The notes below the pieces were generated by a model, which was given only the letters and a program-made list of their open reading frames with translations, was not told the origin of the DNA and did not search any database. From Anaerolineales bacterium (GTDB lineage: Bacteria > Chloroflexota > Anaerolineae > Anaerolineales > UBA11579), in NCBI GenBank assembly GCA_026129305.1, contig JAHCII010000005.1:1-64000 (forward strand): DNA of 64,000 bases, given 5' to 3'. Below, one piece after another: positions 1 to 64,000 of this stretch. How positions within the stretch are numbered: the first letter of the stretch is position 1; every line of letters starts with the position of its first letter. Both the position numbers and the translations under genes were made by a program.

Positions 1-713
1 GGTTTCTCGATCAGCCAGCCTACAGGATTATTGCCGAGCGCGACCCATATGGCGTTGAGCAAACCGTTTTGCGGTTGACCGGGCGCACGGAAGTTGTAGA
101 TGAACTTCCAGATCACGCTGGCGCCCACCGCTGAAATGGCCATGGGGAGAAAGATGATCGACTTGGCCAACGATTCCAGGCGGATGCGGTCCACCATCAC
201 TGCAATGATCAGACCCAGTGAAACTACGACTGTGGTAACTCCGACCAGCCATAGCAAGTTGTTGCGCAGGGTGAGTAGCATGCTGGGGTCTGAGAAAATA
301 AAGACGTAATTGTCCAGGGGCAGGCCCAGGGGGCTGTTAGCGTTTGCCCAATCCAGGCCGCGGGCATCCCTGAGGCTCAGGTAAATCGTGTTGAAGGTGG
401 GGTAGACCAAGTAAGCGGTTAGGATGATGACCGCCGGCCCAATAAAAGCGTAAGGACGGACCCGCTCCCGCGTGCCTTCCGGCAGCAGGGAAACCAACGA
501 GTCCATTACCAGGTACAAGGCCCACACGCCCACCACGCCGACAAATAAGGCTACTAGGGCGGCCATGTACTTGTTGACGCCCGGGGTGGTCATAAAGCGC
601 AAACTTTCGCGGAAGACGAAGAAGGTCACCACTGGGCCCAGGAAGGTCATCGCCACGCGCAGCGGCCCAGTGGAAAGGAAATCAGTCAGGTTGCGACTGG
701 TGGTTTTAAGCAT
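1..713 (-). CDS. ABC sugar transporter permease, MalF/AglF type (partial)
   Basis: This is the first inner-membrane permease of a binding-protein-dependent sugar importer. It starts with ATG at 713 and runs off the left edge after about 237 codons, so the C-terminal half with the EAA loop that contacts the ATPase is missing. The visible part has hydrophobic segments near residues 20-38, 45-72, 90-110, 150-172 and 185-205. The stretch PAVIILTAYLVYPTFNTIYL is typical of MalF/UgpA-family permeases (BPD_transp_1). The binding-protein gene lies 103 bases upstream on the same strand, so the two form an operon, and the second permease is probably just outside the window. The AglF (alpha-glucoside) assignment rests on general resemblance. 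The substrate is not proven. Confidence 0.85.
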   Translation of the reverse strand, partial: MLKTTSRNLTDFLSTGPLRVAMTFLGPVVTFFVFRESLRFMTTPGVNKYMAALVALFVGVVGVWALYLVMDSLVSLLPEGTRERVRPYAFIGPAVIILTAYLVYPTFNTIYLSLRDARGLDWANANSPLGLPLDNYVFIFSDPSMLLTLRNNLLWLVGVTTVVVSLGLIIAVMVDRIRLESLAKSIIFLPMAISAVGASVIWKFIYNFRAPGQPQNGLLNAIWVALGNNPVGWLIEK

Positions 714-750
714 GCCGGCTCCTTGCAGCACTTGGTGATCGGCCAGTAGT

Positions 751-780
751 AAGCAGGGCAGTCATTTGACTGCCCTGCTT
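751..780. promoter_or_regulatory. perfect 14-bp inverted repeat between binding-protein and permease genes
   Basis: The arms AAGCAGGGCAGTCA and TGACTGCCCTGCTT flank a two-base centre. As RNA from the minus strand this folds into a strong stem-loop 37 bases after the binding-protein stop codon. It is not followed by a U-tract on the minus strand. It therefore looks like an mRNA-stabilising or partly terminating element rather than a full terminator. Elements in this position are known from mal-type operons, where they raise binding-protein mRNA relative to permease mRNA. Confidence 0.7.
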
Positions 781-816
781 CTCTACTTAGTACAAAGACA
801 CTAGATGGCCTGAGGC

Positions 817-2124
817 TTAAGGCCAGCTGGCGTCAATTGCCTGCAGCACACTGTCGAGGTTCGAGCCGCCGACGTAGTCCACAATGCCAGTCCAGAAGCT
901 GCCGGCGCCCACGGCGCCAGGCATGAGGTCAGAACCGTCGAAGCGGAACGTGTCAGCATTGGCCAAGATCTCGGCAAAGCCGCGGGTAAGGTCGTTGGGG
1001 TACCAGTCGAGGCTGGCGTCCAGATGCGGAGCGATCAGGATGCCGGCTTCCACTTCAGCTCGAGCCGATTCGCCGGTGGTCAGGAACTCCATCACGGCGC
1101 GTACAGCGGGGGTGTCCTTACCCATGCTCAGCAGCGAACCGGAGCCAAGCACCGGCTTGCCGTAAGCAGCGTCAATCGGCGGCAGGTAGAAGTAATCCAC
1201 ATCCGTGCCGATCTCAGTGCCCTCCGCAAAGAAGCCGGCGATGAAGCTGGCTTGGCGCATCATGTAACAAGCGGGTTCATCACCCAGCAGCATGTTGGGT
1301 GCATCGCCGAAGTTGGTGGTCAGGATGCCGGTGGTGCCGCCCAGAACGTAGTCCGGGTTCATCCAGATCTCGCTGGCAACTTCAAAAGCGTTGCGTACTT
1401 GGGGAGAGTCAAAAGCCAGTTCGCCAGCCACCCAGGCGTCATAATCTTCCGGGGAGGCGGTGCGCAGCATGATGTCTTCCACCCAGTCAGTGCCAGGCCA
1501 GCCTGTGGCGCCACCGCTCTCAAAGCCGATACACCAGGGTGTGCCGCCATCGGCAACGATCTGGTCAGAGAGGGCGATCATTTCGTCCCAGGTCTGCGGG
1601 ACGGAATAACCAGCGGCGTCAAAGGCCGGTTTGGCGTACCACACCAGGCTCTTTACGTCCGCATTGTGCCAAACGCCATACAGCGAACCATCCACAGTGC
1701 CCAGATCGATCCAGGACTGGGTGTACTTGGTCAGCATGTAATCTTGCGAAAGGAACTGGCCCATGTCTACCAGGAAGCCGGAGCGGGCAAAGTCTGCCAT
1801 CAGGCCGGGCTGGGGGAAGTTGAGGATGTCGTAGGAGTCGCCAGCTTCGGCGCGCACCAAGGCGACGGTTTCAAAGTCGGGCGAGGCTTCGACCACAACT
1901 TCAATGCCAGTGCGCTCTTCGAAAGCATCGAAGTTGCGCTGGAAGAGGGCAACCTGCTCGCCCTCAGCGGCGGTGAAGATGGTTACAGTTTCGCCGGCAA
2001 AACTTGCCTCATCGCCGCTGTCACCCGCATCCGGGGTGCTAGCCGCTGGGGCGCAGGCGGCCATAATGAGTGCAAGCATTGCCAAGACACTCACTACGAG
2101 CCAAACCTTGTTGAAATTCTTCAT
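817..2124 (-). CDS. ABC transporter sugar-binding lipoprotein (AglE/UgpB-like)
   Basis: This is an extracellular solute-binding protein of 435 residues that captures a sugar and delivers it to the membrane permeases. The N-terminus has a lipoprotein signal: a charged MKNFNK start, a hydrophobic run and the lipobox-like MAAC near residue 24. A Ser/Asp-rich linker follows, then a SBP_bac_1-type domain beginning ETVTIFTAAEGEQVALF. The FDAFEERTGIEV and YDILNFPQPG segments resemble alpha-glucoside-binding proteins (AglE). An AAGGAG ribosome site stands 7-8 bases before the ATG. The gene is first in its operon, behind a promoter whose start point carries a palindrome, so induction by its sugar is likely. 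The substrate is inferred only from family resemblance. Confidence 0.88.
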   Translation of the reverse strand: MKNFNKVWLVVSVLAMLALIMAACAPAASTPDAGDSGDEASFAGETVTIFTAAEGEQVALFQRNFDAFEERTGIEVVVEASPDFETVALVRAEAGDSYDILNFPQPGLMADFARSGFLVDMGQFLSQDYMLTKYTQSWIDLGTVDGSLYGVWHNADVKSLVWYAKPAFDAAGYSVPQTWDEMIALSDQIVADGGTPWCIGFESGGATGWPGTDWVEDIMLRTASPEDYDAWVAGELAFDSPQVRNAFEVASEIWMNPDYVLGGTTGILTTNFGDAPNMLLGDEPACYMMRQASFIAGFFAEGTEIGTDVDYFYLPPIDAAYGKPVLGSGSLLSMGKDTPAVRAVMEFLTTGESARAEVEAGILIAPHLDASLDWYPNDLTRGFAEILANADTFRFDGSDLMPGAVGAGSFWTGIVDYVGGSNLDSVLQAIDASWP

Positions 2125-2270
2125 TCTTTTCTCCTTGGATAGTTGCAGAGTAATACTGAAGCTTGAAGACAGTACTTTTTCTGGCGCCTCCTTTTTTGCA
2201 GATATTGCGGCACACCATTAAAGGGCGCCGGAACACGCATCTTTGACCCACTACCAGTAAGAGAAAATTT

Positions 2271-2324
2271 GTAAGCGGTGCATGCACCTATTACGATAGT
2301 ACTACTCACAAAATTCAGTGTCAA
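2271..2324 (-). promoter_or_regulatory. promoter with operator-like palindrome for the sugar ABC operon
   Basis: On the minus strand the -35 box TTGACA (2324-2319, perfect consensus) is separated by 17 bases from TACTAT (2301-2296). A 24-base near-perfect palindrome at 2271-2294 follows: GTAA, two bases, GGTGCATGCACC, two bases, TTAC, with 20 of 24 positions symmetric. It covers the predicted transcription start, the usual place for a repressor of the LacI or GntR class. No regulator gene lies next to it in the window. Confidence 0.65.
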
Positions 2325-2330
2325 GTAAAG

Positions 2331-3635
2331 CTACCCTGCAGCACTCCCAATTGGCTTGGCTGGCTCTATGGCTTGTTGGACTAAAATACTTGATATACGC
2401 AGTTTATCCATCGAGCGGACCGTAAAAGTGAGGCCTTGATAGACAATTTGTTCGCCGACTTTGGGCAAGTGCCCTAATTCAGACATGATCAGGCCCGCGC
2501 AAGTGGTGTAGGCATCCGTTGAAGGCAGCTCCACATTGAGTTTGGCGCTCAGATCATCTAGTTGGATGTTACCGGCCACCAGCCAGGCCTTATCTCCCAG
2601 CTTGCGGATTTCCAGGTTGGCGGGCTGATATTCGTCATCAATCTCACCCACGATGACTTCCAAGACATCTTCGAGGGTCAGCAGGCCGGCGGTCCCGCCG
2701 TATTCGTCAAGCACGATGGCCATGTGGGTTCGCTGTTTGGTTAGCAGGCTGTAGATCTGTGGCAGGTGCAAGGATTCTGGGATATAGGCCAGTTGGCGGG
2801 CGATATCTCTTAGCGGAGTATCGTCCTGGGCCCAGATCAAATCTTTGAGGTGCACATAACCCACCACGCTATCCAAGCTCTCTTCATAGACAGGAAAGCG
2901 TGAATGGCCCGACTTCGCGGCCTGCTCCAGCGCCTCGCGCGGGCTCAGCGAAGCCTCCAGAGCGCTGATCTCGGGGCGGGCCGTCATGACCTCATGTGCT
3001 TTGCGGTCGGCATAATCAAAGACACCGCGCACAAAGGCGCCTTCACTGATCTGAAATATGCCCTCTGCAGTGCCTTGCTGCACGAGCAACTCGATCTCTT
3101 CGGCGCTGGTGCTGGGGCCACCCTCGGCTTGGGGCCCCAGCAGGCCCAGGATCAGATCGGCCGAAAAGGAGAGGAAACGGATGGGCAGGGCGGCGATCCT
3201 GGAAAGCCATTTGACCGGGCGCGCCAATGCCACGGAGAGCGCCTCAGGATTGCGCAAAGCCAGTTGCTTGGGCACCAGCTCGCCAAAGACAAGCGATAGG
3301 TAGGTGATGGCCAGTACGATGGTGAGCAGGGCTAGCTGGTTGGCGTAAGGGGCCAGGAGGGGCACTTGGCCAAACGCCTCAGCAATGTCTGGCGCAGCTG
3401 ACTGGCCGCCAAAAGCCGCAGCCAAGTGGCCGACCAGAGTAATGCCGACCTGCACGGTGGCGAGATAGTGTCCAGGTTTTTCCTTGATTTGGAGGACATC
3501 AGTTGCGGCGCTTTTGCCTTCGTCCGCCATGGAGCGAAGGCGGTGCTTGCGAGAAGTGACTAAAGCTAATTCAAGTGCGGCGAAAAAACCGTTGATGAGA
3601 ACTAAAACAATGATCAGCAGAAATTCGAGTGCCAT
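2331..3635 (-). CDS. hemolysin-family CNNM/CBS/CorC transmembrane protein
   Basis: This is a 434-residue integral membrane protein of the HlyC/CorC (CNNM) family, linked in characterised members to Mg2+ or Co2+ efflux or to its control. An N-terminal CNNM (DUF21) domain with about four hydrophobic segments (residues 1-200) opens with FLLIIVLVLINGFFAALELA. A pair of CBS domains follows (about 215-335, including the typical HMAIVLDEYGGTAGLLTLED), and a small C-terminal CorC_HlyC domain (about 345-425) completes the protein. Length and domain order are normal for the family. It is a single gene with its own extended -10 promoter at 3668-3676. Confidence 0.9.
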   Translation of the reverse strand: MALEFLLIIVLVLINGFFAALELALVTSRKHRLRSMADEGKSAATDVLQIKEKPGHYLATVQVGITLVGHLAAAFGGQSAAPDIAEAFGQVPLLAPYANQLALLTIVLAITYLSLVFGELVPKQLALRNPEALSVALARPVKWLSRIAALPIRFLSFSADLILGLLGPQAEGGPSTSAEEIELLVQQGTAEGIFQISEGAFVRGVFDYADRKAHEVMTARPEISALEASLSPREALEQAAKSGHSRFPVYEESLDSVVGYVHLKDLIWAQDDTPLRDIARQLAYIPESLHLPQIYSLLTKQRTHMAIVLDEYGGTAGLLTLEDVLEVIVGEIDDEYQPANLEIRKLGDKAWLVAGNIQLDDLSAKLNVELPSTDAYTTCAGLIMSELGHLPKVGEQIVYQGLTFTVRSMDKLRISSILVQQAIEPAKPIGSAAG

Positions 3636-3667
3636 GTGTCCTTTGCAATACTTAGGCTAGGAACATT

Positions 3668-3676
3668 AGTATAACA
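3668..3676 (-). promoter_or_regulatory. extended -10 promoter of the CNNM gene
   Basis: Read on the minus strand the site is TGTTATACT, an extended -10 (TGn plus TATACT) about 33 bases before the ATG at 3635. No good -35 box is seen. The same nine bases occur before rpmF at 33104-33112. Confidence 0.45.
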
Positions 3677-3733
3677 AATCACGCTAATCACAGAATTGCG
3701 CATAGCCATTAATCTAGAAAAATAACTTCAAAA

Positions 3734-4720
3734 CTATTTCCCGAAAATATCATGATAACCGCGATCCAATTCATCATCGCTTAAGTGGGCGTAGCGCTGG
3801 GTGACCTGAATGTTGCGATGGCGGGCGAGCTCCTGAGCCAGTTTGAGATTGCCACCTGATCCCCTCAGAACTGTGGTCACGAAGTAGTGGCGGAAGGAGT
3901 GGGGCGTAATGCCGCTGTTCTCCACGCCCAGCGCTTGCTGCGTGCGTTCCGCCACAATATTCCTGCCCGTAGTAGGAGTCATCAGCTTGATTGTTTTTGC
4001 ACTGCCTTTGTCGTGACGAGCGAATATGGGCAGTGCGCCTAAGGGGCGGCCTGAACTCCCATCCAAGCTGCTGCGCGCATTGAGATAGTCCTTGATGGCG
4101 CGCAGGGCGCGTTTGGAGAAACGCACAACTGCCTCACGGTTGCCTTTGCCGATGATGATGGCTTTGCCTTCGTTGGGGTCCAAGTCGCCCCGGCGCAAAT
4201 TGCAGGCCTCGTGCACGCGCAGGCCCGTATCGGCCAAGGTAATAATGAAAGCGCGGTCACGCAAGTTGCGCAGGTGCTCTGTCTCGTTCTCCGCGGGATA
4301 AGCGGCCAGCTGGTTGGCAAACTCCACAGTTTGCTCAATAGCCTGGCGCGGGAACTGCGGCAAGCGGGGGCCGGGCCGGCGGCTGCGCTGGCGGATCAGC
4401 AGGCGCACGCGCGGAAGGTTGGGCTCGGCCAGTCGCTCAGCGGCCAGGAACTCAAAGAAGCCGGCGACCGCTGTCAGACGTTGGCGCTCCGTGGCCGGCG
4501 AGAGATGCTTCTGCGAGGCAGCAAACCAAGCCACAGCGTCTTCTTTTAGGTGCGAAAGAGAGGTTTCTCTGGGATCTAAACCCTCATTGCGAAGCACTTG
4601 CGAAAAAGCTGCCAGGGCTTTGTGATAAGCGATGGTGGTGTTCTCTGACCTGGCCAGTTTTACCGTATCCACATACTGACCGATGGCTTGTTCGATTGTG
4701 AGCGTAGTTTCCGAATCCAT
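3734..4720 (-). CDS. tyrosine site-specific recombinase, XerC/XerD-like
   Basis: This is a 328-residue tyrosine recombinase. The N-terminal SAM-like core-binding domain spans about residues 5-100. The catalytic domain has a complete active-site set: Arg168 (TGLRVHEACNL), Lys192 (IIGKGNR), His274 and Arg277 (TPHSFRHYF), His301 (ARHRN, where most relatives have GH) and the nucleophile Tyr310 (RYAHLSD). Size and lack of extra domains fit a housekeeping Xer protein or a small element integrase. A TATAAT box lies 9 bases before the ATG. No phage or integron genes are nearby. A dif-like inverted repeat lies about 260 bases upstream at 4983-5015. A chromosome dimer-resolution role is an inference from that site. 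Confidence 0.88.
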   Translation of the reverse strand: MDSETTLTIEQAIGQYVDTVKLARSENTTIAYHKALAAFSQVLRNEGLDPRETSLSHLKEDAVAWFAASQKHLSPATERQRLTAVAGFFEFLAAERLAEPNLPRVRLLIRQRSRRPGPRLPQFPRQAIEQTVEFANQLAAYPAENETEHLRNLRDRAFIITLADTGLRVHEACNLRRGDLDPNEGKAIIIGKGNREAVVRFSKRALRAIKDYLNARSSLDGSSGRPLGALPIFARHDKGSAKTIKLMTPTTGRNIVAERTQQALGVENSGITPHSFRHYFVTTVLRGSGGNLKLAQELARHRNIQVTQRYAHLSDDELDRGYHDIFGK

Positions 4721-4773
4721 TCAGCACAGATTATAGAGGGCCGCGGCGAATTATCGCAAGCAAATATTTTGAT

Positions 4774-4890
4774 TTAGAGCAAGAGCCCCAGCACAGCTGA
4801 GCCAAAGATTCTTCCTACCAAGAGCAGGGAAATTAGAAACGCCCACATTCCGATAAAGGTGCCCAACGCCACACGAACAACAGTCTGCAT
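4774..4890 (-). CDS. 38-residue single-span membrane peptide (unannotated type)
   Basis: A short open frame begins MQTVVRVALG and ends LGLLL before a TAA stop. It has an excellent AGGAG ribosome site eight bases before its ATG. Nearly the whole product is hydrophobic (about residues 4-26 and 29-38), broken by Arg6 and a Gly-Arg pair at 26-27, so it is predicted to sit in the membrane. I do not recognise a family. It lies between the recombinase gene and the dif-like repeat, on the same strand as the recombinase. The good ribosome site and the fully hydrophobic product argue for a real gene. Expression is unproven. Confidence 0.55.
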   Translation of the reverse strand: MQTVVRVALGTFIGMWAFLISLLLVGRIFGSAVLGLLL

Positions 4891-4982
4891 GTATTTTTCT
4901 CCTAGAAGATTTCTTCAACACAATTTAGTATAGACCGAAATGGCTTAGGACAGCCTTTTTTGGAGCTTGTAAGGCAATTGTC

Positions 4983-5015
4983 ATGATTTACGATAATAAT
5001 ACTTATCGAAATCAT
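4983..5015. other. dif-like inverted repeat near a Xer recombinase gene
   Basis: The left arm ATGATTTACGATAA (4983-4996) and right arm TTATCGAAATCAT (5003-5015) are complementary except for one extra A, and flank a six-base spacer TAATAC. Inner ends ATAA and TTAT around a six-base centre are the layout of bacterial dif sites, where XerC and XerD each bind an 11-base arm. The rest of 4891-5221 shows no gene on either strand, and I see no other clear element in it. Confidence 0.4.
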
Positions 5016-5221
5016 AAAGAGACGATGAGGCCTTGTCTCCCCCTACCTAGTTTTGGCTACACTTTTATCCTCTAATCTGCAATGTATCGATTTCGGCCGT
5101 GCTGTTCTTTACTTTCAGTTTGTTTATCAATGGTATCTCCCGCCACTCCCCCACCATCATAAGTTAGGTGCAGTTACAATGTGCATTCCCGATTCGTTTG
5201 CTAAGACCTAGTGGAGTGAAC

Positions 5222-5749
5222 ATGTCCCCTGAAGACTTTAGCAGTAAAGAAGCGATGTTAAATGATGGAGAGCAGCCCCGGTCTGCGGGCTCACGTATAG
5301 CTGGCTGGCTGCGAGGGTTTATTTTCTTTGTGCTCATTCTGGCAGTGTCGGGCTTGCTGGCTTGGTTTCTGCTAATCGCTCCCTTACAGAGCCAAGTGGC
5401 TGATCTAACTGCTGAGCTGCAGAACGCCAATGAGCAGGTGGCTATATTGCAAGCATCACGCCCATTACAAGAAGTCTACAGTCTGCTGGCGGATGCGAAC
5501 ACGGCTCGCTTTGAATTAATGCGCAACCGCTCTGCGAGCGCTTCGGCCGCTTTGCTGAGCTCTGAGCAGACCCTGGCCAGCCTTGAGCAGCTGGTTGGTG
5601 AGCGCTATGGTGACACTCTCGAGGACATTCGAGAACGCCTGGAGCTGGTCAAGGCGGACATCGCCGAAGACGATACCCTGGCGGCACTGAGTGATCTGGA
5701 TGTGCTGGTAAACATCCTGACCCAACTGCAACGCACTGTTTCTGAGTAG
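5222..5749 (+). CDS. membrane-anchored coiled-coil protein, unknown function
   Basis: The product has 175 residues. I chose the ATG at 5222 because a GGAG sits seven bases before it; an in-frame TTG-led extension to 5168 lacks support. A polar N-terminus of about 30 residues is followed by one transmembrane segment (about residues 36-60, FFVLILAVSGLLAWFLLI). A long alpha-helical coiled-coil region rich in Leu, Glu, Ala and Gln then runs from 62 to about 170. No catalytic motif is visible. It ends 12 bases before the TauE/SafE-type gene and is probably co-transcribed with it. Confidence 0.75.
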   Translation: MSPEDFSSKEAMLNDGEQPRSAGSRIAGWLRGFIFFVLILAVSGLLAWFLLIAPLQSQVADLTAELQNANEQVAILQASRPLQEVYSLLADANTARFELMRNRSASASAALLSSEQTLASLEQLVGERYGDTLEDIRERLELVKADIAEDDTLAALSDLDVLVNILTQLQRTVSE

Positions 5750-5761
5750 CGCCTCTTGCCC

Positions 5762-6547
5762 ATGGAAGTATCCTGGTGGCTTTCTGCCCTGGTAATCGGG
5801 GCCGGTTTCATCTGCGGAGTTATTAATACGTTGGCTGGCAGCGGCTCACTGATCTCGCTGCCGATCCTTATTTTTCTCGGGCTGCCAGCACCGGTGGCCA
5901 ATGGCACCAACCGCGTCGGCATCTTGCTGCAAAACTTGGCTGCCGGTTGGAGCTTCAAACAAAGCCGGGTACTGGATCTGCGTGGCGCTTTGGTGCTCAG
6001 TGTTCCGGCTGTACTGGGGTCCATCCTGGGTGCCTCCGTGGCAGTTAACCTCAACGAAGAGCTTATGGAGCGCGTGATCGGTGCGGTCATGCTGTTGATG
6101 CTGGTGATCTTGATCCTGCGCCCGGAGCGGTGGCTGCAGGGCAGTCTTTTGGAACTCGCCAGCCGACTGGACTGGAAGCAATCCGCCAGCATGTTTGTGA
6201 TCGGCGCCTATGGCGGCTTTATCCAGGCGGGTGTTGGCGTGTTCCTACTGGCGGCCCTGGTGCTGTCGGTTGGATATGATCTGGTGCGAGCCAATGCCGT
6301 CAAGATCATCATCATCCTGGCATTTAGTCTTTCTTCCTTGCTGGTGTTTAGCAACAACAGCCAGGTTGATTGGGGAATGGGACTGCTTTTAGGCTTGGGC
6401 AATATGCTCGGCGGCTGGGTGGCGGCCCGCTTGGCGGTCAACAAAGGCGCCAATTGGGTCCGCTGGGTGGTGATTGCCACCGTAGGCTTGTCTGTGTTGT
6501 ACCTGTTTGACGCATTTGATTATCTGCTGGCATTCCTCGGCAGCTAG
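5762..6547 (+). CDS. sulfite exporter TauE/SafE family membrane protein
   Basis: This is an integral membrane protein of about 261 residues with around eight hydrophobic segments. The duplicated family motif is present as GFICGVINTLAGSGSLISLP near the start and as GAYGGFIQAGVGVFLLAALV in the second half. Members move sulfite, sulfoacetate or other organic anions, and the substrate here is unknown. The ATG at 5762 is the simplest start. A TTG two codons earlier (5756) is an alternative, and no strong ribosome site separates them. It follows the coiled-coil membrane gene closely. Confidence 0.88.
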   Translation: MEVSWWLSALVIGAGFICGVINTLAGSGSLISLPILIFLGLPAPVANGTNRVGILLQNLAAGWSFKQSRVLDLRGALVLSVPAVLGSILGASVAVNLNEELMERVIGAVMLLMLVILILRPERWLQGSLLELASRLDWKQSASMFVIGAYGGFIQAGVGVFLLAALVLSVGYDLVRANAVKIIIILAFSLSSLLVFSNNSQVDWGMGLLLGLGNMLGGWVAARLAVNKGANWVRWVVIATVGLSVLYLFDAFDYLLAFLGS

Positions 6548-6594
6548 CTGATATATAATCGCTTTCATTCTCTACCGACTGGAGTATTTAAAGC

Positions 6595-7362
6595 ATGGAG
6601 TGGATCACAAATCCAGAAATCTGGATAGCACTTCTTACATTAACCTCATTGGAGATTGTTCTCGGCATTGATAATCTGGTGTTCATCTCCATTCTGGCTA
6701 GCAAACTGCCAGCCAACCAGCAGAAGCGAGCCAGCCAGACAGGCCTGGCCCTGGCGTTGATCACGCGCCTGCTGCTGCTTTTCTCGATCGCCTGGATCAC
6801 ACGCTTAACCACCCCGCTGTTTGTCTTGCCGATCATTGAGCAGGCCGTATCTGGCAAAGATATGATCTTGCTGGTTGGCGGCTTGTTCCTGATCGGGAAA
6901 AGCACCTTTGAGATTCACGACAAGCTGGAAGGCGACGAGGAGCACGCTGAAGCCAAAGTGGCGGCTTCCTTTGTAGGCGTGATCACTCAGATCATCTTGC
7001 TCGATCTGGTCTTTTCGATCGACTCGGTGATCACGGCCGTTGGCATGGTGGATAGTGTGCCGGTCATGGTGGCCGCAGTTGTTATCGCCATCATCATCAT
7101 GGTCCTGTCCGTCAACAGCATCAACGCTTTTGTAGAGAAACACCCCACCATCAAAATGCTGGCCCTGTCTTTCCTGTTGTTGATCGGCTTTTCGCTGGTC
7201 GTGGAAGGTTTGCATCAGCACATTCCCAAAGGGTACATCTACTTTGCGATGGGCTTCTCGGTCTTTGTGGAATTCCTGAATCTGAGACTGCGAACCAAGA
7301 AAACAGAACCTATTACGCTGCGCAAGCCGTATACCGCGAAGCGTAAAAGCAAGGCGAAGTAG
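6595..7362 (+). CDS. TerC family integral membrane protein
   Basis: This is a 255-residue multi-span protein of the TerC family, linked to tellurite resistance and, in characterised relatives, to Mn2+ export during metalation of secreted proteins. Family signatures are LTSLEIVLGIDNLVFISIL at the N-terminus, with the conserved Asp in a membrane helix, and LLDLVFSIDSVITAVGM in the middle. About seven hydrophobic segments are visible, and the C-terminus is basic. A perfect TATAAT lies at 6554-6559, 41 bases before the ATG, so a promoter between this gene and the TauE gene is likely. The acyltransferase gene starts one base after its stop codon. Confidence 0.9.
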   Translation: MEWITNPEIWIALLTLTSLEIVLGIDNLVFISILASKLPANQQKRASQTGLALALITRLLLLFSIAWITRLTTPLFVLPIIEQAVSGKDMILLVGGLFLIGKSTFEIHDKLEGDEEHAEAKVAASFVGVITQIILLDLVFSIDSVITAVGMVDSVPVMVAAVVIAIIIMVLSVNSINAFVEKHPTIKMLALSFLLLIGFSLVVEGLHQHIPKGYIYFAMGFSVFVEFLNLRLRTKKTEPITLRKPYTAKRKSKAK

Positions 7363-7363
7363 C

Positions 7364-8050
7364 GTGTGGCTAATAGTTAAACGTCGTATCTTCCGGGTGG
7401 TGATCAACCTCATCGTCCGCTCGCTGATGCGCGTCGAGATCTCTGGAATGGACAAGCTGGAGAACGCCAAGGGACCCACGATCGGCGTCAGCAACCATTT
7501 GGGACGCTTTGACGCAGCTCTTTCCCTGGGCTTGGTCAGGCGGGATGACCTGATCATTGTTGTGGCAGAGAAGTATCGCCAATCAGCCTTTTATCGTTGG
7601 ATGGTCAAGACACTGGACCTGCTATTCCTGGAACGCAACGAGGCCGATTTCGGCACGCTGAAAGAAGTCTTGCGGCGGCTGAAGAGCGGTGGCATGTTGA
7701 TGATCGCTCCGGAGGGCACACGAAGTCATACTGAAGCATTACTTGAGGGCAAGCCCGGTGCGGCCTTCCTGGCTGCCCGCTCCGGGGCCACCATCATTCC
7801 GTCGGCTGTGATTGGCAGTGAAGATCGTGTAGTCAAAGAGCAACTGCGCAAATTCCGCCGGCCCCGTGTGCGCATCATTGTTGGCGAGCCTTTCACTTTG
7901 CCGCCGATACCCAAGACGGATCGAGATGCGTACTTTGAGGAATGCACGGATGAAATTATGGCGCAAATCGCTGCCCTACTTCCTGAAAAATACCGGGGCG
8001 TGTATGCTACGCACCCACGAGTGGCCGAGTTGATTACTTTAAAGTCTTGA
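7364..8050 (+). CDS. 1-acyl-sn-glycerol-3-phosphate acyltransferase family protein
   Basis: This is a PlsC-type acyltransferase of 228 residues that would transfer an acyl chain to lysophosphatidic acid or a similar lysolipid at the inner membrane face. The catalytic HX4D box is seen as NHLGRFDAAL (about residues 43-52). The phosphate-binding block is APEGTRS (about 110-116), and FLERNEADF lies between them. The GTG start lies one base after the terC stop, suggesting translational coupling. Length is typical for short PlsC paralogues. The true substrate could be a different lysolipid. Confidence 0.88.
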   Translation: MWLIVKRRIFRVVINLIVRSLMRVEISGMDKLENAKGPTIGVSNHLGRFDAALSLGLVRRDDLIIVVAEKYRQSAFYRWMVKTLDLLFLERNEADFGTLKEVLRRLKSGGMLMIAPEGTRSHTEALLEGKPGAAFLAARSGATIIPSAVIGSEDRVVKEQLRKFRRPRVRIIVGEPFTLPPIPKTDRDAYFEECTDEIMAQIAALLPEKYRGVYATHPRVAELITLKS

Positions 8051-8064
8051 AGTTTTTTACTTTT

Positions 8065-8108
8065 TTGAATGGCATTGGCTATACGCATTTAATGTTGGAT
8101 GCATCCAA
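8065..8108 (+). promoter_or_regulatory. promoter plus perfect 14-bp palindrome heading the molybdenum hydroxylase operon
   Basis: The -35 box TTGAAT (8065-8070), a 17-base spacer and the -10 box TTTAAT (8088-8093) are followed at once by TTGGATGCATCCAA (8095-8108), a perfect palindrome over the likely start point. The shape resembles operators of GntR/FadR-type repressors (TTGnnTGCAnnCAA). A strong AGGAGG ribosome site (8117-8122) follows before the first gene. No regulator gene is adjacent. Confidence 0.55.
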
Positions 8109-8131
8109 TTCCCTACAGGAGGCTTATAGAT

Positions 8132-8575
8132 ATGCAAGTTAATGGAAAAACTACCATCAAAGCCCCGCGCGACAGAGTGTGGGCGGCCCTTACTGACATG
8201 GATTTCGTTGCCGCCTGTGCCCCCGGCTTGGAGAACATGGAAGTTGTGGAAGCCGACAAGAAATTTCGTGCCACCGGCTCAGTTGGCCTGGGCAATCTCA
8301 AAGTCAGTTTCACTGGGGAGATTGAATTCACCGCCCTGGAAGCACCAGATCGAGCGGTCCTAAAAGGCCGCGGGACGGCGCCCGGCAGCGCTGTCGAAGG
8401 CACTGCCGAGATGCGCTTGAGCGACGGTCCCGAAGGCGGCACCCTGCTCGACTGGACGGCCGACATCAACGTGCTGGGCACCATTGCCAGTCTGGCCTCC
8501 CGCATGATGGGCAGCGTAACCCAAAAACTCACCGCGGAATTTTTTGGGTGCGTCAAACAACGGATAGAGTCGTAA
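8132..8575 (+). CDS. CoxG-type SRPBCC protein (CO dehydrogenase subunit G family)
   Basis: The product has 147 residues and starts MQVNGKTTIKAPRDRVWAAL, the standard opening of the CoxG/SRPBCC (Bet v1-like) fold. AGGAGG nine bases ahead fixes the start at 8132 rather than the longer frame from 8099. In carboxydotrophs CoxG recruits the molybdenum hydroxylase to the cytoplasmic membrane. A similar docking role is the best guess here. It is the first gene of a ten-gene plus-strand operon whose members mostly overlap or lie within 10 bases. It does not by itself indicate CO oxidation, because the large subunit is form II. Confidence 0.85.
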   Translation: MQVNGKTTIKAPRDRVWAALTDMDFVAACAPGLENMEVVEADKKFRATGSVGLGNLKVSFTGEIEFTALEAPDRAVLKGRGTAPGSAVEGTAEMRLSDGPEGGTLLDWTADINVLGTIASLASRMMGSVTQKLTAEFFGCVKQRIES

Positions 8576-8584
8576 ACTAAGCTT

Positions 8585-9592
8585 ATGCGCGAGCTTCTGC
8601 CGGACCTTGCAGACTGGCTGGCGGACGGCGAGAAAATCGCCATCGCCACCGTCATATCCACATGGGGCTCGGCGCCACGCGGACCGGGATCGACCATGGC
8701 GATCACAACGGATGGCAAGCTGGTGGGCTCGGTCAGCGGTGGATGCGTAGAAGGCGCGGTAATCGAGGCTGCCCGCCAAGTCATTCAGGACGGCCAGCCA
8801 CAACGCCTGCACTACAACGTGGATGATGAAACCGCCTTTGGCGTAGGCTTGGCCTGCGGCGGTGAGATCGATATCTTTGTCGAACGCGTGAACCCTGAGA
8901 TCTTTGCCGCGCTGCTGCCGCGGCTCCAGAACCAACAACACAGCCACTTGCACACAGTCGTCAGCGGCGAGGCTGCCGGGACACAGGAATTGCTGGACGA
9001 GACAGGACGCCCGATAGTCAGCAGCAATGGCCCTCTAGCCATCACCCTGGCGGATGGCCGTTTGCCGCAAATCGTCTCGGAAGGGACAACTGAGATCTTC
9101 AGCCATCCGTTGCCTCCAGCGCCGACACTGGTCATGGTTGGCGGCGGGCATGTGGCCATCGCATTGACCCATCTGGCTAACACACTTAGCTTCCGCAGCG
9201 TCATCATTGACCCCCGACGCCTATTCGCTTCTCAGGAGCGCTTTGCCCATGCTGATCTCTTGCTGCAGGCTTGGCCCAACAAGGGTTTTGAAGAAATTCA
9301 GCTCAACAGCTCCACAGCCGTGGCAGCCCTGGCGCACGACCCCAAAATAGACGACCCCGCCTTGATCGCGGCCCTGTCGAGCGATTGCTTCTATGTAGGG
9401 GCGCTTGGCAGCCGGAAAAACCAGGCCAAGCGAAGACAGCGCCTATTCGAGGCAGGTTTGGACGAGACCACAGTGGATAAACTGCATGCCCCCATCGGCC
9501 TGAGCATTGGCGCCAAAACGCCGGAAGAAATCGCTTTAAGCATCATGGCAGAGATTGTGGCAGTTTATCGCGGCGAACATTCGGGCATTTAG
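8585..9592 (+). CDS. XdhC/CoxI family molybdenum hydroxylase maturation factor
   Basis: The product has 335 residues. The N-terminal XdhC/CoxI domain carries ATVISTWGSAPRGPGSTMAI and SVSGGCVEGAV (about residues 20-60). The C-terminal Rossmann-like XdhC_C domain begins TLVMVGGGHVAIAL (about 180). Family members bind molybdenum cofactor and help insert it, in sulfurated form, into xanthine-dehydrogenase-type enzymes. The gene lies nine bases after the coxG-like gene and ahead of the three hydroxylase subunits, so its client is most likely the enzyme of this operon. Confidence 0.88.
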   Translation: MRELLPDLADWLADGEKIAIATVISTWGSAPRGPGSTMAITTDGKLVGSVSGGCVEGAVIEAARQVIQDGQPQRLHYNVDDETAFGVGLACGGEIDIFVERVNPEIFAALLPRLQNQQHSHLHTVVSGEAAGTQELLDETGRPIVSSNGPLAITLADGRLPQIVSEGTTEIFSHPLPPAPTLVMVGGGHVAIALTHLANTLSFRSVIIDPRRLFASQERFAHADLLLQAWPNKGFEEIQLNSSTAVAALAHDPKIDDPALIAALSSDCFYVGALGSRKNQAKRRQRLFEAGLDETTVDKLHAPIGLSIGAKTPEEIALSIMAEIVAVYRGEHSGI

Positions 9593-9593
9593 C

Positions 9594-9622
9594 TTGCCCC
9601 CTCCCCGCTCCGAGACTACAAT
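9594..9622 (+). promoter_or_regulatory. internal promoter before the FAD subunit gene
   Basis: TTGCCC (9594-9599), a 17-base spacer and TACAAT (9617-9622) lie in the 41-base gap between the xdhC-like and FAD-subunit genes. The next ATG is 11 bases after the -10 box and has no ribosome site, so the transcript would be almost leaderless. This could give the structural genes extra expression. Confidence 0.4.
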
Positions 9623-9633
9623 AACCATTCCAG

Positions 9634-10518
9634 ATGAAACCCGCACCGTTTAAGTATTTTGCCCCCGCCTCTCTCGAAGAAGCTTTGGCCCTCAAGGCCG
9701 AGTACGGTGAAGAGGCCAAAGCTTTGGCTGGGGGCCAGAGCTTGATCCCAGCCATGAACTTCCGCGTGGCGCAGCCGGCCATCCTGGTGGATCTAAATCG
9801 CATCGCCAGCCTGCGAAACATCCACAAGAATGGCGCCCTGACCATCGGTGCCATGACCACCCAATCCACCGCGGAAAAGAATATGCTAGTCGCCCAGCAC
9901 GTCCCGCTGCTGCATGAAGCCCTGCCCAGCATTGCCCATCCGCAAATTCGCAACCGCGGCACGATCGGGGGCAGCGTAGCCCACGCCGACCCCGCCGCGG
10001 AGCTGCCTGTGGTTTGTCTGGCCCTGCGCGCCCGCATGTTGGCCCAAAGCCAATCCGCAGAGCGCTGGATCGAAGCGCAGGAATTCTTTTCCGGTTTGTT
10101 CTCGACAACTCTGGCTGCAGACGAGCTATTGACCGCCGTGGAATTCCCACTGGTCGAAGAACGCACGGGCTACGCCTTCTTGGAAGTGGCCCGCCGCCAC
10201 GGCGATTACGCCATGGTTGGCCTGGCGGCCGTGCTCAGCCTGGATGAGAATGGGCTCTGTCGCCAAGCGCGTCTGGTATATCTGAACGTGGGTGACGGGC
10301 CGCTGGAAGCGACCCAGGCCGCGGCCAGCCTGCTGGGTCAAAAACCCAGTGCCAAAGCCTTTGAGGATGCCGGCAAAATTGCCAGCCAAGAGGATATGCA
10401 ACCCTTCGGCAACTTGCACGCCAGCCCGCAATACCAACAACATCTCTCCGCCGTACTAACCCAGCGCGCTCTGCACCTGGCGCTGGACCGCATCACTCAG
10501 AAAGCTACACACCTATGA
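9634..10518 (+). CDS. molybdenum hydroxylase FAD-binding (medium) subunit
   Basis: This 294-residue protein is the CoxM/XdhB-type flavoprotein subunit that passes electrons from the iron-sulfur subunit to the acceptor. FAD-binding loops are visible as AGGQSLIPAMNFR (about residues 32-44) and RNRGTIGGSVAHADPAAELP (about 106-125). The CO-dehydrogenase flavoprotein C-terminal domain occupies about 175-285. Its stop overlaps the start of the 2Fe-2S subunit (ATGA). Its partners are encoded at 10515 and 15965. Confidence 0.92.
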   Translation: MKPAPFKYFAPASLEEALALKAEYGEEAKALAGGQSLIPAMNFRVAQPAILVDLNRIASLRNIHKNGALTIGAMTTQSTAEKNMLVAQHVPLLHEALPSIAHPQIRNRGTIGGSVAHADPAAELPVVCLALRARMLAQSQSAERWIEAQEFFSGLFSTTLAADELLTAVEFPLVEERTGYAFLEVARRHGDYAMVGLAAVLSLDENGLCRQARLVYLNVGDGPLEATQAAASLLGQKPSAKAFEDAGKIASQEDMQPFGNLHASPQYQQHLSAVLTQRALHLALDRITQKATHL

Positions 10519-11000
10519 GCCAGACACACTCCATTCAAGTCACGATCAACGGCACCCCATATGCCCACGAGGTTGAGCCTCGTCTCTTGCTGGCTGACTA
10601 TATTCGCCAGGTGGTCGGGCTAAGCGGCACGCACATCGGCTGCGAACATGGGGTGTGCGGCGCCTGCACAATCTTGCTGGATGGACAGGCGGTGCGCTCC
10701 TGCATCATGTTGGCGGTGCAAGCCGACGGTCATGAGCTAACCACGGTGGAAGGCTTGGCTCAGGACGAGAAGTCTTTGCATCCCATTCAAGAGGCCTTCT
10801 GGGAAGCCCACGGCTTGCAGTGCGGGTTCTGCACTCCCGGCATCTTGATGACGCTGGTGCCTTACCTGGAAGAAAATCCCAATCCAACCGAGACCGAAGT
10901 GCGCGATGCGATCTCAGGCAACCTATGTCGCTGCACCGGATATCAGCACATCGTGGATGCTGCCCTGCTGGCGGCCGAAAAGTTGCAAAGCAAAGCGTAG
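10515..11000 (+). CDS. molybdenum hydroxylase 2Fe-2S (small) subunit
   Basis: This 161-residue CoxS/XdhC-type iron-sulfur subunit carries two [2Fe-2S] clusters. The plant-ferredoxin-like cluster ligands are in GCEHGVCGACTILLDG with a later Cys (VRSC). The second cluster is in the helical domain with CGFCTPG and LCRCTGYQ. Length is standard. The start overlaps the end of the FAD subunit by four bases, and the amidase gene follows without any gap. Confidence 0.94.
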   Translation: MSQTHSIQVTINGTPYAHEVEPRLLLADYIRQVVGLSGTHIGCEHGVCGACTILLDGQAVRSCIMLAVQADGHELTTVEGLAQDEKSLHPIQEAFWEAHGLQCGFCTPGILMTLVPYLEENPNPTETEVRDAISGNLCRCTGYQHIVDAALLAAEKLQSKA

Positions 11001-12245
11001 ATGCCAGAGAAAGAAAGTACCCTCTCAATGCATCTGTCAGCCCTGGAAGCTGACTTTGCACAAAAAAATGCCCAGCTGCACGCTTACGTGGCCGAAGATG
11101 GCCGTTTTGAACGCCTGCACAAAGCGGCAGCCCAACTGCCGGCAGAAGATAGTCCGTTGCACGGCAAGCTGCTTGCCGTTAAAGATATCTTCCACGTGGC
11201 CGAACTGCCCACACAAGCGGGCAGCCGGCTGCCCGCCCGCGCCCTGAAAGGCCCACAAGCCAGCAGCGTGAGCAATCTGAAGAATGCCGGAATGCTGGTG
11301 GTCGGCAAAAGCGTCACGACTGAATTCGCCTACTTTGCCCCCGGCCCGGCCCGCAACCCGCACAATCCGGCTCACACACCGGGTGGTTCCAGTAGCGGCT
11401 CGGCAGTGGCTGTCGCTGCCGGGCTGGCAGATCTAGCTCTGGGGACACAAACCATCGGATCGGTCGTGCGGCCGGCCTCATTCTGTGGGGTGGCCGGTTT
11501 CAAACCCAGCTATGGGCGCATCGCTACCGACGGTCTAATTCCGCTGGCGCCCAGCCTGGACCACGTTGGCCTATTCGCCCGCACAACCAGCAGCCTGGCG
11601 CCTGCCGCAGCGATCTTGTGCGCGGACTGGGCCGCAGACACACAGAAGAGCGAGAAGCCTATTCTGGCCGTGCCCGCAGGGGCCTACCTGCAGCAAGCCA
11701 GCCCAGAAATGCTGGCACATTTTGAAAAGGCCGTGACCAAGCTGCAGCAAGCAGGCTACTGGGTACGGCGCATGGATCCTTTCACCGATCTGGACAGCAT
11801 CCAACGGCGCCACCAACTTATTCTGGCGGCTGAAGCCGCGGCCACCCATGCTGCCTGGTTTCATGACTTCGCTCATCTTTACTATGCCAGGACTGCCGCT
11901 CTGATCCGTGAAGGCCAGGGGATTTCCGATTCGGCTTTGAATAAGGCCAGGCGAGAGGCTTTCGATTTCCGGCAAACCCTCAACACCCTGATGGATATTC
12001 ATGCGATCGATTTGTGGCTCAGCCCGGCCGCCTTAGGCCCGGCGCCCAAAGGCATCCAAAGCACAGGCGACCCGTCAATGAATTTGCCCTGGACTCAGGC
12101 TGGCCTGCCCAGCCTGGCATTGCCTGCGGGCAAAAATGCTTTAGGCCTGCCTATGGGCATCCAGCTGGCGGCGGACTTCGGCCGAGATGAGGACTTATTG
12201 GCTTGGGGGAGCGAGATCGAAAGTGCCTTGGCGGGACTGGCATGA
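11001..12245 (+). CDS. amidase-signature family hydrolase, malonamidase E2-like
   Basis: The product has 414 residues and the full Ser-cisSer-Lys centre of the amidase-signature family. Lys61 lies in AVKDIF, the cis-Ser in PGGSSSGSAVAVAAG (about residues 127-141), and the nucleophile Ser154 in GTQTIGSVVRPASFCG. Arg157 follows the nucleophile. These positions fall one residue before the Lys62/Ser131/Ser155/Arg158 set known for malonamidase E2, whose Arg recognises a substrate carboxylate. A small carboxylated amide such as malonamate or oxamate is therefore a reasonable candidate substrate. The gene begins directly after the iron-sulfur subunit stop and overlaps the fdrA start. A GatA role is unlikely, as gatB and gatC are absent. 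Confidence 0.85.
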   Translation: MPEKESTLSMHLSALEADFAQKNAQLHAYVAEDGRFERLHKAAAQLPAEDSPLHGKLLAVKDIFHVAELPTQAGSRLPARALKGPQASSVSNLKNAGMLVVGKSVTTEFAYFAPGPARNPHNPAHTPGGSSSGSAVAVAAGLADLALGTQTIGSVVRPASFCGVAGFKPSYGRIATDGLIPLAPSLDHVGLFARTTSSLAPAAAILCADWAADTQKSEKPILAVPAGAYLQQASPEMLAHFEKAVTKLQQAGYWVRRMDPFTDLDSIQRRHQLILAAEAAATHAAWFHDFAHLYYARTAALIREGQGISDSALNKARREAFDFRQTLNTLMDIHAIDLWLSPAALGPAPKGIQSTGDPSMNLPWTQAGLPSLALPAGKNALGLPMGIQLAADFGRDEDLLAWGSEIESALAGLA

Positions 12246-13921
12246 GCGTGACCAAGAGCGAAATCCGTTCGGGAGCCTATTACGACTCTGTGGTCTTGAT
12301 GCAGCTGCAGCGCAACCTGCTGCAACTGCCAGGTGTGGAAGATGCCGGTGTGGTCATGGCCACTCCCGCCAATCTTGAACTGCTGGCAGAAAGCCAGCTC
12401 CTGCAGGCGGAAGGCAAAGCCGCCAAACCCGAAGACCTGCTGATTGTGGTCAAAGCGGTCAGTGCGGCTAAGGCAGAAGGAGCGTTGGCCCAAGTGGACG
12501 AGCTGCTGAAACGGCGCAGCTGCGCGGCCGCAACCAGCAGTTTCCGGCCGCGCAGCCTGGCTGGGGCGGTCAAGGCCTTGCCCGATGCCGACTGGGTATC
12601 GATTTCCGTGCCCGGGCGTTATGCCGCCGGCGTCGCCCGGGAAGCACTTGAGCTCGGCAAACACGTATTCTTGTACAGTGACAACGTCTCGGTGGAAGAC
12701 GAAATCGGCCTAAAGCAACAAGCACTGCAAAACAGCTTGCTGGTCATGGGGCCAGATTGCGGCACGGCGATCATTAACGGCATCGGCTTGGGGTTTGCCA
12801 ACCACGTTCGCCAGGGTCCGATTGGTCTGGTAGCCGCGTCTGGCACAGGCCTGCAAAGCGTGACCAGCGCCATCCACAACCTGGGCGGCGGCGTTTCACA
12901 GGCCATAGGCACCGGTGGGCGCGACCTCAAAGAAGCCATCGGCGCGGCCAGCACACTGCAAGGGCTGACTTATCTGGCGGCGGACGTAGCTACGCGGGTG
13001 ATTGTGATCGTTTCTAAACCGCCCGACGCGGCTGTGGCCAGCAAGCTGCTCGCCGCAGCCCTGGGCGCCGGCAAACCGGTGGTGGTCTGCTTCTTGGGCT
13101 TTGCCGCCCCTGCCGTCCGCCTGCACAATTTGCATTTCGCTTCAGGGCTGGAGCATGCGGCCCGCATCGCAGTCGACTTAAGCCAACAGCGGGTGGCCCG
13201 GGATAGCGGCAGCCACTCTAAGGCAAAGCCCATCAGCGGCTATCTGCGTGGCTTATTCAGCGGCGGCACCTTGGCCTCCGAACTGTTCTTAGGGCTCAAT
13301 CTCTTTTTGTCCCCTCTATTTTCTAATGTGGCTATACGCAGTGAGCAGAAAGTAAATGACGCCCACAAGAGCCAGGCCCACACCATCCTGGATCTGGGCG
13401 AAGACGAGTTCACCGTAGGCCGTTTGCATCCCATGATGGACAACGACCTGCGCATTCGCCGCCTCAAGCAGGAAGCGGCTGATCCACAAGTTGGGCTGAT
13501 CCTGCTCGACGTGGTTTTGGGGGAAGGTGCCCATCCCGACCCGGCCGCCGAGTTGGCCCCGGCCATCGCCGCAGCGCGCAAGGCTCGTAAAGAGCTGGAA
13601 TTCGTCGCCCTGCTGGTGGGCACAGACGAAGACCCGCAAGACATCCAAAAACAAGAAGAAGCCCTGGCCAAAGCCGGAGCCACAGTCTACCGAGACATCA
13701 CGCAAACGCTGGAACACGTGGTCGGGCGTCTGTTGGGCGCCGCAGAGGTGCAAAAAAGCCCAGCTCCGTTCGCACAACCTCTGGCGGTAATCAATGTAGG
13801 CGTGGAAAGCTTTTATGACAGCCAAAGCGCCCAAGGAGCCCAAACCATTCATGTAGACTGGCGCCCACCCGCCTCTGGCGACGAGGATCTGATGGCGCTG
13901 CTGAGCAAGATGAGGACTTAA
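12242..13921 (+). CDS. fdrA: FdrA-like acyl-CoA synthetase-fold protein (AllF homologue)
   Basis: The product has 559 residues from the ATG at 12242, which overlaps the amidase stop; this agrees with E. coli FdrA (about 555). The opening (YYDSVVLMQLQRNL, then VVMATPANLELL) matches FdrA. A succinyl-CoA-synthetase-like region follows, with VMGPDCGTAIINGIGLGFAN and VAASGTGLQSVTSAIHNLGGGVSQAIGTGGRDL (both split loops of the nucleotide/CoA-binding fold, about residues 170-235). In E. coli FdrA, YlbE and YlbF (AllF, AllG, AllH) act together as oxamate carbamoyltransferase. All three partners are present in this operon. A related carbamoyl transfer, possibly on another ureido acid, is the inferred job. 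Confidence 0.85.
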   Translation: MSVTKSEIRSGAYYDSVVLMQLQRNLLQLPGVEDAGVVMATPANLELLAESQLLQAEGKAAKPEDLLIVVKAVSAAKAEGALAQVDELLKRRSCAAATSSFRPRSLAGAVKALPDADWVSISVPGRYAAGVAREALELGKHVFLYSDNVSVEDEIGLKQQALQNSLLVMGPDCGTAIINGIGLGFANHVRQGPIGLVAASGTGLQSVTSAIHNLGGGVSQAIGTGGRDLKEAIGAASTLQGLTYLAADVATRVIVIVSKPPDAAVASKLLAAALGAGKPVVVCFLGFAAPAVRLHNLHFASGLEHAARIAVDLSQQRVARDSGSHSKAKPISGYLRGLFSGGTLASELFLGLNLFLSPLFSNVAIRSEQKVNDAHKSQAHTILDLGEDEFTVGRLHPMMDNDLRIRRLKQEAADPQVGLILLDVVLGEGAHPDPAAELAPAIAAARKARKELEFVALLVGTDEDPQDIQKQEEALAKAGATVYRDITQTLEHVVGRLLGAAEVQKSPAPFAQPLAVINVGVESFYDSQSAQGAQTIHVDWRPPASGDEDLMALLSKMRT

Positions 13922-15165
13922 TGGTCAGTATCGACAAAGCCAACCAAACCGCTGTTGAACGCATGATGGGCGCCCGTCCTATTTTGAAAGGCGTCGCCCC
14001 GGCCCGGGATGTGATTCCCGGCATGCGCCCCAATCTGTTGCTGCACGCCGGCCCGCCGATTGAGTGGGAACGCATGTCTGGGCCGCTGCGCGGCGCCGTG
14101 ATCGGCGCTCTCATTTTCGAGGGTCTAGCCAAGAATGAGAAAGAGGCTGAAGCCCTGGTTGGAAAAGGCGAAGTGGACTTTGCCCCCTGCCACCATCACG
14201 CCACCGTCGGCCCTATGGCGGGCGTCACTTCATTTTCGATGATGGTCTACATCATCGAAAATGAGACCCACGGCAACATGGCCTATTCCAATCTCAACGA
14301 GGGGTATGGCAAAGTGCTGCGCTACGGAGCCTACAGCGAAGAAGTTATCGCCAAACTGAAATGGATGAACGATGTGATGGGGCCAGTTCTGGCCAAGGCT
14401 ATCGAAGCCAGTGGCGGCATGGATATTCGAGCCCTGCTCTCCGAGGCTCTGCACATGGGCGACGAAGGCCACAACCGCAATAAGGCCGGTTCCATCCTCT
14501 ACACCACCAAACTAGCCCCCTGGATCACCCAAACAACTGGCGATAGCGCCGTGGCTGGCGAAATCCTCAAGTTCCTGGGCGAGAATGCACTCAGCGTGCT
14601 GAACCCGGTGATGGCGGCCTGCAAAGCCATGGCCGATGCGGCCCACGGCGTAGAAGGCAGCACCATGGTCAGCACCATGGCACGCAACGGCACTGACTTT
14701 GGCCTGCGGGTCAGCGGCCTGGGCGACCAGTGGTTCACCGCTCCGGCTGAAGTGCCGGATGGCCTGTATTTCCCCAGCTACACAAGCGCAGACGCAAACC
14801 CGGACATCGGCGATAGCACCATCACCGAGACGGCCGGCATTGGCGCCTTCGCCATGGCCGCCGCTCCGGCCATCGTGACCTTCGTCAGCGGCACACCGCA
14901 AGACGCGCTCAACGCCACGCTGGAAATGTACGAGATCACCACGGCAGAACACAGCCATTTCACCATCCCCCAGCTGGAATTCCGCGGCTCCCCCACTGGC
15001 ATCGACATCCGCAAGGTGGTCGAGTTGGGGATCACACCGCGGGTCAATACCGGCATCGCCCACAAGGATGCCGGCGTAGGACAGGTGGGTGCAGGTTTAG
15101 TGCGCCCACCAATGAAGATCTTTGAAGATGCCGTACGGGCATATGCCAAGCAATACAACTTATAA
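13921..15165 (+). CDS. DUF1116 protein (YlbE/AllG homologue)
   Basis: The product has 414 residues, close to E. coli YlbE (419). The start codon shares a base with the fdrA stop. Recognisable family segments are the early GVAPARDVIPGMRPNLLLHAGPP stretch (split by prolines), FAPCHHHATVGPMAGVTSFSM with its His triplet, and the Gly-rich ending around GIAHKDAGVGQVGAGLV. It is a subunit of the oxamate carbamoyltransferase complex in E. coli. It sits between fdrA and the cyclase gene, with the third subunit (DUF2877) at the operon end. The function is inferred from that trio. Confidence 0.85.
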   Translation: MVSIDKANQTAVERMMGARPILKGVAPARDVIPGMRPNLLLHAGPPIEWERMSGPLRGAVIGALIFEGLAKNEKEAEALVGKGEVDFAPCHHHATVGPMAGVTSFSMMVYIIENETHGNMAYSNLNEGYGKVLRYGAYSEEVIAKLKWMNDVMGPVLAKAIEASGGMDIRALLSEALHMGDEGHNRNKAGSILYTTKLAPWITQTTGDSAVAGEILKFLGENALSVLNPVMAACKAMADAAHGVEGSTMVSTMARNGTDFGLRVSGLGDQWFTAPAEVPDGLYFPSYTSADANPDIGDSTITETAGIGAFAMAAAPAIVTFVSGTPQDALNATLEMYEITTAEHSHFTIPQLEFRGSPTGIDIRKVVELGITPRVNTGIAHKDAGVGQVGAGLVRPPMKIFEDAVRAYAKQYNL

Positions 15166-15173
15166 GGAGCCTT

Positions 15174-15962
15174 ATGAAAATCCACGACCTATCCCAACCG
15201 CTGAACCAGGACGCTTCGTTCTGGCCTTTCTATCCGCCCTTTGAAGTCAAGTACATCAAGCGCAAAGCGGAGCACGGCGTGAATGCGCAGTATATTCAGA
15301 CCTCCAACCACATGGGCACGCACCTGGATGCCCCGCGGCACTTCGTGACCAACGGCAAAACCATCGACGAGCTGCCGCTGGACTGGCTGTACGGCGAAGG
15401 CGTGATCGTGGATCTGAGCGATCAGTTGGACGACCTGGATGTCTTTACTCCTGAAATGATCGAGGCCAAGGCTGAGATTAAGAATGGTGACATTCTTTTC
15501 ATCCATACCGGCTGGCACAAATATTCCTTCTTTAGCGAGCAGGCCGACGAAGAGCGCTACATCCAGCGCCATCCCGGCCCGCACCACAGCATCTGCGATT
15601 GGCTGCTGGACAAGAAGATCCATCTTTGGGGTGTGGACATGATCTCCACCGACCACCCCATGAACCTGCCCATCGGCCGCTTCCTCGGCAAAGGCGGCCT
15701 GGAACATTGGGCCAAGGTGCGCGCCATTGTGGAAAAGAAGTTCGGCGGTTCCGCCAAAGTCGATGAGATGTTTCCCAGTGAAGCTTACCAACTGACCCAC
15801 AACGCACTATTTCCGCACGATTGCTTCCACGTGGAAAATATGGGTGGTGAGATCGGCAACCCGGCCTTGCATAACAAGCGCATCACGCTGGGCGCATTCC
15901 CCTGGAAGTTCAAAGGCGGAGAGGCTGCATTCTGCCGCGCGGTCGCCTTCACTCAGGAGTAG
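15174..15962 (+). CDS. cyclase family metal-dependent hydrolase
   Basis: The product has 262 residues of the cyclase family (PF04199), whose characterised members hydrolyse N-formylkynurenine or open cyclic amides such as isatin. The metal motif is intact as NHMGTHLDAPRHFV (about residues 44-57), with a further His-rich region (QRHPGPHHS, about 132) and STDHPMNLP near residue 160. An AAGGAGCC site precedes the ATG. Its position between the carbamoyltransferase-like genes and the molybdenum subunit suggests it opens the ring produced by the hydroxylase. The real substrate is unknown. Confidence 0.87.
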   Translation: MKIHDLSQPLNQDASFWPFYPPFEVKYIKRKAEHGVNAQYIQTSNHMGTHLDAPRHFVTNGKTIDELPLDWLYGEGVIVDLSDQLDDLDVFTPEMIEAKAEIKNGDILFIHTGWHKYSFFSEQADEERYIQRHPGPHHSICDWLLDKKIHLWGVDMISTDHPMNLPIGRFLGKGGLEHWAKVRAIVEKKFGGSAKVDEMFPSEAYQLTHNALFPHDCFHVENMGGEIGNPALHNKRITLGAFPWKFKGGEAAFCRAVAFTQE

Positions 15963-15964
15963 AC

Positions 15965-18304
15965 ATGGCCACGCGCTACTTCGGCGAACGCATTAAACGC
16001 AATGAGGACCCCCGCCTGTTGACTGGGCGGGCGCTCTTCGTGGATGACGTAGACCTGCCGAACATGGCGCACATCGCCTTCGTGCGCAGCCCCTACGCGC
16101 ACGCCCGCATCAAATCGATCGATGCTGCTGCTGCCCGGGCGCTACCCGGTGTGGCGGCAGTCTACACGGCAGCAGACCTTGGTGATTACTGGCGCACGGG
16201 CGTGCTCAACGTGGGCGTGCCGCCGATCAAAGACGCCAAGTTCAACGAACGCCTGCACTCGATCCTGGCCAAGGACAAGGTGCGCCATGTAGGCGAAGCG
16301 GTGGTCTGCATCGTGGCGGACAGCCGCTACATCGCCGAGGATGCTGCCAATCTGGTCATGGTGGACTATGAATCGCTGCCGGTAAGCACCGATATCCGCA
16401 AGGCCTTGGGCGAAGAAGTCGCGCTGATCCATGAGGATTTGCCGGATAACACTGCGGCCCACGTGGTGCAGACCAAGGGCGACTACGAGAAGGCCAAAGC
16501 CCAAGCCGACGTCGTGATCCAGCGCGAATTTCATTATGACCGCGGCACTGCCGCCGCCATGGAAAACCGCGGCATCGTGGCTGCCTGGGACGCCAAGGCC
16601 AGCAAGCTGACCATTTGGGACACCACGCAGGCGCCAGTCATCATTCGCAACGGACTGGCCGGCATGCTGGGCCTCTCTGAACACCAGGTGCGCCTGGTGG
16701 CGCCCTTCATCGGCGGCGGCTTCGGGCCAAAGATTCTGATGTTCTATCCGGAGGAAATGCTGCTGCCCTGGATAAGCATGCAACTAGGGCGCCCAGTCAA
16801 GTGGATTGAAGATCGCTCCGAGAACTTCTACGCCACTACGCAGGAGCGCGGCCAGTACCACCAAGCCGAAATTGCGCTGAAGAAGGACGGCACCATCCTG
16901 GGTGTCAAAGACGTCTTTCTGCACGACAACGGCGCCTATGATCCCTATGGGCTCACCATACCGATCAACACGCAGTGCACGCTGCTCAACATGTATCTGG
17001 TACCGAACTACTACAGCGAGTTCACATCTGTTTTCACCAACAAACCGATGACCAGCCCGTACCGCGGGGCGGGTCGCCAACACGGGGTTTTCGTGATGGA
17101 GCGCCTGATGGACGCTGTCGCCAAAGAATTGGGCATGGACAAGATTGCCCTACGCCAAAAGAATCTGATCCCCCCGGACCAGTTCCCCCACCGCCACGGC
17201 ATTATCTATCAAGACTTCTCTGAGCTGACCTACGACAGCGGCAACTACGCACCGCTGATCGAGAAGGCCATGGAGATGATCGACTACCAAAAGTTCTACC
17301 AGGAGACCAAGCCCCAGGCCGAAAAAGAAGGCCGTAAACTCGGCTTGGGCTTCGTTTGCTACGTGGAGGGCACCGGCATCGGCCCCTATGAAGGCGCCCG
17401 CATCCAAGTGCAGGCCAATGGCCGCGTGAGCGTATCCACCGGCATCGGCACGCAGGGCCAGGGCCACTACACCAGCTATGCCCAGATCGTCGCCGAACAG
17501 CTGGGTATCCCCATCGATCAGATCGATCTGGTCACCGGCGACACCGATCAATTCCACTGGGGCGTAGGCACCTTCGCCAGCCGCGGTGCGGTGGTGGCGG
17601 GCAATGCCATCCACGCCGCCGCGGTGCGGGTGCGCGAGAAGATCTTGAACAAAGCCATCGAAGAATTCGAGGGCGAAGTGACCGCAGACAAGCTGGAACT
17701 GCTCAACGGCGTGGTGCAGATCATCGGTGCGCCGGAAACCGCCATCCCGCTGGGCATGCTGGCCCAAAAGGCCAACCCGATGCGCGGCGCGGTTAAGCCC
17801 GGTACAGAACCTGGCTTGGAAGCGACGGACTACTTCGGTCCGGAAATGGGCGCTACTGCCGCCGGCGTGCACGCCATGATCGTGGAAGTGGACCCAGACA
17901 CGCTGCTGCTCGACATCAAGAAATACGTGACAGTGCATGACTGCGGCAACGTGATCAACCCGCTGATCCTGGATGGACAAATTCAGGGGGGCGTGGCCCA
18001 AGGCATCGGCAATGCTTTCTACGAAGAGCTGGTCTACGACGAGATGGGGCAGATCCTGAACGCCTCTTTCATGGACTACTTGCTGCCCGGCGCGCACGAT
18101 GTGCCGCGTATAGAGATCGGCCATCAGGTCACCACCTCCCCACTGAACCCCTTGGGCGTCAAGGGCGCCGGCGAAGCTGGCGCGATCCCGGTCGGGCCGC
18201 TGTTCGCCCAGGCCATTGAAGACGCTTTGGGCGAGGGCCTGGAACTGCGTGAGATCCCGCTGAGCCCCAATCGCCTGTGGGAGCTGAGCCGCTCCTCCGA
18301 ATGA
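15965..18304 (+). CDS. molybdenum hydroxylase large (molybdopterin) subunit, form II
   Basis: This 779-residue catalytic subunit belongs to the xanthine dehydrogenase/CO dehydrogenase family. The first domain begins RYFGERIKRNEDPRLLTGRA. Cofactor loops include APFIGGGFGPK (about residues 246-256) and GTQGQGHYTSYAQ (about 497). The active-site loop reads SPYRGAGRQHG (about 363-373), which is the form II signature. The Cys-containing AYRCSFR of true CO dehydrogenases is absent. The catalytic Glu is in GVKGAGEAGAI near residue 737. It should hydroxylate an N-heterocycle or aldehyde rather than CO. Its FAD and Fe-S partners lie 5 kb upstream in the same operon, separated by the amide-metabolising genes. 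Confidence 0.93.
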   Translation: MATRYFGERIKRNEDPRLLTGRALFVDDVDLPNMAHIAFVRSPYAHARIKSIDAAAARALPGVAAVYTAADLGDYWRTGVLNVGVPPIKDAKFNERLHSILAKDKVRHVGEAVVCIVADSRYIAEDAANLVMVDYESLPVSTDIRKALGEEVALIHEDLPDNTAAHVVQTKGDYEKAKAQADVVIQREFHYDRGTAAAMENRGIVAAWDAKASKLTIWDTTQAPVIIRNGLAGMLGLSEHQVRLVAPFIGGGFGPKILMFYPEEMLLPWISMQLGRPVKWIEDRSENFYATTQERGQYHQAEIALKKDGTILGVKDVFLHDNGAYDPYGLTIPINTQCTLLNMYLVPNYYSEFTSVFTNKPMTSPYRGAGRQHGVFVMERLMDAVAKELGMDKIALRQKNLIPPDQFPHRHGIIYQDFSELTYDSGNYAPLIEKAMEMIDYQKFYQETKPQAEKEGRKLGLGFVCYVEGTGIGPYEGARIQVQANGRVSVSTGIGTQGQGHYTSYAQIVAEQLGIPIDQIDLVTGDTDQFHWGVGTFASRGAVVAGNAIHAAAVRVREKILNKAIEEFEGEVTADKLELLNGVVQIIGAPETAIPLGMLAQKANPMRGAVKPGTEPGLEATDYFGPEMGATAAGVHAMIVEVDPDTLLLDIKKYVTVHDCGNVINPLILDGQIQGGVAQGIGNAFYEELVYDEMGQILNASFMDYLLPGAHDVPRIEIGHQVTTSPLNPLGVKGAGEAGAIPVGPLFAQAIEDALGEGLELREIPLSPNRLWELSRSSE

Positions 18305-19194
18305 GCTCGGCTCCGTCTCGCAGGCTGCGAGCCAGCAGCATCGCCCCACGTGCCAAGGCCTGGCTGGCCGGCACACAGCAAGCCTACGTACTGCATTCCT
18401 TTGAACGCGCCATTAACCTGGTCAACCAGGAAGGGGACGTGCTTACTATTGCGGATGAAGGGCTGGGCCATGGGCCTTTCTCACTCCTGATCGAAGACCA
18501 GCTGCCTCAAGACATACACATCGGCAGCAAGCTACTCGTGTTCGAAAACGGGTTGTGGCTTGGCGATTGGTTGGTAGATGCTGAAGACGCCAAGTTGTGG
18601 CAACCCACTCCGGACTGGACTTCCATCCGCTCTCTAAGCGACCTTGACTGGGCAAGCCAAGCCCTGGCCGAACTGCTGCGCCAGCACGCCACGGCTGAGA
18701 GCTTTGCGCATTTGGTAGTCAATCCCTTAGGGCGCTCGGCGCTGCCGGGCCGCATCCAGCAAGCGGCCGAGCAGCGCATCCCGCTGCTTTTTGCCGCCGT
18801 GCGGGATGGCGATAACGGACAAGCCGCCCAAGCAGCCAAAGGGCTGGCCGGGTTGGGCCCGGGTCTGACCCCCGCCGGTGATGACCTGCTGTTGGGCGCC
18901 TTGTTTGCCTGCTGGGCGCGCCTGCCCAGTGAAAATGCCAGACTGCTCAGCCAAGCGATCGTGTCTGCCGCTGCGCCCCGCACCCACCAATTGTCAGCCG
19001 CCTGGCTGTCTGCCGGCGCGGCAGGCGAAGCTCCGGCCGTGTGGCATGAGCTTTTTGAGGCGATCGCAAAAGAAGATGCCGTTTCACTCGGTGAAATGGC
19101 TATGCGCATACTGCCTACTGGACACAGTTCCGGCGCTGATGCGCTGGCCGGCTTCTCGGGTGTGCTGCAGGCTCTGCATGGAGGCCTCGCCTAG
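18301..19194 (+). CDS. DUF2877 protein (E. coli YlbF/AllH homologue)
   Basis: The product has 297 residues. The ATG at 18301 overlaps the large-subunit stop (ATGA) and is preferred to longer frames inside that gene. Typical DUF2877 motifs are GLAGLGPGLTPAGDDLLLG (about residues 185-203) and LPTGHSSGADALAGF near the end. AllH is the third subunit of the E. coli oxamate carbamoyltransferase. Finding it as the last gene after the hydroxylase shows that the fdrA/DUF1116/DUF2877 set is interleaved with the hydroxylase genes rather than placed beside them. It is unrelated to Bacillus YlbF. Confidence 0.83.
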   Translation: MSSAPSRRLRASSIAPRAKAWLAGTQQAYVLHSFERAINLVNQEGDVLTIADEGLGHGPFSLLIEDQLPQDIHIGSKLLVFENGLWLGDWLVDAEDAKLWQPTPDWTSIRSLSDLDWASQALAELLRQHATAESFAHLVVNPLGRSALPGRIQQAAEQRIPLLFAAVRDGDNGQAAQAAKGLAGLGPGLTPAGDDLLLGALFACWARLPSENARLLSQAIVSAAAPRTHQLSAAWLSAGAAGEAPAVWHELFEAIAKEDAVSLGEMAMRILPTGHSSGADALAGFSGVLQALHGGLA

Positions 19195-19220
19195 TCAAAC
19201 AAGAGCCAGCGTGCTAAAAT
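19192..19220 (+). promoter_or_regulatory. candidate promoter for rpsF-ssb
   Basis: TAGTCA (19192-19197), a 17-base spacer and the extended -10 TGCTAAAAT (19212-19220) lie just after the DUF2877 stop and about 80 bases before rpsF. This separates the ribosomal and replication genes from the catabolic operon. Confidence 0.4.
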
Positions 19221-19302
19221 CTTTCGGTTACGCTGAACTCAATTCAGTTCCGCTCTGGCTTGCGCTAAACCAGGGCAACCCCGTGGAATAGGAGCCACAC
19301 AC

Positions 19303-19608
19303 ATGCGCAATTACGAAGTAATTTACATCGTCCACCCCGATTTGGACAGCGACGCTTTTACACAACTCAACAAACAGGTTGAAGGCTGGATCAAGGACGG
19401 CAAAGGCAAGATCGAGAAAAGCGACATTTGGGGCAAGCGCAAGCTGGCCTACCAGATCAAGAAGCAGAGCGAAGGCCAGTACGTCTTGCTGCGCACAGAG
19501 ATGGATCCCTCTTTGTGCGCTACGCTTGAACAGCAATTCCGTCTACAGGAATCTGTTCTGCGTTTCATTATCGTTGCTCTTGAGGAAGAGGCCGAACCGG
19601 CCGCCTAA
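19303..19608 (+). CDS. rpsF: 30S ribosomal protein bS6
   Basis: This 101-residue protein opens MRNYEVIYIVHPDLDSDAF, the usual bS6 beginning, and has the conserved KRKLAYQIKKQSEGQYVLL core (about residues 45-63). It binds 16S rRNA with bS18. GGAG precedes the ATG. The gene starts a rpsF-ssb unit as in most bacteria, but the usual third member, rpsR, is replaced by a peptidyl-prolyl isomerase gene. Confidence 0.96.
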   Translation: MRNYEVIYIVHPDLDSDAFTQLNKQVEGWIKDGKGKIEKSDIWGKRKLAYQIKKQSEGQYVLLRTEMDPSLCATLEQQFRLQESVLRFIIVALEEEAEPAA

Positions 19609-19637
19609 GCATTCGCTTCTCCTCAACAGGAGGCAGC

Positions 19638-20042
19638 ATGAGCAGAGGGCTGAACAAAGTCATGATCATCGGCCACTTGGGCCGTGATCCGGAAATGCGT
19701 TATACACCTTCCGGCCGCTCGGTGACCAGTTTCAGCGTGGCCACCAGCCGCAACTGGACCACAGCCGAAGGCGAGCGCCGCACAGAGACCGAGTGGTTCA
19801 ATGTAGTTGCTTGGGGCAGCCTGGCAGAAATTTGCAACCAGTACCTGAAAAAGGGCCAGCAAGTTTACGTGGAAGGCCGCTTGCAAACCCGCCGCTGGGA
19901 AGATGAAGAAGGCAATAAACGCAGTGCAACCGAAATTGTGGCTCGCGAAATGATCATGCTTTCTCACAAGTCTGAAAAAGAAGGCGAAGCGGGCGGCGAT
20001 GACCACTACCCAGAGAACGACGAAGAGGAATTCCCCTTCTAG
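19638..20042 (+). CDS. ssb: single-stranded DNA-binding protein
   Basis: This 134-residue SSB has one OB-fold (about residues 4-108), opening LNKVMIIGHLGRDPEMRYTP and containing the typical WFNVVAWGSLAEICNQYLKKG. A short acidic linker ends in DEEEFPF, the C-terminal peptide used to recruit repair and replication enzymes. AGGAGGC precedes the ATG. It follows rpsF by 29 bases. Confidence 0.96.
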   Translation: MSRGLNKVMIIGHLGRDPEMRYTPSGRSVTSFSVATSRNWTTAEGERRTETEWFNVVAWGSLAEICNQYLKKGQQVYVEGRLQTRRWEDEEGNKRSATEIVAREMIMLSHKSEKEGEAGGDDHYPENDEEEFPF

Positions 20043-20072
20043 CACATTCACGAAAAGAGAACAACGGACTTC

Positions 20073-21434
20073 ATGGCAAACACACAAAAAACCCCTGTTC
20101 TGTCACGGGTACAAAGAGCAAAGCCCAGCAGCGAACGCGACATGAATCGCCTGGTACTGCTTGGGACTGGCGCCCTGGTAGGCGTCGTCTTGCTGCTGGT
20201 AGGCTGGACCTGGTTGTTGGATGCGGTGATCTATCCCAACCAAGTCGTCGCCGTAGTGGAAGGCAAAGAGATCAAGGGGGAGCAGTACATTTCCCGCACG
20301 CGTCTCAATCGTCAGCAAATGATCAACAACTATTACCAATCGTACAGCGAATACACGCAGATGAGGCAATTCTTTGGGGATGACCCGCGGCTGCAGCAGC
20401 AGTACTTCACGGTTATGGCTCAGATCGAGATGCAGTTGGACCCCGAATACGCCGCGGAGTACACAGTCAACCAGCTCGTCAATGAAGAACTGATCAAGTT
20501 GGAAGCCGCCGCGCTAGGGATCACCATCAGCGACGCGGACTTTGCGAAAAGCCAAGAAGAGCTGTTTGGCTTCTTCCCGAATGGGACGCCCACTCCAGCC
20601 ATCTTCCCGACCACTTTGCCCACGTCCACTTTGTCAGCGCAGCAATTCAGCCTGATCGGCATCGACCCCACGGCTACGCCGGACATCGATGCAGAATCAA
20701 CAGAAGAAGGCGAGACACCGGAGACAGAGCTGGAAACGGCCACCCTGGAGCCCACCCGGACCAGCGAACCGACCACGGCCCCAGCCACCGCGACCCAAAC
20801 GACTGGTCCGAGCCCGACGCCCCTCCCCACAGCAACTGCCTACACTCAGCAGCTCTATGAGGAGAACCTGGCCACATATTACAGTAGCTACCAACAAGAG
20901 ATTGGCGTGCGCCCTCAAGACCTGGAAGACGCCTATCGCACCCTCTTGCTGCGTGAGGCACTCAAGGACCAGGTGACCGCTGACCTGCAACCACTGCAAG
21001 AGCAAGTGTGGGCGCGCCACATCCTTGTGAGCACTCTCGAAGAGGCTGAAGAGGCGATCAACCGAGTGAACGCAGGTGAGGACTTCGGTGATCTGGCGAT
21101 TGAGCTATCTCTGGATACGGGCAGCGCCAGCGTCGGAGGCGATTTGGGTTGGTTCGCCAAAGAAGTCATGGTGGAGCCTTTTGGGAATGCCGCCTTTGCG
21201 CTCGAAATCGGTGAAATCAGCGAACCGGTTGAATCACAGTTCGGTTGGCACATCATCCAGGTCTTGGGCCATGAAGAGCGCGGCCTGAGCCAGGCTGAAC
21301 ACGAACAGCTGCGTGAACAAGCTTTCCTGGTCTATCTGGACGGCTTGCGTGAAAAGTATGATTGGCGGATCGAAGACAGCTGGCGCAATATGGCGCCAGA
21401 AACGCCTCGCATCCCCAGCAGCCTGCTGCAATAG
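20073..21434 (+). CDS. membrane-anchored parvulin-type peptidyl-prolyl isomerase
   Basis: The product has 453 residues. A basic N-terminus is followed by one transmembrane anchor (about residues 26-50). A SurA/PrsA-like N-terminal helical domain holds YTVNQLVNEELIKLEAAALG. A Thr/Pro/Glu-rich low-complexity linker spans about 170-260, and a rotamase domain about 310-405 begins VWARHILVSTLEEAEEAI and contains GDLGWFAKEVMVEPF. It should assist folding of secreted proteins outside the cytoplasmic membrane. It lies 30 bases after ssb and ends at a strong terminator. Confidence 0.88.
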   Translation: MANTQKTPVLSRVQRAKPSSERDMNRLVLLGTGALVGVVLLLVGWTWLLDAVIYPNQVVAVVEGKEIKGEQYISRTRLNRQQMINNYYQSYSEYTQMRQFFGDDPRLQQQYFTVMAQIEMQLDPEYAAEYTVNQLVNEELIKLEAAALGITISDADFAKSQEELFGFFPNGTPTPAIFPTTLPTSTLSAQQFSLIGIDPTATPDIDAESTEEGETPETELETATLEPTRTSEPTTAPATATQTTGPSPTPLPTATAYTQQLYEENLATYYSSYQQEIGVRPQDLEDAYRTLLLREALKDQVTADLQPLQEQVWARHILVSTLEEAEEAINRVNAGEDFGDLAIELSLDTGSASVGGDLGWFAKEVMVEPFGNAAFALEIGEISEPVESQFGWHIIQVLGHEERGLSQAEHEQLREQAFLVYLDGLREKYDWRIEDSWRNMAPETPRIPSSLLQ

Positions 21435-21446
21435 CCAAAGCGCAAC

Positions 21447-21475
21447 AAAAAGGCCGGTCAAAGACCGGCCTTTTT
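21447..21475. terminator. bidirectional intrinsic terminator
   Basis: A stem of AAGGCCGGTC and GACCGGCCTT with loop AAA is flanked by A5 on one side and T5 on the other. It serves the rpsF-ssb-PPIase transcript and the convergent pspC/smc transcript. Confidence 0.9.
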
Positions 21476-21480
21476 GTTAG

Positions 21481-21666
21481 TTATTCTCTTGGAATGATTA
21501 ACCAACAGACGAAGTAACTCAGGATGCCAGGCACCCCACCCGGAAGTGCCGCCAGAAAGAACATCAACCGAAACCAAAAGGCGCTGATCCCAAAGAACTC
21601 GCCCAGACCGCCGCAAACCCCAGCCACAATCCGACCACTCCTCGAACGACGCAATCTATTTCTCAT
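21481..21666 (-). CDS. PspC domain membrane protein
   Basis: This 61-residue protein consists almost only of a PspC domain: a basic start, SGRIVAGVCGGLGEFFGISA, then a hydrophobic span FWFRLMFFLAALPGGVPGIL and a second short one ending VCWLIIPRE. PspC proteins sense envelope stress in the phage-shock system, but pspA and pspF are absent here. The gene is last in the minus-strand smc operon, 15 bases after smc. Confidence 0.88.
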   Translation of the reverse strand: MRNRLRRSRSGRIVAGVCGGLGEFFGISAFWFRLMFFLAALPGGVPGILSYFVCWLIIPRE

Positions 21667-21681
21667 ACTTGCCTCCGCTTC

Positions 21682-24600
21682 TTAGCGTGTGTATTCCTCT
21701 CCAACCTCGTCCAGCTTCAAACTGATCATCTGGCTGGCGGTATCACGGCCCATGGTAATTCCGTAGATAACGTCTGCGATCTGCACCGTGTTGCGGTTGT
21801 GCGTAATGACCACGAACTGAGTGTTCTGACTCAGTTCACGCAACACCTCGGTAAAGCGGCCCACATTGGCCTCGTCCAGCATGGCGTCCACTTCGTCCAT
21901 GACGCAAAACGGAGTGGGTGAAGCTTTGAGCAAGGCAAACACCAAAGCCGTAGCGGTCAGACTACGCTCGCCACCGGAAAGCAGCGCCAAGCGCTGGGCG
22001 CGCTTGCCGGGTAAGCGCGCCTCAATATCAATGCCTGTTGCAGCCATGTCGGCTTCTTCTGTCAGCACCAAGCGGGCCGACCCGCCGTTGAACAGACGGC
22101 CAAAAATGACCTTGAATTCTGCAGCGACGCGTTCAAAGGTGTCGCGGAATTCATTTTCCATCAGTGCGTCCAGTTCAGAAATGACTTGCTTCAGATCGGT
22201 TTCGGCGGAATGCAGGTCACTGACTTGCGTTTCCATGCTCTCGACGCGCTCTTTGATCTCGCCATACTCCTGCTGGGCTTCCAGATTGACAGATCCTAAA
22301 CGCCGGATCTGGGCGCGTTGGGCCTTGAGCACTTCTTCCAACTCGGGATCCAGCTCGGTGAGCATTGGGAGTTGCTCCACCAGGTTGCCCAAGGGCAGTG
22401 GTGTAGGTCCGGAAATACCCTCTTCGTACTGGAAGGCCACCAGGCCAAAGTCGTCCTCGACCCGGGAACGCAAAGTGTCCAAGGCCTCTTGCTGGCGGGC
22501 CATGGCAATCTGGGCTTGGGTATGGTTACGCTCGGCCGCGCTGAGAGCCTGCATGGCCTGGCTCTCGGCAGCCTGCTTCTGCGCCAGATGAGCGTCAGCC
22601 TCAGTCAACTTGGTTTCCGCCGGAGCAATTTTCGCTTGTATTTGGGCTATCTCGCCACCCATCGTGTCGCCCTGCCCGCCCAACTGCTCGATCTCGGCAG
22701 CAAGCGCCCGCGCCTGGTCCTCGACCTCGGCCTGGCGCTCCTGCTGAGCAGTCAACTGGTCTTGAGCAAGCTGCAAAGCCTGCCGCCGCTCCTGCACGCG
22801 GCGCTGCGCCTCTTGCAAAGCGCGCTGGCCTACGGCCAGGCGCATTTCCCAGTGGGCCACCTGGGCATGCTGCTCATCTGTAGGTACGTCTTCAATGGAG
22901 CCGATTAAGCTTTCAAGATCTTGCTTGGCGGTGACTTGCTGCTGGAGGATGCCGGCTTCCGAGTCTGCCAGGCCGCCCAGCTCTGTCAAGGCGGTCGCCG
23001 CTTCCGTCTCCAGGCTGCGCTGCTGGGTGCGGAACCACTCCAGTTGGCTTTCCAGCTGGCTGACTTCCAGACCACGCTCCTGTACCGCTCGATGAGCGGC
23101 GTCAAGCTCGGTGCGGCATTCTTGAACGGCAGCCTGGCTGCGCTGCACCTGCTCCTGGGCGTTCTCTATTTGAGTCTTCAGACGCCGCACTGAGCCTTGA
23201 ATGGTCTCCAGCTCAGCATCCACTTTCTCCAGCTCAATACGAAGCTGACGTTCCTGCCTGGGTCTGGCCAACCCGGCCGCGGCCTTGGGGGCGCGCACCT
23301 CGATCTGTCCAGAGCGATGGAACAGCTCGCCCGCCAGGGTGACCACACTAGCCGCCTCGGCATGGCGTTCCAAAGCCGGTTTGGCATCGGCCCGGCTGGA
23401 CACCACCAAGGTGCGGCCCAAGAGCAGATCCAGCGCGCTGCGCAATTCCTCAGGCGCCTGCACCAGGTCTGCCGCCACGCCCAGCAAACCACCAGAGGGA
23501 GCGGCCTGCATGCGCACCGCACCGCTGCCAGAGGGCACCAAGGCCCCAGCCGCGGCCTGGGTCCCCAAAATATCCAGGGCGGCATCCGCATCTTTGCCAT
23601 CCGCCAAAACCACAGCATCTAAGTAATTGCCCAAAGCCGCCGAAATGGCACGCTCCAGCTCTGCCGGCACAACCAGTTCACGCCCCAGGCTGCCCTTGCG
23701 CAGCCCCAAGCGCTTCTGCTGAGCCGCCTCTAACAGCACACGGGCACCCTCGGCAAAACCTGAGGCAGTCAGCTGCGCCTGCTCCATGCCGGCAATTTCG
23801 GCCTGCAAGCCCGCTCGGCGCGCCAAAAGTTCACGGTTCTTGATCTCGTCTGCGTCCAGCCTCTTGCGCTCAGCGTCCAGAGCCAACTCTGTTTGCTCCA
23901 GCTCCGCCAGTGCCGCTTGCAAAGCGCTTTCGGCGCGCTCGGCAGCCTGCTGCCCAGCCGCGGCCTGCTCCTGCAGGCTGGCCAAGTCCGCGTCGAGATT
24001 GCCGAGGTTGTGCTGCAGTTCCGCCACTTCAGACTGTAAGCGGGTCTGTTGGGACTGCAATTGCTCGCGCTGGGCCACCAGGCCGACATGCTGGCGCTCC
24101 AATCGATCGATAAAATCACGGGCGGCTTCAACCTTGGCGGCATTCGCCTCTCTAGACGCCTGGCGCTCGGCCAAGTCTCGATTGGCTTCATCCAGCTTAG
24201 CCTGAGCTTCGCTGGCTTCCACCTCGTATTGCTGGGTATCCTTTTCAGCTTCCTGCAAGCGATCACCCAAGACACGCAATTCGCCTTCAATGCGGTTGCG
24301 CTCTTCGGCCAGCGCTTCGCGGCGCTCGGCCAAGGCGCGCTGTCGCTCATCGGCCACAGCCAAGCCTTTGGTGGCATCCTCACGGCTGGCGTGCAGTTCC
24401 ACCAAGCGCCGGCGCCAATCATTCAATTGGTTACGCAGCTCCTGGGTCTGTGCGCGCAGCTGATTGACCTCTTCATTTAGCACACGCTGCTGTTCGCGGG
24501 CTGTGTTCAATTCCTGCTCACGCTGCTCAGCGTCCTTGCGCCGGGCGCGCAACTCACCTTGGGCGCTATGCCAGTGATAGCCATACCATTGGCGCAGAGT

Positions 24601-25272
24601 GGCTCTCAGATCGGCACGCAGGCGGGAATACTCTTCTGCGCGGGCGGCCTGGCGCTCCAGGCTGCGCACCCGCGGGCGCAGCTCCGCCAGGATGTCTTCG
24701 ACACGCTCCAAATTGCGCAGTGTGGTTTCCAGACGGCGCAGGGATTGGTCCTTGCGCGTGCGGTACAGGCCGATGCCTGCAGCTTCTTCAAACAAGCGGC
24801 GCCGCTCGTCGGACTTCAGCGTCAGCGCCGCATCCACCAGGCCCTGGCCGATGACGGTATAAGTGCGCTCAGAAAGGCCCGACTGGGCCAGCAATTCGGT
24901 CACATCCTTCAGCCGCACCTTCTGCTGATTGATCAGATATTCATTTTGCCCGTCTCGGTAGGCGCGGCGCGTGATGGCCACTTCAGAAAAGTCCAGAGGC
25001 AGCCAGCCATCGCTGTTGTCAAAGGTGACCGTGACGGAGGCCATGCCGGAACGAGCCCGCTTCTCCGAGCCGGAGAAGATCATGTCCTCGGTTTTGCGGC
25101 CGCGCAGAACGCCGTAGGACTGCTCGCCCAGCACCCAGCGCAGCGCGTCGGCAATATTGGACTTGCCAGAGCCGTTGGGACCAACAACGGCGGTAATGCT
25201 GTCCGAGAATTCGAACAGCATTTTGCTGGCAAAGGTTTTGTACCCGTTCAGTTCAAGAGATTTAAGCCGCAC
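21682..25272 (-). CDS. smc: chromosome segregation protein SMC
   Basis: This 1196-residue condensin ATPase has Walker A GPNGSGKSNIADALRWVLG (about residues 32-50). Long coiled coils span about 170-490 and 670-1010, and the hinge lies between them (about 500-640). The C-terminal half-ATPase has the signature LLSGGERSLTATALVFALL and Walker B FCVMDEVDAMLDEAN. It compacts and segregates the chromosome, normally with ScpA and ScpB, which are not in the window. The start is GTG (MRLKSLELNGYKTFA), a standard SMC opening. It lies downstream of rnc, a pairing also common in Firmicutes. Confidence 0.96.
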   Translation of the reverse strand: MRLKSLELNGYKTFASKMLFEFSDSITAVVGPNGSGKSNIADALRWVLGEQSYGVLRGRKTEDMIFSGSEKRARSGMASVTVTFDNSDGWLPLDFSEVAITRRAYRDGQNEYLINQQKVRLKDVTELLAQSGLSERTYTVIGQGLVDAALTLKSDERRRLFEEAAGIGLYRTRKDQSLRRLETTLRNLERVEDILAELRPRVRSLERQAARAEEYSRLRADLRATLRQWYGYHWHSAQGELRARRKDAEQREQELNTAREQQRVLNEEVNQLRAQTQELRNQLNDWRRRLVELHASREDATKGLAVADERQRALAERREALAEERNRIEGELRVLGDRLQEAEKDTQQYEVEASEAQAKLDEANRDLAERQASREANAAKVEAARDFIDRLERQHVGLVAQREQLQSQQTRLQSEVAELQHNLGNLDADLASLQEQAAAGQQAAERAESALQAALAELEQTELALDAERKRLDADEIKNRELLARRAGLQAEIAGMEQAQLTASGFAEGARVLLEAAQQKRLGLRKGSLGRELVVPAELERAISAALGNYLDAVVLADGKDADAALDILGTQAAAGALVPSGSGAVRMQAAPSGGLLGVAADLVQAPEELRSALDLLLGRTLVVSSRADAKPALERHAEAASVVTLAGELFHRSGQIEVRAPKAAAGLARPRQERQLRIELEKVDAELETIQGSVRRLKTQIENAQEQVQRSQAAVQECRTELDAAHRAVQERGLEVSQLESQLEWFRTQQRSLETEAATALTELGGLADSEAGILQQQVTAKQDLESLIGSIEDVPTDEQHAQVAHWEMRLAVGQRALQEAQRRVQERRQALQLAQDQLTAQQERQAEVEDQARALAAEIEQLGGQGDTMGGEIAQIQAKIAPAETKLTEADAHLAQKQAAESQAMQALSAAERNHTQAQIAMARQQEALDTLRSRVEDDFGLVAFQYEEGISGPTPLPLGNLVEQLPMLTELDPELEEVLKAQRAQIRRLGSVNLEAQQEYGEIKERVESMETQVSDLHSAETDLKQVISELDALMENEFRDTFERVAAEFKVIFGRLFNGGSARLVLTEEADMAATGIDIEARLPGKRAQRLALLSGGERSLTATALVFALLKASPTPFCVMDEVDAMLDEANVGRFTEVLRELSQNTQFVVITHNRNTVQIADVIYGITMGRDTASQMISLKLDEVGEEYTR

Positions 25273-25324
25273 AGTCGTTCTCGTTAGGTTGTCGCATCAC
25301 AAAACGATACTTCAGCGCCAACCG

Positions 25325-26035
25325 CTACATCCTTTCCATTTTCTGCAAAGCTTCACGCGCCGCCTCTTTGCTGGCCGCTTGTTTGCTGGACCCTTCACCC
25401 CGGCCAATCGGGCGCCCTTCTACCAGCACCTCCACAACAAAGTGTTTGCTGTGGTCCGGGCCGGTTTCTTCCACGATCTTGTAAAACGGGGCAGAGTGTC
25501 CCTCTGCCTGCACAGCTTCCTGCAGCATGCTTTTGGGGTCCCGGTCGCCCAAGCGGCTGATCTTCTCCTCAGCCACTTCAAGCATGGGGTGCACAAAGTC
25601 ACGCACCGATTCTATGCCACCATCCAGATACAAGGCGCCGATCAAAGCTTCAAAGGCGTTGCACAGCATGGCTTGGCGAGTGCGCCCCCCGCCCTCCTCT
25701 TCGCCATGCCCAATTCGCAAGGCACGCCCGATGCCGACCTCTGCGCCAAATTGCCCCAATTGCTCTGTGCTCACCAGCGCAGCCCGCCGGCGGGTCATCT
25801 CCCCTTCAGACATATAGGGGAAATATCGATAGAGCCAGGCGCCTACGACAAAGTCCAGAACGGCATCGCCGAGAAACTCGAGGCGCTCGTTATCCTCCAA
25901 CGCCTCGGCGTGCTCGTTCAGAAAAGAACGATGTGTCAGCGCTCTGGCCAGCAGGCGCATATCCTTAATTGGCAAACCTAAGCGAACAGCGAAGCTCTGG
26001 GGTGTTTCCAGCCCGGGGCCGGGTGCACTCGACAT
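25325..26035 (-). CDS. rnc: ribonuclease III
   Basis: This double-strand-specific RNase of about 236 residues processes rRNA precursors. The RNase III signature NERLEFLGDAVLDFVVGAWL (about residues 49-68) contains the catalytic acidic residues, with a second set around GALYLDGGIESVRDF. A C-terminal double-strand RNA-binding domain (about 165-235) ends QAASKEAAREALQKM. Two adjacent ATG codons are possible; GGGAGG is seven bases before the second (26035) and only four before the first (26038). Two hairpins precede the gene. Confidence 0.94.
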   Translation of the reverse strand: MSSAPGPGLETPQSFAVRLGLPIKDMRLLARALTHRSFLNEHAEALEDNERLEFLGDAVLDFVVGAWLYRYFPYMSEGEMTRRRAALVSTEQLGQFGAEVGIGRALRIGHGEEEGGGRTRQAMLCNAFEALIGALYLDGGIESVRDFVHPMLEVAEEKISRLGDRDPKSMLQEAVQAEGHSAPFYKIVEETGPDHSKHFVVEVLVEGRPIGRGEGSSKQAASKEAAREALQKMERM

Positions 26036-26065
26036 CATGTGCCCTCCCGGAACTCAAGGAACGAC

Positions 26066-26104
26066 AGCCACCCCTCGAATGAGGGGTGGCTAGCGGTCCG
26101 CTAG
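26066..26104 (-). promoter_or_regulatory. tandem hairpins between fabF and rnc
   Basis: AGCCACCCCTC and GAGGGGTGGCT (26066-26091) form an 11-bp stem with a four-base loop. CTAGCGG and CCGCTAG around one base (26090-26104) form a second palindrome that shares its first two bases. No T-run follows on either strand, so this is not a standard terminator. It may be a processing or stability element in the rnc leader. Confidence 0.55.
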
Positions 26105-26128
26105 TTCCATTATGCAATTGTAATCGGG

Positions 26129-27358
26129 TTATTGGTACTTGCGTACAGCCAACACCGCATTGTGGCCGCCAAAACCAAAAGCGTTGGTCAGGGCCACGTT
26201 TACCTTGGTTTCGCGGGCCTTGTTGGGCACATAATCCAGGTCGCAGTCCGGGTCTGGTTCCAGGTAATTGATGGTCGGGGCGATCAAACCGTTGCGGATG
26301 GTCTGCACGCAGAAGATGGTCTCCAGGGCGCCAGTAGCACCCATCATATGGCCAGTCACGCCCTTGGTGGAGGAAACGGCCAGCTTGTAGGCCTGCTCGC
26401 CAAACACCGATTTGATGGCGCGCGTCTCAGAGAGATCGTTGAGCACCGTGCCAGTCCCGTGGGCATTGATGTAATCCACCTGGTCCAAATTGATCCCAGC
26501 CACGTCCAGGGCATTGCGGATCGCCTGAGCGCCGCCTATACCTTCGGAATGCGGGGCGGTGATGTGATATGCGTCTGCCGAGGAGGAATAACCAGCCAAT
26601 TCGGCGAGAATGGTGGCGCCGCGCGCCTTGGCATGCGACTCGGTTTCCATCACCAGAACCGCCGCCCCTTCGCCGATCACCAGTCCATCACGCCGCTTAT
26701 CGAACGGGCTGGGCGTGCCCTCCAGACGACGAGACATGGCCTGCATACGGTCAAAGGCGGAGACAGCCGTCTTGGTGATGACCGCTTCAGCCGCACCGGC
26801 TATGGCCACATCGATCATTCCGGCGCGCAGCATCATCCACGCCGTGCCAATCCCATCCTGGCCGGAGGCACAGGCAGAGGCGACCGAGAGCGCCGGTCCT
26901 TTGGGGCCGTGGTCGATGCCGACCAAGCCTGCGGCGCCATTGGGCATCAGCATTGGAATCATGAATGGACTGACGCGCCGCGGACCTTCTTGAAAAGCCG
27001 CCAGCACGCCCTCTTCCATGGAGGTCAGCCCGCCCACAGCCGCAGAAATGACGGTGCCGATGCGGGCCGCGTTCTTTTCCGTGATCTCCAGGCCGGATTG
27101 CTGGATGGCCTGCTGGGCCGCGGCAGCGGCAAACAGCTCATAGCGGTCGCGGCGGCGAGTCTCGCGCGGGTCGACGTACAGCGTAGGATCGAAGTCTTTG
27201 ATCTCGCAGGCCACTTTGACCAAATGATCACTGCTGTCAAACAACGTGATCGGACCCAAACCCGACACACCATTGACTGCGTTCTGCCAGCTTTCCTCAA
27301 CCGACTTGCCGACCGCATTGACGGTCCCCATGCCTGTGATTACGATTTTCTCAGCCAT
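26129..27358 (-). CDS. fabF: beta-ketoacyl-ACP synthase II
   Basis: This 409-residue elongating condensing enzyme of type II fatty-acid synthesis condenses malonyl-ACP with the growing acyl-ACP. The Cys-His-His triad is visible: Cys163 in SVASACASGQDGIGTA, His near 303 in NAHGTGTVLNDLSE, and His near 339 in STKGVTGHMMGATGALE. AAGGAG precedes the ATG. It lies eight bases after the threonine-synthase-like gene and ahead of rnc, whereas fabD and fabG are in a separate plus-strand group at 33-35 kb. Confidence 0.95.
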   Translation of the reverse strand: MAEKIVITGMGTVNAVGKSVEESWQNAVNGVSGLGPITLFDSSDHLVKVACEIKDFDPTLYVDPRETRRRDRYELFAAAAAQQAIQQSGLEITEKNAARIGTVISAAVGGLTSMEEGVLAAFQEGPRRVSPFMIPMLMPNGAAGLVGIDHGPKGPALSVASACASGQDGIGTAWMMLRAGMIDVAIAGAAEAVITKTAVSAFDRMQAMSRRLEGTPSPFDKRRDGLVIGEGAAVLVMETESHAKARGATILAELAGYSSSADAYHITAPHSEGIGGAQAIRNALDVAGINLDQVDYINAHGTGTVLNDLSETRAIKSVFGEQAYKLAVSSTKGVTGHMMGATGALETIFCVQTIRNGLIAPTINYLEPDPDCDLDYVPNKARETKVNVALTNAFGFGGHNAVLAVRKYQ

Positions 27359-27364
27359 TTCACT

Positions 27365-27382
27365 CCTTAAAGCGCTTTAAGG
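27365..27382. promoter_or_regulatory. 18-bp perfect palindrome over the fabF ribosome site
   Basis: CCTTAAAGCGCTTTAAGG covers the last codons of the upstream gene and part of the AAGGAG ribosome site of fabF. In RNA it could fold and hide that site; in DNA it could be an operator. Which of these applies, if either, is unknown. Confidence 0.35.
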
Positions 27383-28449
27383 CCAGAACCAGTCAGCACC
27401 AGCACAACCGGGTCTGGCAATGCCTCTGCCACCTGGGACAAGGCAGCCCAAACGATGGCAGATGTTGGCTCTACAAATAACCCTACCGAGGCCAGAGCGT
27501 CGCGGGCGGGCAGAACCTCGTTCTCTTCCACTGCGGCAAATCGCCCACCGCTGCGTTCCACAGCAGCCAGCAATGCATCGCCGCGCAGCGGCTGGCGCAC
27601 ACGCACGCCTTCTGCGAGGGTTTCGCCTTCGGTCACCCAAGCCAAGCCCGCGTAGCCCTGGGTGGAAAGAGACCACAAAGGGGCGCAGGCACGCGCCTGG
27701 ACACCAATCAGCTGCGGCAACGCCGCAATTTTGCCGGCGGCCAGCAGGGTCTCGAAGCCGAGCGCAATGCCCAGCAACAGGCTGCCGTGCCCCACGGGGG
27801 CCAGCACGGCGCCGGGAGCGCGGCCTAACTGCTCACACAACTCATAGGCTATGGTGGCGATGCCTGGCAGCCCAAAGGGCAAATAAGCATGGCTGGCGTA
27901 CACCGCGCCGTCGGCGGCAGCACGCTGAACCGCGTCAGCCGCAGCCGAGCGCGGTCCTTCCACTGCCTGCAGCTCAGCCCCATAGGCTTCGATCTGCTTG
28001 CGTTTGGGGCCGGAAGCCGCAGCAGGTACAAAGACCCGGGCGCGGATGCCGGCCCGGGCCGCATAAGCGGCGAAAGAGGCGCCGGCATTGCCTGAAGAAT
28101 CTTCGACGGCTTCCTCAACTCCACGGCTCAAAAGCCAACTGGCCAAGAGCGCACTGCCGCGGTCTTTGTATGATCCGCTGGGGTTTTGGGATTCAAGCTT
28201 GAAAGCCAGCTGCTTACCAAAGCCCTGCCCGAACACCAGAGGCGTATTGCCTTCTCCGAGACTGATCTGCCGTCCATCACCTGGCAGGCCCAGGCTTTTG
28301 AGATAGCGCCAAATACCTGCCTGGCTGGCGTCAGGCTCGGAGTAGCTAAGCGGACCGGCCAAGCCGTATACCCCGCTGCACTGGCAGCGGTACGGCATAC
28401 CCTCGCTGGGGTATGGCCGTCCACAATTGCTGCACTTGAATTCAAGCAC
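27367..28449 (-). CDS. threonine synthase-like PLP enzyme
   Basis: This is a fold-type II PLP enzyme of 360 residues. A small zinc-ribbon-like start has CSNCGRPYPSEGMPYRCQC. ISLGEGNTPLVF and the PLP-lysine motif NPSGSYKDRGSALL (about residues 88-101) follow, then SSGNAGASFAAYAARAG, which grips the cofactor phosphate side. The order matches threonine synthase (O-phosphohomoserine to threonine), though related lyases share it and this one is somewhat short. It sits between moaDE (three-base gap) and fabF, an operon without other threonine genes. Confidence 0.8.
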   Translation of the reverse strand: MLEFKCSNCGRPYPSEGMPYRCQCSGVYGLAGPLSYSEPDASQAGIWRYLKSLGLPGDGRQISLGEGNTPLVFGQGFGKQLAFKLESQNPSGSYKDRGSALLASWLLSRGVEEAVEDSSGNAGASFAAYAARAGIRARVFVPAAASGPKRKQIEAYGAELQAVEGPRSAAADAVQRAAADGAVYASHAYLPFGLPGIATIAYELCEQLGRAPGAVLAPVGHGSLLLGIALGFETLLAAGKIAALPQLIGVQARACAPLWSLSTQGYAGLAWVTEGETLAEGVRVRQPLRGDALLAAVERSGGRFAAVEENEVLPARDALASVGLFVEPTSAIVWAALSQVAEALPDPVVLVLTGSGLKAL

Positions 28450-28452
28450 CGG

Positions 28453-29157
28453 CTAGTCACCCGCCTCTGGAATATACTCCCCTTCGACCCACTCTTCGCC
28501 TTGCGGGCCAACTTCTTTTTTCCACACGGGGACAATTTCTTTCAGCCGGTCAATGCCATAGCGGGCGGCCTCGAACACGCCACTGTCACGATGGGCTGCG
28601 CTGCAGGCGATGACCACTGTGGGCGTGCCGGGCAGCAAAACGCCAATGCGCTGCACAATCGCAATGCCTTGCACTGCTGGCCAGCGGGCGCGAATCTCCG
28701 CCGCCACCTGGCGCATCTTGGCTTCCGCCATCGGAACGTAGGCTTCGTACTCGAGGCGAATAGTCTCATGCGGCAGGTCGCGCAGGGTCTGGCCGCGCAC
28801 CATGCCACTGAAAGTGCAGGTGGCGCCTGTGCTGGGGGTGGTAATGCCCGCCAGCAACTGGTTCAAGTCGATTTGCTGCTCTGTGACTGAGAAGACCTCA
28901 GGCGCCCCACTGCCGCCGCTGACGGGAGGGAACACGGCCACTTGGGCGCCGTCTGGCAGCAAGTCTTCATCAAAGGCATATTCCTGATTGACGGCAACCA
29001 GCAGGCTGGCTCTGCCTTGGGGCAGCTGGGGAAATTGGGCTGCCAACTGCCGGCGAAAGTCAGCCACGCGGCTGCCGGCCGGCAATTCCAGCTCGGCTTC
29101 GGCCACGCCGGCCTTATCTTTCAGCGTGGCAAAAAAGAAAATCTGCACTCTAGTCAC
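28453..29157 (-). CDS. MoaD-MoaE fusion (molybdopterin synthase)
   Basis: The product has about 234 residues. Residues 1-85 are a MoaD-type ubiquitin-like sulfur carrier ending PPVSGG, and about 95-234 are MoaE, the catalytic subunit that converts precursor Z to molybdopterin. MoaE signatures include TGATCTFSGMVRGQT, the ECLEYEAY-like RLEYEAYVPMA, and the catalytic Lys pair in VPVWKKEVG. The MoaD C-terminal Gly-Gly must be free to carry sulfur, yet here it continues into SGAPE, so cleavage after GG is expected, as described for mycobacterial MoaX. The GTG at 29157 overlaps the preceding small gene; a second GTG at 29148 is also possible. Confidence 0.88.
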   Translation of the reverse strand: MTRVQIFFFATLKDKAGVAEAELELPAGSRVADFRRQLAAQFPQLPQGRASLLVAVNQEYAFDEDLLPDGAQVAVFPPVSGGSGAPEVFSVTEQQIDLNQLLAGITTPSTGATCTFSGMVRGQTLRDLPHETIRLEYEAYVPMAEAKMRQVAAEIRARWPAVQGIAIVQRIGVLLPGTPTVVIACSAAHRDSGVFEAARYGIDRLKEIVPVWKKEVGPQGEEWVEGEYIPEAGD

Positions 29158-29323
29158 GCGGCTGGCTCTGTTTGGGAGATTTGGCTTGCTTGGCCTCAGC
29201 GGCTTTGCGTCGGGCAATTTCCTGCAAGGTGAAGACACTGCGGCCGCTTACGCGCATGGCGCTCTTTTTCTTCTGCAGCTTTTGCTCGCGGCGCTGCCAT
29301 TTGGCGTCTTGAACCTTGGGCAT
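29150..29323 (-). CDS. 57-residue highly basic protein in the moa operon
   Basis: An open frame between moaC and moaDE starts MPKVQDAKWQ two bases after the moaC stop and ends KQSQPRD, with its TAG overlapping the moaDE start. About one third of its residues are Lys or Arg. Two helical stretches are likely (about 8-22 and 32-48). Tight packing on both sides supports translation. I do not recognise a family. The basic, Lys-rich pattern could bind nucleic acid, but no function is assigned. Confidence 0.6.
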   Translation of the reverse strand: MPKVQDAKWQRREQKLQKKKSAMRVSGRSVFTLQEIARRKAAEAKQAKSPKQSQPRD

Positions 29324-29325
29324 GC

Positions 29326-29811
29326 TTACTCCGCGGCGTGATAATCGCCGCTTTTGCCGCCCGTCTTGCTCAGCAAGCGAATGTTCTCAATCCGCAGGCT
29401 TTTCTCGGCAGACTTGGCCATGTCATAGAGCGTTAGCGCCGCCACGGAAACGGCGGTCAAGGCTTCCATCTCTACACCGGTTTTGCCCGTAATGCGCACA
29501 GTGGCTGTGATGCGCACTCCAGGCAGATCATCCTTCAATTCGAATTCAACCGTTACATGTTCCAAGGGCAAAGTGTGGCAGAAAGGAATAAGCTCCGCGG
29601 TGCGCTTGGCGGCCTGAATGCCCGCCACCTGGGCGACGGCCAGCGCATCGCCCTTTTGAAGGGCATTGGCGCGCAGCAAGGCCAGGGTTTCAGGTTGCAT
29701 ACGCACGGACCCTTCCGCTACGGCTATGCGCTGGCTGGCGGGCTTCTCGCCTACATCCACCATCCGGGCGCGACCGCTCTGATCTACATGACTTAGTTTG
29801 GCAGCAGACAT
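29326..29811 (-). CDS. moaC: cyclic pyranopterin monophosphate synthase
   Basis: The product has 161 residues. MoaC converts the MoaA product to cyclic pyranopterin monophosphate in molybdenum cofactor synthesis. Signatures are [20 protein letters not shown] at the start, [15 protein letters not shown] (active-site His region, about 73-87) and [23 protein letters not shown]. The ATG at 29811 is chosen because it gives the standard start; longer frames run into prfB. TATAAT lies exactly six bases before the ATG. It heads the minus-strand operon and is divergent from prfB. Confidence 0.95.
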
Positions 29812-29817
29812 ACACAG

Positions 29818-29853
29818 ATTATAGCAACGAAGCCCCCTGGGCTTTGATATGAT
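29818..29853. promoter_or_regulatory. back-to-back -10 boxes for leaderless moaC and prfB transcripts
   Basis: On the minus strand TATAAT (29823-29818) is six bases before the moaC ATG. On the plus strand TATGAT (29848-29853) is six bases before the prfB ATG. At that spacing transcription would begin at or beside the start codon on both sides. Neither side has a clear -35 box or ribosome site. Confidence 0.5.
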
Positions 29854-29859
29854 TGACTT

Positions 29860-30940
29860 ATGCAAGAGATTATTGATCGTCTGACAAACTCCCAGCAGCG
29901 CATCCACGCGCTCTTGGAGCGTCTTTGACTTAGCCCAACGCGAAACTGAACTGGCCGAACTGGAGAAGCAAACTGCTGCGCCAGACCTGTGGGACGACCC
30001 ACAGGCAGCCCAGCAATTGATGAAACGCTCCGCTGCGCTGCGCGACGATATTGAGACCTGGCGCAAGCTGGAGAGCCGCATCAGCGATGCGTTGGAACTG
30101 GCTGGGCTGGGTGACGAGAGCCTGTCAGAGGAGCTGGGCAGCGAGTCGACTGCTTTGGAGCGCGAGCTCGAGCAGCGTGAACTGCGTACCATGCTCTCCG
30201 GCGATTACGACGCCGGCGATGCGCTGCTGAGCATCAATGCCGGCGCGGGCGGCACCGACTCACAGGACTGGGCTGCCATGCTGCAGCGCATGTACCTGCG
30301 CTGGGCGGAAGAGTCCGGCTACAAGACCGAGATCCTGGACCAAACCCCCGGTGAAGAAGCCGGCATTAAAAGCGTGACCATCGCCATCGGCGGGCAGTAC
30401 GCCTATGGTTACCTACGCCCGGAAAAAGGCGTGCACCGCCTGGTGCGTCTCTCGCCCTTTGACTCGGCCAACCGCCGCCACACCTCCTTCGCCCAAGTGG
30501 AAGTGCTGCCGCAGGTGGAAGATGCCGATGTGCAGCTCAACCCCAATGACCTGAAGATCGAGACCTTCCGCTCCGGCGGCGCCGGCGGGCAAAACGTGCA
30601 AAAGAACGACACCGCCGTGCGCATCACGCACCTGCCCACTGGTCTGGTGGCCAGCTGCCAAAACGAGCGCTCGCAAACCCAAAACCGCGAAAATGCCATG
30701 CGCGTGCTGAAGGCGCGCCTGCTGGAAGTGCAGCAGGCTGAGAAAGAAAAGGAGCTGGCCCAGCTGCGCGGTGATTACCAGAAAGCGGAATGGGGCAGCC
30801 AGATCCGCTCCTACGTGCTGCACCCCTACCAGATGGTTAAAGACCACCGCACAGACCACGAAAGCGGCAATACGCAGGCCGTCCTGGATGGCGACCTGGA
30901 CGAATTCATTGAGGCATATTTGCGCTCCCAGATCAAGTAA
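29860..30940 (+). CDS. prfB: peptide chain release factor 2, with programmed +1 frameshift
   Basis: RF2 ends translation at UGA and UAA. Translation from the ATG at 29860 reaches an in-frame TGA at 29926-29928 after 22 codons. The context CTT TGA C, with a GGAG three bases before the CTT, is the known RF2 self-regulating frameshift site. Shifting +1 at CTT continues to 30940 and gives about 359 residues. The downstream frame has the SPF anticodon-like tripeptide ([15 protein letters not shown]) and the catalytic GGQ in [16 protein letters not shown]. Coding is 29860-29925 joined to 29927-30940. When RF2 is scarce the ribosome shifts frame and makes more. Its TAA shares a base with the next ATG. 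Confidence 0.95.
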
Positions 30941-31842
30941 TGGAACGCAGCTTTCTCACCCGCTATGCCTGGCTGTCCATCGCCGCCGCGGTGGCGACAA
31001 TTGCCCTGAAGACCACCGCCTATTGGCTGACCGATTCGGTGGGCTTGCTCTCCGACGCGGTCGAATCGCTGGTCAACCTGGCGGGAGGCGTGCTGGCCCT
31101 GGTGGTGCTCAACATCGCCGCCCAGCCGCCGGATGAGGAGCACGCCTACGGCCACAGCAAGGCGGAATATTTCTCCAGCGGTGTAGAAGGCGGGCTGATC
31201 TTGCTGGCGGCGGTGAGCATCGCCTGGGCCGCCTTCCAGCGTCTGCTAAACCCGCAACCGCTGGAAGATATCGGCCTGGGCTTGGTCGTCTCAGTGACCG
31301 CTTCGCTGATCAACCTGGGGGTCGCCTTGGTGATCCGCAGGGCCGGCCAGCGCCACAATTCGCCGGCTTTGCAAGCCAACAGCCAGCACTTGCTCACTGA
31401 TGTGTGGACCTCCGCCGGGGTGCTGCTGGCGGTAGGCCTGGTGGCGCTGAGCGGCTGGGGCTGGCTGGACCCGGTTGTGGCGCTGATCGTGGCCTTGAAC
31501 ATCACCTGGACCGGCTACCGCATCCTGCGCCAATCAACCGAGGGCTTGATGGACACGGCCCTGCCCGCCGAAGAGCTGGTCCAGATCCAGCAAATTTTGG
31601 ATAGATACACTCAGGACTCGGTGCGGTTCCACGCCCTGCGCACGCGGCAGTCCGGGGCGCGGCGCTTCGTCTCGATGCACGTGCTGGTGCCCGGCGACTG
31701 GAGCGTGCGCCGCGGCCACCGTCTACTGGAGCAGCTCGAAGGGGAGATCCGGGCCGGCTTGGAGAACGCTACGGTCTTCACCCACCTGGAGGCGCTGGAA
31801 GATGCGGCCAGTTGGGATGATGAGGGGTTAGATAGAAAATAG
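30940..31842 (+). CDS. cation diffusion facilitator family exporter
   Basis: The product has 300 residues with about six transmembrane segments followed by a cytoplasmic domain (about 210-295). Family marks are [20 protein letters not shown] with the metal-binding Asp in helix 2, [18 protein letters not shown], and the second site in [18 protein letters not shown]. The proton-coupled efflux of Zn2+, Fe2+, Mn2+ or Co2+ is known for the family; the metal is not predictable here. The ATG overlaps the prfB stop. Confidence 0.9.
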
Positions 31843-31906
31843 ATTGCTTAGATATACTTAAAATAGCTCAAGAGTTCACGGCCTAAAATCGAAATGAGGG
31901 AATAGG

Positions 31907-33090
31907 ATGAGCTACGTAACAACAATCGCTGAAGTAAATAGCCTGATTGAAAATGACGTTCTTGAAAGCAAGACACTCGAATACAAATTAGAAATTCCTG
32001 GGGCGTCACATGATGAACGCAAAGAATTTCTTGCAGATATAAGTTCTTTTGCCAACTCGTCTGGAGGTCAAATACTCTATGGCATATCTGCTGAAAACGG
32101 CATTGCGAGAGAGATCATAGGTATAGAGAACAGTCTACTTGATAATGCCACCTTACGTCTTGAAAATCTGCTAAGAGATAGTCTCCAGCCTCGAATCCAT
32201 GGAATCGAATTCATACGTATACCAATTGAGGACACTGGTCGCTCAATTCTCGTGCTTCGGGTCTCAAAGAGCTTCTCATCTCCACACGTAGTTAACTATT
32301 CGGGACACTGGCGTTTCTATGGCCGGAACTCAGGTGGAAAATATCCTATTGATGCTATTGAACTCCGCACTGCATTCCAATTTTATCCTGAGATAGAAGG
32401 ACGGTTTCGCGATTTTAGGGCTGAAAGAATTAGTGCAATTAAAGACAATCAACTGGCTCCCCCCTTAGTGGGTCTTGGACGATTATGTATGCACTTAATT
32501 CCTCTAGGTTATAGAGATACAAATATAGACATAACCCGAGTTAAAGATGAACCACAACTTTATTCTCTAATGTCCCCCATTGATAGTGGAATTGAATCCG
32601 TTAGGTTCAATCTTGATGGTCTTATCAGCAGCTGGTCTTCTCCACAGATAGGTTTTGCATCCTCGTACGTTCAACTCCGCAGAATGGGATTATTGAAGCA
32701 GTTGCCGCACATATACTACGCCCTGGGCCAAACGGTGAGCTAGAAATTCCTTCGCATGCTTACGAACGAACACTGCGCGAAGCACTAACACGATATTTAT
32801 CATTGCTCAATGCACTCCACGCACCTGCTCCGATAGTTGTGGCAATCACTCTAATAAATGTGAAAGGCTATGTATTAGCCGTTAATCGACAACAACTCTT
32901 TGACCTACCAGGAAACCCTCAAATTCAACCTCTTGCCAAAAGTGAACTTCTTTTACCAGAGACAATTGCCGAACACTATGATACAGATATAGACCAATTA
33001 CTTCAGCCACAATTCAACGTAGTATGGAATGCATATGGTTTTCGCAGATCGTTAAACTATGATGGAGATGGAATCTGGCAGGCAGGATGA
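31907..33090 (+). pseudogene. AlbA_2 (Schlafen-like) ATP-/DNA-binding domain protein, frameshifted
   Basis: The first frame (31907-32743) encodes an AlbA_2 domain: ESKTLEYKLEIPG, then DISSFANSSGGQILYGISAENG (split by its Ser-Gly loop), and a FYGRNSGGKYPID segment. Near 32681-32685 the natural sequence jumps frame. The second frame continues NGIIEAVAAHILRPGPNG up to the stop at 33090. Restoring one A (AGAATGGG to AGAAATGGG) would join them into one protein of about 394 residues. Either the gene is broken or the assembly has lost one base. The segment is clearly more AT-rich than its neighbours, which suggests transfer. Such proteins are often accessory regulators or defence-linked. Confidence 0.75.
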
Positions 33091-33103
33091 CTGGTCGGCA
33101 TTA

Positions 33104-33112
33104 TGTTATACT
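33104..33112 (+). promoter_or_regulatory. extended -10 promoter of rpmF
   Basis: TGTTATACT matches the extended -10 pattern, 36 bases before the rpmF ATG. No -35 box is evident. Confidence 0.45.
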
Positions 33113-33148
33113 TTTGTTTTGCAAAACTAGCTAGAAGGTTGACAAAAA

Positions 33149-33334
33149 ATGACACCACTTCCTAAACGAAAAGTTTCCAAGGGCCGCCGCGACCGCCGCC
33201 GCGCCCATGACGGCTTGCAGGCCCGCAACACCGTGGCCTGTGCCAACTGCGGCCAGATGCGCCTGCCGCACCGCGTCTGCGGCAACTGCGGCTACTACAA
33301 GGGCCGCGAGGTCATCAAGATCGCCAGCGAGTAA
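33149..33334 (+). CDS. rpmF: 50S ribosomal protein bL32
   Basis: This 61-residue bL32 starts TPLPKRKVSKGRRDRRRAHD and carries a four-Cys zinc motif: CANCGQ, then CGNCGYYKGRE. It is a zinc-binding, paralogue-type-C+ form. As in many bacteria it stands beside fatty-acid genes (fabD and fabG here; plsX is 8 kb away). A hairpin terminator follows it. Confidence 0.96.
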   Translation: MTPLPKRKVSKGRRDRRRAHDGLQARNTVACANCGQMRLPHRVCGNCGYYKGREVIKIASE

Positions 33335-33345
33335 TTGCAGGCAGA

Positions 33346-33370
33346 GAAAGCGGGCTTCGGCCCGTTTTTC
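33346..33370 (+). terminator. terminator after rpmF
   Basis: CGGGC and GCCCG around a TTCG tetraloop form the stem, with AAAG before it and TTTTT after. It directly precedes the fabD -10 box. Confidence 0.7.
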
Positions 33371-33385
33371 GTTTAAAATCCGAAC

Positions 33386-34339
33386 ATGACCTTCGACCCC
33401 AAAACCACCGCCTTCGTCTTCCCCGGCCAGGGCTCGCAAAAAATCGGCATGGGCAAGGAATTGTCCGCCGCTCACCCCGAAGCCAAAGCCATCTTCCAGC
33501 AAGCCGATGACACGCTGGGTTTCGCTTTCTCCAGCTTGTGCTGGGATGGCCCGGAAGCTGAACTGAACGATACGATCAACACGCAGCCCGCCCTATTTGT
33601 ACACAGTATTGCCGCCCTGCGCGTCTTCGAGAAACTGTGGCCCGGGTTCCAGCCCGCCTTTGTGGCCGGCCACAGCCTGGGTGAGCTGAGTGCGGCCGTG
33701 GCTGCTGGGGCGCTGGACTTCGCCGCCGGACTGCGCCTGGTGCGCCGCCGCGGCGAACTGATGAAGCAGGCCGGCCAGCGCTCGCCGGGCGGTATGGCTG
33801 CCATCTTGGGGTTGGATATCCCGGCCGTGGAAGCAGCCTGCGCCAGCGCCAGCACCGCTGAGGAAGTCGCTCAAGTGGCCAACGACAACTGCCCGGGTCA
33901 GGTGGTCATCTCCGGACATTCGGCGGCTGTGGAACGCGCCATGGAAGCCGCCAAGGCCGCCGGCGCCAAACGCGCCCTGCCGCTGGCGGTGAGTATTGCC
34001 GCCCATTCGCCGCTGATGGCGAGTGTGCAAAGCGAATTTGCCTCGGCCATCGCCGAGGCCAACCCAGGCCAGCCAGCCATCCCCATGATCGGCAATGTTG
34101 AGGCTGCGGCGCTGGCCGACGCGGCGGCGCTGCGCGCCGACCTGGAAGCGCAGCTGACCGCCCGCGTGCGCTGGACCGAAAGCATCCAGACCATGCACCG
34201 CTCTGGCGTAACCCAGTTCATTGAGCTCGGCACTGGCAGCGTGTTGACTGGTCTATTGAAACGCATCGAGAGCGAGGCTCAGGGCATCGCCTTGGGTGAG
34301 CCCGCCGACTTTGAAAAAGCCCTCGCCGAAACCAGCTAA
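33386..34339 (+). CDS. fabD: malonyl-CoA:ACP transacylase
   Basis: The product has 317 residues. FabD loads malonyl groups onto ACP. The nucleophile elbow is AGHSLGELSAAVAAG with Ser97, and FVFPGQGSQKIGMGKEL opens the protein. The conserved His is in LAVSIAAHSPLM near 206, and Gln/Arg positions are in QSPGGMAA-like QRSPGGMAAILG. TAAAAT (33374-33379) lies exactly six bases before the ATG and no ribosome site is present, so this looks like a leaderless transcript starting right after the rpmF terminator. It is followed by fabG. Confidence 0.94.
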   Translation: MTFDPKTTAFVFPGQGSQKIGMGKELSAAHPEAKAIFQQADDTLGFAFSSLCWDGPEAELNDTINTQPALFVHSIAALRVFEKLWPGFQPAFVAGHSLGELSAAVAAGALDFAAGLRLVRRRGELMKQAGQRSPGGMAAILGLDIPAVEAACASASTAEEVAQVANDNCPGQVVISGHSAAVERAMEAAKAAGAKRALPLAVSIAAHSPLMASVQSEFASAIAEANPGQPAIPMIGNVEAAALADAAALRADLEAQLTARVRWTESIQTMHRSGVTQFIELGTGSVLTGLLKRIESEAQGIALGEPADFEKALAETS

Positions 34340-34347
34340 ACGCCGGT

Positions 34348-34356
34348 TGGTATAAT
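34348..34356 (+). promoter_or_regulatory. extended -10 promoter of fabG
   Basis: TGGTATAAT is a perfect extended -10 box, 24 bases before the fabG ATG. AAGGA lies between them as the ribosome site. Confidence 0.5.
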
Positions 34357-34380
34357 CTCCCCTCAGTAAAGGACCTTACC

Positions 34381-35142
34381 ATGCCCATACACCCCACCCC
34401 CCTCGCAGACCAGGTCGCCGTGGTCACCGGCGGCTCACGCGGCATTGGCCGTGCCATCGCCATTGAGCTGGCCGCCCGCGGCGCCAAAGTGATCATCAAC
34501 TACAACAGCAACGGCAAAGCCGCCCAGGATGTGGTGATGGAGATCGTCAAAGCCGGCGGCCAGGCCGCCGCACTGATCGGCGATGTGGCCAAGTCTGAAG
34601 ACGCCCAGGCGCTGATCAAAGGCGCTATCGAAAAATGGGGAAGCATCGACATCCTGGTCAACAATGCCGGCATCACCCGCGATATGCTGATCATGATGAT
34701 GTCGGAAGAGTCTTGGGATGCGGTCATGGATACCAACCTCAAGGGCACCTTCAACTGCTCCAAAGCCGCCGCCCGGCATATGATGAAAGCCCGCCGCGGC
34801 CGCATCATCAACATCACCTCTATTTCCGGCCAAATTGGCAATGCCGGCCAAACCAACTATTCGGCCTCGAAGGCCGGCCAAATCGGCTTCACCAAGGCGC
34901 TGGCACGCGAGGTGGCTTCGCGCAATGTGACCGTCAACGCCATTGCGGCCGGCTATATTGATACAGAAATTTGGGACAGCGTGCCCGAGGAAATGCAGGC
35001 GGCCACAGTCAACATGATCCCGCTGGGCCGCAAGGGCCAGCCGGAAGAAATTGCGAATGCCGTGGCCTTCCTGGCCTCGGATGAAGCCGCCTACATCACC
35101 GGCCAGGTGCTGGCTGTAGATGGCGGGCTGGCCATGTTCTAA
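34381..35142 (+). CDS. fabG: 3-oxoacyl-ACP reductase
   Basis: This 253-residue short-chain dehydrogenase reduces beta-ketoacyl-ACP with NADPH. The cofactor loop is TGGSRGIG (residues 16-23), NNAG lies near 94, and the catalytic Ser-Tyr-Lys is in SISGQIGNAGQTNYSASKAG with Tyr160 and Lys164. Position after fabD supports a role in fatty-acid synthesis rather than another SDR reaction. It has its own extended -10 box and is followed by an Asp23-type gene. Confidence 0.93.
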   Translation: MPIHPTPLADQVAVVTGGSRGIGRAIAIELAARGAKVIINYNSNGKAAQDVVMEIVKAGGQAAALIGDVAKSEDAQALIKGAIEKWGSIDILVNNAGITRDMLIMMMSEESWDAVMDTNLKGTFNCSKAAARHMMKARRGRIINITSISGQIGNAGQTNYSASKAGQIGFTKALAREVASRNVTVNAIAAGYIDTEIWDSVPEEMQAATVNMIPLGRKGQPEEIANAVAFLASDEAAYITGQVLAVDGGLAMF

Positions 35143-35150
35143 AGGCGGCC

Positions 35151-35468
35151 ATGCGAAACCCCGATACGACTACTGTTGCACCCGATGTACTGCAATCCAT
35201 CGCCCGGCTGACCGCCCTGGAAGTACCTGGCGTGTACGCCATGCTGGCGCACGGCGCAGGCCGCCGCTCCGACCAGGGCGTGCGCGTCCAGATCGAGGGC
35301 AACCGTGTTGAAATGGACCTGTTTCTGATATTGGAGAGCGGAGTCAACCTGCGCCAGGTGGGCCACGAGGTGCAGGCAGCGGTGACCCGCGCCATCGACG
35401 AAATGCTGGGCATGCAACCCGGCCGCATCAATATCCACATCGAAGACATCTATTACCCGAACAGCTGA
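35151..35468 (+). CDS. Asp23/Gls24 family envelope stress protein
   Basis: The product has 105 residues with the DUF322 pattern: TVAPDVLQSIARLTALEVPG, then GVNLRQVGHEVQAAVTRAIDEMLGM and INIHIEDIYY at the end. Family members are small cell-envelope-associated proteins, often encoded just before nusB, as here. It starts nine bases after fabG and ends seven bases before nusB. Confidence 0.88.
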   Translation: MRNPDTTTVAPDVLQSIARLTALEVPGVYAMLAHGAGRRSDQGVRVQIEGNRVEMDLFLILESGVNLRQVGHEVQAAVTRAIDEMLGMQPGRINIHIEDIYYPNS

Positions 35469-35474
35469 CCCGAG

Positions 35475-35930
35475 ATGAAACCAAGGACACGGGCACGCAG
35501 CCTGGCGCTGCAAGCACTTTACGAGATCGACCTCACCGATCACCTGCCCGGTCATGTCCTGCAAGTTCGTTTCAGTGAACACCAACTGGAGCAGGAGCTG
35601 GAGGAGTTTGCCCGACATTTGGTGCTGGGCGTACTGCCCTTGCGCCAACGTCTGGATGCGTATATTGCGGAGCACGCACCCGAATGGCCGATCGACCAGG
35701 TTTCCGTGATCGACCGAAATCTGATCCGCATGGCGGTGTGGGAATTTGCCGTCAGTGGTGAAACACCGGTCAAGGTCGCTATCAACGAAGCCGTGGAACT
35801 GGCCAAGCGCTACGGGTCGGACAGCTCGTCCCGCTTCGTTAACGGCGTGCTGGGCAGCCTGGCAGACCGCCGCGAAGAGATCGGGCAAACGCTTAGTTCG
35901 CTGGCCCCGTTGGGTGACGAGAAGAGCTAA
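35475..35930 (+). CDS. nusB: transcription antitermination factor NusB
   Basis: This 151-residue protein opens KPRTRARSLALQALYEIDLT and ends with the conserved ETPVKVAINEAVELAKRYGS plus FVNGVLGSL. NusB with NusE (S10) binds boxA of rRNA transcripts and supports antitermination. It is in the fabG-Asp23-nusB-tat cluster. Confidence 0.94.
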   Translation: MKPRTRARSLALQALYEIDLTDHLPGHVLQVRFSEHQLEQELEEFARHLVLGVLPLRQRLDAYIAEHAPEWPIDQVSVIDRNLIRMAVWEFAVSGETPVKVAINEAVELAKRYGSDSSSRFVNGVLGSLADRREEIGQTLSSLAPLGDEKS

Positions 35931-35934
35931 CGCC

Positions 35935-36303
35935 ATGGAATTCCTGGGAATTGGCATTACGGAACTGCTTGCCATTCTGATCATCATCTTCCTGGTGATG
36001 GGTCCGCGCGACCTGGTGAAAATTGGCGGCAGTTTGGGGCGTACCCTGCGCAAATTTCGCAATTCCGAAGCCTGGCGCGCCATGCAAGACGCCAGCCGGC
36101 AACTGCGCGAATTCCCTGAAACGCTGGTTCGCCAAGCCGGGCTGGACGAACTGGAAAATGATCTAAAAGAACAAAAGCAGGCCTTACGCGAGCTGGAAGG
36201 TCAGTTCAGTGCTTGGACGCGCTCGCCGGCTTCTCTGTCCCAGAAAACCCAAGGCGCCAAGGACCCTGCTACAGACGACAACCCACAACAAGAGGCTAAG
36301 TAA
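35935..36303 (+). CDS. Sec-independent translocase subunit TatA/TatB
   Basis: The product has 122 residues. The ATG at 35935, four bases after the nusB stop, gives the standard TatA/B opening: GIGITELLAILIIIFLVMGP, one membrane helix and a Gly-Pro hinge (RDL). An amphipathic helix and a long charged tail follow (about 45-122). The length and tail are more TatB-like; a single A/B protein may do both jobs. It directly precedes tatC. Confidence 0.9.
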   Translation: MEFLGIGITELLAILIIIFLVMGPRDLVKIGGSLGRTLRKFRNSEAWRAMQDASRQLREFPETLVRQAGLDELENDLKEQKQALRELEGQFSAWTRSPASLSQKTQGAKDPATDDNPQQEAK

Positions 36304-37163
36304 TGCGGGCGGCCTTTACCGCCCTGTGGCGCGGCCTGACCGCGCCCTTCCGCTGGGTCGCCCGCGGTTTGGACCGGCTGACCGCAGGGCCGCGCCGCTT
36401 CTTTGGCGAGGACCCTGAGGATTCGCCCCTGGGCGAAGCCGTGCAAAAGGCCGTCGCCCGCCCAGACGAAGTGCTGGCACACCTGGCCGCCCTGCGCGGC
36501 CATCTGCTGCGGGCTACATTGGCCATGGCCCTGGCCGCTCTGATTCTGTTCGAATTCTCGGGGACGCTGCTGGACTGGCTGGCTGCGCCCGTGGGCGGCC
36601 TGGAGGCCCTGCAAGCGGTGGACATCACCGAGCCGATCGGGACCGTGATGCGCGTTACTCTATTGGCCAGCTTTGCCGTGACTTTGCCTTACATCGCGCT
36701 GGAATTGCTACTGTTTGTGGCCCCCGGCATTTCGCGCAAGGCGCGCATTCTCGGGCTGTTGGCGATCCCGCTGGTGTTCGTATTGTTTGCCGCCGGGGTA
36801 ACGTTCACTTATTATGTGTTGCTTCCACCTGCGGTCAATTTTCTACTCAACTTTATGGATATTCCCACGATTGTGCGACCCTCCTCATATATCGGCTTCG
36901 CCACGGGACTGATGTTCTGGGTCGGCCTGTCTTTTGAATTTCCCCTGGTGTCTTACACCCTGGCAGCCATGGGTTTGCTCCCGGCCCGTTGGTTGGCGCA
37001 AAATTGGCGTATCGCCGTCGTGCTGTTGGCCGTACTGGCCGCCGCCATTACGCCCACAGTCGACCCGATAAACATGATGCTGGTGTGGATCCCGCTCAGC
37101 CTGATCTACTTCCTCAGTGTGGGCACAGCCGCCCTGGCCCAACGCACCCGCCGGAGATTGTGA
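36303..37163 (+). CDS. tatC: Sec-independent translocase subunit TatC
   Basis: This 286-residue receptor recognises twin-arginine signal peptides. Six hydrophobic segments follow an unusual N-terminal extension of about 55 residues rich in Arg and Pro. Family marks are HLAALRGHLLRA at the start of the core, the EPIG loop near 110, and AAITPTVDPINMMLVWIPL near the end. The ATG shares a base with the tatA/B stop, and the lipoprotein gene overlaps its own stop. Confidence 0.93.
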   Translation: MRAAFTALWRGLTAPFRWVARGLDRLTAGPRRFFGEDPEDSPLGEAVQKAVARPDEVLAHLAALRGHLLRATLAMALAALILFEFSGTLLDWLAAPVGGLEALQAVDITEPIGTVMRVTLLASFAVTLPYIALELLLFVAPGISRKARILGLLAIPLVFVLFAAGVTFTYYVLLPPAVNFLLNFMDIPTIVRPSSYIGFATGLMFWVGLSFEFPLVSYTLAAMGLLPARWLAQNWRIAVVLLAVLAAAITPTVDPINMMLVWIPLSLIYFLSVGTAALAQRTRRRL

Positions 37164-38431
37164 TGAAGCGATTGCTCTGCTTTCTTGTTGCCTTGGCGTT
37201 ATCCGCATGCAGCGGACAGACCACCCAACTTAGCAGCTACGAATTGCCGCGCTCGGTGGATGTCACCTTCAGCGCACTGCTGCCCCAAGACACGCCAGCC
37301 GGCGAGCAGATCTTCCTGGTGCTGCTGGATGACGTGACTGGATTGGCGTTGAACACGCAACCGATTGCCATGCATTCAACCGGCGAACAAAGCGTCAGCC
37401 TAAAAATAAGCATCCCGCAGGGCAGCTTGCTGAAGTATCGCTATATGCGCCAGGGGGTCGCCGGCAGTGCCAATGAAGCCGCCGCCAATGGCACAGCGAT
37501 CGAGTTTCGGGCCTTCTACGTGGATGGCCCAGGGCACGTGGCGCACGACATGGTGGCGGCGTGGACCGACATGCACATGCAGCAAGAGACCGGCCAGGTG
37601 AGCGGGCAGCTCACAGGGGCAGACGGCAGCCCACTGGCTGATATGGTAGTGGTCGCCGCCGGTTTGCAAACCCGCACCGACCCAGAAGGTCAATTCGTGC
37701 TGCCCGGCTTGTTGCAGGGACTGCACAATGTACTGGCCTACTCCCCCAACGGCAGCCAACGTACCTTCCAGCAAGGGGCGCTGGTGGCGGCCCACAGCGA
37801 TACACCGGCCACGATTGAAGTACAGCCCAGCAGCCTGGCGAGTGTCACTTTCTGGCTGACGCCGCCGGCAGACCATACCGCCGGCACCCCCGTGTTCCTG
37901 ACCGGCAATCTGGACAACCTGGCCGCCCGCCCGCTGATGATCTCACAAGCGGACGGACGTTATGGCTTGATCTTGCAATTGCCGACCGGTGTGGACATAC
38001 GCTACAAATACACGCTGGGCGACGGCCTGTGGAATGCGGAGCACCTGTCGGATGGCAGCTTTTTGCTGCGCCAACTGATCATCCCAGACGGCACCAGCGA
38101 ATTGGAGATCCACGACCAAGCCGTCTCCTGGTCGGCCGGGTCTGCCGCACCCATCTGGTTTGAGCTGCAGGCGCCGGGGGACAACCTGCTGGCTTATGTG
38201 CAATTCAAGCTCGGTGATTGGTCCACGCCGCTGCCGACGTGGCCGCTGGGACCGGGGCATTGGGCCTACCGGCTCAACAGCCCCACCAACTTTGCACAAA
38301 CGCTGGAGTACCGCTACTGCCTGGACCCCGCCTGCACCGTGGTGGACAGTGCCGGCATCCGTAGCGTAGAAGGCAACCAGCCACAACTTCAAGAGATCCG
38401 AGATGTTGTAGCAGGCTGGCAAAGCGAATAA
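37163..38431 (+). CDS. lipoprotein with carboxypeptidase-regulatory-like and starch-binding-like domains
   Basis: The product has 422 residues from the ATG at 37163, which overlaps the tatC stop and has GGAG ahead. KRLLCFLVALALSAC is a lipoprotein signal with lipidation at Cys15. A beta-rich region (about 25-140) is followed by a CarboxypepD_reg-like repeat (VSGQLTGADGSPLADMVVVA, about 147-215) and two parts resembling CBM20/carbohydrate-binding folds (about 225-310, FLTGNLDNLAARP, and 325-420). It is probably surface-exposed and may bind glycans. No catalytic motif is visible. Confidence 0.72.
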   Translation: MKRLLCFLVALALSACSGQTTQLSSYELPRSVDVTFSALLPQDTPAGEQIFLVLLDDVTGLALNTQPIAMHSTGEQSVSLKISIPQGSLLKYRYMRQGVAGSANEAAANGTAIEFRAFYVDGPGHVAHDMVAAWTDMHMQQETGQVSGQLTGADGSPLADMVVVAAGLQTRTDPEGQFVLPGLLQGLHNVLAYSPNGSQRTFQQGALVAAHSDTPATIEVQPSSLASVTFWLTPPADHTAGTPVFLTGNLDNLAARPLMISQADGRYGLILQLPTGVDIRYKYTLGDGLWNAEHLSDGSFLLRQLIIPDGTSELEIHDQAVSWSAGSAAPIWFELQAPGDNLLAYVQFKLGDWSTPLPTWPLGPGHWAYRLNSPTNFAQTLEYRYCLDPACTVVDSAGIRSVEGNQPQLQEIRDVVAGWQSE

Positions 38432-38477
38432 AAACGCAAATCCCAATGGGTATAATGAGATCTGGAAGGGTAATTTT

Positions 38478-38918
38478 GTGAGCTACGACTCGTATGAAGA
38501 CAGCCCCATCTACGCAGAGGGGCAGACCACAGACAATTCTTCCCGCAACCTGATGATCGGGTTGGTTGTGCTGGGCGTTTTGATGCTGGCGGGTCTGGTC
38601 GCAGCGATCTACTTCCTGCTGCAGCCTGGGGCACCCACGGAAACCGTGCGGGACATTCTAATCATCCTAGTGGCCTTCGAGTTCCTGCTGGTGGGTTTGG
38701 CTTTGCTGTTGCTATTGGTGCAAGTGGCGCGTCTGGTCAATTTGCTCAACAACGAAGTGCGCCCTATCCTCGAATCTGCCACTGACGCCGCAGACACGAT
38801 GCGCGGCACAACCCAATTCATAAGTGATAAACTCGTGGCCCCCATCGTTAAAGTTAATAGCGGCGCAGCGGCAGTCCGCCGCGCGCTGGACCTACTACGA
38901 CTATGGGTTAACAAATAA
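38478..38918 (+). CDS. DUF948/YtxG-like membrane protein
   Basis: The product has 146 residues from a GTG start. Two transmembrane segments (about 28-50 and 60-82) are followed by LLNNEVRPILESATDAAD and TTQFISDKLVAPIVKVNS, a pattern similar to DUF948/YtxG proteins. It lies 30 bases before a YtxH-type gene, as YtxG and YtxH are paired in Bacillus, where they belong to the general stress response. TATAAT at 38451-38456 is a likely -10 box. Confidence 0.65.
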   Translation: MSYDSYEDSPIYAEGQTTDNSSRNLMIGLVVLGVLMLAGLVAAIYFLLQPGAPTETVRDILIILVAFEFLLVGLALLLLLVQVARLVNLLNNEVRPILESATDAADTMRGTTQFISDKLVAPIVKVNSGAAAVRRALDLLRLWVNK

Positions 38919-38948
38919 TCGAGTTAACCAAATTTTAAGGAGTGTGAC

Positions 38949-39308
38949 ATGTCTGACAGAAATGGTGATTTTGGAGCTTTCTTTTCCGGCCTACTGATGG
39001 GCGGCATTATCGGTGCGGTGAGTGCCCTGCTGATGGCCCCCCAATCTGGCGAAGAGACTCGCAAGCTGTTGCGCGAAAGAGGCATTGAACTGCGCGATAT
39101 GAGCAGTGACGCCCTGGAGAAGGCTGCCGCTGAGGCGCGCGAGCGTGCCGATGAGCTAACCCGCCTGGCGCGTGAACAGGCCAAGGATCTGCGTGGCCGC
39201 GCCGATGATGTCCGCACCCGCGGTGAAGCTGCGATTGAGGATATTCGCCTGCGCGGCGAAGCGGCTGTAGAGGCCGCCAAGACCCCGCGAGGCGGCAAGA
39301 AGAACTAA
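38949..39308 (+). CDS. YtxH domain protein
   Basis: The product has 119 residues. A glycine-rich membrane segment GLLMGGIIGAVSALLMAPQS with SGEETRKLLRERG (the YtxH signature) begins the protein. A long charged helix rich in Arg, Glu and Ala follows (about 40-112). It is probably membrane-anchored and stress-related. AAGGAG precedes the ATG. It ends before a hairpin terminator. Confidence 0.82.
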   Translation: MSDRNGDFGAFFSGLLMGGIIGAVSALLMAPQSGEETRKLLRERGIELRDMSSDALEKAAAEARERADELTRLAREQAKDLRGRADDVRTRGEAAIEDIRLRGEAAVEAAKTPRGGKKN

Positions 39309-39331
39309 GAATACGATCTGTATCTAAGCAT

Positions 39332-39356
39332 AAAGGACTGGCCTGGCCAGTCCTTT
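39332..39356. terminator. hairpin between convergent ytxH-like and nnr genes
   Basis: AAAGGACTGG and CCAGTCCTTT pair around a five-base loop (12 perfectly paired positions if the loop is minimal). The flanks are only moderately T-rich, so it may end transcription from both sides with limited efficiency. Confidence 0.65.
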
Positions 39357-39360
39357 ATTG

Positions 39361-40902
39361 TTAACTTAGTGCGGCTGCGATGGCGGCGGGCAGCTCCGCC
39401 AGCAGATCGCTGGGCAGAACACCCGCCGCGGTGCCCAGGCGGCTTAAGGCACGCTCACCCGTGTATCCGTGCAGCCATACTGCGGCGCAAGCAGCCTGGT
39501 AAGACGGCACTCCCTGGGCCAGCAATCCAGTGAGGATGCCTGCCAGAACATCTCCACTGCCGGCCCGGGAAAGCGCCGGGGTGGCCAACGGCAAGGTGGC
39601 GCTGCGCCCGTCTGGCGCGGCCACCACAGTGAAGGCGCCTTTCAGCACCAGCACCTGCCCCCAGGCCTGAGCATAGCGCTCGGCCACTGCCAGCCTGTCG
39701 GCCTGGATGTGCTCGACACTCAAGCCACTCAGCGCGGCCATCTCGCCCGGGTGCGGGGTCAGCACGCTGTCCGCTCTCAGGCGACCCGGCCAATCTTCGA
39801 TCTCTGCCAGCCAGCGCAAGGCGTCTGCGTCGATGACTGTGGGCGGCAGGTCCAAGCCCAGTGCCGCACGCACAAAGGCACCTGTGCCGGGTTGCTGGCC
39901 CAATCCCGGTCCCAGCAACAAGCCCGTTGCGCGCGGCAAAGCGGCCTCCAAATCAGCCGCGGCGGCCTCGGCAATGGCGTCGTTCTCGCTCGGCAGGACC
40001 ATCCAAACCGCCTCAGGCAAGTGCCCGGCCAGCATTGCCTGTACCTTTTCTATGGTTGCCACGCGCACCAAGCCACTGCCCACCCGATAGGCGGACTGAG
40101 CCGCCAACAGGGCCGCTCCGGGGTACGCCTGAGAACCGGCCACAACCAGGGCGGTGCCAAAGGTGCCTTTGTGCGCATCCAGAGGGCGCGGCGGTAAGGC
40201 CTGGTGCACCATAGGGCGGTCGATCACCGAGCGCCGGATGGCGGCCCAGGCAGGCAGGTCCGGCGGCAGGCCAATATCGCCGACCTCAATTTGCCCCAGA
40301 TAGGGCAATGCGCTGGTGGTCAGCATGCCTTGCTTTACGGCAGCCATGCACACGGTGAGGTCTGCGGCCAGGGCTTCAGGGGCGACTACACCAGTCCGGC
40401 AATCCATTCCAGAAGGACAATCGACAGCCACCACCAGCGGCGGCGTGGCCAGGTTGCTGAGTATTTGGACGGTCAGGTCCAACGCATCGGCAAACGCCGG
40501 TCGCAGCGGAAGGCGCATGCCGGTGCCCAACAGGCCATCCAACAGCACGGCACATTTTTGCAGAGGAGTTTGGGCCAAATCTGGCGCAAAGGATGAAATT
40601 CGCACGCCTCCACTTTGTGCGGTGAGCAGCAGGTCATCCTCAGCCGGCCTTCCGCCGACCAGTAGCGCTTGGCTGTGCCAGCCCGCTTCAGCCAACAACC
40701 GCAAAGCCACCAAGGCGTCTCCGCCATTGTTTCCAGGCCCCACCAGGGCCACTATATTCTTATCAAGGGAATGGCTATGCGCAATCACGGCTTGCGCTAA
40801 AGAAGCGCCCGCAGCCTGCATCATGTCAGCGTAAGACCAGCCTGCGGCGTCTGCCGCCTGCTCAATGGCGACCATCTCATCTACTGTGACCAGTTTCGCC
40901 AT
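39361..40902 (-). CDS. nnr: bifunctional NAD(P)H-hydrate epimerase / ADP-dependent dehydratase
   Basis: The product has 513 residues. Residues 1-215 are the YjeF_N epimerase domain (VDEMVAIEQAADAAGW, VALVGPGNNGGDALVALRLL). Residues 235-513 are the YjeF_C ADP/ATP-dependent dehydratase (HKGTFGTALVVAGSQAYPGA, LTPHPGEMAALSG, and SRAGSGDVLAGILTGLLAQG with the catalytic Asp). Together they repair hydrated NAD(P)H. The ATG at 40902 is chosen because TATAAT lies exactly six bases before it and the product then starts like relatives; a longer frame would read through this promoter. Confidence 0.93.
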   Translation of the reverse strand: MAKLVTVDEMVAIEQAADAAGWSYADMMQAAGASLAQAVIAHSHSLDKNIVALVGPGNNGGDALVALRLLAEAGWHSQALLVGGRPAEDDLLLTAQSGGVRISSFAPDLAQTPLQKCAVLLDGLLGTGMRLPLRPAFADALDLTVQILSNLATPPLVVAVDCPSGMDCRTGVVAPEALAADLTVCMAAVKQGMLTTSALPYLGQIEVGDIGLPPDLPAWAAIRRSVIDRPMVHQALPPRPLDAHKGTFGTALVVAGSQAYPGAALLAAQSAYRVGSGLVRVATIEKVQAMLAGHLPEAVWMVLPSENDAIAEAAAADLEAALPRATGLLLGPGLGQQPGTGAFVRAALGLDLPPTVIDADALRWLAEIEDWPGRLRADSVLTPHPGEMAALSGLSVEHIQADRLAVAERYAQAWGQVLVLKGAFTVVAAPDGRSATLPLATPALSRAGSGDVLAGILTGLLAQGVPSYQAACAAVWLHGYTGERALSRLGTAAGVLPSDLLAELPAAIAAALS

Positions 40903-40967
40903 AGGTTGATTATAGGTTAAATCAAAGACAGCGAGCGGCCCATCACAATGAGTCACTCGCTGTCGAT

Positions 40968-41052
40968 TGGTGCGCTGGGTGGGAATCGAACCCACACGCC
41001 TTGCGGCACATGGCCCTCAACCATGCCTGTCTACCAGTTCCAGCACCAGCGC
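40968..41052 (-). tRNA. tRNA-Leu (anticodon GAG)
   Basis: An 85-base class II tRNA is encoded on the minus strand. The acceptor stem GCGCTGG pairs with CCAGCGC, followed by A and an encoded CCA. The anticodon arm is CATGG, loop TTGAGGG, CCATG, giving anticodon GAG. A long variable arm (TGCCGCAAGGCG region) and the T arm GTGGG-TTCGATT-CCCAC are complete. It reads CUC/CUU codons. Confidence 0.95.
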
Positions 41053-41133
41053 AGACAAGGAATTATAATGCCCGCAATCTTAGTGTCAAGCAACAGCGGT
41101 TTTGTCAACCGCTGATCCATTTTTGGAGGATAG

Positions 41134-42144
41134 ATGCGTATCGTTCTGGACGCCATGGGCAGTGACAACCATCCTGCACCGGAGGTTGAAGCCGCAGTGG
41201 AACTGGCCCCAAGCATGGGGGCAGACTTGATCCTGGTGGGCGATGCCCCCCGCCTGAAGGAGATGCTTGGTTCACGCGCCGCAGGCGTGGATGTGGTTCA
41301 TGCGCCGGAAGTGTTCGAGATGAGCGATCACATCGGCCCTGGTGCCCTGCGCCGCTCTCAGAATTCCATGGGCGTGGCCCTGGATCTGGTCAAAAGTGGT
41401 GAAGCGGCCGCCTTCGTCACGGCGGGCAATACGGGTGGTGCGCTGGCCATCGCCCTGGCGCGCCTGGGCCGTCTGCACGGCGTGCTGCGCCCCGCCCTGA
41501 CCGTGATGTACCCGGTCAAGGGCGGGCGCTGTGTGGCGCTGGACATTGGCGCCAACGCCGAATGCAAGCCGGAATATCTGCAGCAGTTCGCCCTGATGGG
41601 CGCCGTATACGCCGAAGAGATACTGAGCATCAGTAGCCCGCGCATCGGGCTGATTTCCAACGGCGAGGAGGAAGGCAAAGGCAACGACCTGATCAAGGCC
41701 ACCTTCCCGCTGATCGCCGCCAGCGGCCTCAACTTCGTGGGCAATATGGAGAGCAAAGAGCTGTTCGGCGGGCAGGCAGACGTTGCCGTGACCGATGGCT
41801 TCACCGGCAACGTGCTGATGAAGACCGCCGAAGCCGTGGCCAAGCTGATCACCGAGCGCCTGCGCGAAGAGCTGATGGCCTCCCCGCTGACAAAGATCGG
41901 CGGTCTGCTTTCGCGCCCAGCCTTCCGCCGGCTGCGCAAAGACCTGGACCCGGGCGAGATCGGCGCAGCGACCTTGCTGGGCGTCAACGGGCTGGTGTTC
42001 ATTGGTCACGGCCGCTCAGATGGGCGTGCCATCGTCAGTGCGGTAAAGCTGGCGCAACGCTCTGCGCAGGTGGGTTTGCTGGACAGCCTGCGCATGCGCA
42101 TTGAGCAGGGTCTGAGCCAGGTCACTGCGCCAGCCAGCCAATGA
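41134..42144 (+). CDS. plsX: phosphate acyltransferase PlsX
   Basis: This 336-residue enzyme makes acyl-phosphate from acyl-ACP, the first step to phosphatidic acid with PlsY. It opens MRIVLDAMGSDNHPAPEVEA, has GGALAIALARLGRL and VALDIGANAECKPEYLQQFA, and the late VTDGFTGNVLMKTAEAVAK motif. GGAGG precedes the ATG. It often neighbours rpmF and fab genes, which are 7-8 kb away here. The next gene overlaps its stop codon. Confidence 0.95.
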   Translation: MRIVLDAMGSDNHPAPEVEAAVELAPSMGADLILVGDAPRLKEMLGSRAAGVDVVHAPEVFEMSDHIGPGALRRSQNSMGVALDLVKSGEAAAFVTAGNTGGALAIALARLGRLHGVLRPALTVMYPVKGGRCVALDIGANAECKPEYLQQFALMGAVYAEEILSISSPRIGLISNGEEEGKGNDLIKATFPLIAASGLNFVGNMESKELFGGQADVAVTDGFTGNVLMKTAEAVAKLITERLREELMASPLTKIGGLLSRPAFRRLRKDLDPGEIGAATLLGVNGLVFIGHGRSDGRAIVSAVKLAQRSAQVGLLDSLRMRIEQGLSQVTAPASQ

Positions 42145-42833
42145 CCATGCATATTTACAACAACGAAGCGCTGTACAAACGAAACATTCGTGGGTCTTTT
42201 GTCGCCAGCCTGCTGGGCATGCTGGCGCTGGTCGGATCCGTGTACGTGCTGTTCGGGGAGGGCCAATTCGGCCTCTACCTGCTTTTCCTGGTGTTGGGCA
42301 TCGTGCTGGTCCAGGTGGGTTCTTGGTTCAGCCGCTGGGGCCGCCGGGCAGACCAGGGTTTCAACAAGGCGCTCGGGTCGCTGGACAATCATTTCAGCCT
42401 GTATCACTACCGTTCACCGGTAGCGCACTTGCTGGTTGCCCCCAGCGGCGTTTGGATGCTGCTGCCGCGGCACACCCGCGGCCAGGTGAGCTATGACAGC
42501 CAGAAAAAGCGCTGGACGGTTAAGCTGCCCAACATTTTGGCGCGCTTGGGACAAGAAGGCATCGGCCGTCCAGTGGCCGAAGCTTCGATAGACGCCGAAG
42601 CGATCGACCGCTTCCTGCAAAAGCACTGGCCGGACGCACAGTTGCGCATCCAGGCGGTCTTGGTGATGATGGATGAGGATACTGAGGTTGAGCGCGTGGC
42701 TGGCGCCCCCATCCCGACTGCGTCCATCAAAAAGCTCAAGCACACGTTGCAAAAAGGTGATCCAAAAGCTCACCTCACAGCCGCTCAAAGAGACAAGCTC
42801 AACCGCCTGCTGCATCAGCATTACCCGTCCTGA
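42141..42833 (+). CDS. membrane protein with degenerate NERD-like domain
   Basis: The product has 230 residues with two close transmembrane segments (about 22-62). A soluble domain follows in which AHLLVAPSGVWMLLPRHTRG resembles the core of the NERD nuclease-related domain (DHLVVGPGGVFVIETK in typical members). The usual catalytic Asp and Glu-x-Lys are replaced, so nuclease activity is unlikely. A Lys-rich tail of about 40 residues ends the protein. The ATG overlaps the plsX stop, suggesting coupling. The NERD link is by pattern only. Confidence 0.55.
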   Translation: MTMHIYNNEALYKRNIRGSFVASLLGMLALVGSVYVLFGEGQFGLYLLFLVLGIVLVQVGSWFSRWGRRADQGFNKALGSLDNHFSLYHYRSPVAHLLVAPSGVWMLLPRHTRGQVSYDSQKKRWTVKLPNILARLGQEGIGRPVAEASIDAEAIDRFLQKHWPDAQLRIQAVLVMMDEDTEVERVAGAPIPTASIKKLKHTLQKGDPKAHLTAAQRDKLNRLLHQHYPS

Positions 42834-42906
42834 CAAAAAACACGCGAGTATTCTTCATGGTGTATAGTGGGGCCGAACTAATCTTTCCAAAACCTAAGGA
42901 GCATTT

Positions 42907-43353
42907 ATGGCAACAGAAAAGGCAACACCCGAGAAGACAGCAAAGAGCAGCAAACCCACTGCCAGCAAGCGCACAGCCGCCACCCCGGTGGTCAGCGAAG
43001 CGGCGGGCGTGGATATGACCACTGTCGGCAAGTGGAGTTTCCTGGTCGGCTTGACCTTGGCGGCAGTCCTGGGCGTCCTGCCCTCCACGCAGCTTAATCC
43101 CGTGGTCACCGATTGGGCTCGCTACCTCCTCATGCTGTTGGGCCTGGTTGGTGGTGTGCTATTCGTCAATAAGGCGGAAGAGAACTCTTTCATCATCTTG
43201 TCCATCGGTCTGGCCTTGTTTGGCAATTCGCTCGGAGCCATTCCCCAGATTGGCACCTACCTGTCTGGCATTAACGGCGCATTGGTCTTCTTTCTGGGCT
43301 TTGCCGTGATCGGCGTTGTGGCCCGTAACATCATTTCCTGGTTCACACGCTAA
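42907..43353 (+). CDS. four-span membrane protein, unknown function
   Basis: The product has 148 residues. A Lys/Thr/Ala-rich cytoplasmic N-terminus (about 1-38) is followed by about four hydrophobic segments (40-60, 68-86, 92-110, 115-138) and a short basic end. AAGGAG precedes the ATG, and TATAGT about 45 bases upstream may be the -10 box. A strong terminator follows, so it is a single-gene unit. I do not recognise a family. Confidence 0.7.
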   Translation: MATEKATPEKTAKSSKPTASKRTAATPVVSEAAGVDMTTVGKWSFLVGLTLAAVLGVLPSTQLNPVVTDWARYLLMLLGLVGGVLFVNKAEENSFIILSIGLALFGNSLGAIPQIGTYLSGINGALVFFLGFAVIGVVARNIISWFTR

Positions 43354-43372
43354 CCATTAGAATCAAAAAACG

Positions 43373-43401
43373 AAAAAGGCGGCCAGCTGGCCGCCTTTTT
43401 T
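43373..43401. terminator. bidirectional intrinsic terminator
   Basis: AAAAAGGCGGCC and GGCCGCCTTTTT form a perfect stem around AGCT, with T-runs on both strands. It serves the gene at 42907 and the convergent doxX gene. Confidence 0.92.
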
Positions 43402-43422
43402 ATTCTATGCTCCTTACAGCAT

Positions 43423-43827
43423 TTAGATGCCGAAGAAGGCATCCAGAGAAAGGGCGCCAGCACCGGTGAAAACCAGCGCCAGAGCAGCCACTAGCAAGGT
43501 GAACTCCAACTCCCAGCCGCCCACGAAGTCGGCTTTGGCCATGCCGATCTTCACGCCACGAATGGCCACCAGCATCACCGCAACAAAGCCCAGCGCCACC
43601 AGCGGAGTAAAGATGCCCAACGCCAGCAAGACCGCCCCAAGGGTTTCCCACAAAGAAACCACCCAGCCCATCAGACCCGCGGCAGGCACCTTAAGCTGCT
43701 GCAGGAAGCCAGCAAACTTGCCGACATCTTTGATCTTGGGCAGACCGTGAGCCCAAAAGACATAGGCGACGCCTAAGCGCAAGACCAAGAGACCCCAATC
43801 GGAATACTGCGTAATAAAATCAAACAT
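43423..43827 (-). CDS. DoxX family membrane protein
   Basis: The product has 134 residues with four hydrophobic segments. LRLGVAYVFWAHGLPKIKD with FAGFLQQLKVPA is the DoxX opening, and WVVSLWETLGAVLLALGI follows. AAGGAG seven bases ahead fixes the ATG at 43827, shorter than the open frame. DoxX proteins are quinone-linked or redox-stress membrane proteins in characterised cases. A second DoxX-like gene lies upstream on the same strand, and a TetR regulator is divergent. Confidence 0.87.
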   Translation of the reverse strand: MFDFITQYSDWGLLVLRLGVAYVFWAHGLPKIKDVGKFAGFLQQLKVPAAGLMGWVVSLWETLGAVLLALGIFTPLVALGFVAVMLVAIRGVKIGMAKADFVGGWELEFTLLVAALALVFTGAGALSLDAFFGI

Positions 43828-43857
43828 GTTGCTCCTTAAAGAAAAGATGATTTGACG

Positions 43858-43876
43858 AAATGACTTGACGTCATTT
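43858..43876. promoter_or_regulatory. AAATGAC-5-GTCATTT inverted repeat before doxX
   Basis: Seven-base arms flank TTGAC in the 58-base gap between the two DoxX-type genes. It may be a regulator site controlling the second gene. It differs from the TetR-side palindrome at 44313-44330, though both contain TTGAC/GTCA elements. Confidence 0.4.
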
Positions 43877-43885
43877 GCACACAGA

Positions 43886-44260
43886 TTATGCGGCGACAAG
43901 ATCCCAGCGGCCCCAGGCCACAAACAGCGCCAACAACAACAGCACTGTATTGATGACGATCGCCGGATATTCCTTTCGTGAAAAGTGGAAACCTGAGGCC
44001 AATACCATCACCAGCGCCAACGAAGCCGCCGCCACAGGCGTGAGCCAGGGCAGCACCCCTGACAGCATCGGCAAGAGAACCCCCAAACCACCGGCGATCT
44101 CCGCCAGGCCGATGAAGCGCAGCAATGGAGGGGATACGGCAGACATCCAAGCCATGGCGGGCTGTACGGCAGCCTGCTGGGCGCGAAACGCCTTGTTATA
44201 GCCAGCAGCGATAAAACCCAGCCCCAACAGGCCCTGGGCGATCCAAAGAATGATATTCAT
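43886..44260 (-). CDS. DoxX-like membrane protein
   Basis: The product has 124 residues with four hydrophobic spans. Features are WIAQGLLGLGFIAAGYNKAF, then RFIGLAEIAGGLGVLLPML with the small conserved Glu-x-x-Gly-Gly, as in DoxX_2 proteins. AAGGAG precedes the ATG. It is divergent from the TetR gene with 114 bases between, and lies ahead of the first-described DoxX gene, forming a likely two-gene unit. Confidence 0.8.
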   Translation of the reverse strand: MNIILWIAQGLLGLGFIAAGYNKAFRAQQAAVQPAMAWMSAVSPPLLRFIGLAEIAGGLGVLLPMLSGVLPWLTPVAAASLALVMVLASGFHFSRKEYPAIVINTVLLLLALFVAWGRWDLVAA

Positions 44261-44312
44261 GCAGCTCCTTGTATAAACAACACTTGTAGTGTATGCTACA
44301 GATGATAGCTAA

Positions 44313-44330
44313 GTTGACCAATTCGTCAAC
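44313..44330. promoter_or_regulatory. candidate TetR operator
   Basis: GTTGACCAATTCGTCAAC is an 18-base palindrome with 16 symmetric positions, lying between the divergent doxX-like and tetR genes, 45 bases before the tetR ATG. A smaller repeat ACACTTGTAGTGT (about 44280-44292) is nearer the doxX side. Confidence 0.5.
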
Positions 44331-44374
44331 CAACAAAGAACCGAGTATGTTCGCTATGCGACAAAAGGCTAAGA

Positions 44375-45067
44375 ATGTTGATTAACCCACTTGCCACTAC
44401 CGAGCGCGAGGACCCGCGCATCACGCGCACACGCAATCTGCTGATTGAGGCGCTCAACGAGCTGATGGGCGAGAAAAGTTTCGAGTCGATCACGGTCAGT
44501 GAGATCGCCGAGCGTGCCACCTTGAACCGGGCCACTTTCTATGCGCATTTCCAGGACAAATTCTCCCTGTTGGAGTATTCCATCCGCAGCCTGGTACGCA
44601 CCCAACTGCATGCGGAGCTGAGCGCTGACCCCGGCCTGACCGAGATGATCGAAAAGATGCTGCGGGTGGTCTGTGGGTTATTGGAGGGCTATGAAAAGCA
44701 CTGCCCTGCCCCGCGCGGCCAAATGCAAGCCTTATCCGAAAAGCAAATTAAGGACGAGATTTACACCCTGCTGCTGCAGCGTCTGGAGACCAGCAAACCC
44801 AACCGCCCGCAGCAAGCCTCTGTGCAGCAAACCGCCATGGTGACCAGCTGGGCCATCTATGGCGCCGCATTCCAGTGGAGCCAGCAAAGCAAACGGCAGC
44901 CCGTGGCGGAACTGGTGCGCCAGGTGCTGCCGCTGATCACCGCCAATTTGCAAGCCTATCTGCCCATCAAGCCAGAGCCGCTGGCCAGCCCGCGGCGGGC
45001 GGCTGCCGGACGGGCTCCCTCCGGCTTGCTAAGCTACAATTTGCGCCTCCATCCCCAATTCCTCTAA
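44375..45067 (+). CDS. TetR/AcrR family transcriptional regulator
   Basis: The product has 230 residues. The N-terminal TetR helix-turn-helix spans about 18-65, with FESITVSEIAERATLNRATFYAHF being typical (split by its turn). A helical ligand-binding domain follows, and a Pro/Arg-rich tail ends the protein. It is divergent from two DoxX-type genes with a palindrome in the gap, so it probably represses them and itself. The ligand is unknown. The M32 carboxypeptidase gene begins 10 bases after its stop. Confidence 0.88.
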   Translation: MLINPLATTEREDPRITRTRNLLIEALNELMGEKSFESITVSEIAERATLNRATFYAHFQDKFSLLEYSIRSLVRTQLHAELSADPGLTEMIEKMLRVVCGLLEGYEKHCPAPRGQMQALSEKQIKDEIYTLLLQRLETSKPNRPQQASVQQTAMVTSWAIYGAAFQWSQQSKRQPVAELVRQVLPLITANLQAYLPIKPEPLASPRRAAAGRAPSGLLSYNLRLHPQFL

Positions 45068-45077
45068 AGGACTACCC

Positions 45078-46583
45078 ATGGAAAAGAAGCTGAATGAACT
45101 GAAAACGCGTCTCGAAGAAGTCTCCAACTTGAACAGCGCCACCGCCGTATTGGGTTGGGACCAGGCCACCTTCATGCCGCCTGCCGGGGCCAACAGCCGC
45201 GGCCGCCAAATGGCCACCCTGGCCAGCTTAAGCCAGGAGAAGTTCACCGACCCGGCAATCGGCAAGCTGCTGGATGAACTGCAGCCCTACGCTGAAGGCC
45301 TGCCCTACGACTCTGACGATGCAGCGCTGATCCGCAAGACGCGCAGTGATTATGAAAAGGCCGTCAAGGTGCCGCCGGCTTGGGTGGCGAAATTCAGCAC
45401 CCACTCCGCGGTGAGCTACCAGGCCTGGACCGAAGCACGCCCCGCCAACAACTTCAAAGCCGTGGAGGATAAGCTCAAGACCACGCTTGATCTGAGCCGC
45501 GAGTATGCCAATTTCTTCCCCGGATATGAGCACATCGCCGATCCACTGATCGACGGACCTGACCCGGGTATGAAGGCATCCGATATTCGCCGCGTCTTCG
45601 GCGAGTTGCGCGCGCAACTGGTACCGCTGGTCAAGACCATCACCGAACAGGCAATGGCGGATGACAGCCCGCTGCGCGCTGGCTACCCAGAGGACGAACA
45701 GCTGGCTTTCGGCATGCAGGTTGCCAAGGACTATGGCTTCGACTTCAACCGGGGTCGCCAGGACAAAAGCCCGCACCCCTTCATGACCAGCTTCGCCATT
45801 GACGATGTGCGCATCACCACGCGTGTGCAGGAAGGCGACCTCTCCGACGCGCTGTTTAGCACGCTGCACGAGACCGGCCATGCCCTGTATGAGCTGGGCA
45901 TTGACCCGGCCCTGGAAGGCACACCGCTGGCGGGCGGTACATCCTCCGGCGTGCATGAAAGCCAATCACGCACCTGGGAGAACATCATCGGCCGCAGCCG
46001 CGGCTTTTGGGAGCATTACTACCCCAAGCTGCAGAAGCAGTTCCCCGGTCAGCTGAGCAAAGTCTCGCTGGACAGCTTCTACCGGGCGATCAACAAAGTT
46101 TCACGCTCCCTGATCCGCACCGACGCCGACGAGGTGACTTACAACCTGCACGTCATGCTGCGTTTCGAGCTCGAACTGGAGCTGCTTGAAGGCAAGCTGG
46201 AGGTTAAAGACCTCCCGGAAGCTTGGCATGCCCGCTACCAGGCGGATCTGGGCATTCACGCCCCCAGTGATGTAGACGGCGTGCTGCAGGATGTGCACTG
46301 GTATGGCGGCGCCATCGGCGGAGAGTTCCAAGGCTATACCTTGGGCAACATCATGAGCGCCCTGTTTTATGATGCAGCGCTCAAAGCACACCCAGACATT
46401 CCTCAGCAGACCGGCCAGGGCCAGTTCGGCACCCTGCACAGCTGGCTGAAGGACAACCTCTACCAGCACGGCTCCAAGTTCACACCGAATGAGTTGATCG
46501 AGCGGGTGACCGGCGGCCCCCTGCGCATCGAGCCGTACATCCACTATCTAAAAACCAAATACGGCGAACTGTATACGCTCTAA
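45078..46583 (+). CDS. carboxypeptidase M32
   Basis: This 501-residue zinc metallocarboxypeptidase of family M32 (thermostable carboxypeptidase Taq type) has the active site LHETGHALYELGI (His-Glu-x-x-His, about residues 263-267) and the conserved GVHESQSRTWENIIGRS (about 294-310). It removes C-terminal residues from peptides, generally in the cytoplasm. AAAGGA precedes the ATG. TACAAT about 40 bases upstream, within the tetR end, may give it its own promoter. It ends at a terminator. Confidence 0.94.
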   Translation: MEKKLNELKTRLEEVSNLNSATAVLGWDQATFMPPAGANSRGRQMATLASLSQEKFTDPAIGKLLDELQPYAEGLPYDSDDAALIRKTRSDYEKAVKVPPAWVAKFSTHSAVSYQAWTEARPANNFKAVEDKLKTTLDLSREYANFFPGYEHIADPLIDGPDPGMKASDIRRVFGELRAQLVPLVKTITEQAMADDSPLRAGYPEDEQLAFGMQVAKDYGFDFNRGRQDKSPHPFMTSFAIDDVRITTRVQEGDLSDALFSTLHETGHALYELGIDPALEGTPLAGGTSSGVHESQSRTWENIIGRSRGFWEHYYPKLQKQFPGQLSKVSLDSFYRAINKVSRSLIRTDADEVTYNLHVMLRFELELELLEGKLEVKDLPEAWHARYQADLGIHAPSDVDGVLQDVHWYGGAIGGEFQGYTLGNIMSALFYDAALKAHPDIPQQTGQGQFGTLHSWLKDNLYQHGSKFTPNELIERVTGGPLRIEPYIHYLKTKYGELYTL

Positions 46584-46584
46584 C

Positions 46585-46618
46585 AAAAAAAAGGCGGGCC
46601 AATGGCCCGCCGTTTTTT
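46585..46618 (+). terminator. intrinsic terminator after the M32 carboxypeptidase
   Basis: An A8 run, GGCGGGCC, loop AAT, GGCCCGCC and GTTTTTT form a classical rho-independent terminator. Confidence 0.93.
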
Positions 46619-46704
46619 GTATAGATAAGCGCCAAATTAATGCGCTCAGTCTGCGGGCTGGGCTGGGTACAATGCGTTGGCTGATTTGAGATTAAGGAGG
46701 CCTG

Positions 46705-47307
46705 ATGAAAAGAACCCTTTTGATCCCGATATTTTTGACTGCGGCATTGTTGCTGAGCGCCTGCGGCCTGTCTGAAGCGGATCTGCAAGCCACGGTCACG
46801 CAAGCAGTAGGCGATGCAGTCACCACCGTGCACGCGCAATATACCCAAGTGGCCTTGCTGACTCCCAGCCCGACCAATACAGAGCCACCCACCAGCACGC
46901 CTGATGTCACCGAGACGCCGCTGTTCACACCAACCAGCCCGGCAGCGGGCGGGGCGGGGACCGGCACAGGCGGCACCTGTGATGTGATGGGCTTTCTGGC
47001 GGATGTGACGGTGAGCGATGGTGAAGAGATCGCGGCCAATACGCCGTTCACCAAGACCTGGCAGGTGCGCAATGCGGGCACCTGTGAATGGTCCACCAGC
47101 TATACGCTGATCTACAGCAGCGGCGATCAAATGGGCGGCGCCAGCGGCCAGGCACTCAGCGTGGCGGTGCCCTCTGGTGGCAGCACGGAAATATCGGTGA
47201 CTCTGACGGCCCCGGCCACCGCCGGTGACTATACCGGCTGGTGGGCGTTGGCCAACGCCGGCGGGCAAGCCTTTGGCTATTTGTCGGTTGTGATCAAGGT
47301 TCCTTAG
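46705..47307 (+). CDS. lipoprotein with NBR1-type Ig-like domain
   Basis: The product has 200 residues. A lipoprotein signal ends LLLSAC at Cys19. A Thr/Pro linker spans about 50-90, and an Ig-like domain with the NBR1 pattern about 95-200: FTKTWQVRNAGTCEWSTSYTL, GDQMGG, and GDYTGWWALANAGGQAFGY. Such domains, which bind partner proteins in NBR1, are common in secreted lipoproteins of Anaerolineae. AAGGAGG precedes the ATG. A terminator follows. Confidence 0.85.
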   Translation: MKRTLLIPIFLTAALLLSACGLSEADLQATVTQAVGDAVTTVHAQYTQVALLTPSPTNTEPPTSTPDVTETPLFTPTSPAAGGAGTGTGGTCDVMGFLADVTVSDGEEIAANTPFTKTWQVRNAGTCEWSTSYTLIYSSGDQMGGASGQALSVAVPSGGSTEISVTLTAPATAGDYTGWWALANAGGQAFGYLSVVIKVP

Positions 47308-47322
47308 TCAAGTCTATGCAAA

Positions 47323-47353
47323 AACCAGAGGCCGCTGAAAGCGGCCTCTGGTT
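47323..47353. terminator. hairpin terminator between convergent genes
   Basis: AACCAGAGGCCGCT and AGCGGCCTCTGGTT pair perfectly (14 bp) around GAA, preceded by A-rich and followed by T-rich sequence. Confidence 0.85.
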
Positions 47354-47355
47354 AT

Positions 47356-47751
47356 TTAATCTTCCTCGCCAGGAAATGGGGTTAGTTCCACAGCGGCTTG
47401 CAGCAGCGCGGCCACTTCAGGCGCCTCCACATCTGCCAGAGCACGGATCTTCACATGGCGGGCGTATTTTCCAGTACCCTGCAGCAAACCTTCGGGGTCA
47501 GGCATGTCGACGCCACGCGGAAAGCCCAGGTTGACGTATTCGCCGTAGAGAATCACCACGCAAATGATGTGCTTATACGTCTCGGCGTAACCGTAACCCA
47601 GCAGGCTAGCTTTAATGTCGATCTGCTCTCTGGCGCGCGGTTCGATATCGAAGATGCGCTCACGCAGAGCCAGCGCCAGATTACGCACATCCGGCGCGTA
47701 ATTCGACAGGAAGTCTTCCAAGTCTTCTGAAATTGTTTTGCTGAGGTTCAT
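47356..47751 (-). CDS. DUF1801-like protein
   Basis: The product has 131 residues from the ATG at 47751, four bases after the stop of the upstream DinB-like gene. ERIFDIEPRAREQIDIKASL, YKHIICVVILYGEYVNLGFP and HVKIRALADVEAPEVAALLQ match the DUF1801/YdhG fold, small proteins of unknown action that resemble frataxin-like folds. It is probably co-expressed with the DinB-like gene. Confidence 0.78.
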   Translation of the reverse strand: MNLSKTISEDLEDFLSNYAPDVRNLALALRERIFDIEPRAREQIDIKASLLGYGYAETYKHIICVVILYGEYVNLGFPRGVDMPDPEGLLQGTGKYARHVKIRALADVEAPEVAALLQAAVELTPFPGEED

Positions 47752-47755
47752 CGGT

Positions 47756-48271
47756 TCACCACTCCAGTGGGGATGCTCCCAAGAGCTCACGCACATCATT
47801 TATGTGATGCAAATTGTGATAGAGCGTAAAGAACAGCAGCTCGCGCAGGGTGAGCTTGCCCAGCAGCGGATGCGGCACGGCTGCCTTGTCCAGGTCTTCA
47901 TCCTGCCAAGTGGAGGCTGCGGCCTCCAAGCGGAAAGCATCCTTGTGCCAGCTCTCGAGCAGCTTTTGCTGGGCTGTCTGCGGGTCGGCGGGTTGGTCAT
48001 TCACCTCAGCCACAAATTGGGCCGGGGCAACACCGCCCTGCCCCAAAGCGGCCCGGTAAGCCGCCACCAGCTCAGGGAATGAGCGGCTGCGACCGGGCGA
48101 ACCCCAGATCAAACCAGATACACGGCGAGGCACACGCAAAGCCAGCGTGACCGGGCGCACAGAAATACTGAGATGGGCCAAGTTCTCCGCCGGGGACCAA
48201 ACCCCAGCCGGATGCTTAAAGAAATTGCGGTTGGGGATTCCGGCAAAGTATTCATACACCTGGCGATCCAT
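47756..48271 (-). CDS. DinB-like four-helix hydrolase/transferase family protein
   Basis: The product has 171 residues with the DinB_2 pattern: WSPAENLAHLSISVRP near the start, and LRELLFFTLYHNLHHINDVREL near the end with the His residues that bind a metal in this family. Many members are thiol-dependent transferases. The frame stays open for 16 more codons upstream and would encode a plausible first-helix segment, but the only candidate start there is a rare ATT before a TGA, so the ATG at 48271 is kept with doubt. Confidence 0.8.
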   Translation of the reverse strand: MDRQVYEYFAGIPNRNFFKHPAGVWSPAENLAHLSISVRPVTLALRVPRRVSGLIWGSPGRSRSFPELVAAYRAALGQGGVAPAQFVAEVNDQPADPQTAQQKLLESWHKDAFRLEAAASTWQDEDLDKAAVPHPLLGKLTLRELLFFTLYHNLHHINDVRELLGASPLEW

Positions 48272-48397
48272 GTCAACCAGGCTGGCGTAAATCTCTGAAA
48301 AGCGAATAAGGGTTCACGCTGCAATCATAACGCCATCCGGCAGCGGCTGGAGCGCTAGGGTTTATAATCCTCCCGAGAACCACAGCAAAGGAGACAA

Positions 48398-49492
48398 ATG
48401 TCTAAATCTTCCAAGGTACGCGTCGCCATTATTGGCGTCGGCAACTGTGCAAATTCCCTGGTGCAGGGTGTAGAGTATTACAAGAACGCCGCGGAGACGG
48501 ATGAAGTCCCCGGCTTGAAGCATGACAATCTGGGCGGCTATCATATTCGCGATATTGAGTTCAGCGCGGCCTTTGATGTGGTATCCACCAAGGTGGGCAA
48601 GGACCTGAGCGAGGCCATCTGGGCCTACCCCAACAACACGATCAAGTTCGCTGATGTGCCGCACTTGGATGTGCCGGTACAGCGCGGCATGACCCATGAC
48701 GGCTTGGGCAAATATCTGCGGGAGGTGGTCGAGAAGGCGCCGGGTTCCACAGCGGATATCGCCCGCATTTTGCAGGAGACCGGGACAGATGTGGTGATCA
48801 ACTACCTGCCAGTCGGCTCGGAAATGGCCACCAAGTGGTACGTAGAGCAGATCCTGGAGGCCGGTGTAGCACTGGTGAACTGCATCCCGGTCTTCATTGC
48901 CAGTCAGGAGTATTGGGGGCAGCGTTTTGCGGAGCGCGGTCTGCCGATCATCGGCGATGACATCAAGAGCCAGGTAGGCGCCACGATCACGCACCGTGAG
49001 CTGGCCCGCCTGTTCGTGGAGCGCGGCGTGCATTTGGACCACACCTACCAGCTGAACTTTGGCGGCAACATGGACTTTTACAACATGCTGGAGCGCGAGC
49101 GCCTGGAGTCTAAGAAGATCTCCAAGACCGGCGCGGTGACCAGCATGCTGCCCTACGAGATGAACCCTGACGATGTGCATGTCGGCCCCAGTGACTATGT
49201 GCCCTGGCTGACCGACCGTAAATGGGCGCATATGCGCCTGGAAGGCCGCTCGTTCGGGGATGTGCCGCTGAACATCGAGGTCAAGCTGGAAGTGTGGGAC
49301 TCGCCCAACTCGGCCGGCGTGGTGATCGATGCGGTGCGCTGCGCCAAAGTAGCCCTGGACCGCGGCATGAGCGGCCCGCTGATCGCACCGTCCGCATACC
49401 TGATGAAGACCCCGCCCCAGCAAATTCCCGATGACTTGGCGCGTAAAGCCATGGAGGAATTTATTGAGGGCGAAAACGTGATTGCCGAATAA
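48398..49492 (+). CDS. ino1: inositol-3-phosphate synthase
   Basis: This 364-residue enzyme of the actinobacterial/archaeal type makes myo-inositol-3-phosphate from glucose-6-phosphate with NAD+. The NAD loop [16 protein letters not shown] begins the protein. [37 protein letters not shown] and the Lys/Asn-rich [20 protein letters not shown] are conserved active-site blocks. AAGGAG precedes the ATG, and TATAAT at 48363-48368 is the likely -10 box. The product feeds inositol lipids or solutes. Confidence 0.94.
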
Positions 49493-49511
49493 ACCTGAAA
49501 ACACACAAATC

Positions 49512-49543
49512 ACAGGGCCGGGTGCATACCTGGCCCTGTTTGA
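49512..49543 (+). terminator. terminator after ino1
   Basis: ACAGGGCC and GGCCCTGT form the outer stem, with GGT/ACC inside around GCAT, followed by a short T-rich stretch. Confidence 0.7.
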
Positions 49544-49608
49544 TTCTTCCGCCGGATTGTAGGTGTTGCGCTTGTTACAAGTTTGCCCATATGGGTTGTT
49601 GTGCTGGC

Positions 49609-49636
49609 TTGACGAAAGCGCTGGATTTTGTACAAT
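49609..49636 (+). promoter_or_regulatory. pyrimidine operon promoter
   Basis: TTGACG (49609-49614), a 16-base spacer and TACAAT (49631-49636) form a good sigma-70-type promoter. A CCCATATGGG palindrome lies 11 bases before the -35 box and might be an activator or repressor site. Confidence 0.7.
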
Positions 49637-49645
49637 AGACAGGAC

Positions 49646-49741
49646 ATGCACGAAACGCCACACCAACTTCCCCTGTACGTCAGCGCCCAAGAGAACAGTC
49701 TCTTGGGCGCTTTTTTTGTGCCTGGCGGCGACCCATGTTGA
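49646..49741 (+). CDS. pyr operon leader peptide, 31 residues
   Basis: An open frame begins a few bases after the predicted transcription start: MHETPHQLPLY at the beginning and GGDPC at the end. It runs straight through the attenuator hairpin and its T-run (encoded as GAFFV). Its stop codon TGA at 49739-49741 lies four bases after the first base of the pyrC start codon. Only AGGA beside the ATG could serve the ribosome. The arrangement is that of E. coli pyrL, where translation of the leader decides whether the terminator forms. Expression is inferred. Confidence 0.6.
   Translation: MHETPHQLPLYVSAQENSLLGAFFVPGGDPC
49682..49717 (+). terminator. attenuator terminator in the pyr leader
   Basis: AGCGCCCAAGAGA and TCTCTTGGGCGCT pair over 13 bp around ACAG, followed by seven T (49711-49717). 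It lies between the promoter and pyrC, 18 bases before the pyrC ATG, and inside the leader reading frame. No alternative antiterminator pairing was found upstream in the leader. Confidence 0.9.
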
Positions 49742-50793
49742 CGCGCCTGCCCGCCCTGGTCGATGTGCATGTGCACCTGCGCGAACCTGGCGCGACGCAC
49801 AAGGAGGACTGGGCCAGCGGCACGGCGGCGGCGCTCGCCGGCGGCATCACAACAGTGCTGGCGATGCCCAACACGCTGCCTACGATCAATTCGGTCGAGA
49901 CTCTGGCGGCCGGGCTGAAGCAGGCGGCCGGCAAAGCCCACTGCGATTACGGCCAGTACATCGGCGGCGCCGTCGGCAATGCGGCCACAGCCGCCGCCGT
50001 CGCCCCCTTGGCGGCCGGGCTGAAGCTATACCTGGACCAGACCTACGGGGACTTGAAGCTGGACGACATGCTCGACTGGCTGCCGCACTTCGCCGCCTGG
50101 CCGCAGGACTGGCCATTGTGTGTGCATGCCGAAAGCAAGACAATGGCGGCGGCGATCCTGCTGGCCGCACTACACGACCGGCCGGTGCACATCTGCCACG
50201 TCTCGCTGGCGGAAGAGATCGCCCTCATCCGCGCCGCCAAGCAAGCCGGCCTCAAAGTGACCTGCGAGGTCTGCCCGCAGCACCTCTTCCTGTGCGAGGA
50301 CGACATCCTCGCCCTGGGCGCCGGACGGGCCGAGGTGCGCCCGCGGCTGGCGAGCAAAGCCGACCGGGAGGCGCTGTGGGCCAACCTGGACGTAGTGGAC
50401 TGCTTCGCCACGGACCACGCACCACACACGCTGCAAGAGAAGGACAGCGCCACACCACCGCCTGGTTACCCTGGGCTGGAGACCATGCTGCCGTTGCTGC
50501 TCAACGCTGCATCCGAAGGACGGCTCACGTTGGACGACATCACTGCCCGCCTGCACAGCAACCCCCGGCGCATCTTTCGCCTGCCGGAGCAACCAGAGAC
50601 GTACGTCGAAGTGGACCTGGACAGCCGCTATGAAATCCGCGCCGCCGAGCAACACACCCGCTGCGGCTGGACACCCTTCGAGGGCTGGCAGGTCAACGGC
50701 CGCGTGGTGCGCGTGACCCTGCGCGGGCAAACAGCCTATGAAGAGGGCCGTCTGCTGGCTGCCCCGGGCAGTGGGCGGCCCATTCGTCATTAA
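49735..50793 (+). CDS. pyrC: dihydroorotase, CAD-like
   Basis: This 352-residue zinc amidohydrolase cyclises carbamoyl aspartate to dihydroorotate. The metal set is complete: HVHLREPGATHKED (residues 11-24), the carbamylated Lys in GLKLYLDQTYGD, His in LCVHAES and HICHVS, and the catalytic Asp in CFATDHAPHT. The sequence resembles the DHOase domain of the animal CAD protein closely, including ETMLPLLLNAASEGRL and NPRRIFRLPEQ near the end. The start overlaps the leader peptide stop. pyrB follows. Confidence 0.94.
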   Translation: MLTRLPALVDVHVHLREPGATHKEDWASGTAAALAGGITTVLAMPNTLPTINSVETLAAGLKQAAGKAHCDYGQYIGGAVGNAATAAAVAPLAAGLKLYLDQTYGDLKLDDMLDWLPHFAAWPQDWPLCVHAESKTMAAAILLAALHDRPVHICHVSLAEEIALIRAAKQAGLKVTCEVCPQHLFLCEDDILALGAGRAEVRPRLASKADREALWANLDVVDCFATDHAPHTLQEKDSATPPPGYPGLETMLPLLLNAASEGRLTLDDITARLHSNPRRIFRLPEQPETYVEVDLDSRYEIRAAEQHTRCGWTPFEGWQVNGRVVRVTLRGQTAYEEGRLLAAPGSGRPIRH

Positions 50794-50805
50794 CCGGAGG
50801 AACCG

Positions 50806-51792
50806 ATGACCCCTTTATCCAGTGCGATCAATACCTTTAGCCTGCCCTTTGGCGAGCAACGCAACGCCCCGCTGTACGGGCAGGACATCCTTTCAGTGAA
50901 CCAATTCAACCGGGAGGATCTGACCTATATCTACCGGGTGGCCCACGAAATGCGCAGCATCGTAGAGCGGATTGGCAGCTTCGATCTGCTCAACGGGAAA
51001 ATCCTGGCGAACTTGTTTTACGAGCCTTCCACGCGGACTTCCTCCTCCTTCACGGCGGCGATGGAACGGCTGGGCGGATCAGTGATCCCGATCAACAATG
51101 TGCAGTACTCTTCGGTATCCAAAGGCGAATCGCTGCCCGACACAGTGCGCACACTGGAATGCTATGCGGATGTGATCGTGCTGCGCCATCCCGAAGTGGG
51201 CTCCTGTGCACTGGCCGCACAGTATGCCAAAAAGCCGATCATCAACGCCGGCGACGGCATTGGTGAGCATCCCACCCAGGCGCTGTTGGACCTGTTCACC
51301 ATCTTTGAAGAGCTGGGCAACCCAGAAGGACTGAGCGTGACCCTGCTGGGCGACCTGAAGAACGGCCGCACGGTGCACTCGCTGGCGCGGCTGCTGGCCC
51401 TGTTCAATGTCAAGCTGAACTATGTCTCACCGGAAGTACTGAAGATGCCGGAGGAGATCGTGGCCGAGCTGGGCAAGAAGAAGGTGAAACAGGAAGCCTT
51501 CAGCGAGTTGGATGGCATTTTGCCGGAGACCGATGTGCTGTATGTAACTCGCGTGCAGAAAGAGCGCTTCGCCAGCCTGGAAGAGTATGAGCAGCTCAAA
51601 GACCTGTATGTGATCACACCCGAGACGATGAAAGCCGCCAAGCAAAGGATGATCGTAATGCACCCTCTGCCGCGGGTCGGCGAGATCAGCATGGATGTAG
51701 ATGATGACCCACGGGCGGCCTATTTCCGCCAGATGGAGTACGGCATGTACACGCGCATGGCCTTGCTGGCTATGGTGCTGGGAAAGGCATAG
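50806..51792 (+). CDS. pyrB: aspartate carbamoyltransferase catalytic subunit
   Basis: This 328-residue enzyme forms carbamoyl aspartate from carbamoyl phosphate and aspartate. Phosphate-binding loop [20 protein letters not shown] (about residues 67-86), [18 protein letters not shown] (about 148-165) and [20 protein letters not shown] near the end are diagnostic. The last 35 residues also look like the ATCase domain of CAD. No pyrI regulatory subunit is present. It starts 12 bases after pyrC with GGAGG ahead. Confidence 0.96.
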
Positions 51793-51794
51793 CC

Positions 51795-53192
51795 TTGACC
51801 GGATTCTTTGCGCAATTGGAGGCGCGCTGCCGCGCGGTGGATAGCCTGCTGTGCGTGGGGCTGGACCCCCACGGGGAGGACCTGAGCGAGCCCAGCGCAG
51901 CCGCTGCCAGGGAGTTTTGCCTGCGGTTAATCGAAGCCAGCGCCCCTTATGCGGCGGCTTTCAAGCCCAACTCAGCCTTCTTTGAAGTCTTCGGCGCGGC
52001 AGGCATGCAGGCGCTGCAAGATGTGATCGCGGCAGTGCCGGAGGGAATCCCGGTGCTGCTGGACGCCAAGCGCGGCGACATCGGCAGCACGGCGGCAGCC
52101 TATGCGCGGGCCGCCTTTGGTGAGCTGAAGGCAGGTGCGCTGACCGTCAGCCCCTACCTGGGCCAGGATGCGGTGGCGCCGTTTCTGGAAGACCCGGCCA
52201 AGGGCGTCTTCCTGCTGTGCAAGACCTCCAACCCCGGCGCGGGCGACCTGCAAGACTTGGACGCCGGCGGCCAGCCCGTGTACCTGCACGTGGCGCGGCT
52301 GGCGCAGGAATGGGACCAGCACGGGAACGTAGGCCTGGTGGTGGGCGCCACCTACCCCGCCGAGCTGGCGGCGGTGCGCGCCGCAGCGCCAAGGCTGTGG
52401 ATCTTGGCGCCTGGGACCGGTGCCCAGGGCGGTGATCTGCAAGCGGCCGTGCATGCCGGCCTGCGGGAAGATGGGCTGGGTCTCTTGGCGCCAGCCTCAC
52501 GAGCCATCAGCCGGGCGGCTAACCCGGCCGCTGCAGCAGCCGAGCTGCGCCAGGCGTTGAACGCGGCGCGGGCCAGCAAAACCCAAACGGCCAGGCCGGT
52601 TTTTCGCCATGCGCAGTTGGCCGACGACCTGCTGCGACTGGGCTGCGTGCAATTTGGCGAGTTCAAGCTCAAGTCCGGACAGCTCTCGCCGATCTATTTG
52701 GACCTGCGCCGGCTGGTGGGCGACCCGGCGGCACTGGCGCGGGCGGCAGCAGCTTACAGCGTCGTACTGGGCGACCTGCACTTTGACCGGCTGGCGGCGC
52801 TGCCCTACGCGGCCCTGCCGCTGGGGGCGGCCATTGCCGTGCAGGGGGGCTGGCCGCTGATCTATCCGCGCAAGGAAACTAAGGGTTACGGCACGCGATC
52901 GGCGGTGGAAGGACCTTACGATCCCGGCGAGACCGTCGTGGTGATCGATGACCTGGTCACCACTGGTGAGAGCAAGTTCGAAGGCATCGAAAAGTTGCAG
53001 GCAGCCGGGCTGAAAGTGCGCGAGATCGTGGTGCTAGTGGACCGCCAGGCCCAGGGGGAGGACGCTTTTGGCCCGCGCGGCCTGACCCTGCACGCCGTGC
53101 TGCGCTTGCCTGAACTGCTGGACTATTGGCGCGAGCAGGGGGCGATCAGCCCTGAAGAGCACCAAGCCACGCTGGGTTACTTGGAGAGCTGA
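51795..53192 (+). CDS. pyrFE: bifunctional OMP decarboxylase / orotate phosphoribosyltransferase
   Basis: This 465-residue fusion catalyses the last two steps to UMP. Residues 1-265 are a type 2 OMP decarboxylase (LCVGLDPHGEDLSE, PVLLDAKRGDIGSTAAAYAR with the catalytic Lys/Asp). Residues 275-465 are orotate phosphoribosyltransferase (SGQLSPIYLDLRRL, YPRKETKGYGTRSAVEG, and the PRPP motif VVVIDDLVTTGESK). The order is decarboxylase first, the reverse of animal UMP synthase; this reversed order is known in some other lineages. The TTG start is two bases after the pyrB stop, and its own stop overlaps pyrD. Confidence 0.94.
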   Translation: MTGFFAQLEARCRAVDSLLCVGLDPHGEDLSEPSAAAAREFCLRLIEASAPYAAAFKPNSAFFEVFGAAGMQALQDVIAAVPEGIPVLLDAKRGDIGSTAAAYARAAFGELKAGALTVSPYLGQDAVAPFLEDPAKGVFLLCKTSNPGAGDLQDLDAGGQPVYLHVARLAQEWDQHGNVGLVVGATYPAELAAVRAAAPRLWILAPGTGAQGGDLQAAVHAGLREDGLGLLAPASRAISRAANPAAAAAELRQALNAARASKTQTARPVFRHAQLADDLLRLGCVQFGEFKLKSGQLSPIYLDLRRLVGDPAALARAAAAYSVVLGDLHFDRLAALPYAALPLGAAIAVQGGWPLIYPRKETKGYGTRSAVEGPYDPGETVVVIDDLVTTGESKFEGIEKLQAAGLKVREIVVLVDRQAQGEDAFGPRGLTLHAVLRLPELLDYWREQGAISPEEHQATLGYLES

Positions 53193-54190
53193 TGTACCAG
53201 CGCATCCGCCCCTGGCTGTTCCGGCTGGACCCTGAGCTGGCGCACGGCGCCAGCCTCCGCCTGCTGCAGCTGGCGGGCGGCTTGCCGCCGGCGGCGAGCT
53301 GGTTACAGCGGCAGTTTGCTGCCCCAGCGCAGCCGGTACAGCTGTTCGGGCTGCGCTTCGCCAACCGGGTGGGCCTGGCGGCCGGCTACGACAAGGACGG
53401 CCTGGCCTGGCGCGGCCTGGCCTGCCTGGGCTTTGGCCACCTGGAGCTGGGCACCGTGACGCCACGGCCGCAGCCGGGCAACCCACGACCGCGGCTGTTC
53501 CGGCTGCCCGAAGATGAGGCGGTCATCAACCGGCTGGGGTTCCCCAGCCGGGGTGCGGGCTTTCTGGCCCGGCGGCTGGCGGTGCAGCGACCGCCGGAGT
53601 TGGTGCTGGGGGTCAACTTGGGGATCAACAAGGACACACCCCTGGAGCAAGCTGCAGCCGATTATCAACAATTAATGCGGACCTTCTCGCCGCTGGCCGA
53701 CTACTTGACGATCAACATTAGTTCACCCAACACGCCCGGGCTGCGCCAGCTGCAAGGTCGCCGCTATTTGGACGACTTGCTAGGTGCACTGGCCCCGCTG
53801 AGAAGCGTACCGCTGCTGGTCAAACTCTCGCCGGACCTGGACGACGCCCAGTTGGACCAAGCGCTGGAGGTGCTGCTGGCGCAGCGGGTCGACGGCGTGA
53901 TCGCCAGCAACACCACCCTGGCGCGTCCGGCAGGCCTGCGCTCGGCTGCGGCTGGCGAAGCCGGCGGGCTGAGCGGCCAGCCGTTGGTGTCCGCCAACCG
54001 CAGCATGGTAGCGCGCATCGCCGCCCGGGCGCAAAATCGCCTCCCGATCATCGCCGCCGGCGGGATCTTTGGCGGCCATGAGGCCCAGGCGGCGCTGGAC
54101 GCGGGGGCCAGCCTGGTGCAGGTCTATACCGGCCTGATCTATCGCGGGCCGGGCCTGGCCCGCGATATCGCCGCAGCCCTCGTACAATAA
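53192..54190 (+). CDS. pyrD: dihydroorotate dehydrogenase (quinone), class 2
   Basis: This 332-residue membrane-associated FMN enzyme oxidises dihydroorotate with quinone. An N-terminal helical pair (WLFRLDPELAHGASLRLLQL) that docks to the membrane is typical of class 2. FMN and active-site parts are VGLAAGYDKDGLAWRG, the catalytic Ser in YLTINISSPNTPGLRQLQ, and the C-terminal IIAAGGIFGGHEAQAALDAG plus VQVYTGLIYRGPG. Its start overlaps the pyrFE stop. It completes an operon covering DHOase through UMP, without carbamoyl phosphate synthetase. Confidence 0.95.
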   Translation: MYQRIRPWLFRLDPELAHGASLRLLQLAGGLPPAASWLQRQFAAPAQPVQLFGLRFANRVGLAAGYDKDGLAWRGLACLGFGHLELGTVTPRPQPGNPRPRLFRLPEDEAVINRLGFPSRGAGFLARRLAVQRPPELVLGVNLGINKDTPLEQAAADYQQLMRTFSPLADYLTINISSPNTPGLRQLQGRRYLDDLLGALAPLRSVPLLVKLSPDLDDAQLDQALEVLLAQRVDGVIASNTTLARPAGLRSAAAGEAGGLSGQPLVSANRSMVARIAARAQNRLPIIAAGGIFGGHEAQAALDAGASLVQVYTGLIYRGPGLARDIAAALVQ

Positions 54191-54194
54191 GGCT

Positions 54195-55052
54195 ATGTCC
54201 CACGCGGAAGTTCTGGTCACCGGTGCGGCCGGCAAGACCGGCCTGGCCGTGCTGCGCGCCCTGGCGCGGCGCGGCAAGGGCGCCCGGGCGCTGGTTCACC
54301 GGAGCGAACAAGCTGCGGCCGCCCGCCAAGCCGGCGCGGTGCAGGTAGTGCTGGCCAATCTGCTGGACGGCGCGGCACTACGGGACGCGATGCAAGGCAT
54401 GCGGGCGGTCTACCTGATCTGTCCCAATCTGCACCTCCAGGAAACCGAGATGGCCCAGGCGGCCATTCTGGCGGCGCAGGCGGCGGGCGCCGAGCATTTC
54501 GTGTATCACTCCGTGCTGCTGCCCGCCGAGCCAGTCATGCCGCACCACTGGCAGAAGCACCTGGCCGAACAAAGCCTGGCGGCCAGCGGGCTGCGTTACA
54601 CCATCCTGCAGCCGGCCAGCTACATGCAGAACGTGCTGCCGTATTGGGAAAGCATCCGCAGTGGCCTGTATCGCGTGCCGTATTCGCTGGAGGCAATCTT
54701 CACCCCAGTCGATTTGGAGGATGTCGCCGAAGCCGCCGCAACGGTGCTGGCCCACCCAGTAGACTACGCCGGCCAGGTGCTGCCGCTGGCCGGGCCGGAG
54801 CGGCTGAGCTCTGAGCAGATGGCGGCCGAGATGGCCGCCCAGCTGGGCCACCCGGTGCGAGCCGAGGCGCAGCCGCTGGCCGACTGGACAACAGCGGCCA
54901 ACGGCCTGAGCGAGTATGCCCGCCATGCCTTGCAGCGCATGTTCGCCTATTATGATGCGCACGGGTTTGCCGGCGACAGCAAGGTGCTGCAAGCCACACT
55001 GGGCCGCCCGCCGCAAACCTTCCGGGAATTTCTCAGCCGGCTAGCAAATTAG
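54195..55052 (+). CDS. NmrA-like NAD(P)-binding family protein
   Basis: The product has 285 residues of the atypical SDR/NmrA group. The cofactor loop VTGAAGKTGLAVLRALARRG (residues 7-26) is followed by ALVHRSEQ. YHSVLLPAEPVMPHHWQKHL and YTILQPASYMQNVLPYW match the NmrA/SDR_a5 pattern. Members sense redox cofactors or act as quinone or isoflavone reductases; no substrate can be named. TACAAT lies six bases before the ATG, inside the pyrD end, so it may have its own leaderless transcript as well as pyr read-through. Confidence 0.82.
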   Translation: MSHAEVLVTGAAGKTGLAVLRALARRGKGARALVHRSEQAAAARQAGAVQVVLANLLDGAALRDAMQGMRAVYLICPNLHLQETEMAQAAILAAQAAGAEHFVYHSVLLPAEPVMPHHWQKHLAEQSLAASGLRYTILQPASYMQNVLPYWESIRSGLYRVPYSLEAIFTPVDLEDVAEAAATVLAHPVDYAGQVLPLAGPERLSSEQMAAEMAAQLGHPVRAEAQPLADWTTAANGLSEYARHALQRMFAYYDAHGFAGDSKVLQATLGRPPQTFREFLSRLAN

Positions 55053-55090
55053 AATATTTGTACTATAATCAGGAAAAGAGGCTTAATTCC

Positions 55091-56293
55091 ATGAGCGAAG
55101 AGAACGGCTTACTGCATGGCATACGCGTGCTGGACCTGACCCGCGTATTGGCCGGCCCCTATTGCACCATGCTGCTAGGGGACTTGGGGGCCGAAGTGAT
55201 CAAAGTGGAAGAACCCTCCCGGGGCGATGACACACGCCAGTGGGGTCCGCCCTACACGCAAAACGGCCTGTCGGCCTATTTCATTTCAGCCAACCGCAAC
55301 AAACGCAGCCTGACGCTCAACCTGCGCAGCCCTGAGGGCCAGGCCGTGCTGCGCGAGCTGATCGCCCACAGCGATGTGCTAGTGGAGAATTTCAAGACCG
55401 GTACCCTGGAAAAGATGGGCCTGAGCTATGCCGAGCTCAAGACGCTCAAGCCGGATATCATCTACTGCACCATCACCGGCTTCGGCTACAGCGGCCCGCT
55501 CAAGGACCGGCCGGGCTACGATTTCATCAGCCAGGCCATGGGCGGGATGATGAGCCTGACCGGCGAGGCTGAGGGCGAGCCCATCCGAGTGGGTGTGGCG
55601 ATCGTGGACTTGCTGGCGGGCATCCATGCCAGCAACGCCATCATGGCCGCGCTTTTTGCCCGAGAACGCCAGAAAACCGGGCAGCGCATCGATATTTCGC
55701 TGTTGGATTCGCAAATCGCCACGCTATCCTATGTCGCCAGCAATTATTTGATCTCGGGCAAGCCGCCCAAACGCTACGGCAACGCTCACCCCAATATTGT
55801 GCCTTACCAGTCGTTCAAGGCCGCCGATGGCTATTTTGCCTTCGCGGCGGGCAATGACCTGCAATGGACGCGCTTTTGCAAGGAAGTCGGGCAGGAAGAT
55901 TGGGCGCGTGACCAGCGTTTTGCCAGCAATCCGCAGCGTAACGCCCACCGTGAGGCGCTGCTGCCGCTGCTGGACGCTTTGTTCGCCCAGCAGCCCATCG
56001 CCCACTGGCTGGCAGTGTGCGAACGGGCCACGGTGCCTGCGGCGCCGATCCTCAGCGTGGACCAGGCGCTGGCCCACGAGCAAGTGGCGGCGCGCGGCAT
56101 GCTGACGCAGGCAACCCTCTCCGACGGCGAAAGCATCCAAATGCTGGGCTCACCGCTGCAAATTCCGACGCAGCCGGCGCAAGTGCGCCTGCCGCCACCG
56201 ACCCTGGGCGAGCACACGGCTGAAGTCCTGAGCGGCCTGTTGGGCAAGACACAAGCCGAGATCGTCCAGCTGCAAGCCGAAAAGATCATCTAG
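55091..56293 (+). CDS. class III CoA-transferase (CaiB/BaiF family)
   Basis: The product has 400 residues from the ATG at 55091; AGAGG precedes it, and TATAAT (55064-55069) is a likely -10 box. It has IRVLDLTRVLAGPYCTMLLG and DLGAEVIKVEEPSRGDDTR at the start, SANRNKRSLTLNL, and the catalytic Asp in RPGYDFISQAMGGMMSLTG (about residue 150). Family III enzymes move CoA between short acids such as formate/oxalate, carnitine derivatives or aromatic acids. The substrate cannot be told here. Confidence 0.9.
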   Translation: MSEENGLLHGIRVLDLTRVLAGPYCTMLLGDLGAEVIKVEEPSRGDDTRQWGPPYTQNGLSAYFISANRNKRSLTLNLRSPEGQAVLRELIAHSDVLVENFKTGTLEKMGLSYAELKTLKPDIIYCTITGFGYSGPLKDRPGYDFISQAMGGMMSLTGEAEGEPIRVGVAIVDLLAGIHASNAIMAALFARERQKTGQRIDISLLDSQIATLSYVASNYLISGKPPKRYGNAHPNIVPYQSFKAADGYFAFAAGNDLQWTRFCKEVGQEDWARDQRFASNPQRNAHREALLPLLDALFAQQPIAHWLAVCERATVPAAPILSVDQALAHEQVAARGMLTQATLSDGESIQMLGSPLQIPTQPAQVRLPPPTLGEHTAEVLSGLLGKTQAEIVQLQAEKII

Positions 56294-56314
56294 CCAGCCA
56301 AGTGGCTATACGAA

Positions 56315-57532
56315 ATGGCCGAGCAAAGCACCCTAACGCCCGCACAGCGCACCATCATCCACCTGGATCTGGATGCCTTCTTCTGCGCGGTGGAAGAGCT
56401 GCGTGACGCTTCGCTGCGCGGCAAGCCATTTGCCGTGGGCGGCAGCCCTGAGGGCCGCGGCGTGGTGGCCTCGTGCTCTTACCCGGCCCGCAAATTCGGC
56501 GTCCGCTCGGCGATGCCGATGGCGCGGGCGCTGCGCCTGTGCCCAGACCTGATCATCGTGCGCCATCACTTCCGCGACTATGTCGAGATGTCCAACAAGG
56601 TGATGGAGCTGCTCAGCGGCGTCTCGGAAACCATCCAACCGATCTCAATCGACGAAGCTTTCATTGAAATTAGCGCAATGCCCGGCGACCCATTAGTAAT
56701 CGGGCGCGACCTGCAAAAAGCGATCCGTGACCACTTGCAGCTGCACTGCTCGTTGGGCGTTGCCAGTAACAAACTGGTGGCTAAGATCGCCACCGAAGTG
56801 GGCAAAGGCTCGGTGCGCACAGGCGCCTACCCCAACGCACTGCAGCATGTGCCGGCGGGTGAAGAGGCAGCCTTCCTGGCGCCGCTGCCCTGCGAGGCGC
56901 TGTGGGGTGTCGGGCCCAAGAGCGCAGAGCGGCTGGCGGAGCTGGGCTTGCGCAGCATCGGCCAGATCGCCGCGCACCCGCTGCGGGACTTGCAGCGGCT
57001 GTTCGGCCCGCAAGGCGGCCTGGATCTGCAGCGCCGCGCCCGGGGCATCGATAACAGCCCCGTGCACACCTCGCACGAGACCAAGTCGATCAGCCAAGAA
57101 GAGACCTTTGCGCGCGACACAGACGACCGGGCGCTGCTCGAGGGGCTGATTCGCAGTCAGGCAGAAAGCATCGCCCGGCGGTTGAAACGCAAAGAGCTGT
57201 ACGGCAGCACGGTCAAGATCAAACTGCGCTGGCCGGATTTCACTACGATCACGCGGCAAAGCACTTTGCCCGAGGCCAGCGACGACGCCCGCCAGATCGA
57301 AGCGGCGGCGCTGCAACTCTTCCACAAAAACTGGAAGCTGGGGCGCAAGCTGCGCCTATTGGGCGTAGGGGTCAGCAACCTGGGGCCGCCCAGCCGGCAG
57401 CTGGGGCTGTGGGACTGGAACCCCAAAGAGGCCGCCAAACAAGAGCGTCTGGAAGCGGCGGTACGCGCGCTACAGGCGCAATATGGCGATGCGGCCATTC
57501 ACCGGGCCAGCCAACTGAAGGCAGAGCCGTGA
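56315..57532 (+). CDS. dinB: DNA polymerase IV (Y family)
   Basis: This 405-residue translesion polymerase has catalytic acidic residues in IIHLDLDAFFCAVEEL (about residues 14-29) and ISIDEAFIEIS (about 110-120). Palm, finger and thumb regions hold KFGVRSAMPMARALRLCP and GVASNKLVAKIATEVGKG. A little-finger domain covers about 245-355. The C-terminal beta-clamp-binding-type segment QLGLWDW (about 366-372) is present. The following gene overlaps its stop, suggesting a shared repair role. Confidence 0.95.
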   Translation: MAEQSTLTPAQRTIIHLDLDAFFCAVEELRDASLRGKPFAVGGSPEGRGVVASCSYPARKFGVRSAMPMARALRLCPDLIIVRHHFRDYVEMSNKVMELLSGVSETIQPISIDEAFIEISAMPGDPLVIGRDLQKAIRDHLQLHCSLGVASNKLVAKIATEVGKGSVRTGAYPNALQHVPAGEEAAFLAPLPCEALWGVGPKSAERLAELGLRSIGQIAAHPLRDLQRLFGPQGGLDLQRRARGIDNSPVHTSHETKSISQEETFARDTDDRALLEGLIRSQAESIARRLKRKELYGSTVKIKLRWPDFTTITRQSTLPEASDDARQIEAAALQLFHKNWKLGRKLRLLGVGVSNLGPPSRQLGLWDWNPKEAAKQERLEAAVRALQAQYGDAAIHRASQLKAEP

Positions 57533-58239
57533 GCCACGCCATCGGCACCTTGCGCGAGCAGGGCTTACACGCGGCCTTGAAGCTGCACCTGGCGCAGCGC
57601 GGCGACCGCTTTGAGCAGGAAGTGGATGGTTACCAGATCGACATTTTGCGGGGGGACCTGCTGATCGAAGTGCAGACCGGCAACTTTTCTGCTCTGCGCA
57701 AAAAGCTGGGCGTCTTGCTGGAAGCGCATCCGGTGCTGCTGGTGCACCCGATCGCGGCGCAAAAATGGATCGTGCGCCAGGATAGCCGCGGCCGCCAGGT
57801 GGCGCGGCGCAAGTCACCCAAACGCGGCCGGCTGGAGGACATCTTTGACGAACTGCTGTACATCCCTCAGGTCATCCAACACCCCAACTTCGCCTTCCGG
57901 GCCGTGCTGACGGAGGAAGAGGAGGTCTGGCGGGATGACGGCCGGGGCTCGTGGCGGCGGAAACACTGGAGCATCGCAGAGCGGCGCCTGCTGCGGGTGG
58001 TGGCCGAAACCGAGTTTGCCGGGGAGCAGGATTACCTGGGCTTGCTGCCGGCCACACTAAAGACGCCCTTCACCCACAAACAGTTGGCCCAGGCACTGGG
58101 CGTGAACACGCGCCAGAGCACGCGGGTGAGCTATTGCCTGCGCAAGATGGGCTTACTGGAGGAACACAGCAGACAGGGGCGCGAGCTGCTGCTGGCCCCC
58201 GTCATGGCTTCGTCTCAAGCTGACGGCCGCACACAGTAG
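57529..58239 (+). CDS. PD-(D/E)XK-like protein with C-terminal winged helix
   Basis: The product has 236 residues from a GTG that overlaps the dinB stop (GTGA). The first 100 residues have the restriction-endonuclease-like order: a helix with LKLHLAQRGDRFEQEV, the strand VDGYQIDILRGD, the strand LLIEVQTGNF (Glu-x-Gln in the catalytic position) and a helix SALRKKLGVLLEA. A basic region follows, then a winged-helix part (about 170-225, FTHKQLAQALGVNTRQSTRV). Nuclease activity is possible but not proven. Tight coupling to dinB points to DNA repair. Confidence 0.55.
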   Translation: MSHAIGTLREQGLHAALKLHLAQRGDRFEQEVDGYQIDILRGDLLIEVQTGNFSALRKKLGVLLEAHPVLLVHPIAAQKWIVRQDSRGRQVARRKSPKRGRLEDIFDELLYIPQVIQHPNFAFRAVLTEEEEVWRDDGRGSWRRKHWSIAERRLLRVVAETEFAGEQDYLGLLPATLKTPFTHKQLAQALGVNTRQSTRVSYCLRKMGLLEEHSRQGRELLLAPVMASSQADGRTQ

Positions 58240-58383
58240 CAAGCCCGCAGCACTGAGGTGCCTGACGCAGTAAGCTATATGAGGGCCCTTCACGACGCGA
58301 AGCCACTGCCTTTGCAGCGATTTCGTTGTTCAAGCTGACACGGCAGTTTGTACTCTTTGTGGCTTTGTGGTTTACTTCGCTTG

Positions 58384-59979
58384 ATGCCCAACATCACCCT
58401 AGATCTCGGTAACTACCGAGCCGCCTACGAGCATACGCTCGACAAAGCCCGCGCCGAACGGGTCGTAGAGCGCATCTGGCAGCGCGACCACACCCTGTGG
58501 GCGCCGCAGCCCGACGAGATCAGCAACCGCCTGGGCTGGCTGGACATCGCCGAGCGCATGCAGGCTGAAGTGCCTGACCTGCAGGCCTTCGCCGCGGAGG
58601 CGCAGGCGGCCGGCTTCCGGCGGGCGTTGATACTGGGCATGGGCGGCTCCAGCCTGGCGCCGGAGTTGTATGCCGACCTGTTTGGCGGGGGCGACGGGCT
58701 GGCGGTCAGCATCCTGGACAGCACCGACCCCGCCGCCGTGCTGGCGGCCGAGGACGCCCACCCACCCAGCGAGACCCTCTACATCGTCTCGAGTAAGTCC
58801 GGCGGTACGGTGGAAACCTTCTCCTTCTTCAAATATTTTTACAATCGAGCTCTGGAGACGTTGGGGGGGGACCAAGCCGGGAGCCATTTTGTTGCCATCA
58901 CCGACCCGGGCAGCGGCCTGGCGCAGACCGCCGAGCAATACGGCTTCCGGCGCACATTTCTGGCCGACCCCACTATTGGCGGGCGCTATTCGGCCCTCTC
59001 GCACTTTGGGCTGGTTCCAGCAACCCTGACAGGCGCCGATCTGAACGGGCTGCTGGCCAGTGCGCAGGCGATGGCCAAGCGCTGCCAGACCGCTGACCCG
59101 GCGGACAACCCCGGCGCCAGGTTAGGGTTGGCGCTGGGCGCGCTGGCCCTGGCCGGCAAAGACAAACTGACCCTGCGCCTGCCCGCCAGGCGGGCAGGCC
59201 TTGGCGACTGGGTCGAGCAGCTGATCGCCGAGAGCACGGGCAAGCGGGGCCACGGCATCCTGCCGGTGGTGGGCGAGCCGGTGCTGTCGCAGTACGGCGA
59301 AGCGCGCGCTTTCGTGCAGTTCAACGGAGGCCAAGCCGCGCCAGACGAGGAATTGCGCATTGAAGTGGACTGGCAAGCAGACTTGGATCTGGGCGGACAG
59401 TTCTTTCTGTGGGAGTTCGCCACGGTAGTGGCCAGCTATGTGCTGGGCGTCAATCCCTTTGACCAGCCCGACGTGGAAGCCGCCAAGGTACAGGCGCGCC
59501 AATTCGTGCAGGCCTACCAAGAAAGCGGCCAGCTTCCCAGCGGCGAGTCGGTCATGCCGAGCCGCAAAGCTCTGAACGATTTTCTGGCCGGCGCCAAGCC
59601 GGGCGACTATATTGCCTTGCAGGCCTATCTGGCCGCTGACGCCGCTGCACAGACCAACCTGCAAGCGCTGCGGGAGCAGTTGGGTCAGCAGACCGGGCTG
59701 GCCACCACGCTCGGTTACGGGCCGCGCTTTTTGCACTCCACTGGGCAGCTGCACAAGGGCGATGCGGGCCACGGCTTATTCATCCAGCTGGTCAGCCCTC
59801 CACCGCAGCCCGATCTGCCGATCCCCGACCAAGCCGGGCTGCCCGGCAGCCAGCTGGGCTTCGGCACGCTGAAAGCCGCCCAAGCGCTGGGCGACGCCCA
59901 GGCGCTGCACAGTACCGGACGGCGAGTGCTGACCCTGATAGTGAACGACACCAACCAACTAGGGAGCCTGCTGGAATGA
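58384..59979 (+). CDS. pgi: glucose-6-phosphate isomerase
   Basis: This 531-residue SIS-fold enzyme interconverts glucose-6- and fructose-6-phosphate. LILGMGGSSLAPELYADLF (about residues 80-98), YIVSSKSGGTVETFSFFKYF (about 138-157), GGRYSALSHFGLVPATLTG and EQLIAESTGKRGHGILPVVG are conserved sugar-phosphate and catalytic blocks. The ATG at 58384 is chosen; a longer frame to 58348 lacks support. The 144 bases before it (58240-58383) show no clear element. rpiA overlaps its stop. A GC-rich palindrome sits inside the gene at 59177-59199. Confidence 0.9.
   Translation: MPNITLDLGNYRAAYEHTLDKARAERVVERIWQRDHTLWAPQPDEISNRLGWLDIAERMQAEVPDLQAFAAEAQAAGFRRALILGMGGSSLAPELYADLFGGGDGLAVSILDSTDPAAVLAAEDAHPPSETLYIVSSKSGGTVETFSFFKYFYNRALETLGGDQAGSHFVAITDPGSGLAQTAEQYGFRRTFLADPTIGGRYSALSHFGLVPATLTGADLNGLLASAQAMAKRCQTADPADNPGARLGLALGALALAGKDKLTLRLPARRAGLGDWVEQLIAESTGKRGHGILPVVGEPVLSQYGEARAFVQFNGGQAAPDEELRIEVDWQADLDLGGQFFLWEFATVVASYVLGVNPFDQPDVEAAKVQARQFVQAYQESGQLPSGESVMPSRKALNDFLAGAKPGDYIALQAYLAADAAAQTNLQALREQLGQQTGLATTLGYGPRFLHSTGQLHKGDAGHGLFIQLVSPPPQPDLPIPDQAGLPGSQLGFGTLKAAQALGDAQALHSTGRRVLTLIVNDTNQLGSLLE
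59177..59199. repeat. GC-rich palindrome inside pgi
   Basis: GCCTGCCCGCC and GGCGGGCAGGC flank one A. It encodes LPARRAGLG where other family members have a TSPxLAxFG-like stretch, so a short palindromic element appears to have replaced coding sequence without breaking the frame. Confidence 0.45.
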
Positions 59980-60683
59980 GCACGGACGAATACAAGCGAC
60001 AAGCCGCCGAAGCCGCCGTGGCACTTGTGCAGCCCGGCATGCTGCTGGGGCTGGGCCACGGCAGCACCGTACGCTTCGCGTTGGAGGCGCTGGCCGCCCA
60101 ACTGCGAGCCGGCGCTCTGAGCGACATCATCGTTGTACCGGCCTCTTTGCAGACCCAGGCCGAATGCGAGCGCCTGGGCATTCCACTGGGTGCCCTGAAC
60201 GACTATGCCCAGTTGGACTTGACCATTGACGGCGCCGATGAGATGGATGGGCAATTCAACCTGATCAAAGGCGGCGGCGGCGCGCTGCTGCGCGAGAAGA
60301 TCCTGGCGCAGAACAGCCAGCGGCTGGCGATCATCGTGGACGAAGGCAAGCTCTCCGAACGGGTCGGCAGCCGCTTCCGGTTGCCGCTGGAGGTGCTGCC
60401 TTTCGGCTGGGTGCACCAAGCCGGTTTCATCGCCACTTTGGGCGGCGCAGCCAGCCTGCGGGTAACCGCCGGCGGCGAGCCGGTCCTGAGCGACCAGGGC
60501 AATTATTTGCTGGACTGCGACTTCGGGCCGATCGCCGGCCCGGCCGCGCTGGCCGCGGCGTTGGAAGCCCGCAGCGGCGTGCTGGAGCACGGTTTGTTTC
60601 TGGGCTTGGCCACGGATGTCTTCGTGGCCGGCGCGGACGGGGTCAGACACTTGAGGGCGGACGCCTTTACTTCACCGAGTTGA
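59976..60683 (+). CDS. rpiA: ribose-5-phosphate isomerase A
   Basis: This 235-residue enzyme interconverts ribose-5- and ribulose-5-phosphate. GMLLGLGHGSTVRFALEAL (residues 20-38; most relatives have Thr or Ser for this His), the catalytic LDLTIDGADEMDG (about 81-93), and IKGGGGALLREKILA are diagnostic. It overlaps the pgi stop by four bases, pairing upper glycolysis with the pentose phosphate pathway. A strong palindrome follows. Confidence 0.95.
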   Translation: MSTDEYKRQAAEAAVALVQPGMLLGLGHGSTVRFALEALAAQLRAGALSDIIVVPASLQTQAECERLGIPLGALNDYAQLDLTIDGADEMDGQFNLIKGGGGALLREKILAQNSQRLAIIVDEGKLSERVGSRFRLPLEVLPFGWVHQAGFIATLGGAASLRVTAGGEPVLSDQGNYLLDCDFGPIAGPAALAAALEARSGVLEHGLFLGLATDVFVAGADGVRHLRADAFTSPS

Positions 60684-60690
60684 CAGAAGC

Positions 60691-60730
60691 AGTAGGGGCG
60701 GCTTGCAAGCCGCCCCTACTAGGCATTTTT
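60691..60730. terminator. perfect 30-base palindrome after rpiA
   Basis: AGTAGGGGCGGCTTG is followed directly by its exact complement (60691-60720), then AGGCATTTTT. It can terminate rpiA transcription. The TAGGGGCG...CGCCCCTA ends also resemble dispersed palindromic repeats seen in many Chloroflexota and cyanobacterial genomes, so it may be a REP-type copy. Confidence 0.65.
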
Positions 60731-61022
60731 ATCCGCTCGGCGGAGTCGGCCTGCGGCTGACCAGGGCAATCACGAGTGCAATCACGGCAATAAACAGCGC
60801 GGCCACAACCGCCAGCACGATGACGTTGTCAGTGCCCAGGCCGGTGCTTGAAGTGCCGTCCTGCGGGTTTTGGCCATCCACACCGATGATGTCGATGCTC
60901 CCCTGACCGGTTTCCGGGTCCAGGTCGATATCCACGCGGGTGCCTCCGGCGCAAGCCGTGAGCAAGGAACTACCCAGCAACAGGCCAATCAGCGCGAGCA
61001 GTAGCCGTTTCTTGTTCAACAT
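60729..61022 (-). CDS. small lipoprotein with C-terminal membrane span
   Basis: The product has 97 residues. AGGAGG before the ATG at 61022 fixes the start. A lipoprotein signal KKRLLLALIGLLLGSSLLTAC ends at a Cys near residue 23. An Asp/Gly-rich middle (TRVDIDLDPETGQGSIDIIG) and a second hydrophobic span (about 64-88) ending in Arg-Arg and Pro follow. I do not recognise a family. The 148 bases from 61023 to 61170 show no further gene. Confidence 0.68.
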   Translation of the reverse strand: MLNKKRLLLALIGLLLGSSLLTACAGGTRVDIDLDPETGQGSIDIIGVDGQNPQDGTSSTGLGTDNVIVLAVVAALFIAVIALVIALVSRRPTPPSG

Positions 61023-61170
61023 GGGGCAACCTCCTACAAGGCGAAGATGTAAGCAGTACATCGAAGCGAACGGGGCGGCATTCCGGCCGTTATGGCAGCG
61101 CTTGAGGTGCAGGGATAGGCTAATGTGCTGTTAACGGAGTAAACAGTTAAGGCAGGAAGCTGAGCCTTGC

Positions 61171-64000
61171 CTAATCCGACAGCCGGGCGGCAATCAGCTC
61201 GAGGGGGTGCGGAGCCTGGACGCCTGCCCCACCGGCGATCTGCGCCCGGCAGGAGAGGCCGGCGGCGGCCACTTGGCGGCCATCGGCCGCCCGCACGGCG
61301 GGGAACAAAGCCAATTCGCCGATCTGCATGGAGAGCTCATAATGCTCGGCTTCGTAGCCGAAGGAGCCGGCCATGCCGCAGCAACCCGAATTGATTAGCT
61401 CCACCGAGTAGCCCAACGCGCTGAGCAGCGCGACGGTGGCGGCTTGTCCAGTGGGCAGGCCGTCGTCAGCGGGCGGCTGGGTCTTCTGGTAGCAGTGGCC
61501 GTGCAGCAGCAATGCCGCCGCATCCTCGGGCGTCAGTGCGGCGCGCAGGGTCTCCAGTGGCGCCGGGCCATAATCCGGCTGGCGCAGCAGGAATTCGTCG
61601 AACATGAAGGTGCGCTTGGCCAGTGCGGCCATGCCCTGTTCAGCGGGCAGCAGGTCCAAGTATTCATCGCGCAGCGCGTAGATCTCAGAAGGCTCAAAAC
61701 CCAGCACCGGCAGGCGCCCGGCCGGGTCGGCTTTACGCAGCGCCGCCACCACCTTCTGGGCGTGGCGGCGGGCCTGTGGCAGAAAGCCTTTGGAGATCAG
61801 CGGCCGCCCCGCTCCAGAAACCGGCAGCAGATGCGGGCGCAGGCCGGCAGCACGCAGCACTTTGACCGCCGCGGCGGCCAACTCCGGATAGAAAAGGTCA
61901 CTGAAAGGATCGCTAAGCACCAGCACATCCGCCTCGGCGGCGGGCAGCGATACAACTTGGGCGCGCCGCCAAGTGAAGGCGGGCAGGCTGCGACGGGCGG
62001 CCAGGCCCAGCAAGCGTTCGGCGAGGAACTTGCCCGGCGCGCTGTGGGTGAGCAGATTGACCAGCGGCGCAAACGGTCGCGCCAGGCGGCCCAGTTCGCC
62101 GATGTAAGCGAAGAGGTAATCACGCAGCGGGCGGCGATGGGTCTGGTAATAGTTGTGCAGGAAGTCGTATTTGAGCTTGGCCATGTCCACGCCCGAGGGG
62201 CATTCGGCCTTGCAGCCCTTGCATTCCAGGCACAGGTCCAGCGCGGCATGCGCGGCTTGTTGGGCGGCGCGCTGCGCATCGGCCGTTTCCGGCAGACCGG
62301 TGCTGATCATGGCCCGCAGCAGGTTGCCGCGGCCGCGCGTGCTGTGCATCTCTTCGCGAGTGGCCTGGAACGAAGGGCACATCACGCCGCCGTCTTTGCG
62401 GCACACCCCGGCGCCGTTGCACATCTCGATGGCGCCGCCCAGCCCACCCTGGACGCCAAAGTCGAGCACAGGCAGCCACGGGTCGGCCTGATAGCCCGGC
62501 CCAAAACGCAGGTTCTCATGCATGGGCTGTGGGTCCAACGCCTTGCCGGGGTTGAGGCGACCTTGCGGGTCAGCGGTGCGCTTGAGATCGTCGAAGAGGT
62601 GAATGATCTGCGGCTCGAAGGTGTCTTTGAGCCATTCACCGTGCGAGAGACCGTCGCCGTGTTCGCCGCTCATCGCCCCACCGTAGCGCTTGGCGGCGGC
62701 CATCACCCCTTGAGTGATAGCACGCATCTGCTCCAAGCCGCGCAGGGTTTTGAGGTTGATTAATGGACGGACATGCAGGCAGCCCGCCGAGGCATGGGCG
62801 TAGAAATCGCCGCTGGTACCGTTGGCCTCCAGCACGGCACGGAACTCACGCACGAACTGCCCCAGATGCTCGACCGGCACGGCCACATCTTCAATAAAAG
62901 GCAACGGCTTGGCGTCGCCGGGACGCGACATGAGCAAACCGAGGCCGACCTTGCGCACCGACCAGACCTGGTCTTGCTGCTCGGGGCTGATGGCATGCAC
63001 CACCTCCGGCCCCAGGCTGGCCAGCTTGGCCTGCGCCTCTGCCAGAGTGTCACCGCTGAACTCGACGATCAGAATGGCTTCGGGGTCGCCTTTGACGAAG
63101 TCGAGGCGTTTGGCATAGGCGGGCACGGAGCGCGCCAGGCGAATCATCGCCTGCGGGATGAGCTCGATGGCCGAAGGTTCCAGCGCCAGCAGGCCAGGAG
63201 CGGCGTCACAGGCCTCGGCAATGCCCGGGTAAGACACTACCCCCAGCACAGTGAAGGAGGGCTTAGGCACCAAACGCACCTGGATGCGCTTGAAGACAGC
63301 CAGGGTGCCTTCGGAGCCGACCAGCAGCGGGGCCAGGTTGATCTGGCCGGCGGGGATGGGCGGATAGGTCTCGCCAGCCCCGGCGCGCCGCCAGAGCGGT
63401 GGCTGGCTGGGTGACCAGGGCAGCAAATAATTGAGGCTGTAGCCGGAGGCGCGCCGCCAAGTGCGCGGCCAGTCCCGGCGAATAGCCTCGGCGCCCTCCT
63501 CACGGATGCGCAGTGCCTGGCGGTAGAGCTGTGCTTCGAGCGCATTGCCGGCCGCACGCTGCACGGCTTGTTCAAGCGACAGGCTCCCCAGATGGGCTCG
63601 GCTGCCATCCGACAGCAAGACGTCCAGCGCCAGCACATTGTCAGCGGTCATGCCATAGCTGATCGAGTGCGCGCCAGTGGAGTTGTTGCCAAGCATGCCG
63701 CCAAAGGTGGCCCGGTCGGCGGAGGCCGGGTCAGGACCGAACATGAGGCCATGCCGGGCAGCCTGGCGGTTAAAGGCATTGAGCACCAGGCCGGGTTGTA
63801 TCCAGGCGCGGCGGGCATCAGGCTCGATCTCCAAGACTTGGTGGAGGTGGCGGGTGAAGTCAATCACCAACGCCGGGCCAATGCTTTGGCCGGCCAAGCT
63901 GGTGCCAGAGCCGCGCGGCAGCACCGGTAGCCCTTCCTTGACTGCCAGCTCCAGCAAGCCGGACAACTCATCTTCATGGCGCGGGAAGGCCACGCCCAGT
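61171..64000 (-). CDS. FAD-linked oxidase with Fe-S (GlpC-like) domain, partial at window edge
   Basis: At least 940 residues are visible from a possible GTG at 63993, but the frame is open to the window end and family members have about 50 more residues, so the real start is probably outside. An FAD_binding_4 domain (LPRGSGTSLAGQSIGPALVI, GGMLGNNSTGAHSISYGM) and FAD_oxidase_C (SGEHGDGLSHGEWLKDTFEP) are followed by a ferredoxin-type pair of clusters (CNGAGVCRKDGG, then CLECKGCKAECPSG) and a CCG-type domain (HGHCYQKT, SGCCGMAGSFGYE). It should oxidise a 2-hydroxy acid such as D-lactate, glycolate or D-2-hydroxyglutarate, feeding the respiratory chain. Confidence 0.92.
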   Translation of the reverse strand, partial: LGVAFPRHEDELSGLLELAVKEGLPVLPRGSGTSLAGQSIGPALVIDFTRHLHQVLEIEPDARRAWIQPGLVLNAFNRQAARHGLMFGPDPASADRATFGGMLGNNSTGAHSISYGMTADNVLALDVLLSDGSRAHLGSLSLEQAVQRAAGNALEAQLYRQALRIREEGAEAIRRDWPRTWRRASGYSLNYLLPWSPSQPPLWRRAGAGETYPPIPAGQINLAPLLVGSEGTLAVFKRIQVRLVPKPSFTVLGVVSYPGIAEACDAAPGLLALEPSAIELIPQAMIRLARSVPAYAKRLDFVKGDPEAILIVEFSGDTLAEAQAKLASLGPEVVHAISPEQQDQVWSVRKVGLGLLMSRPGDAKPLPFIEDVAVPVEHLGQFVREFRAVLEANGTSGDFYAHASAGCLHVRPLINLKTLRGLEQMRAITQGVMAAAKRYGGAMSGEHGDGLSHGEWLKDTFEPQIIHLFDDLKRTADPQGRLNPGKALDPQPMHENLRFGPGYQADPWLPVLDFGVQGGLGGAIEMCNGAGVCRKDGGVMCPSFQATREEMHSTRGRGNLLRAMISTGLPETADAQRAAQQAAHAALDLCLECKGCKAECPSGVDMAKLKYDFLHNYYQTHRRPLRDYLFAYIGELGRLARPFAPLVNLLTHSAPGKFLAERLLGLAARRSLPAFTWRRAQVVSLPAAEADVLVLSDPFSDLFYPELAAAAVKVLRAAGLRPHLLPVSGAGRPLISKGFLPQARRHAQKVVAALRKADPAGRLPVLGFEPSEIYALRDEYLDLLPAEQGMAALAKRTFMFDEFLLRQPDYGPAPLETLRAALTPEDAAALLLHGHCYQKTQPPADDGLPTGQAATVALLSALGYSVELINSGCCGMAGSFGYEAEHYELSMQIGELALFPAVRAADGRQVAAAGLSCRAQIAGGAGVQAPHPLELIAARLSD

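Follow-up and report, generated by a model that had tools for sequence, protein, structure and literature searches.

The window analysed here, a stretch of 64,000 nucleotides, belongs to a draft genome of 2,115,839 bases in 39 contigs (92.9% complete), and close to its left end it carries a tyrosine recombinase gene and an intergenic, nearly palindromic site, which were delimited as follows:

3734..4720, minus strand: Xer-type tyrosine recombinase, 328 aa, intact open frame, PF00589 match of 88 bits
4986-5013: dif-like site, 28-bp core, ATTTACGATAA TAATAC TTATCGAAATC, 11-6-11 layout, intergenic
4984..4996, plus strand: left arm of the dif-like site, TGATTTACGATAA, inner end ATAA; family consensus ATGYTTNCGATAA
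4997..5002, plus strand: six-base centre, TAATAC; family consensus TNATAC
5003..5015, plus strand: right arm of the dif-like site, TTATCGAAATCAT; family consensus TTATCGAAAGCAT

The preliminary description of this locus had proposed a complete tyrosine recombinase gene with a dif-like site 263 bases upstream of it, and both statements were confirmed, the distance between the ATG of the open frame and the 32-bp site being 263 bp. The predicted catalytic residues of the recombinase are R168, K192, H274, R277, H301, and Y310 (numbering of the translated product), and this RKHRHY set is invariant at all 112 recombinase loci compared, some of which represent one genome taken twice. The protein scored below the equivalog cut-offs of XerC and XerD (TIGR02224, 131.8 vs 335 bits; TIGR02225, 120.1 vs 330 bits), of XerS (NF003462, 59.4 vs 267 bits), and of the archaeal XerA (NF040815, 115.2 vs 220 bits). 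As these scores are far under the cut-offs, the recombinase is considered Xer-like but placed outside the XerC, XerD, XerS, and archaeal XerA groups. Its top PDB matches were Thermoplasma XerA and E. coli XerD, and no XerH chains were present among the PDB matches at E ≤ 0.001. Homologues sharing about 40–96% identity occur throughout the order Anaerolineales, and remoter ones were detected in other parts of the class. The genes near the module in the window encode a CNNM transporter and a TauE/SafE permease.

The geometry of the site, i.e., arms with inner ends ATAA and TTAT around a six-base centre, had been likened to that of bacterial dif sites, and this was upheld at positions 4986-5013: the pattern ATAA-6-TTAT with at least 8 of 11 matching arm positions occurs at one place in the window, compared with a mean of 0 in Markov-shuffled windows. 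The relatives extend the conserved arms to 13 bp each (4984-4996 and 5003-5015), and in the family consensus, ATGYTTNCGATAA-TNATAC-TTATCGAAAGCAT, nearly the same 13-bp arms flank an asymmetric six-base centre. In the alignment of 80 distinct homologous sites, conservation is higher in the right arm than in the left one. At several arm positions, the left-right agreement exceeds that of shuffled pairings, with bases partly shared by descent and p-values that are not independent. Moreover, at five loci the right arm is changed from TTATC to TTAAG, and in all five the left arm is changed as well (ATTAA or CTTAA); in the recombinase tree, the loci with the TTAAG right arm are split between two separate clades.

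It had further been predicted that the site would be single-copy and conserved beside the recombinase in relatives, and both predictions held. Only one copy was detected in the 2.1-Mb draft (≤3 mismatches in 27 bp), while an E. coli-like dif was absent from this genome at ≤3 mismatches. The site was present at 97 of the 112 recombinase-encoding loci, and none was detectable at the other 15. Its orientation is opposite to that of the gene in all 75 distinct upstream regions carrying one, and in these regions it lies up to 942 bp from the start of the recombinase match (median, about 38 bp). The degenerate site pattern matched 41 of 101 relatives (one copy in 39 genomes and two copies in two), which is a lower bound because the pattern misses variant sites; the reversed pattern, used as a control, gave 0 matches in all 101. 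Site and gene clearly co-occur: of the 70 genomes encoding the recombinase, 39 matched the pattern, as against 2 of the 31 that lack the gene (p = 2e-6), and these two are incomplete assemblies (68% and 83% complete). The linkage is occasionally broken, e.g., in G097, where the site is located on another contig than the recombinase gene. In the two genomes with two site copies, one copy is gene-adjacent and one lies elsewhere (C1:15038 and C39:41397 in G059; C259:5406 and C177:4396 in G096). Six relatives of good completeness (G024, G035, G048, G072, G045, and G087) gave only weak recombinase matches and no match to the site pattern. In the first four, which lack the recombinase and the site, some other system must serve.

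In the window's draft the site lies 5 kb from the contig end, and the terminus was mapped in relatives instead. For this purpose, the third-codon skews of plus- and minus-strand genes were averaged, which removes the coding-strand bias; this correction was adopted because the bias masked the raw GC skew (20-kb samples, G008). The clearest result was obtained for the closed genome G060: around the 20-kb bin containing both the site and the gene, the third-codon GC skew falls from +0.16 to -0.13, while the AT component rises from -0.17 to +0.09. In the closed genome G033, the AT skew crosses zero in the bins at and adjoining the site. In this genome it is the skew-defined origin that lies roughly opposite the site, and not dnaA (15%). 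It may be added that dnaA of this 4.4-Mb chromosome (C1, 3067534) is far from the origin suggested by the skew (about 0.5-0.75 Mb). At a coarse skew resolution, the free-fit terminus brackets the site in closed G005, and the best-fit switch lies one 110-kb sample from the site in closed G008. In G005, G008, and G060, dnaA is separated from the site or from the gene by 44-53% of the genome, and in G005 and G008 it is separated from the site by 47-53%. Thus, the expected position at the replication terminus, checked in relatives, was clear in G060 and consistent in G033 and G005, but missed by one sample in G008.

Genomes in which the site and the gene are apart were also inspected. In G082, where the site (287.4 kb) is 68 kb from the gene (218.8 kb), the skew drops to zero at the site and is unchanged on either side of the gene. 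In G059 the AT skew changes from -0.32 to +0.16 over 40 kb at the second, unlinked copy (41.4 kb). These two unlinked cases indicate that the skew switch tracks the site rather than the gene. The skew of G047 is noisy but consistent with a terminus at the site, and no clear GC-skew switch was seen at the unlinked sites of G097 and G034, both located on contigs that end within 13 kb. Within the window, plus-strand genes to the right of the site show a negative third-codon GC skew, which agrees with a position beyond a terminus; on the left, the contig offers too short a flank for comparison.

The suggestion that a single recombinase serves this site was supported by the genome content. Only two PF00589 genes were found in closed G005, in closed G060, and in the window's own draft (93% complete), namely the recombinase and a weak match, i.e., one Xer-like paralogue, which in the window's genome is the following:

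G000:C4:5413-6378 (L113:1435-2403), minus strand: Xer-like paralogue, 322 aa, 91 bits to XerD (cut-off 330)

This paralogue is devoid of the catalytic tyrosine and of the first catalytic arginine, so that the draft encodes a single Xer-type recombinase with its catalytic residues intact. The loss of these residues was read directly in the window's genome, and in nine relatives it was inferred from the PF00589 match of the paralogue, which ends before the tyrosine. FtsK with a gamma domain was present in all 10 genomes checked.

Taken together, these data make it very probable that the site is a chromosomal dimer-resolution site (dif) and that one recombinase, the product of the adjacent gene, acts on it. 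Judged from sequence, the locus is best interpreted as an Anaerolineales dif/Xer module with a single recombinase. In such a module, two recombinase monomers would bind the near-identical arms of each dif, the FtsK translocase would synapse the two dif copies of a dimeric chromosome at the septum, and the recombinase tetramer would swap strands within the six-base centre (4997-5002, the putative strand-exchange region), separating the dimer. The asymmetry of the centre, TNATAC, would impose resolution over inversion. The gamma domain of FtsK is an activator of Xer in other bacteria; binding, catalysis, and FtsK dependence are all proposed here by homology.

A more elaborate scenario, which we regard as speculative and rather unlikely, is that XerC/XerD gave way in Anaerolineales to a separate Xer subfamily that has a dif of its own, and that the old partner is the universally conserved, catalytically dead Xer-like protein, which would still take part in chromosome segregation, perhaps in a regulatory role or by binding the left arm. 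Also unlikely is the proposal that the site is a dif of a system that is not truly single-recombinase, in which the catalytically broken paralogue (G000:C4:5413-6378) binds the left arm or regulates the reaction. The occurrence of paralogue orthologues in 65 of 65 good Anaerolineales relatives and the weaker conservation of the left arm speak for such a partner, but the arms are near-palindromic and change together, and the paralogue is not tied to the site, being retained in good genomes in which the active recombinase and the site pattern are absent (e.g., G024, G035, G048, and G072). As it is kept in these genomes, the paralogue is probably not an obligate partner. No further copies of it were found in a scan of viral contigs.

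It was also considered that the palindrome serves for autoregulation of the recombinase gene, as an operator or part of a promoter, instead of for recombination. Read on the strand of the gene, the palindrome includes a TATNAT hexamer resembling a -10 element, and the site invariably precedes the gene, in a single orientation and usually within about 100 bp. However, the distance between them reaches 942 bp, the site is kept far from the gene in G082 (68 kb) and in G097 (another contig), the skew switch of G082 and G059 is found at the site and not at the gene, and arms spaced by 6 bp with ATAA/TTAT inner ends reproduce the dif layout, all of which makes a purely regulatory role highly improbable. 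The palindrome may nevertheless serve both as a regulatory element and as a recombination site. Finally, a tyrosine recombinase adjoining a core site is typical of integrative elements, but an integrase with the attachment site of a mobile element is an explanation of almost negligible probability here, given one such recombinase per genome with homologues across families within one order, the ordinary neighbours in the window (CNNM transporter, TauE/SafE permease), the replication-terminus position in relatives, and the finding of the site on only one viral contig.

Self-contained recombinase-dif kits are already known from streptococci, Helicobacter, Legionella, and archaea, and the dif/Xer module proposed for Anaerolineales is best read as analogous to XerS/difSL, XerH/difH, XerL, and XerA/dif. 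In streptococci and lactococci, the single tyrosine recombinase gene xerS immediately adjoins a dif-like site at the terminus (PMC5357621, PMC2731167), and the recombinase gene of Anaerolineales likewise adjoins a terminus-located dif-like site; however, difSL is 31 bp long with an 11-bp centre, whereas the Anaerolineales centre has 6 bp, and the recombinase reaches 59 bits on the XerS model, whose cut-off is 267. The epsilon-proteobacterial XerH/difH system consists of a single Xer gene that in most species is linked to a palindromic site close to the peak of the GC skew (PMC2731167), which resembles the arrangement in Anaerolineales, but the sequences of the two sites are unlike. The archaeal XerA/dif system also combines a single recombinase with a 28-bp site, and the module may be linked or unlinked (PMC5357621). 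Thermoplasma XerA is the best PDB match of the Anaerolineales recombinase, yet the latter scores 115 on the XerA model (cut-off 220), and XerA appears to be FtsK-independent, whereas FtsK with the gamma domain is present in Anaerolineales. In another lineage, Legionellales, chromosome dimer resolution likewise relies on a single recombinase, XerL, with its dif (PMC9765430). The classical XerC/XerD-dif system shares with Anaerolineales the 11-6-11 layout, the ATAA/TTAT inner ends, and the FtsK gamma domain, but it uses two active recombinases vs one, and the arms of the Anaerolineales site are near-identical.

Among Chloroflexi, dif was predicted only for Dehalococcoides by Kono et al. 2011 (PMC3025954), and no published description of a one-recombinase dif/Xer system of Anaerolineales was found in the open-licence literature, subscription papers lying outside this search. 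The module would extend the short list of groups known to resolve chromosome dimers by one recombinase to a bacterial group other than Proteobacteria and Firmicutes. The consensus dif may be used for locating the replication terminus in Anaerolineales genomes, and the co-evolution of recombinase and site can be tested on the natural cases of unlinked or duplicated sites and on the two separate changes of the arms.

A copy of the dif sequence was also noticed on the 25.7-kb IMG/VR contig IMGVR_UViG_3300037851_000519 (L247:95-136), where 32 bases are identical to the chromosomal site L090. No PF00589 gene was found on this record, which is perhaps a fragment, and the L247 gene product matched no PHROGs or Pfam family. 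The contig may represent a phage that integrates through the Xer system of its host.
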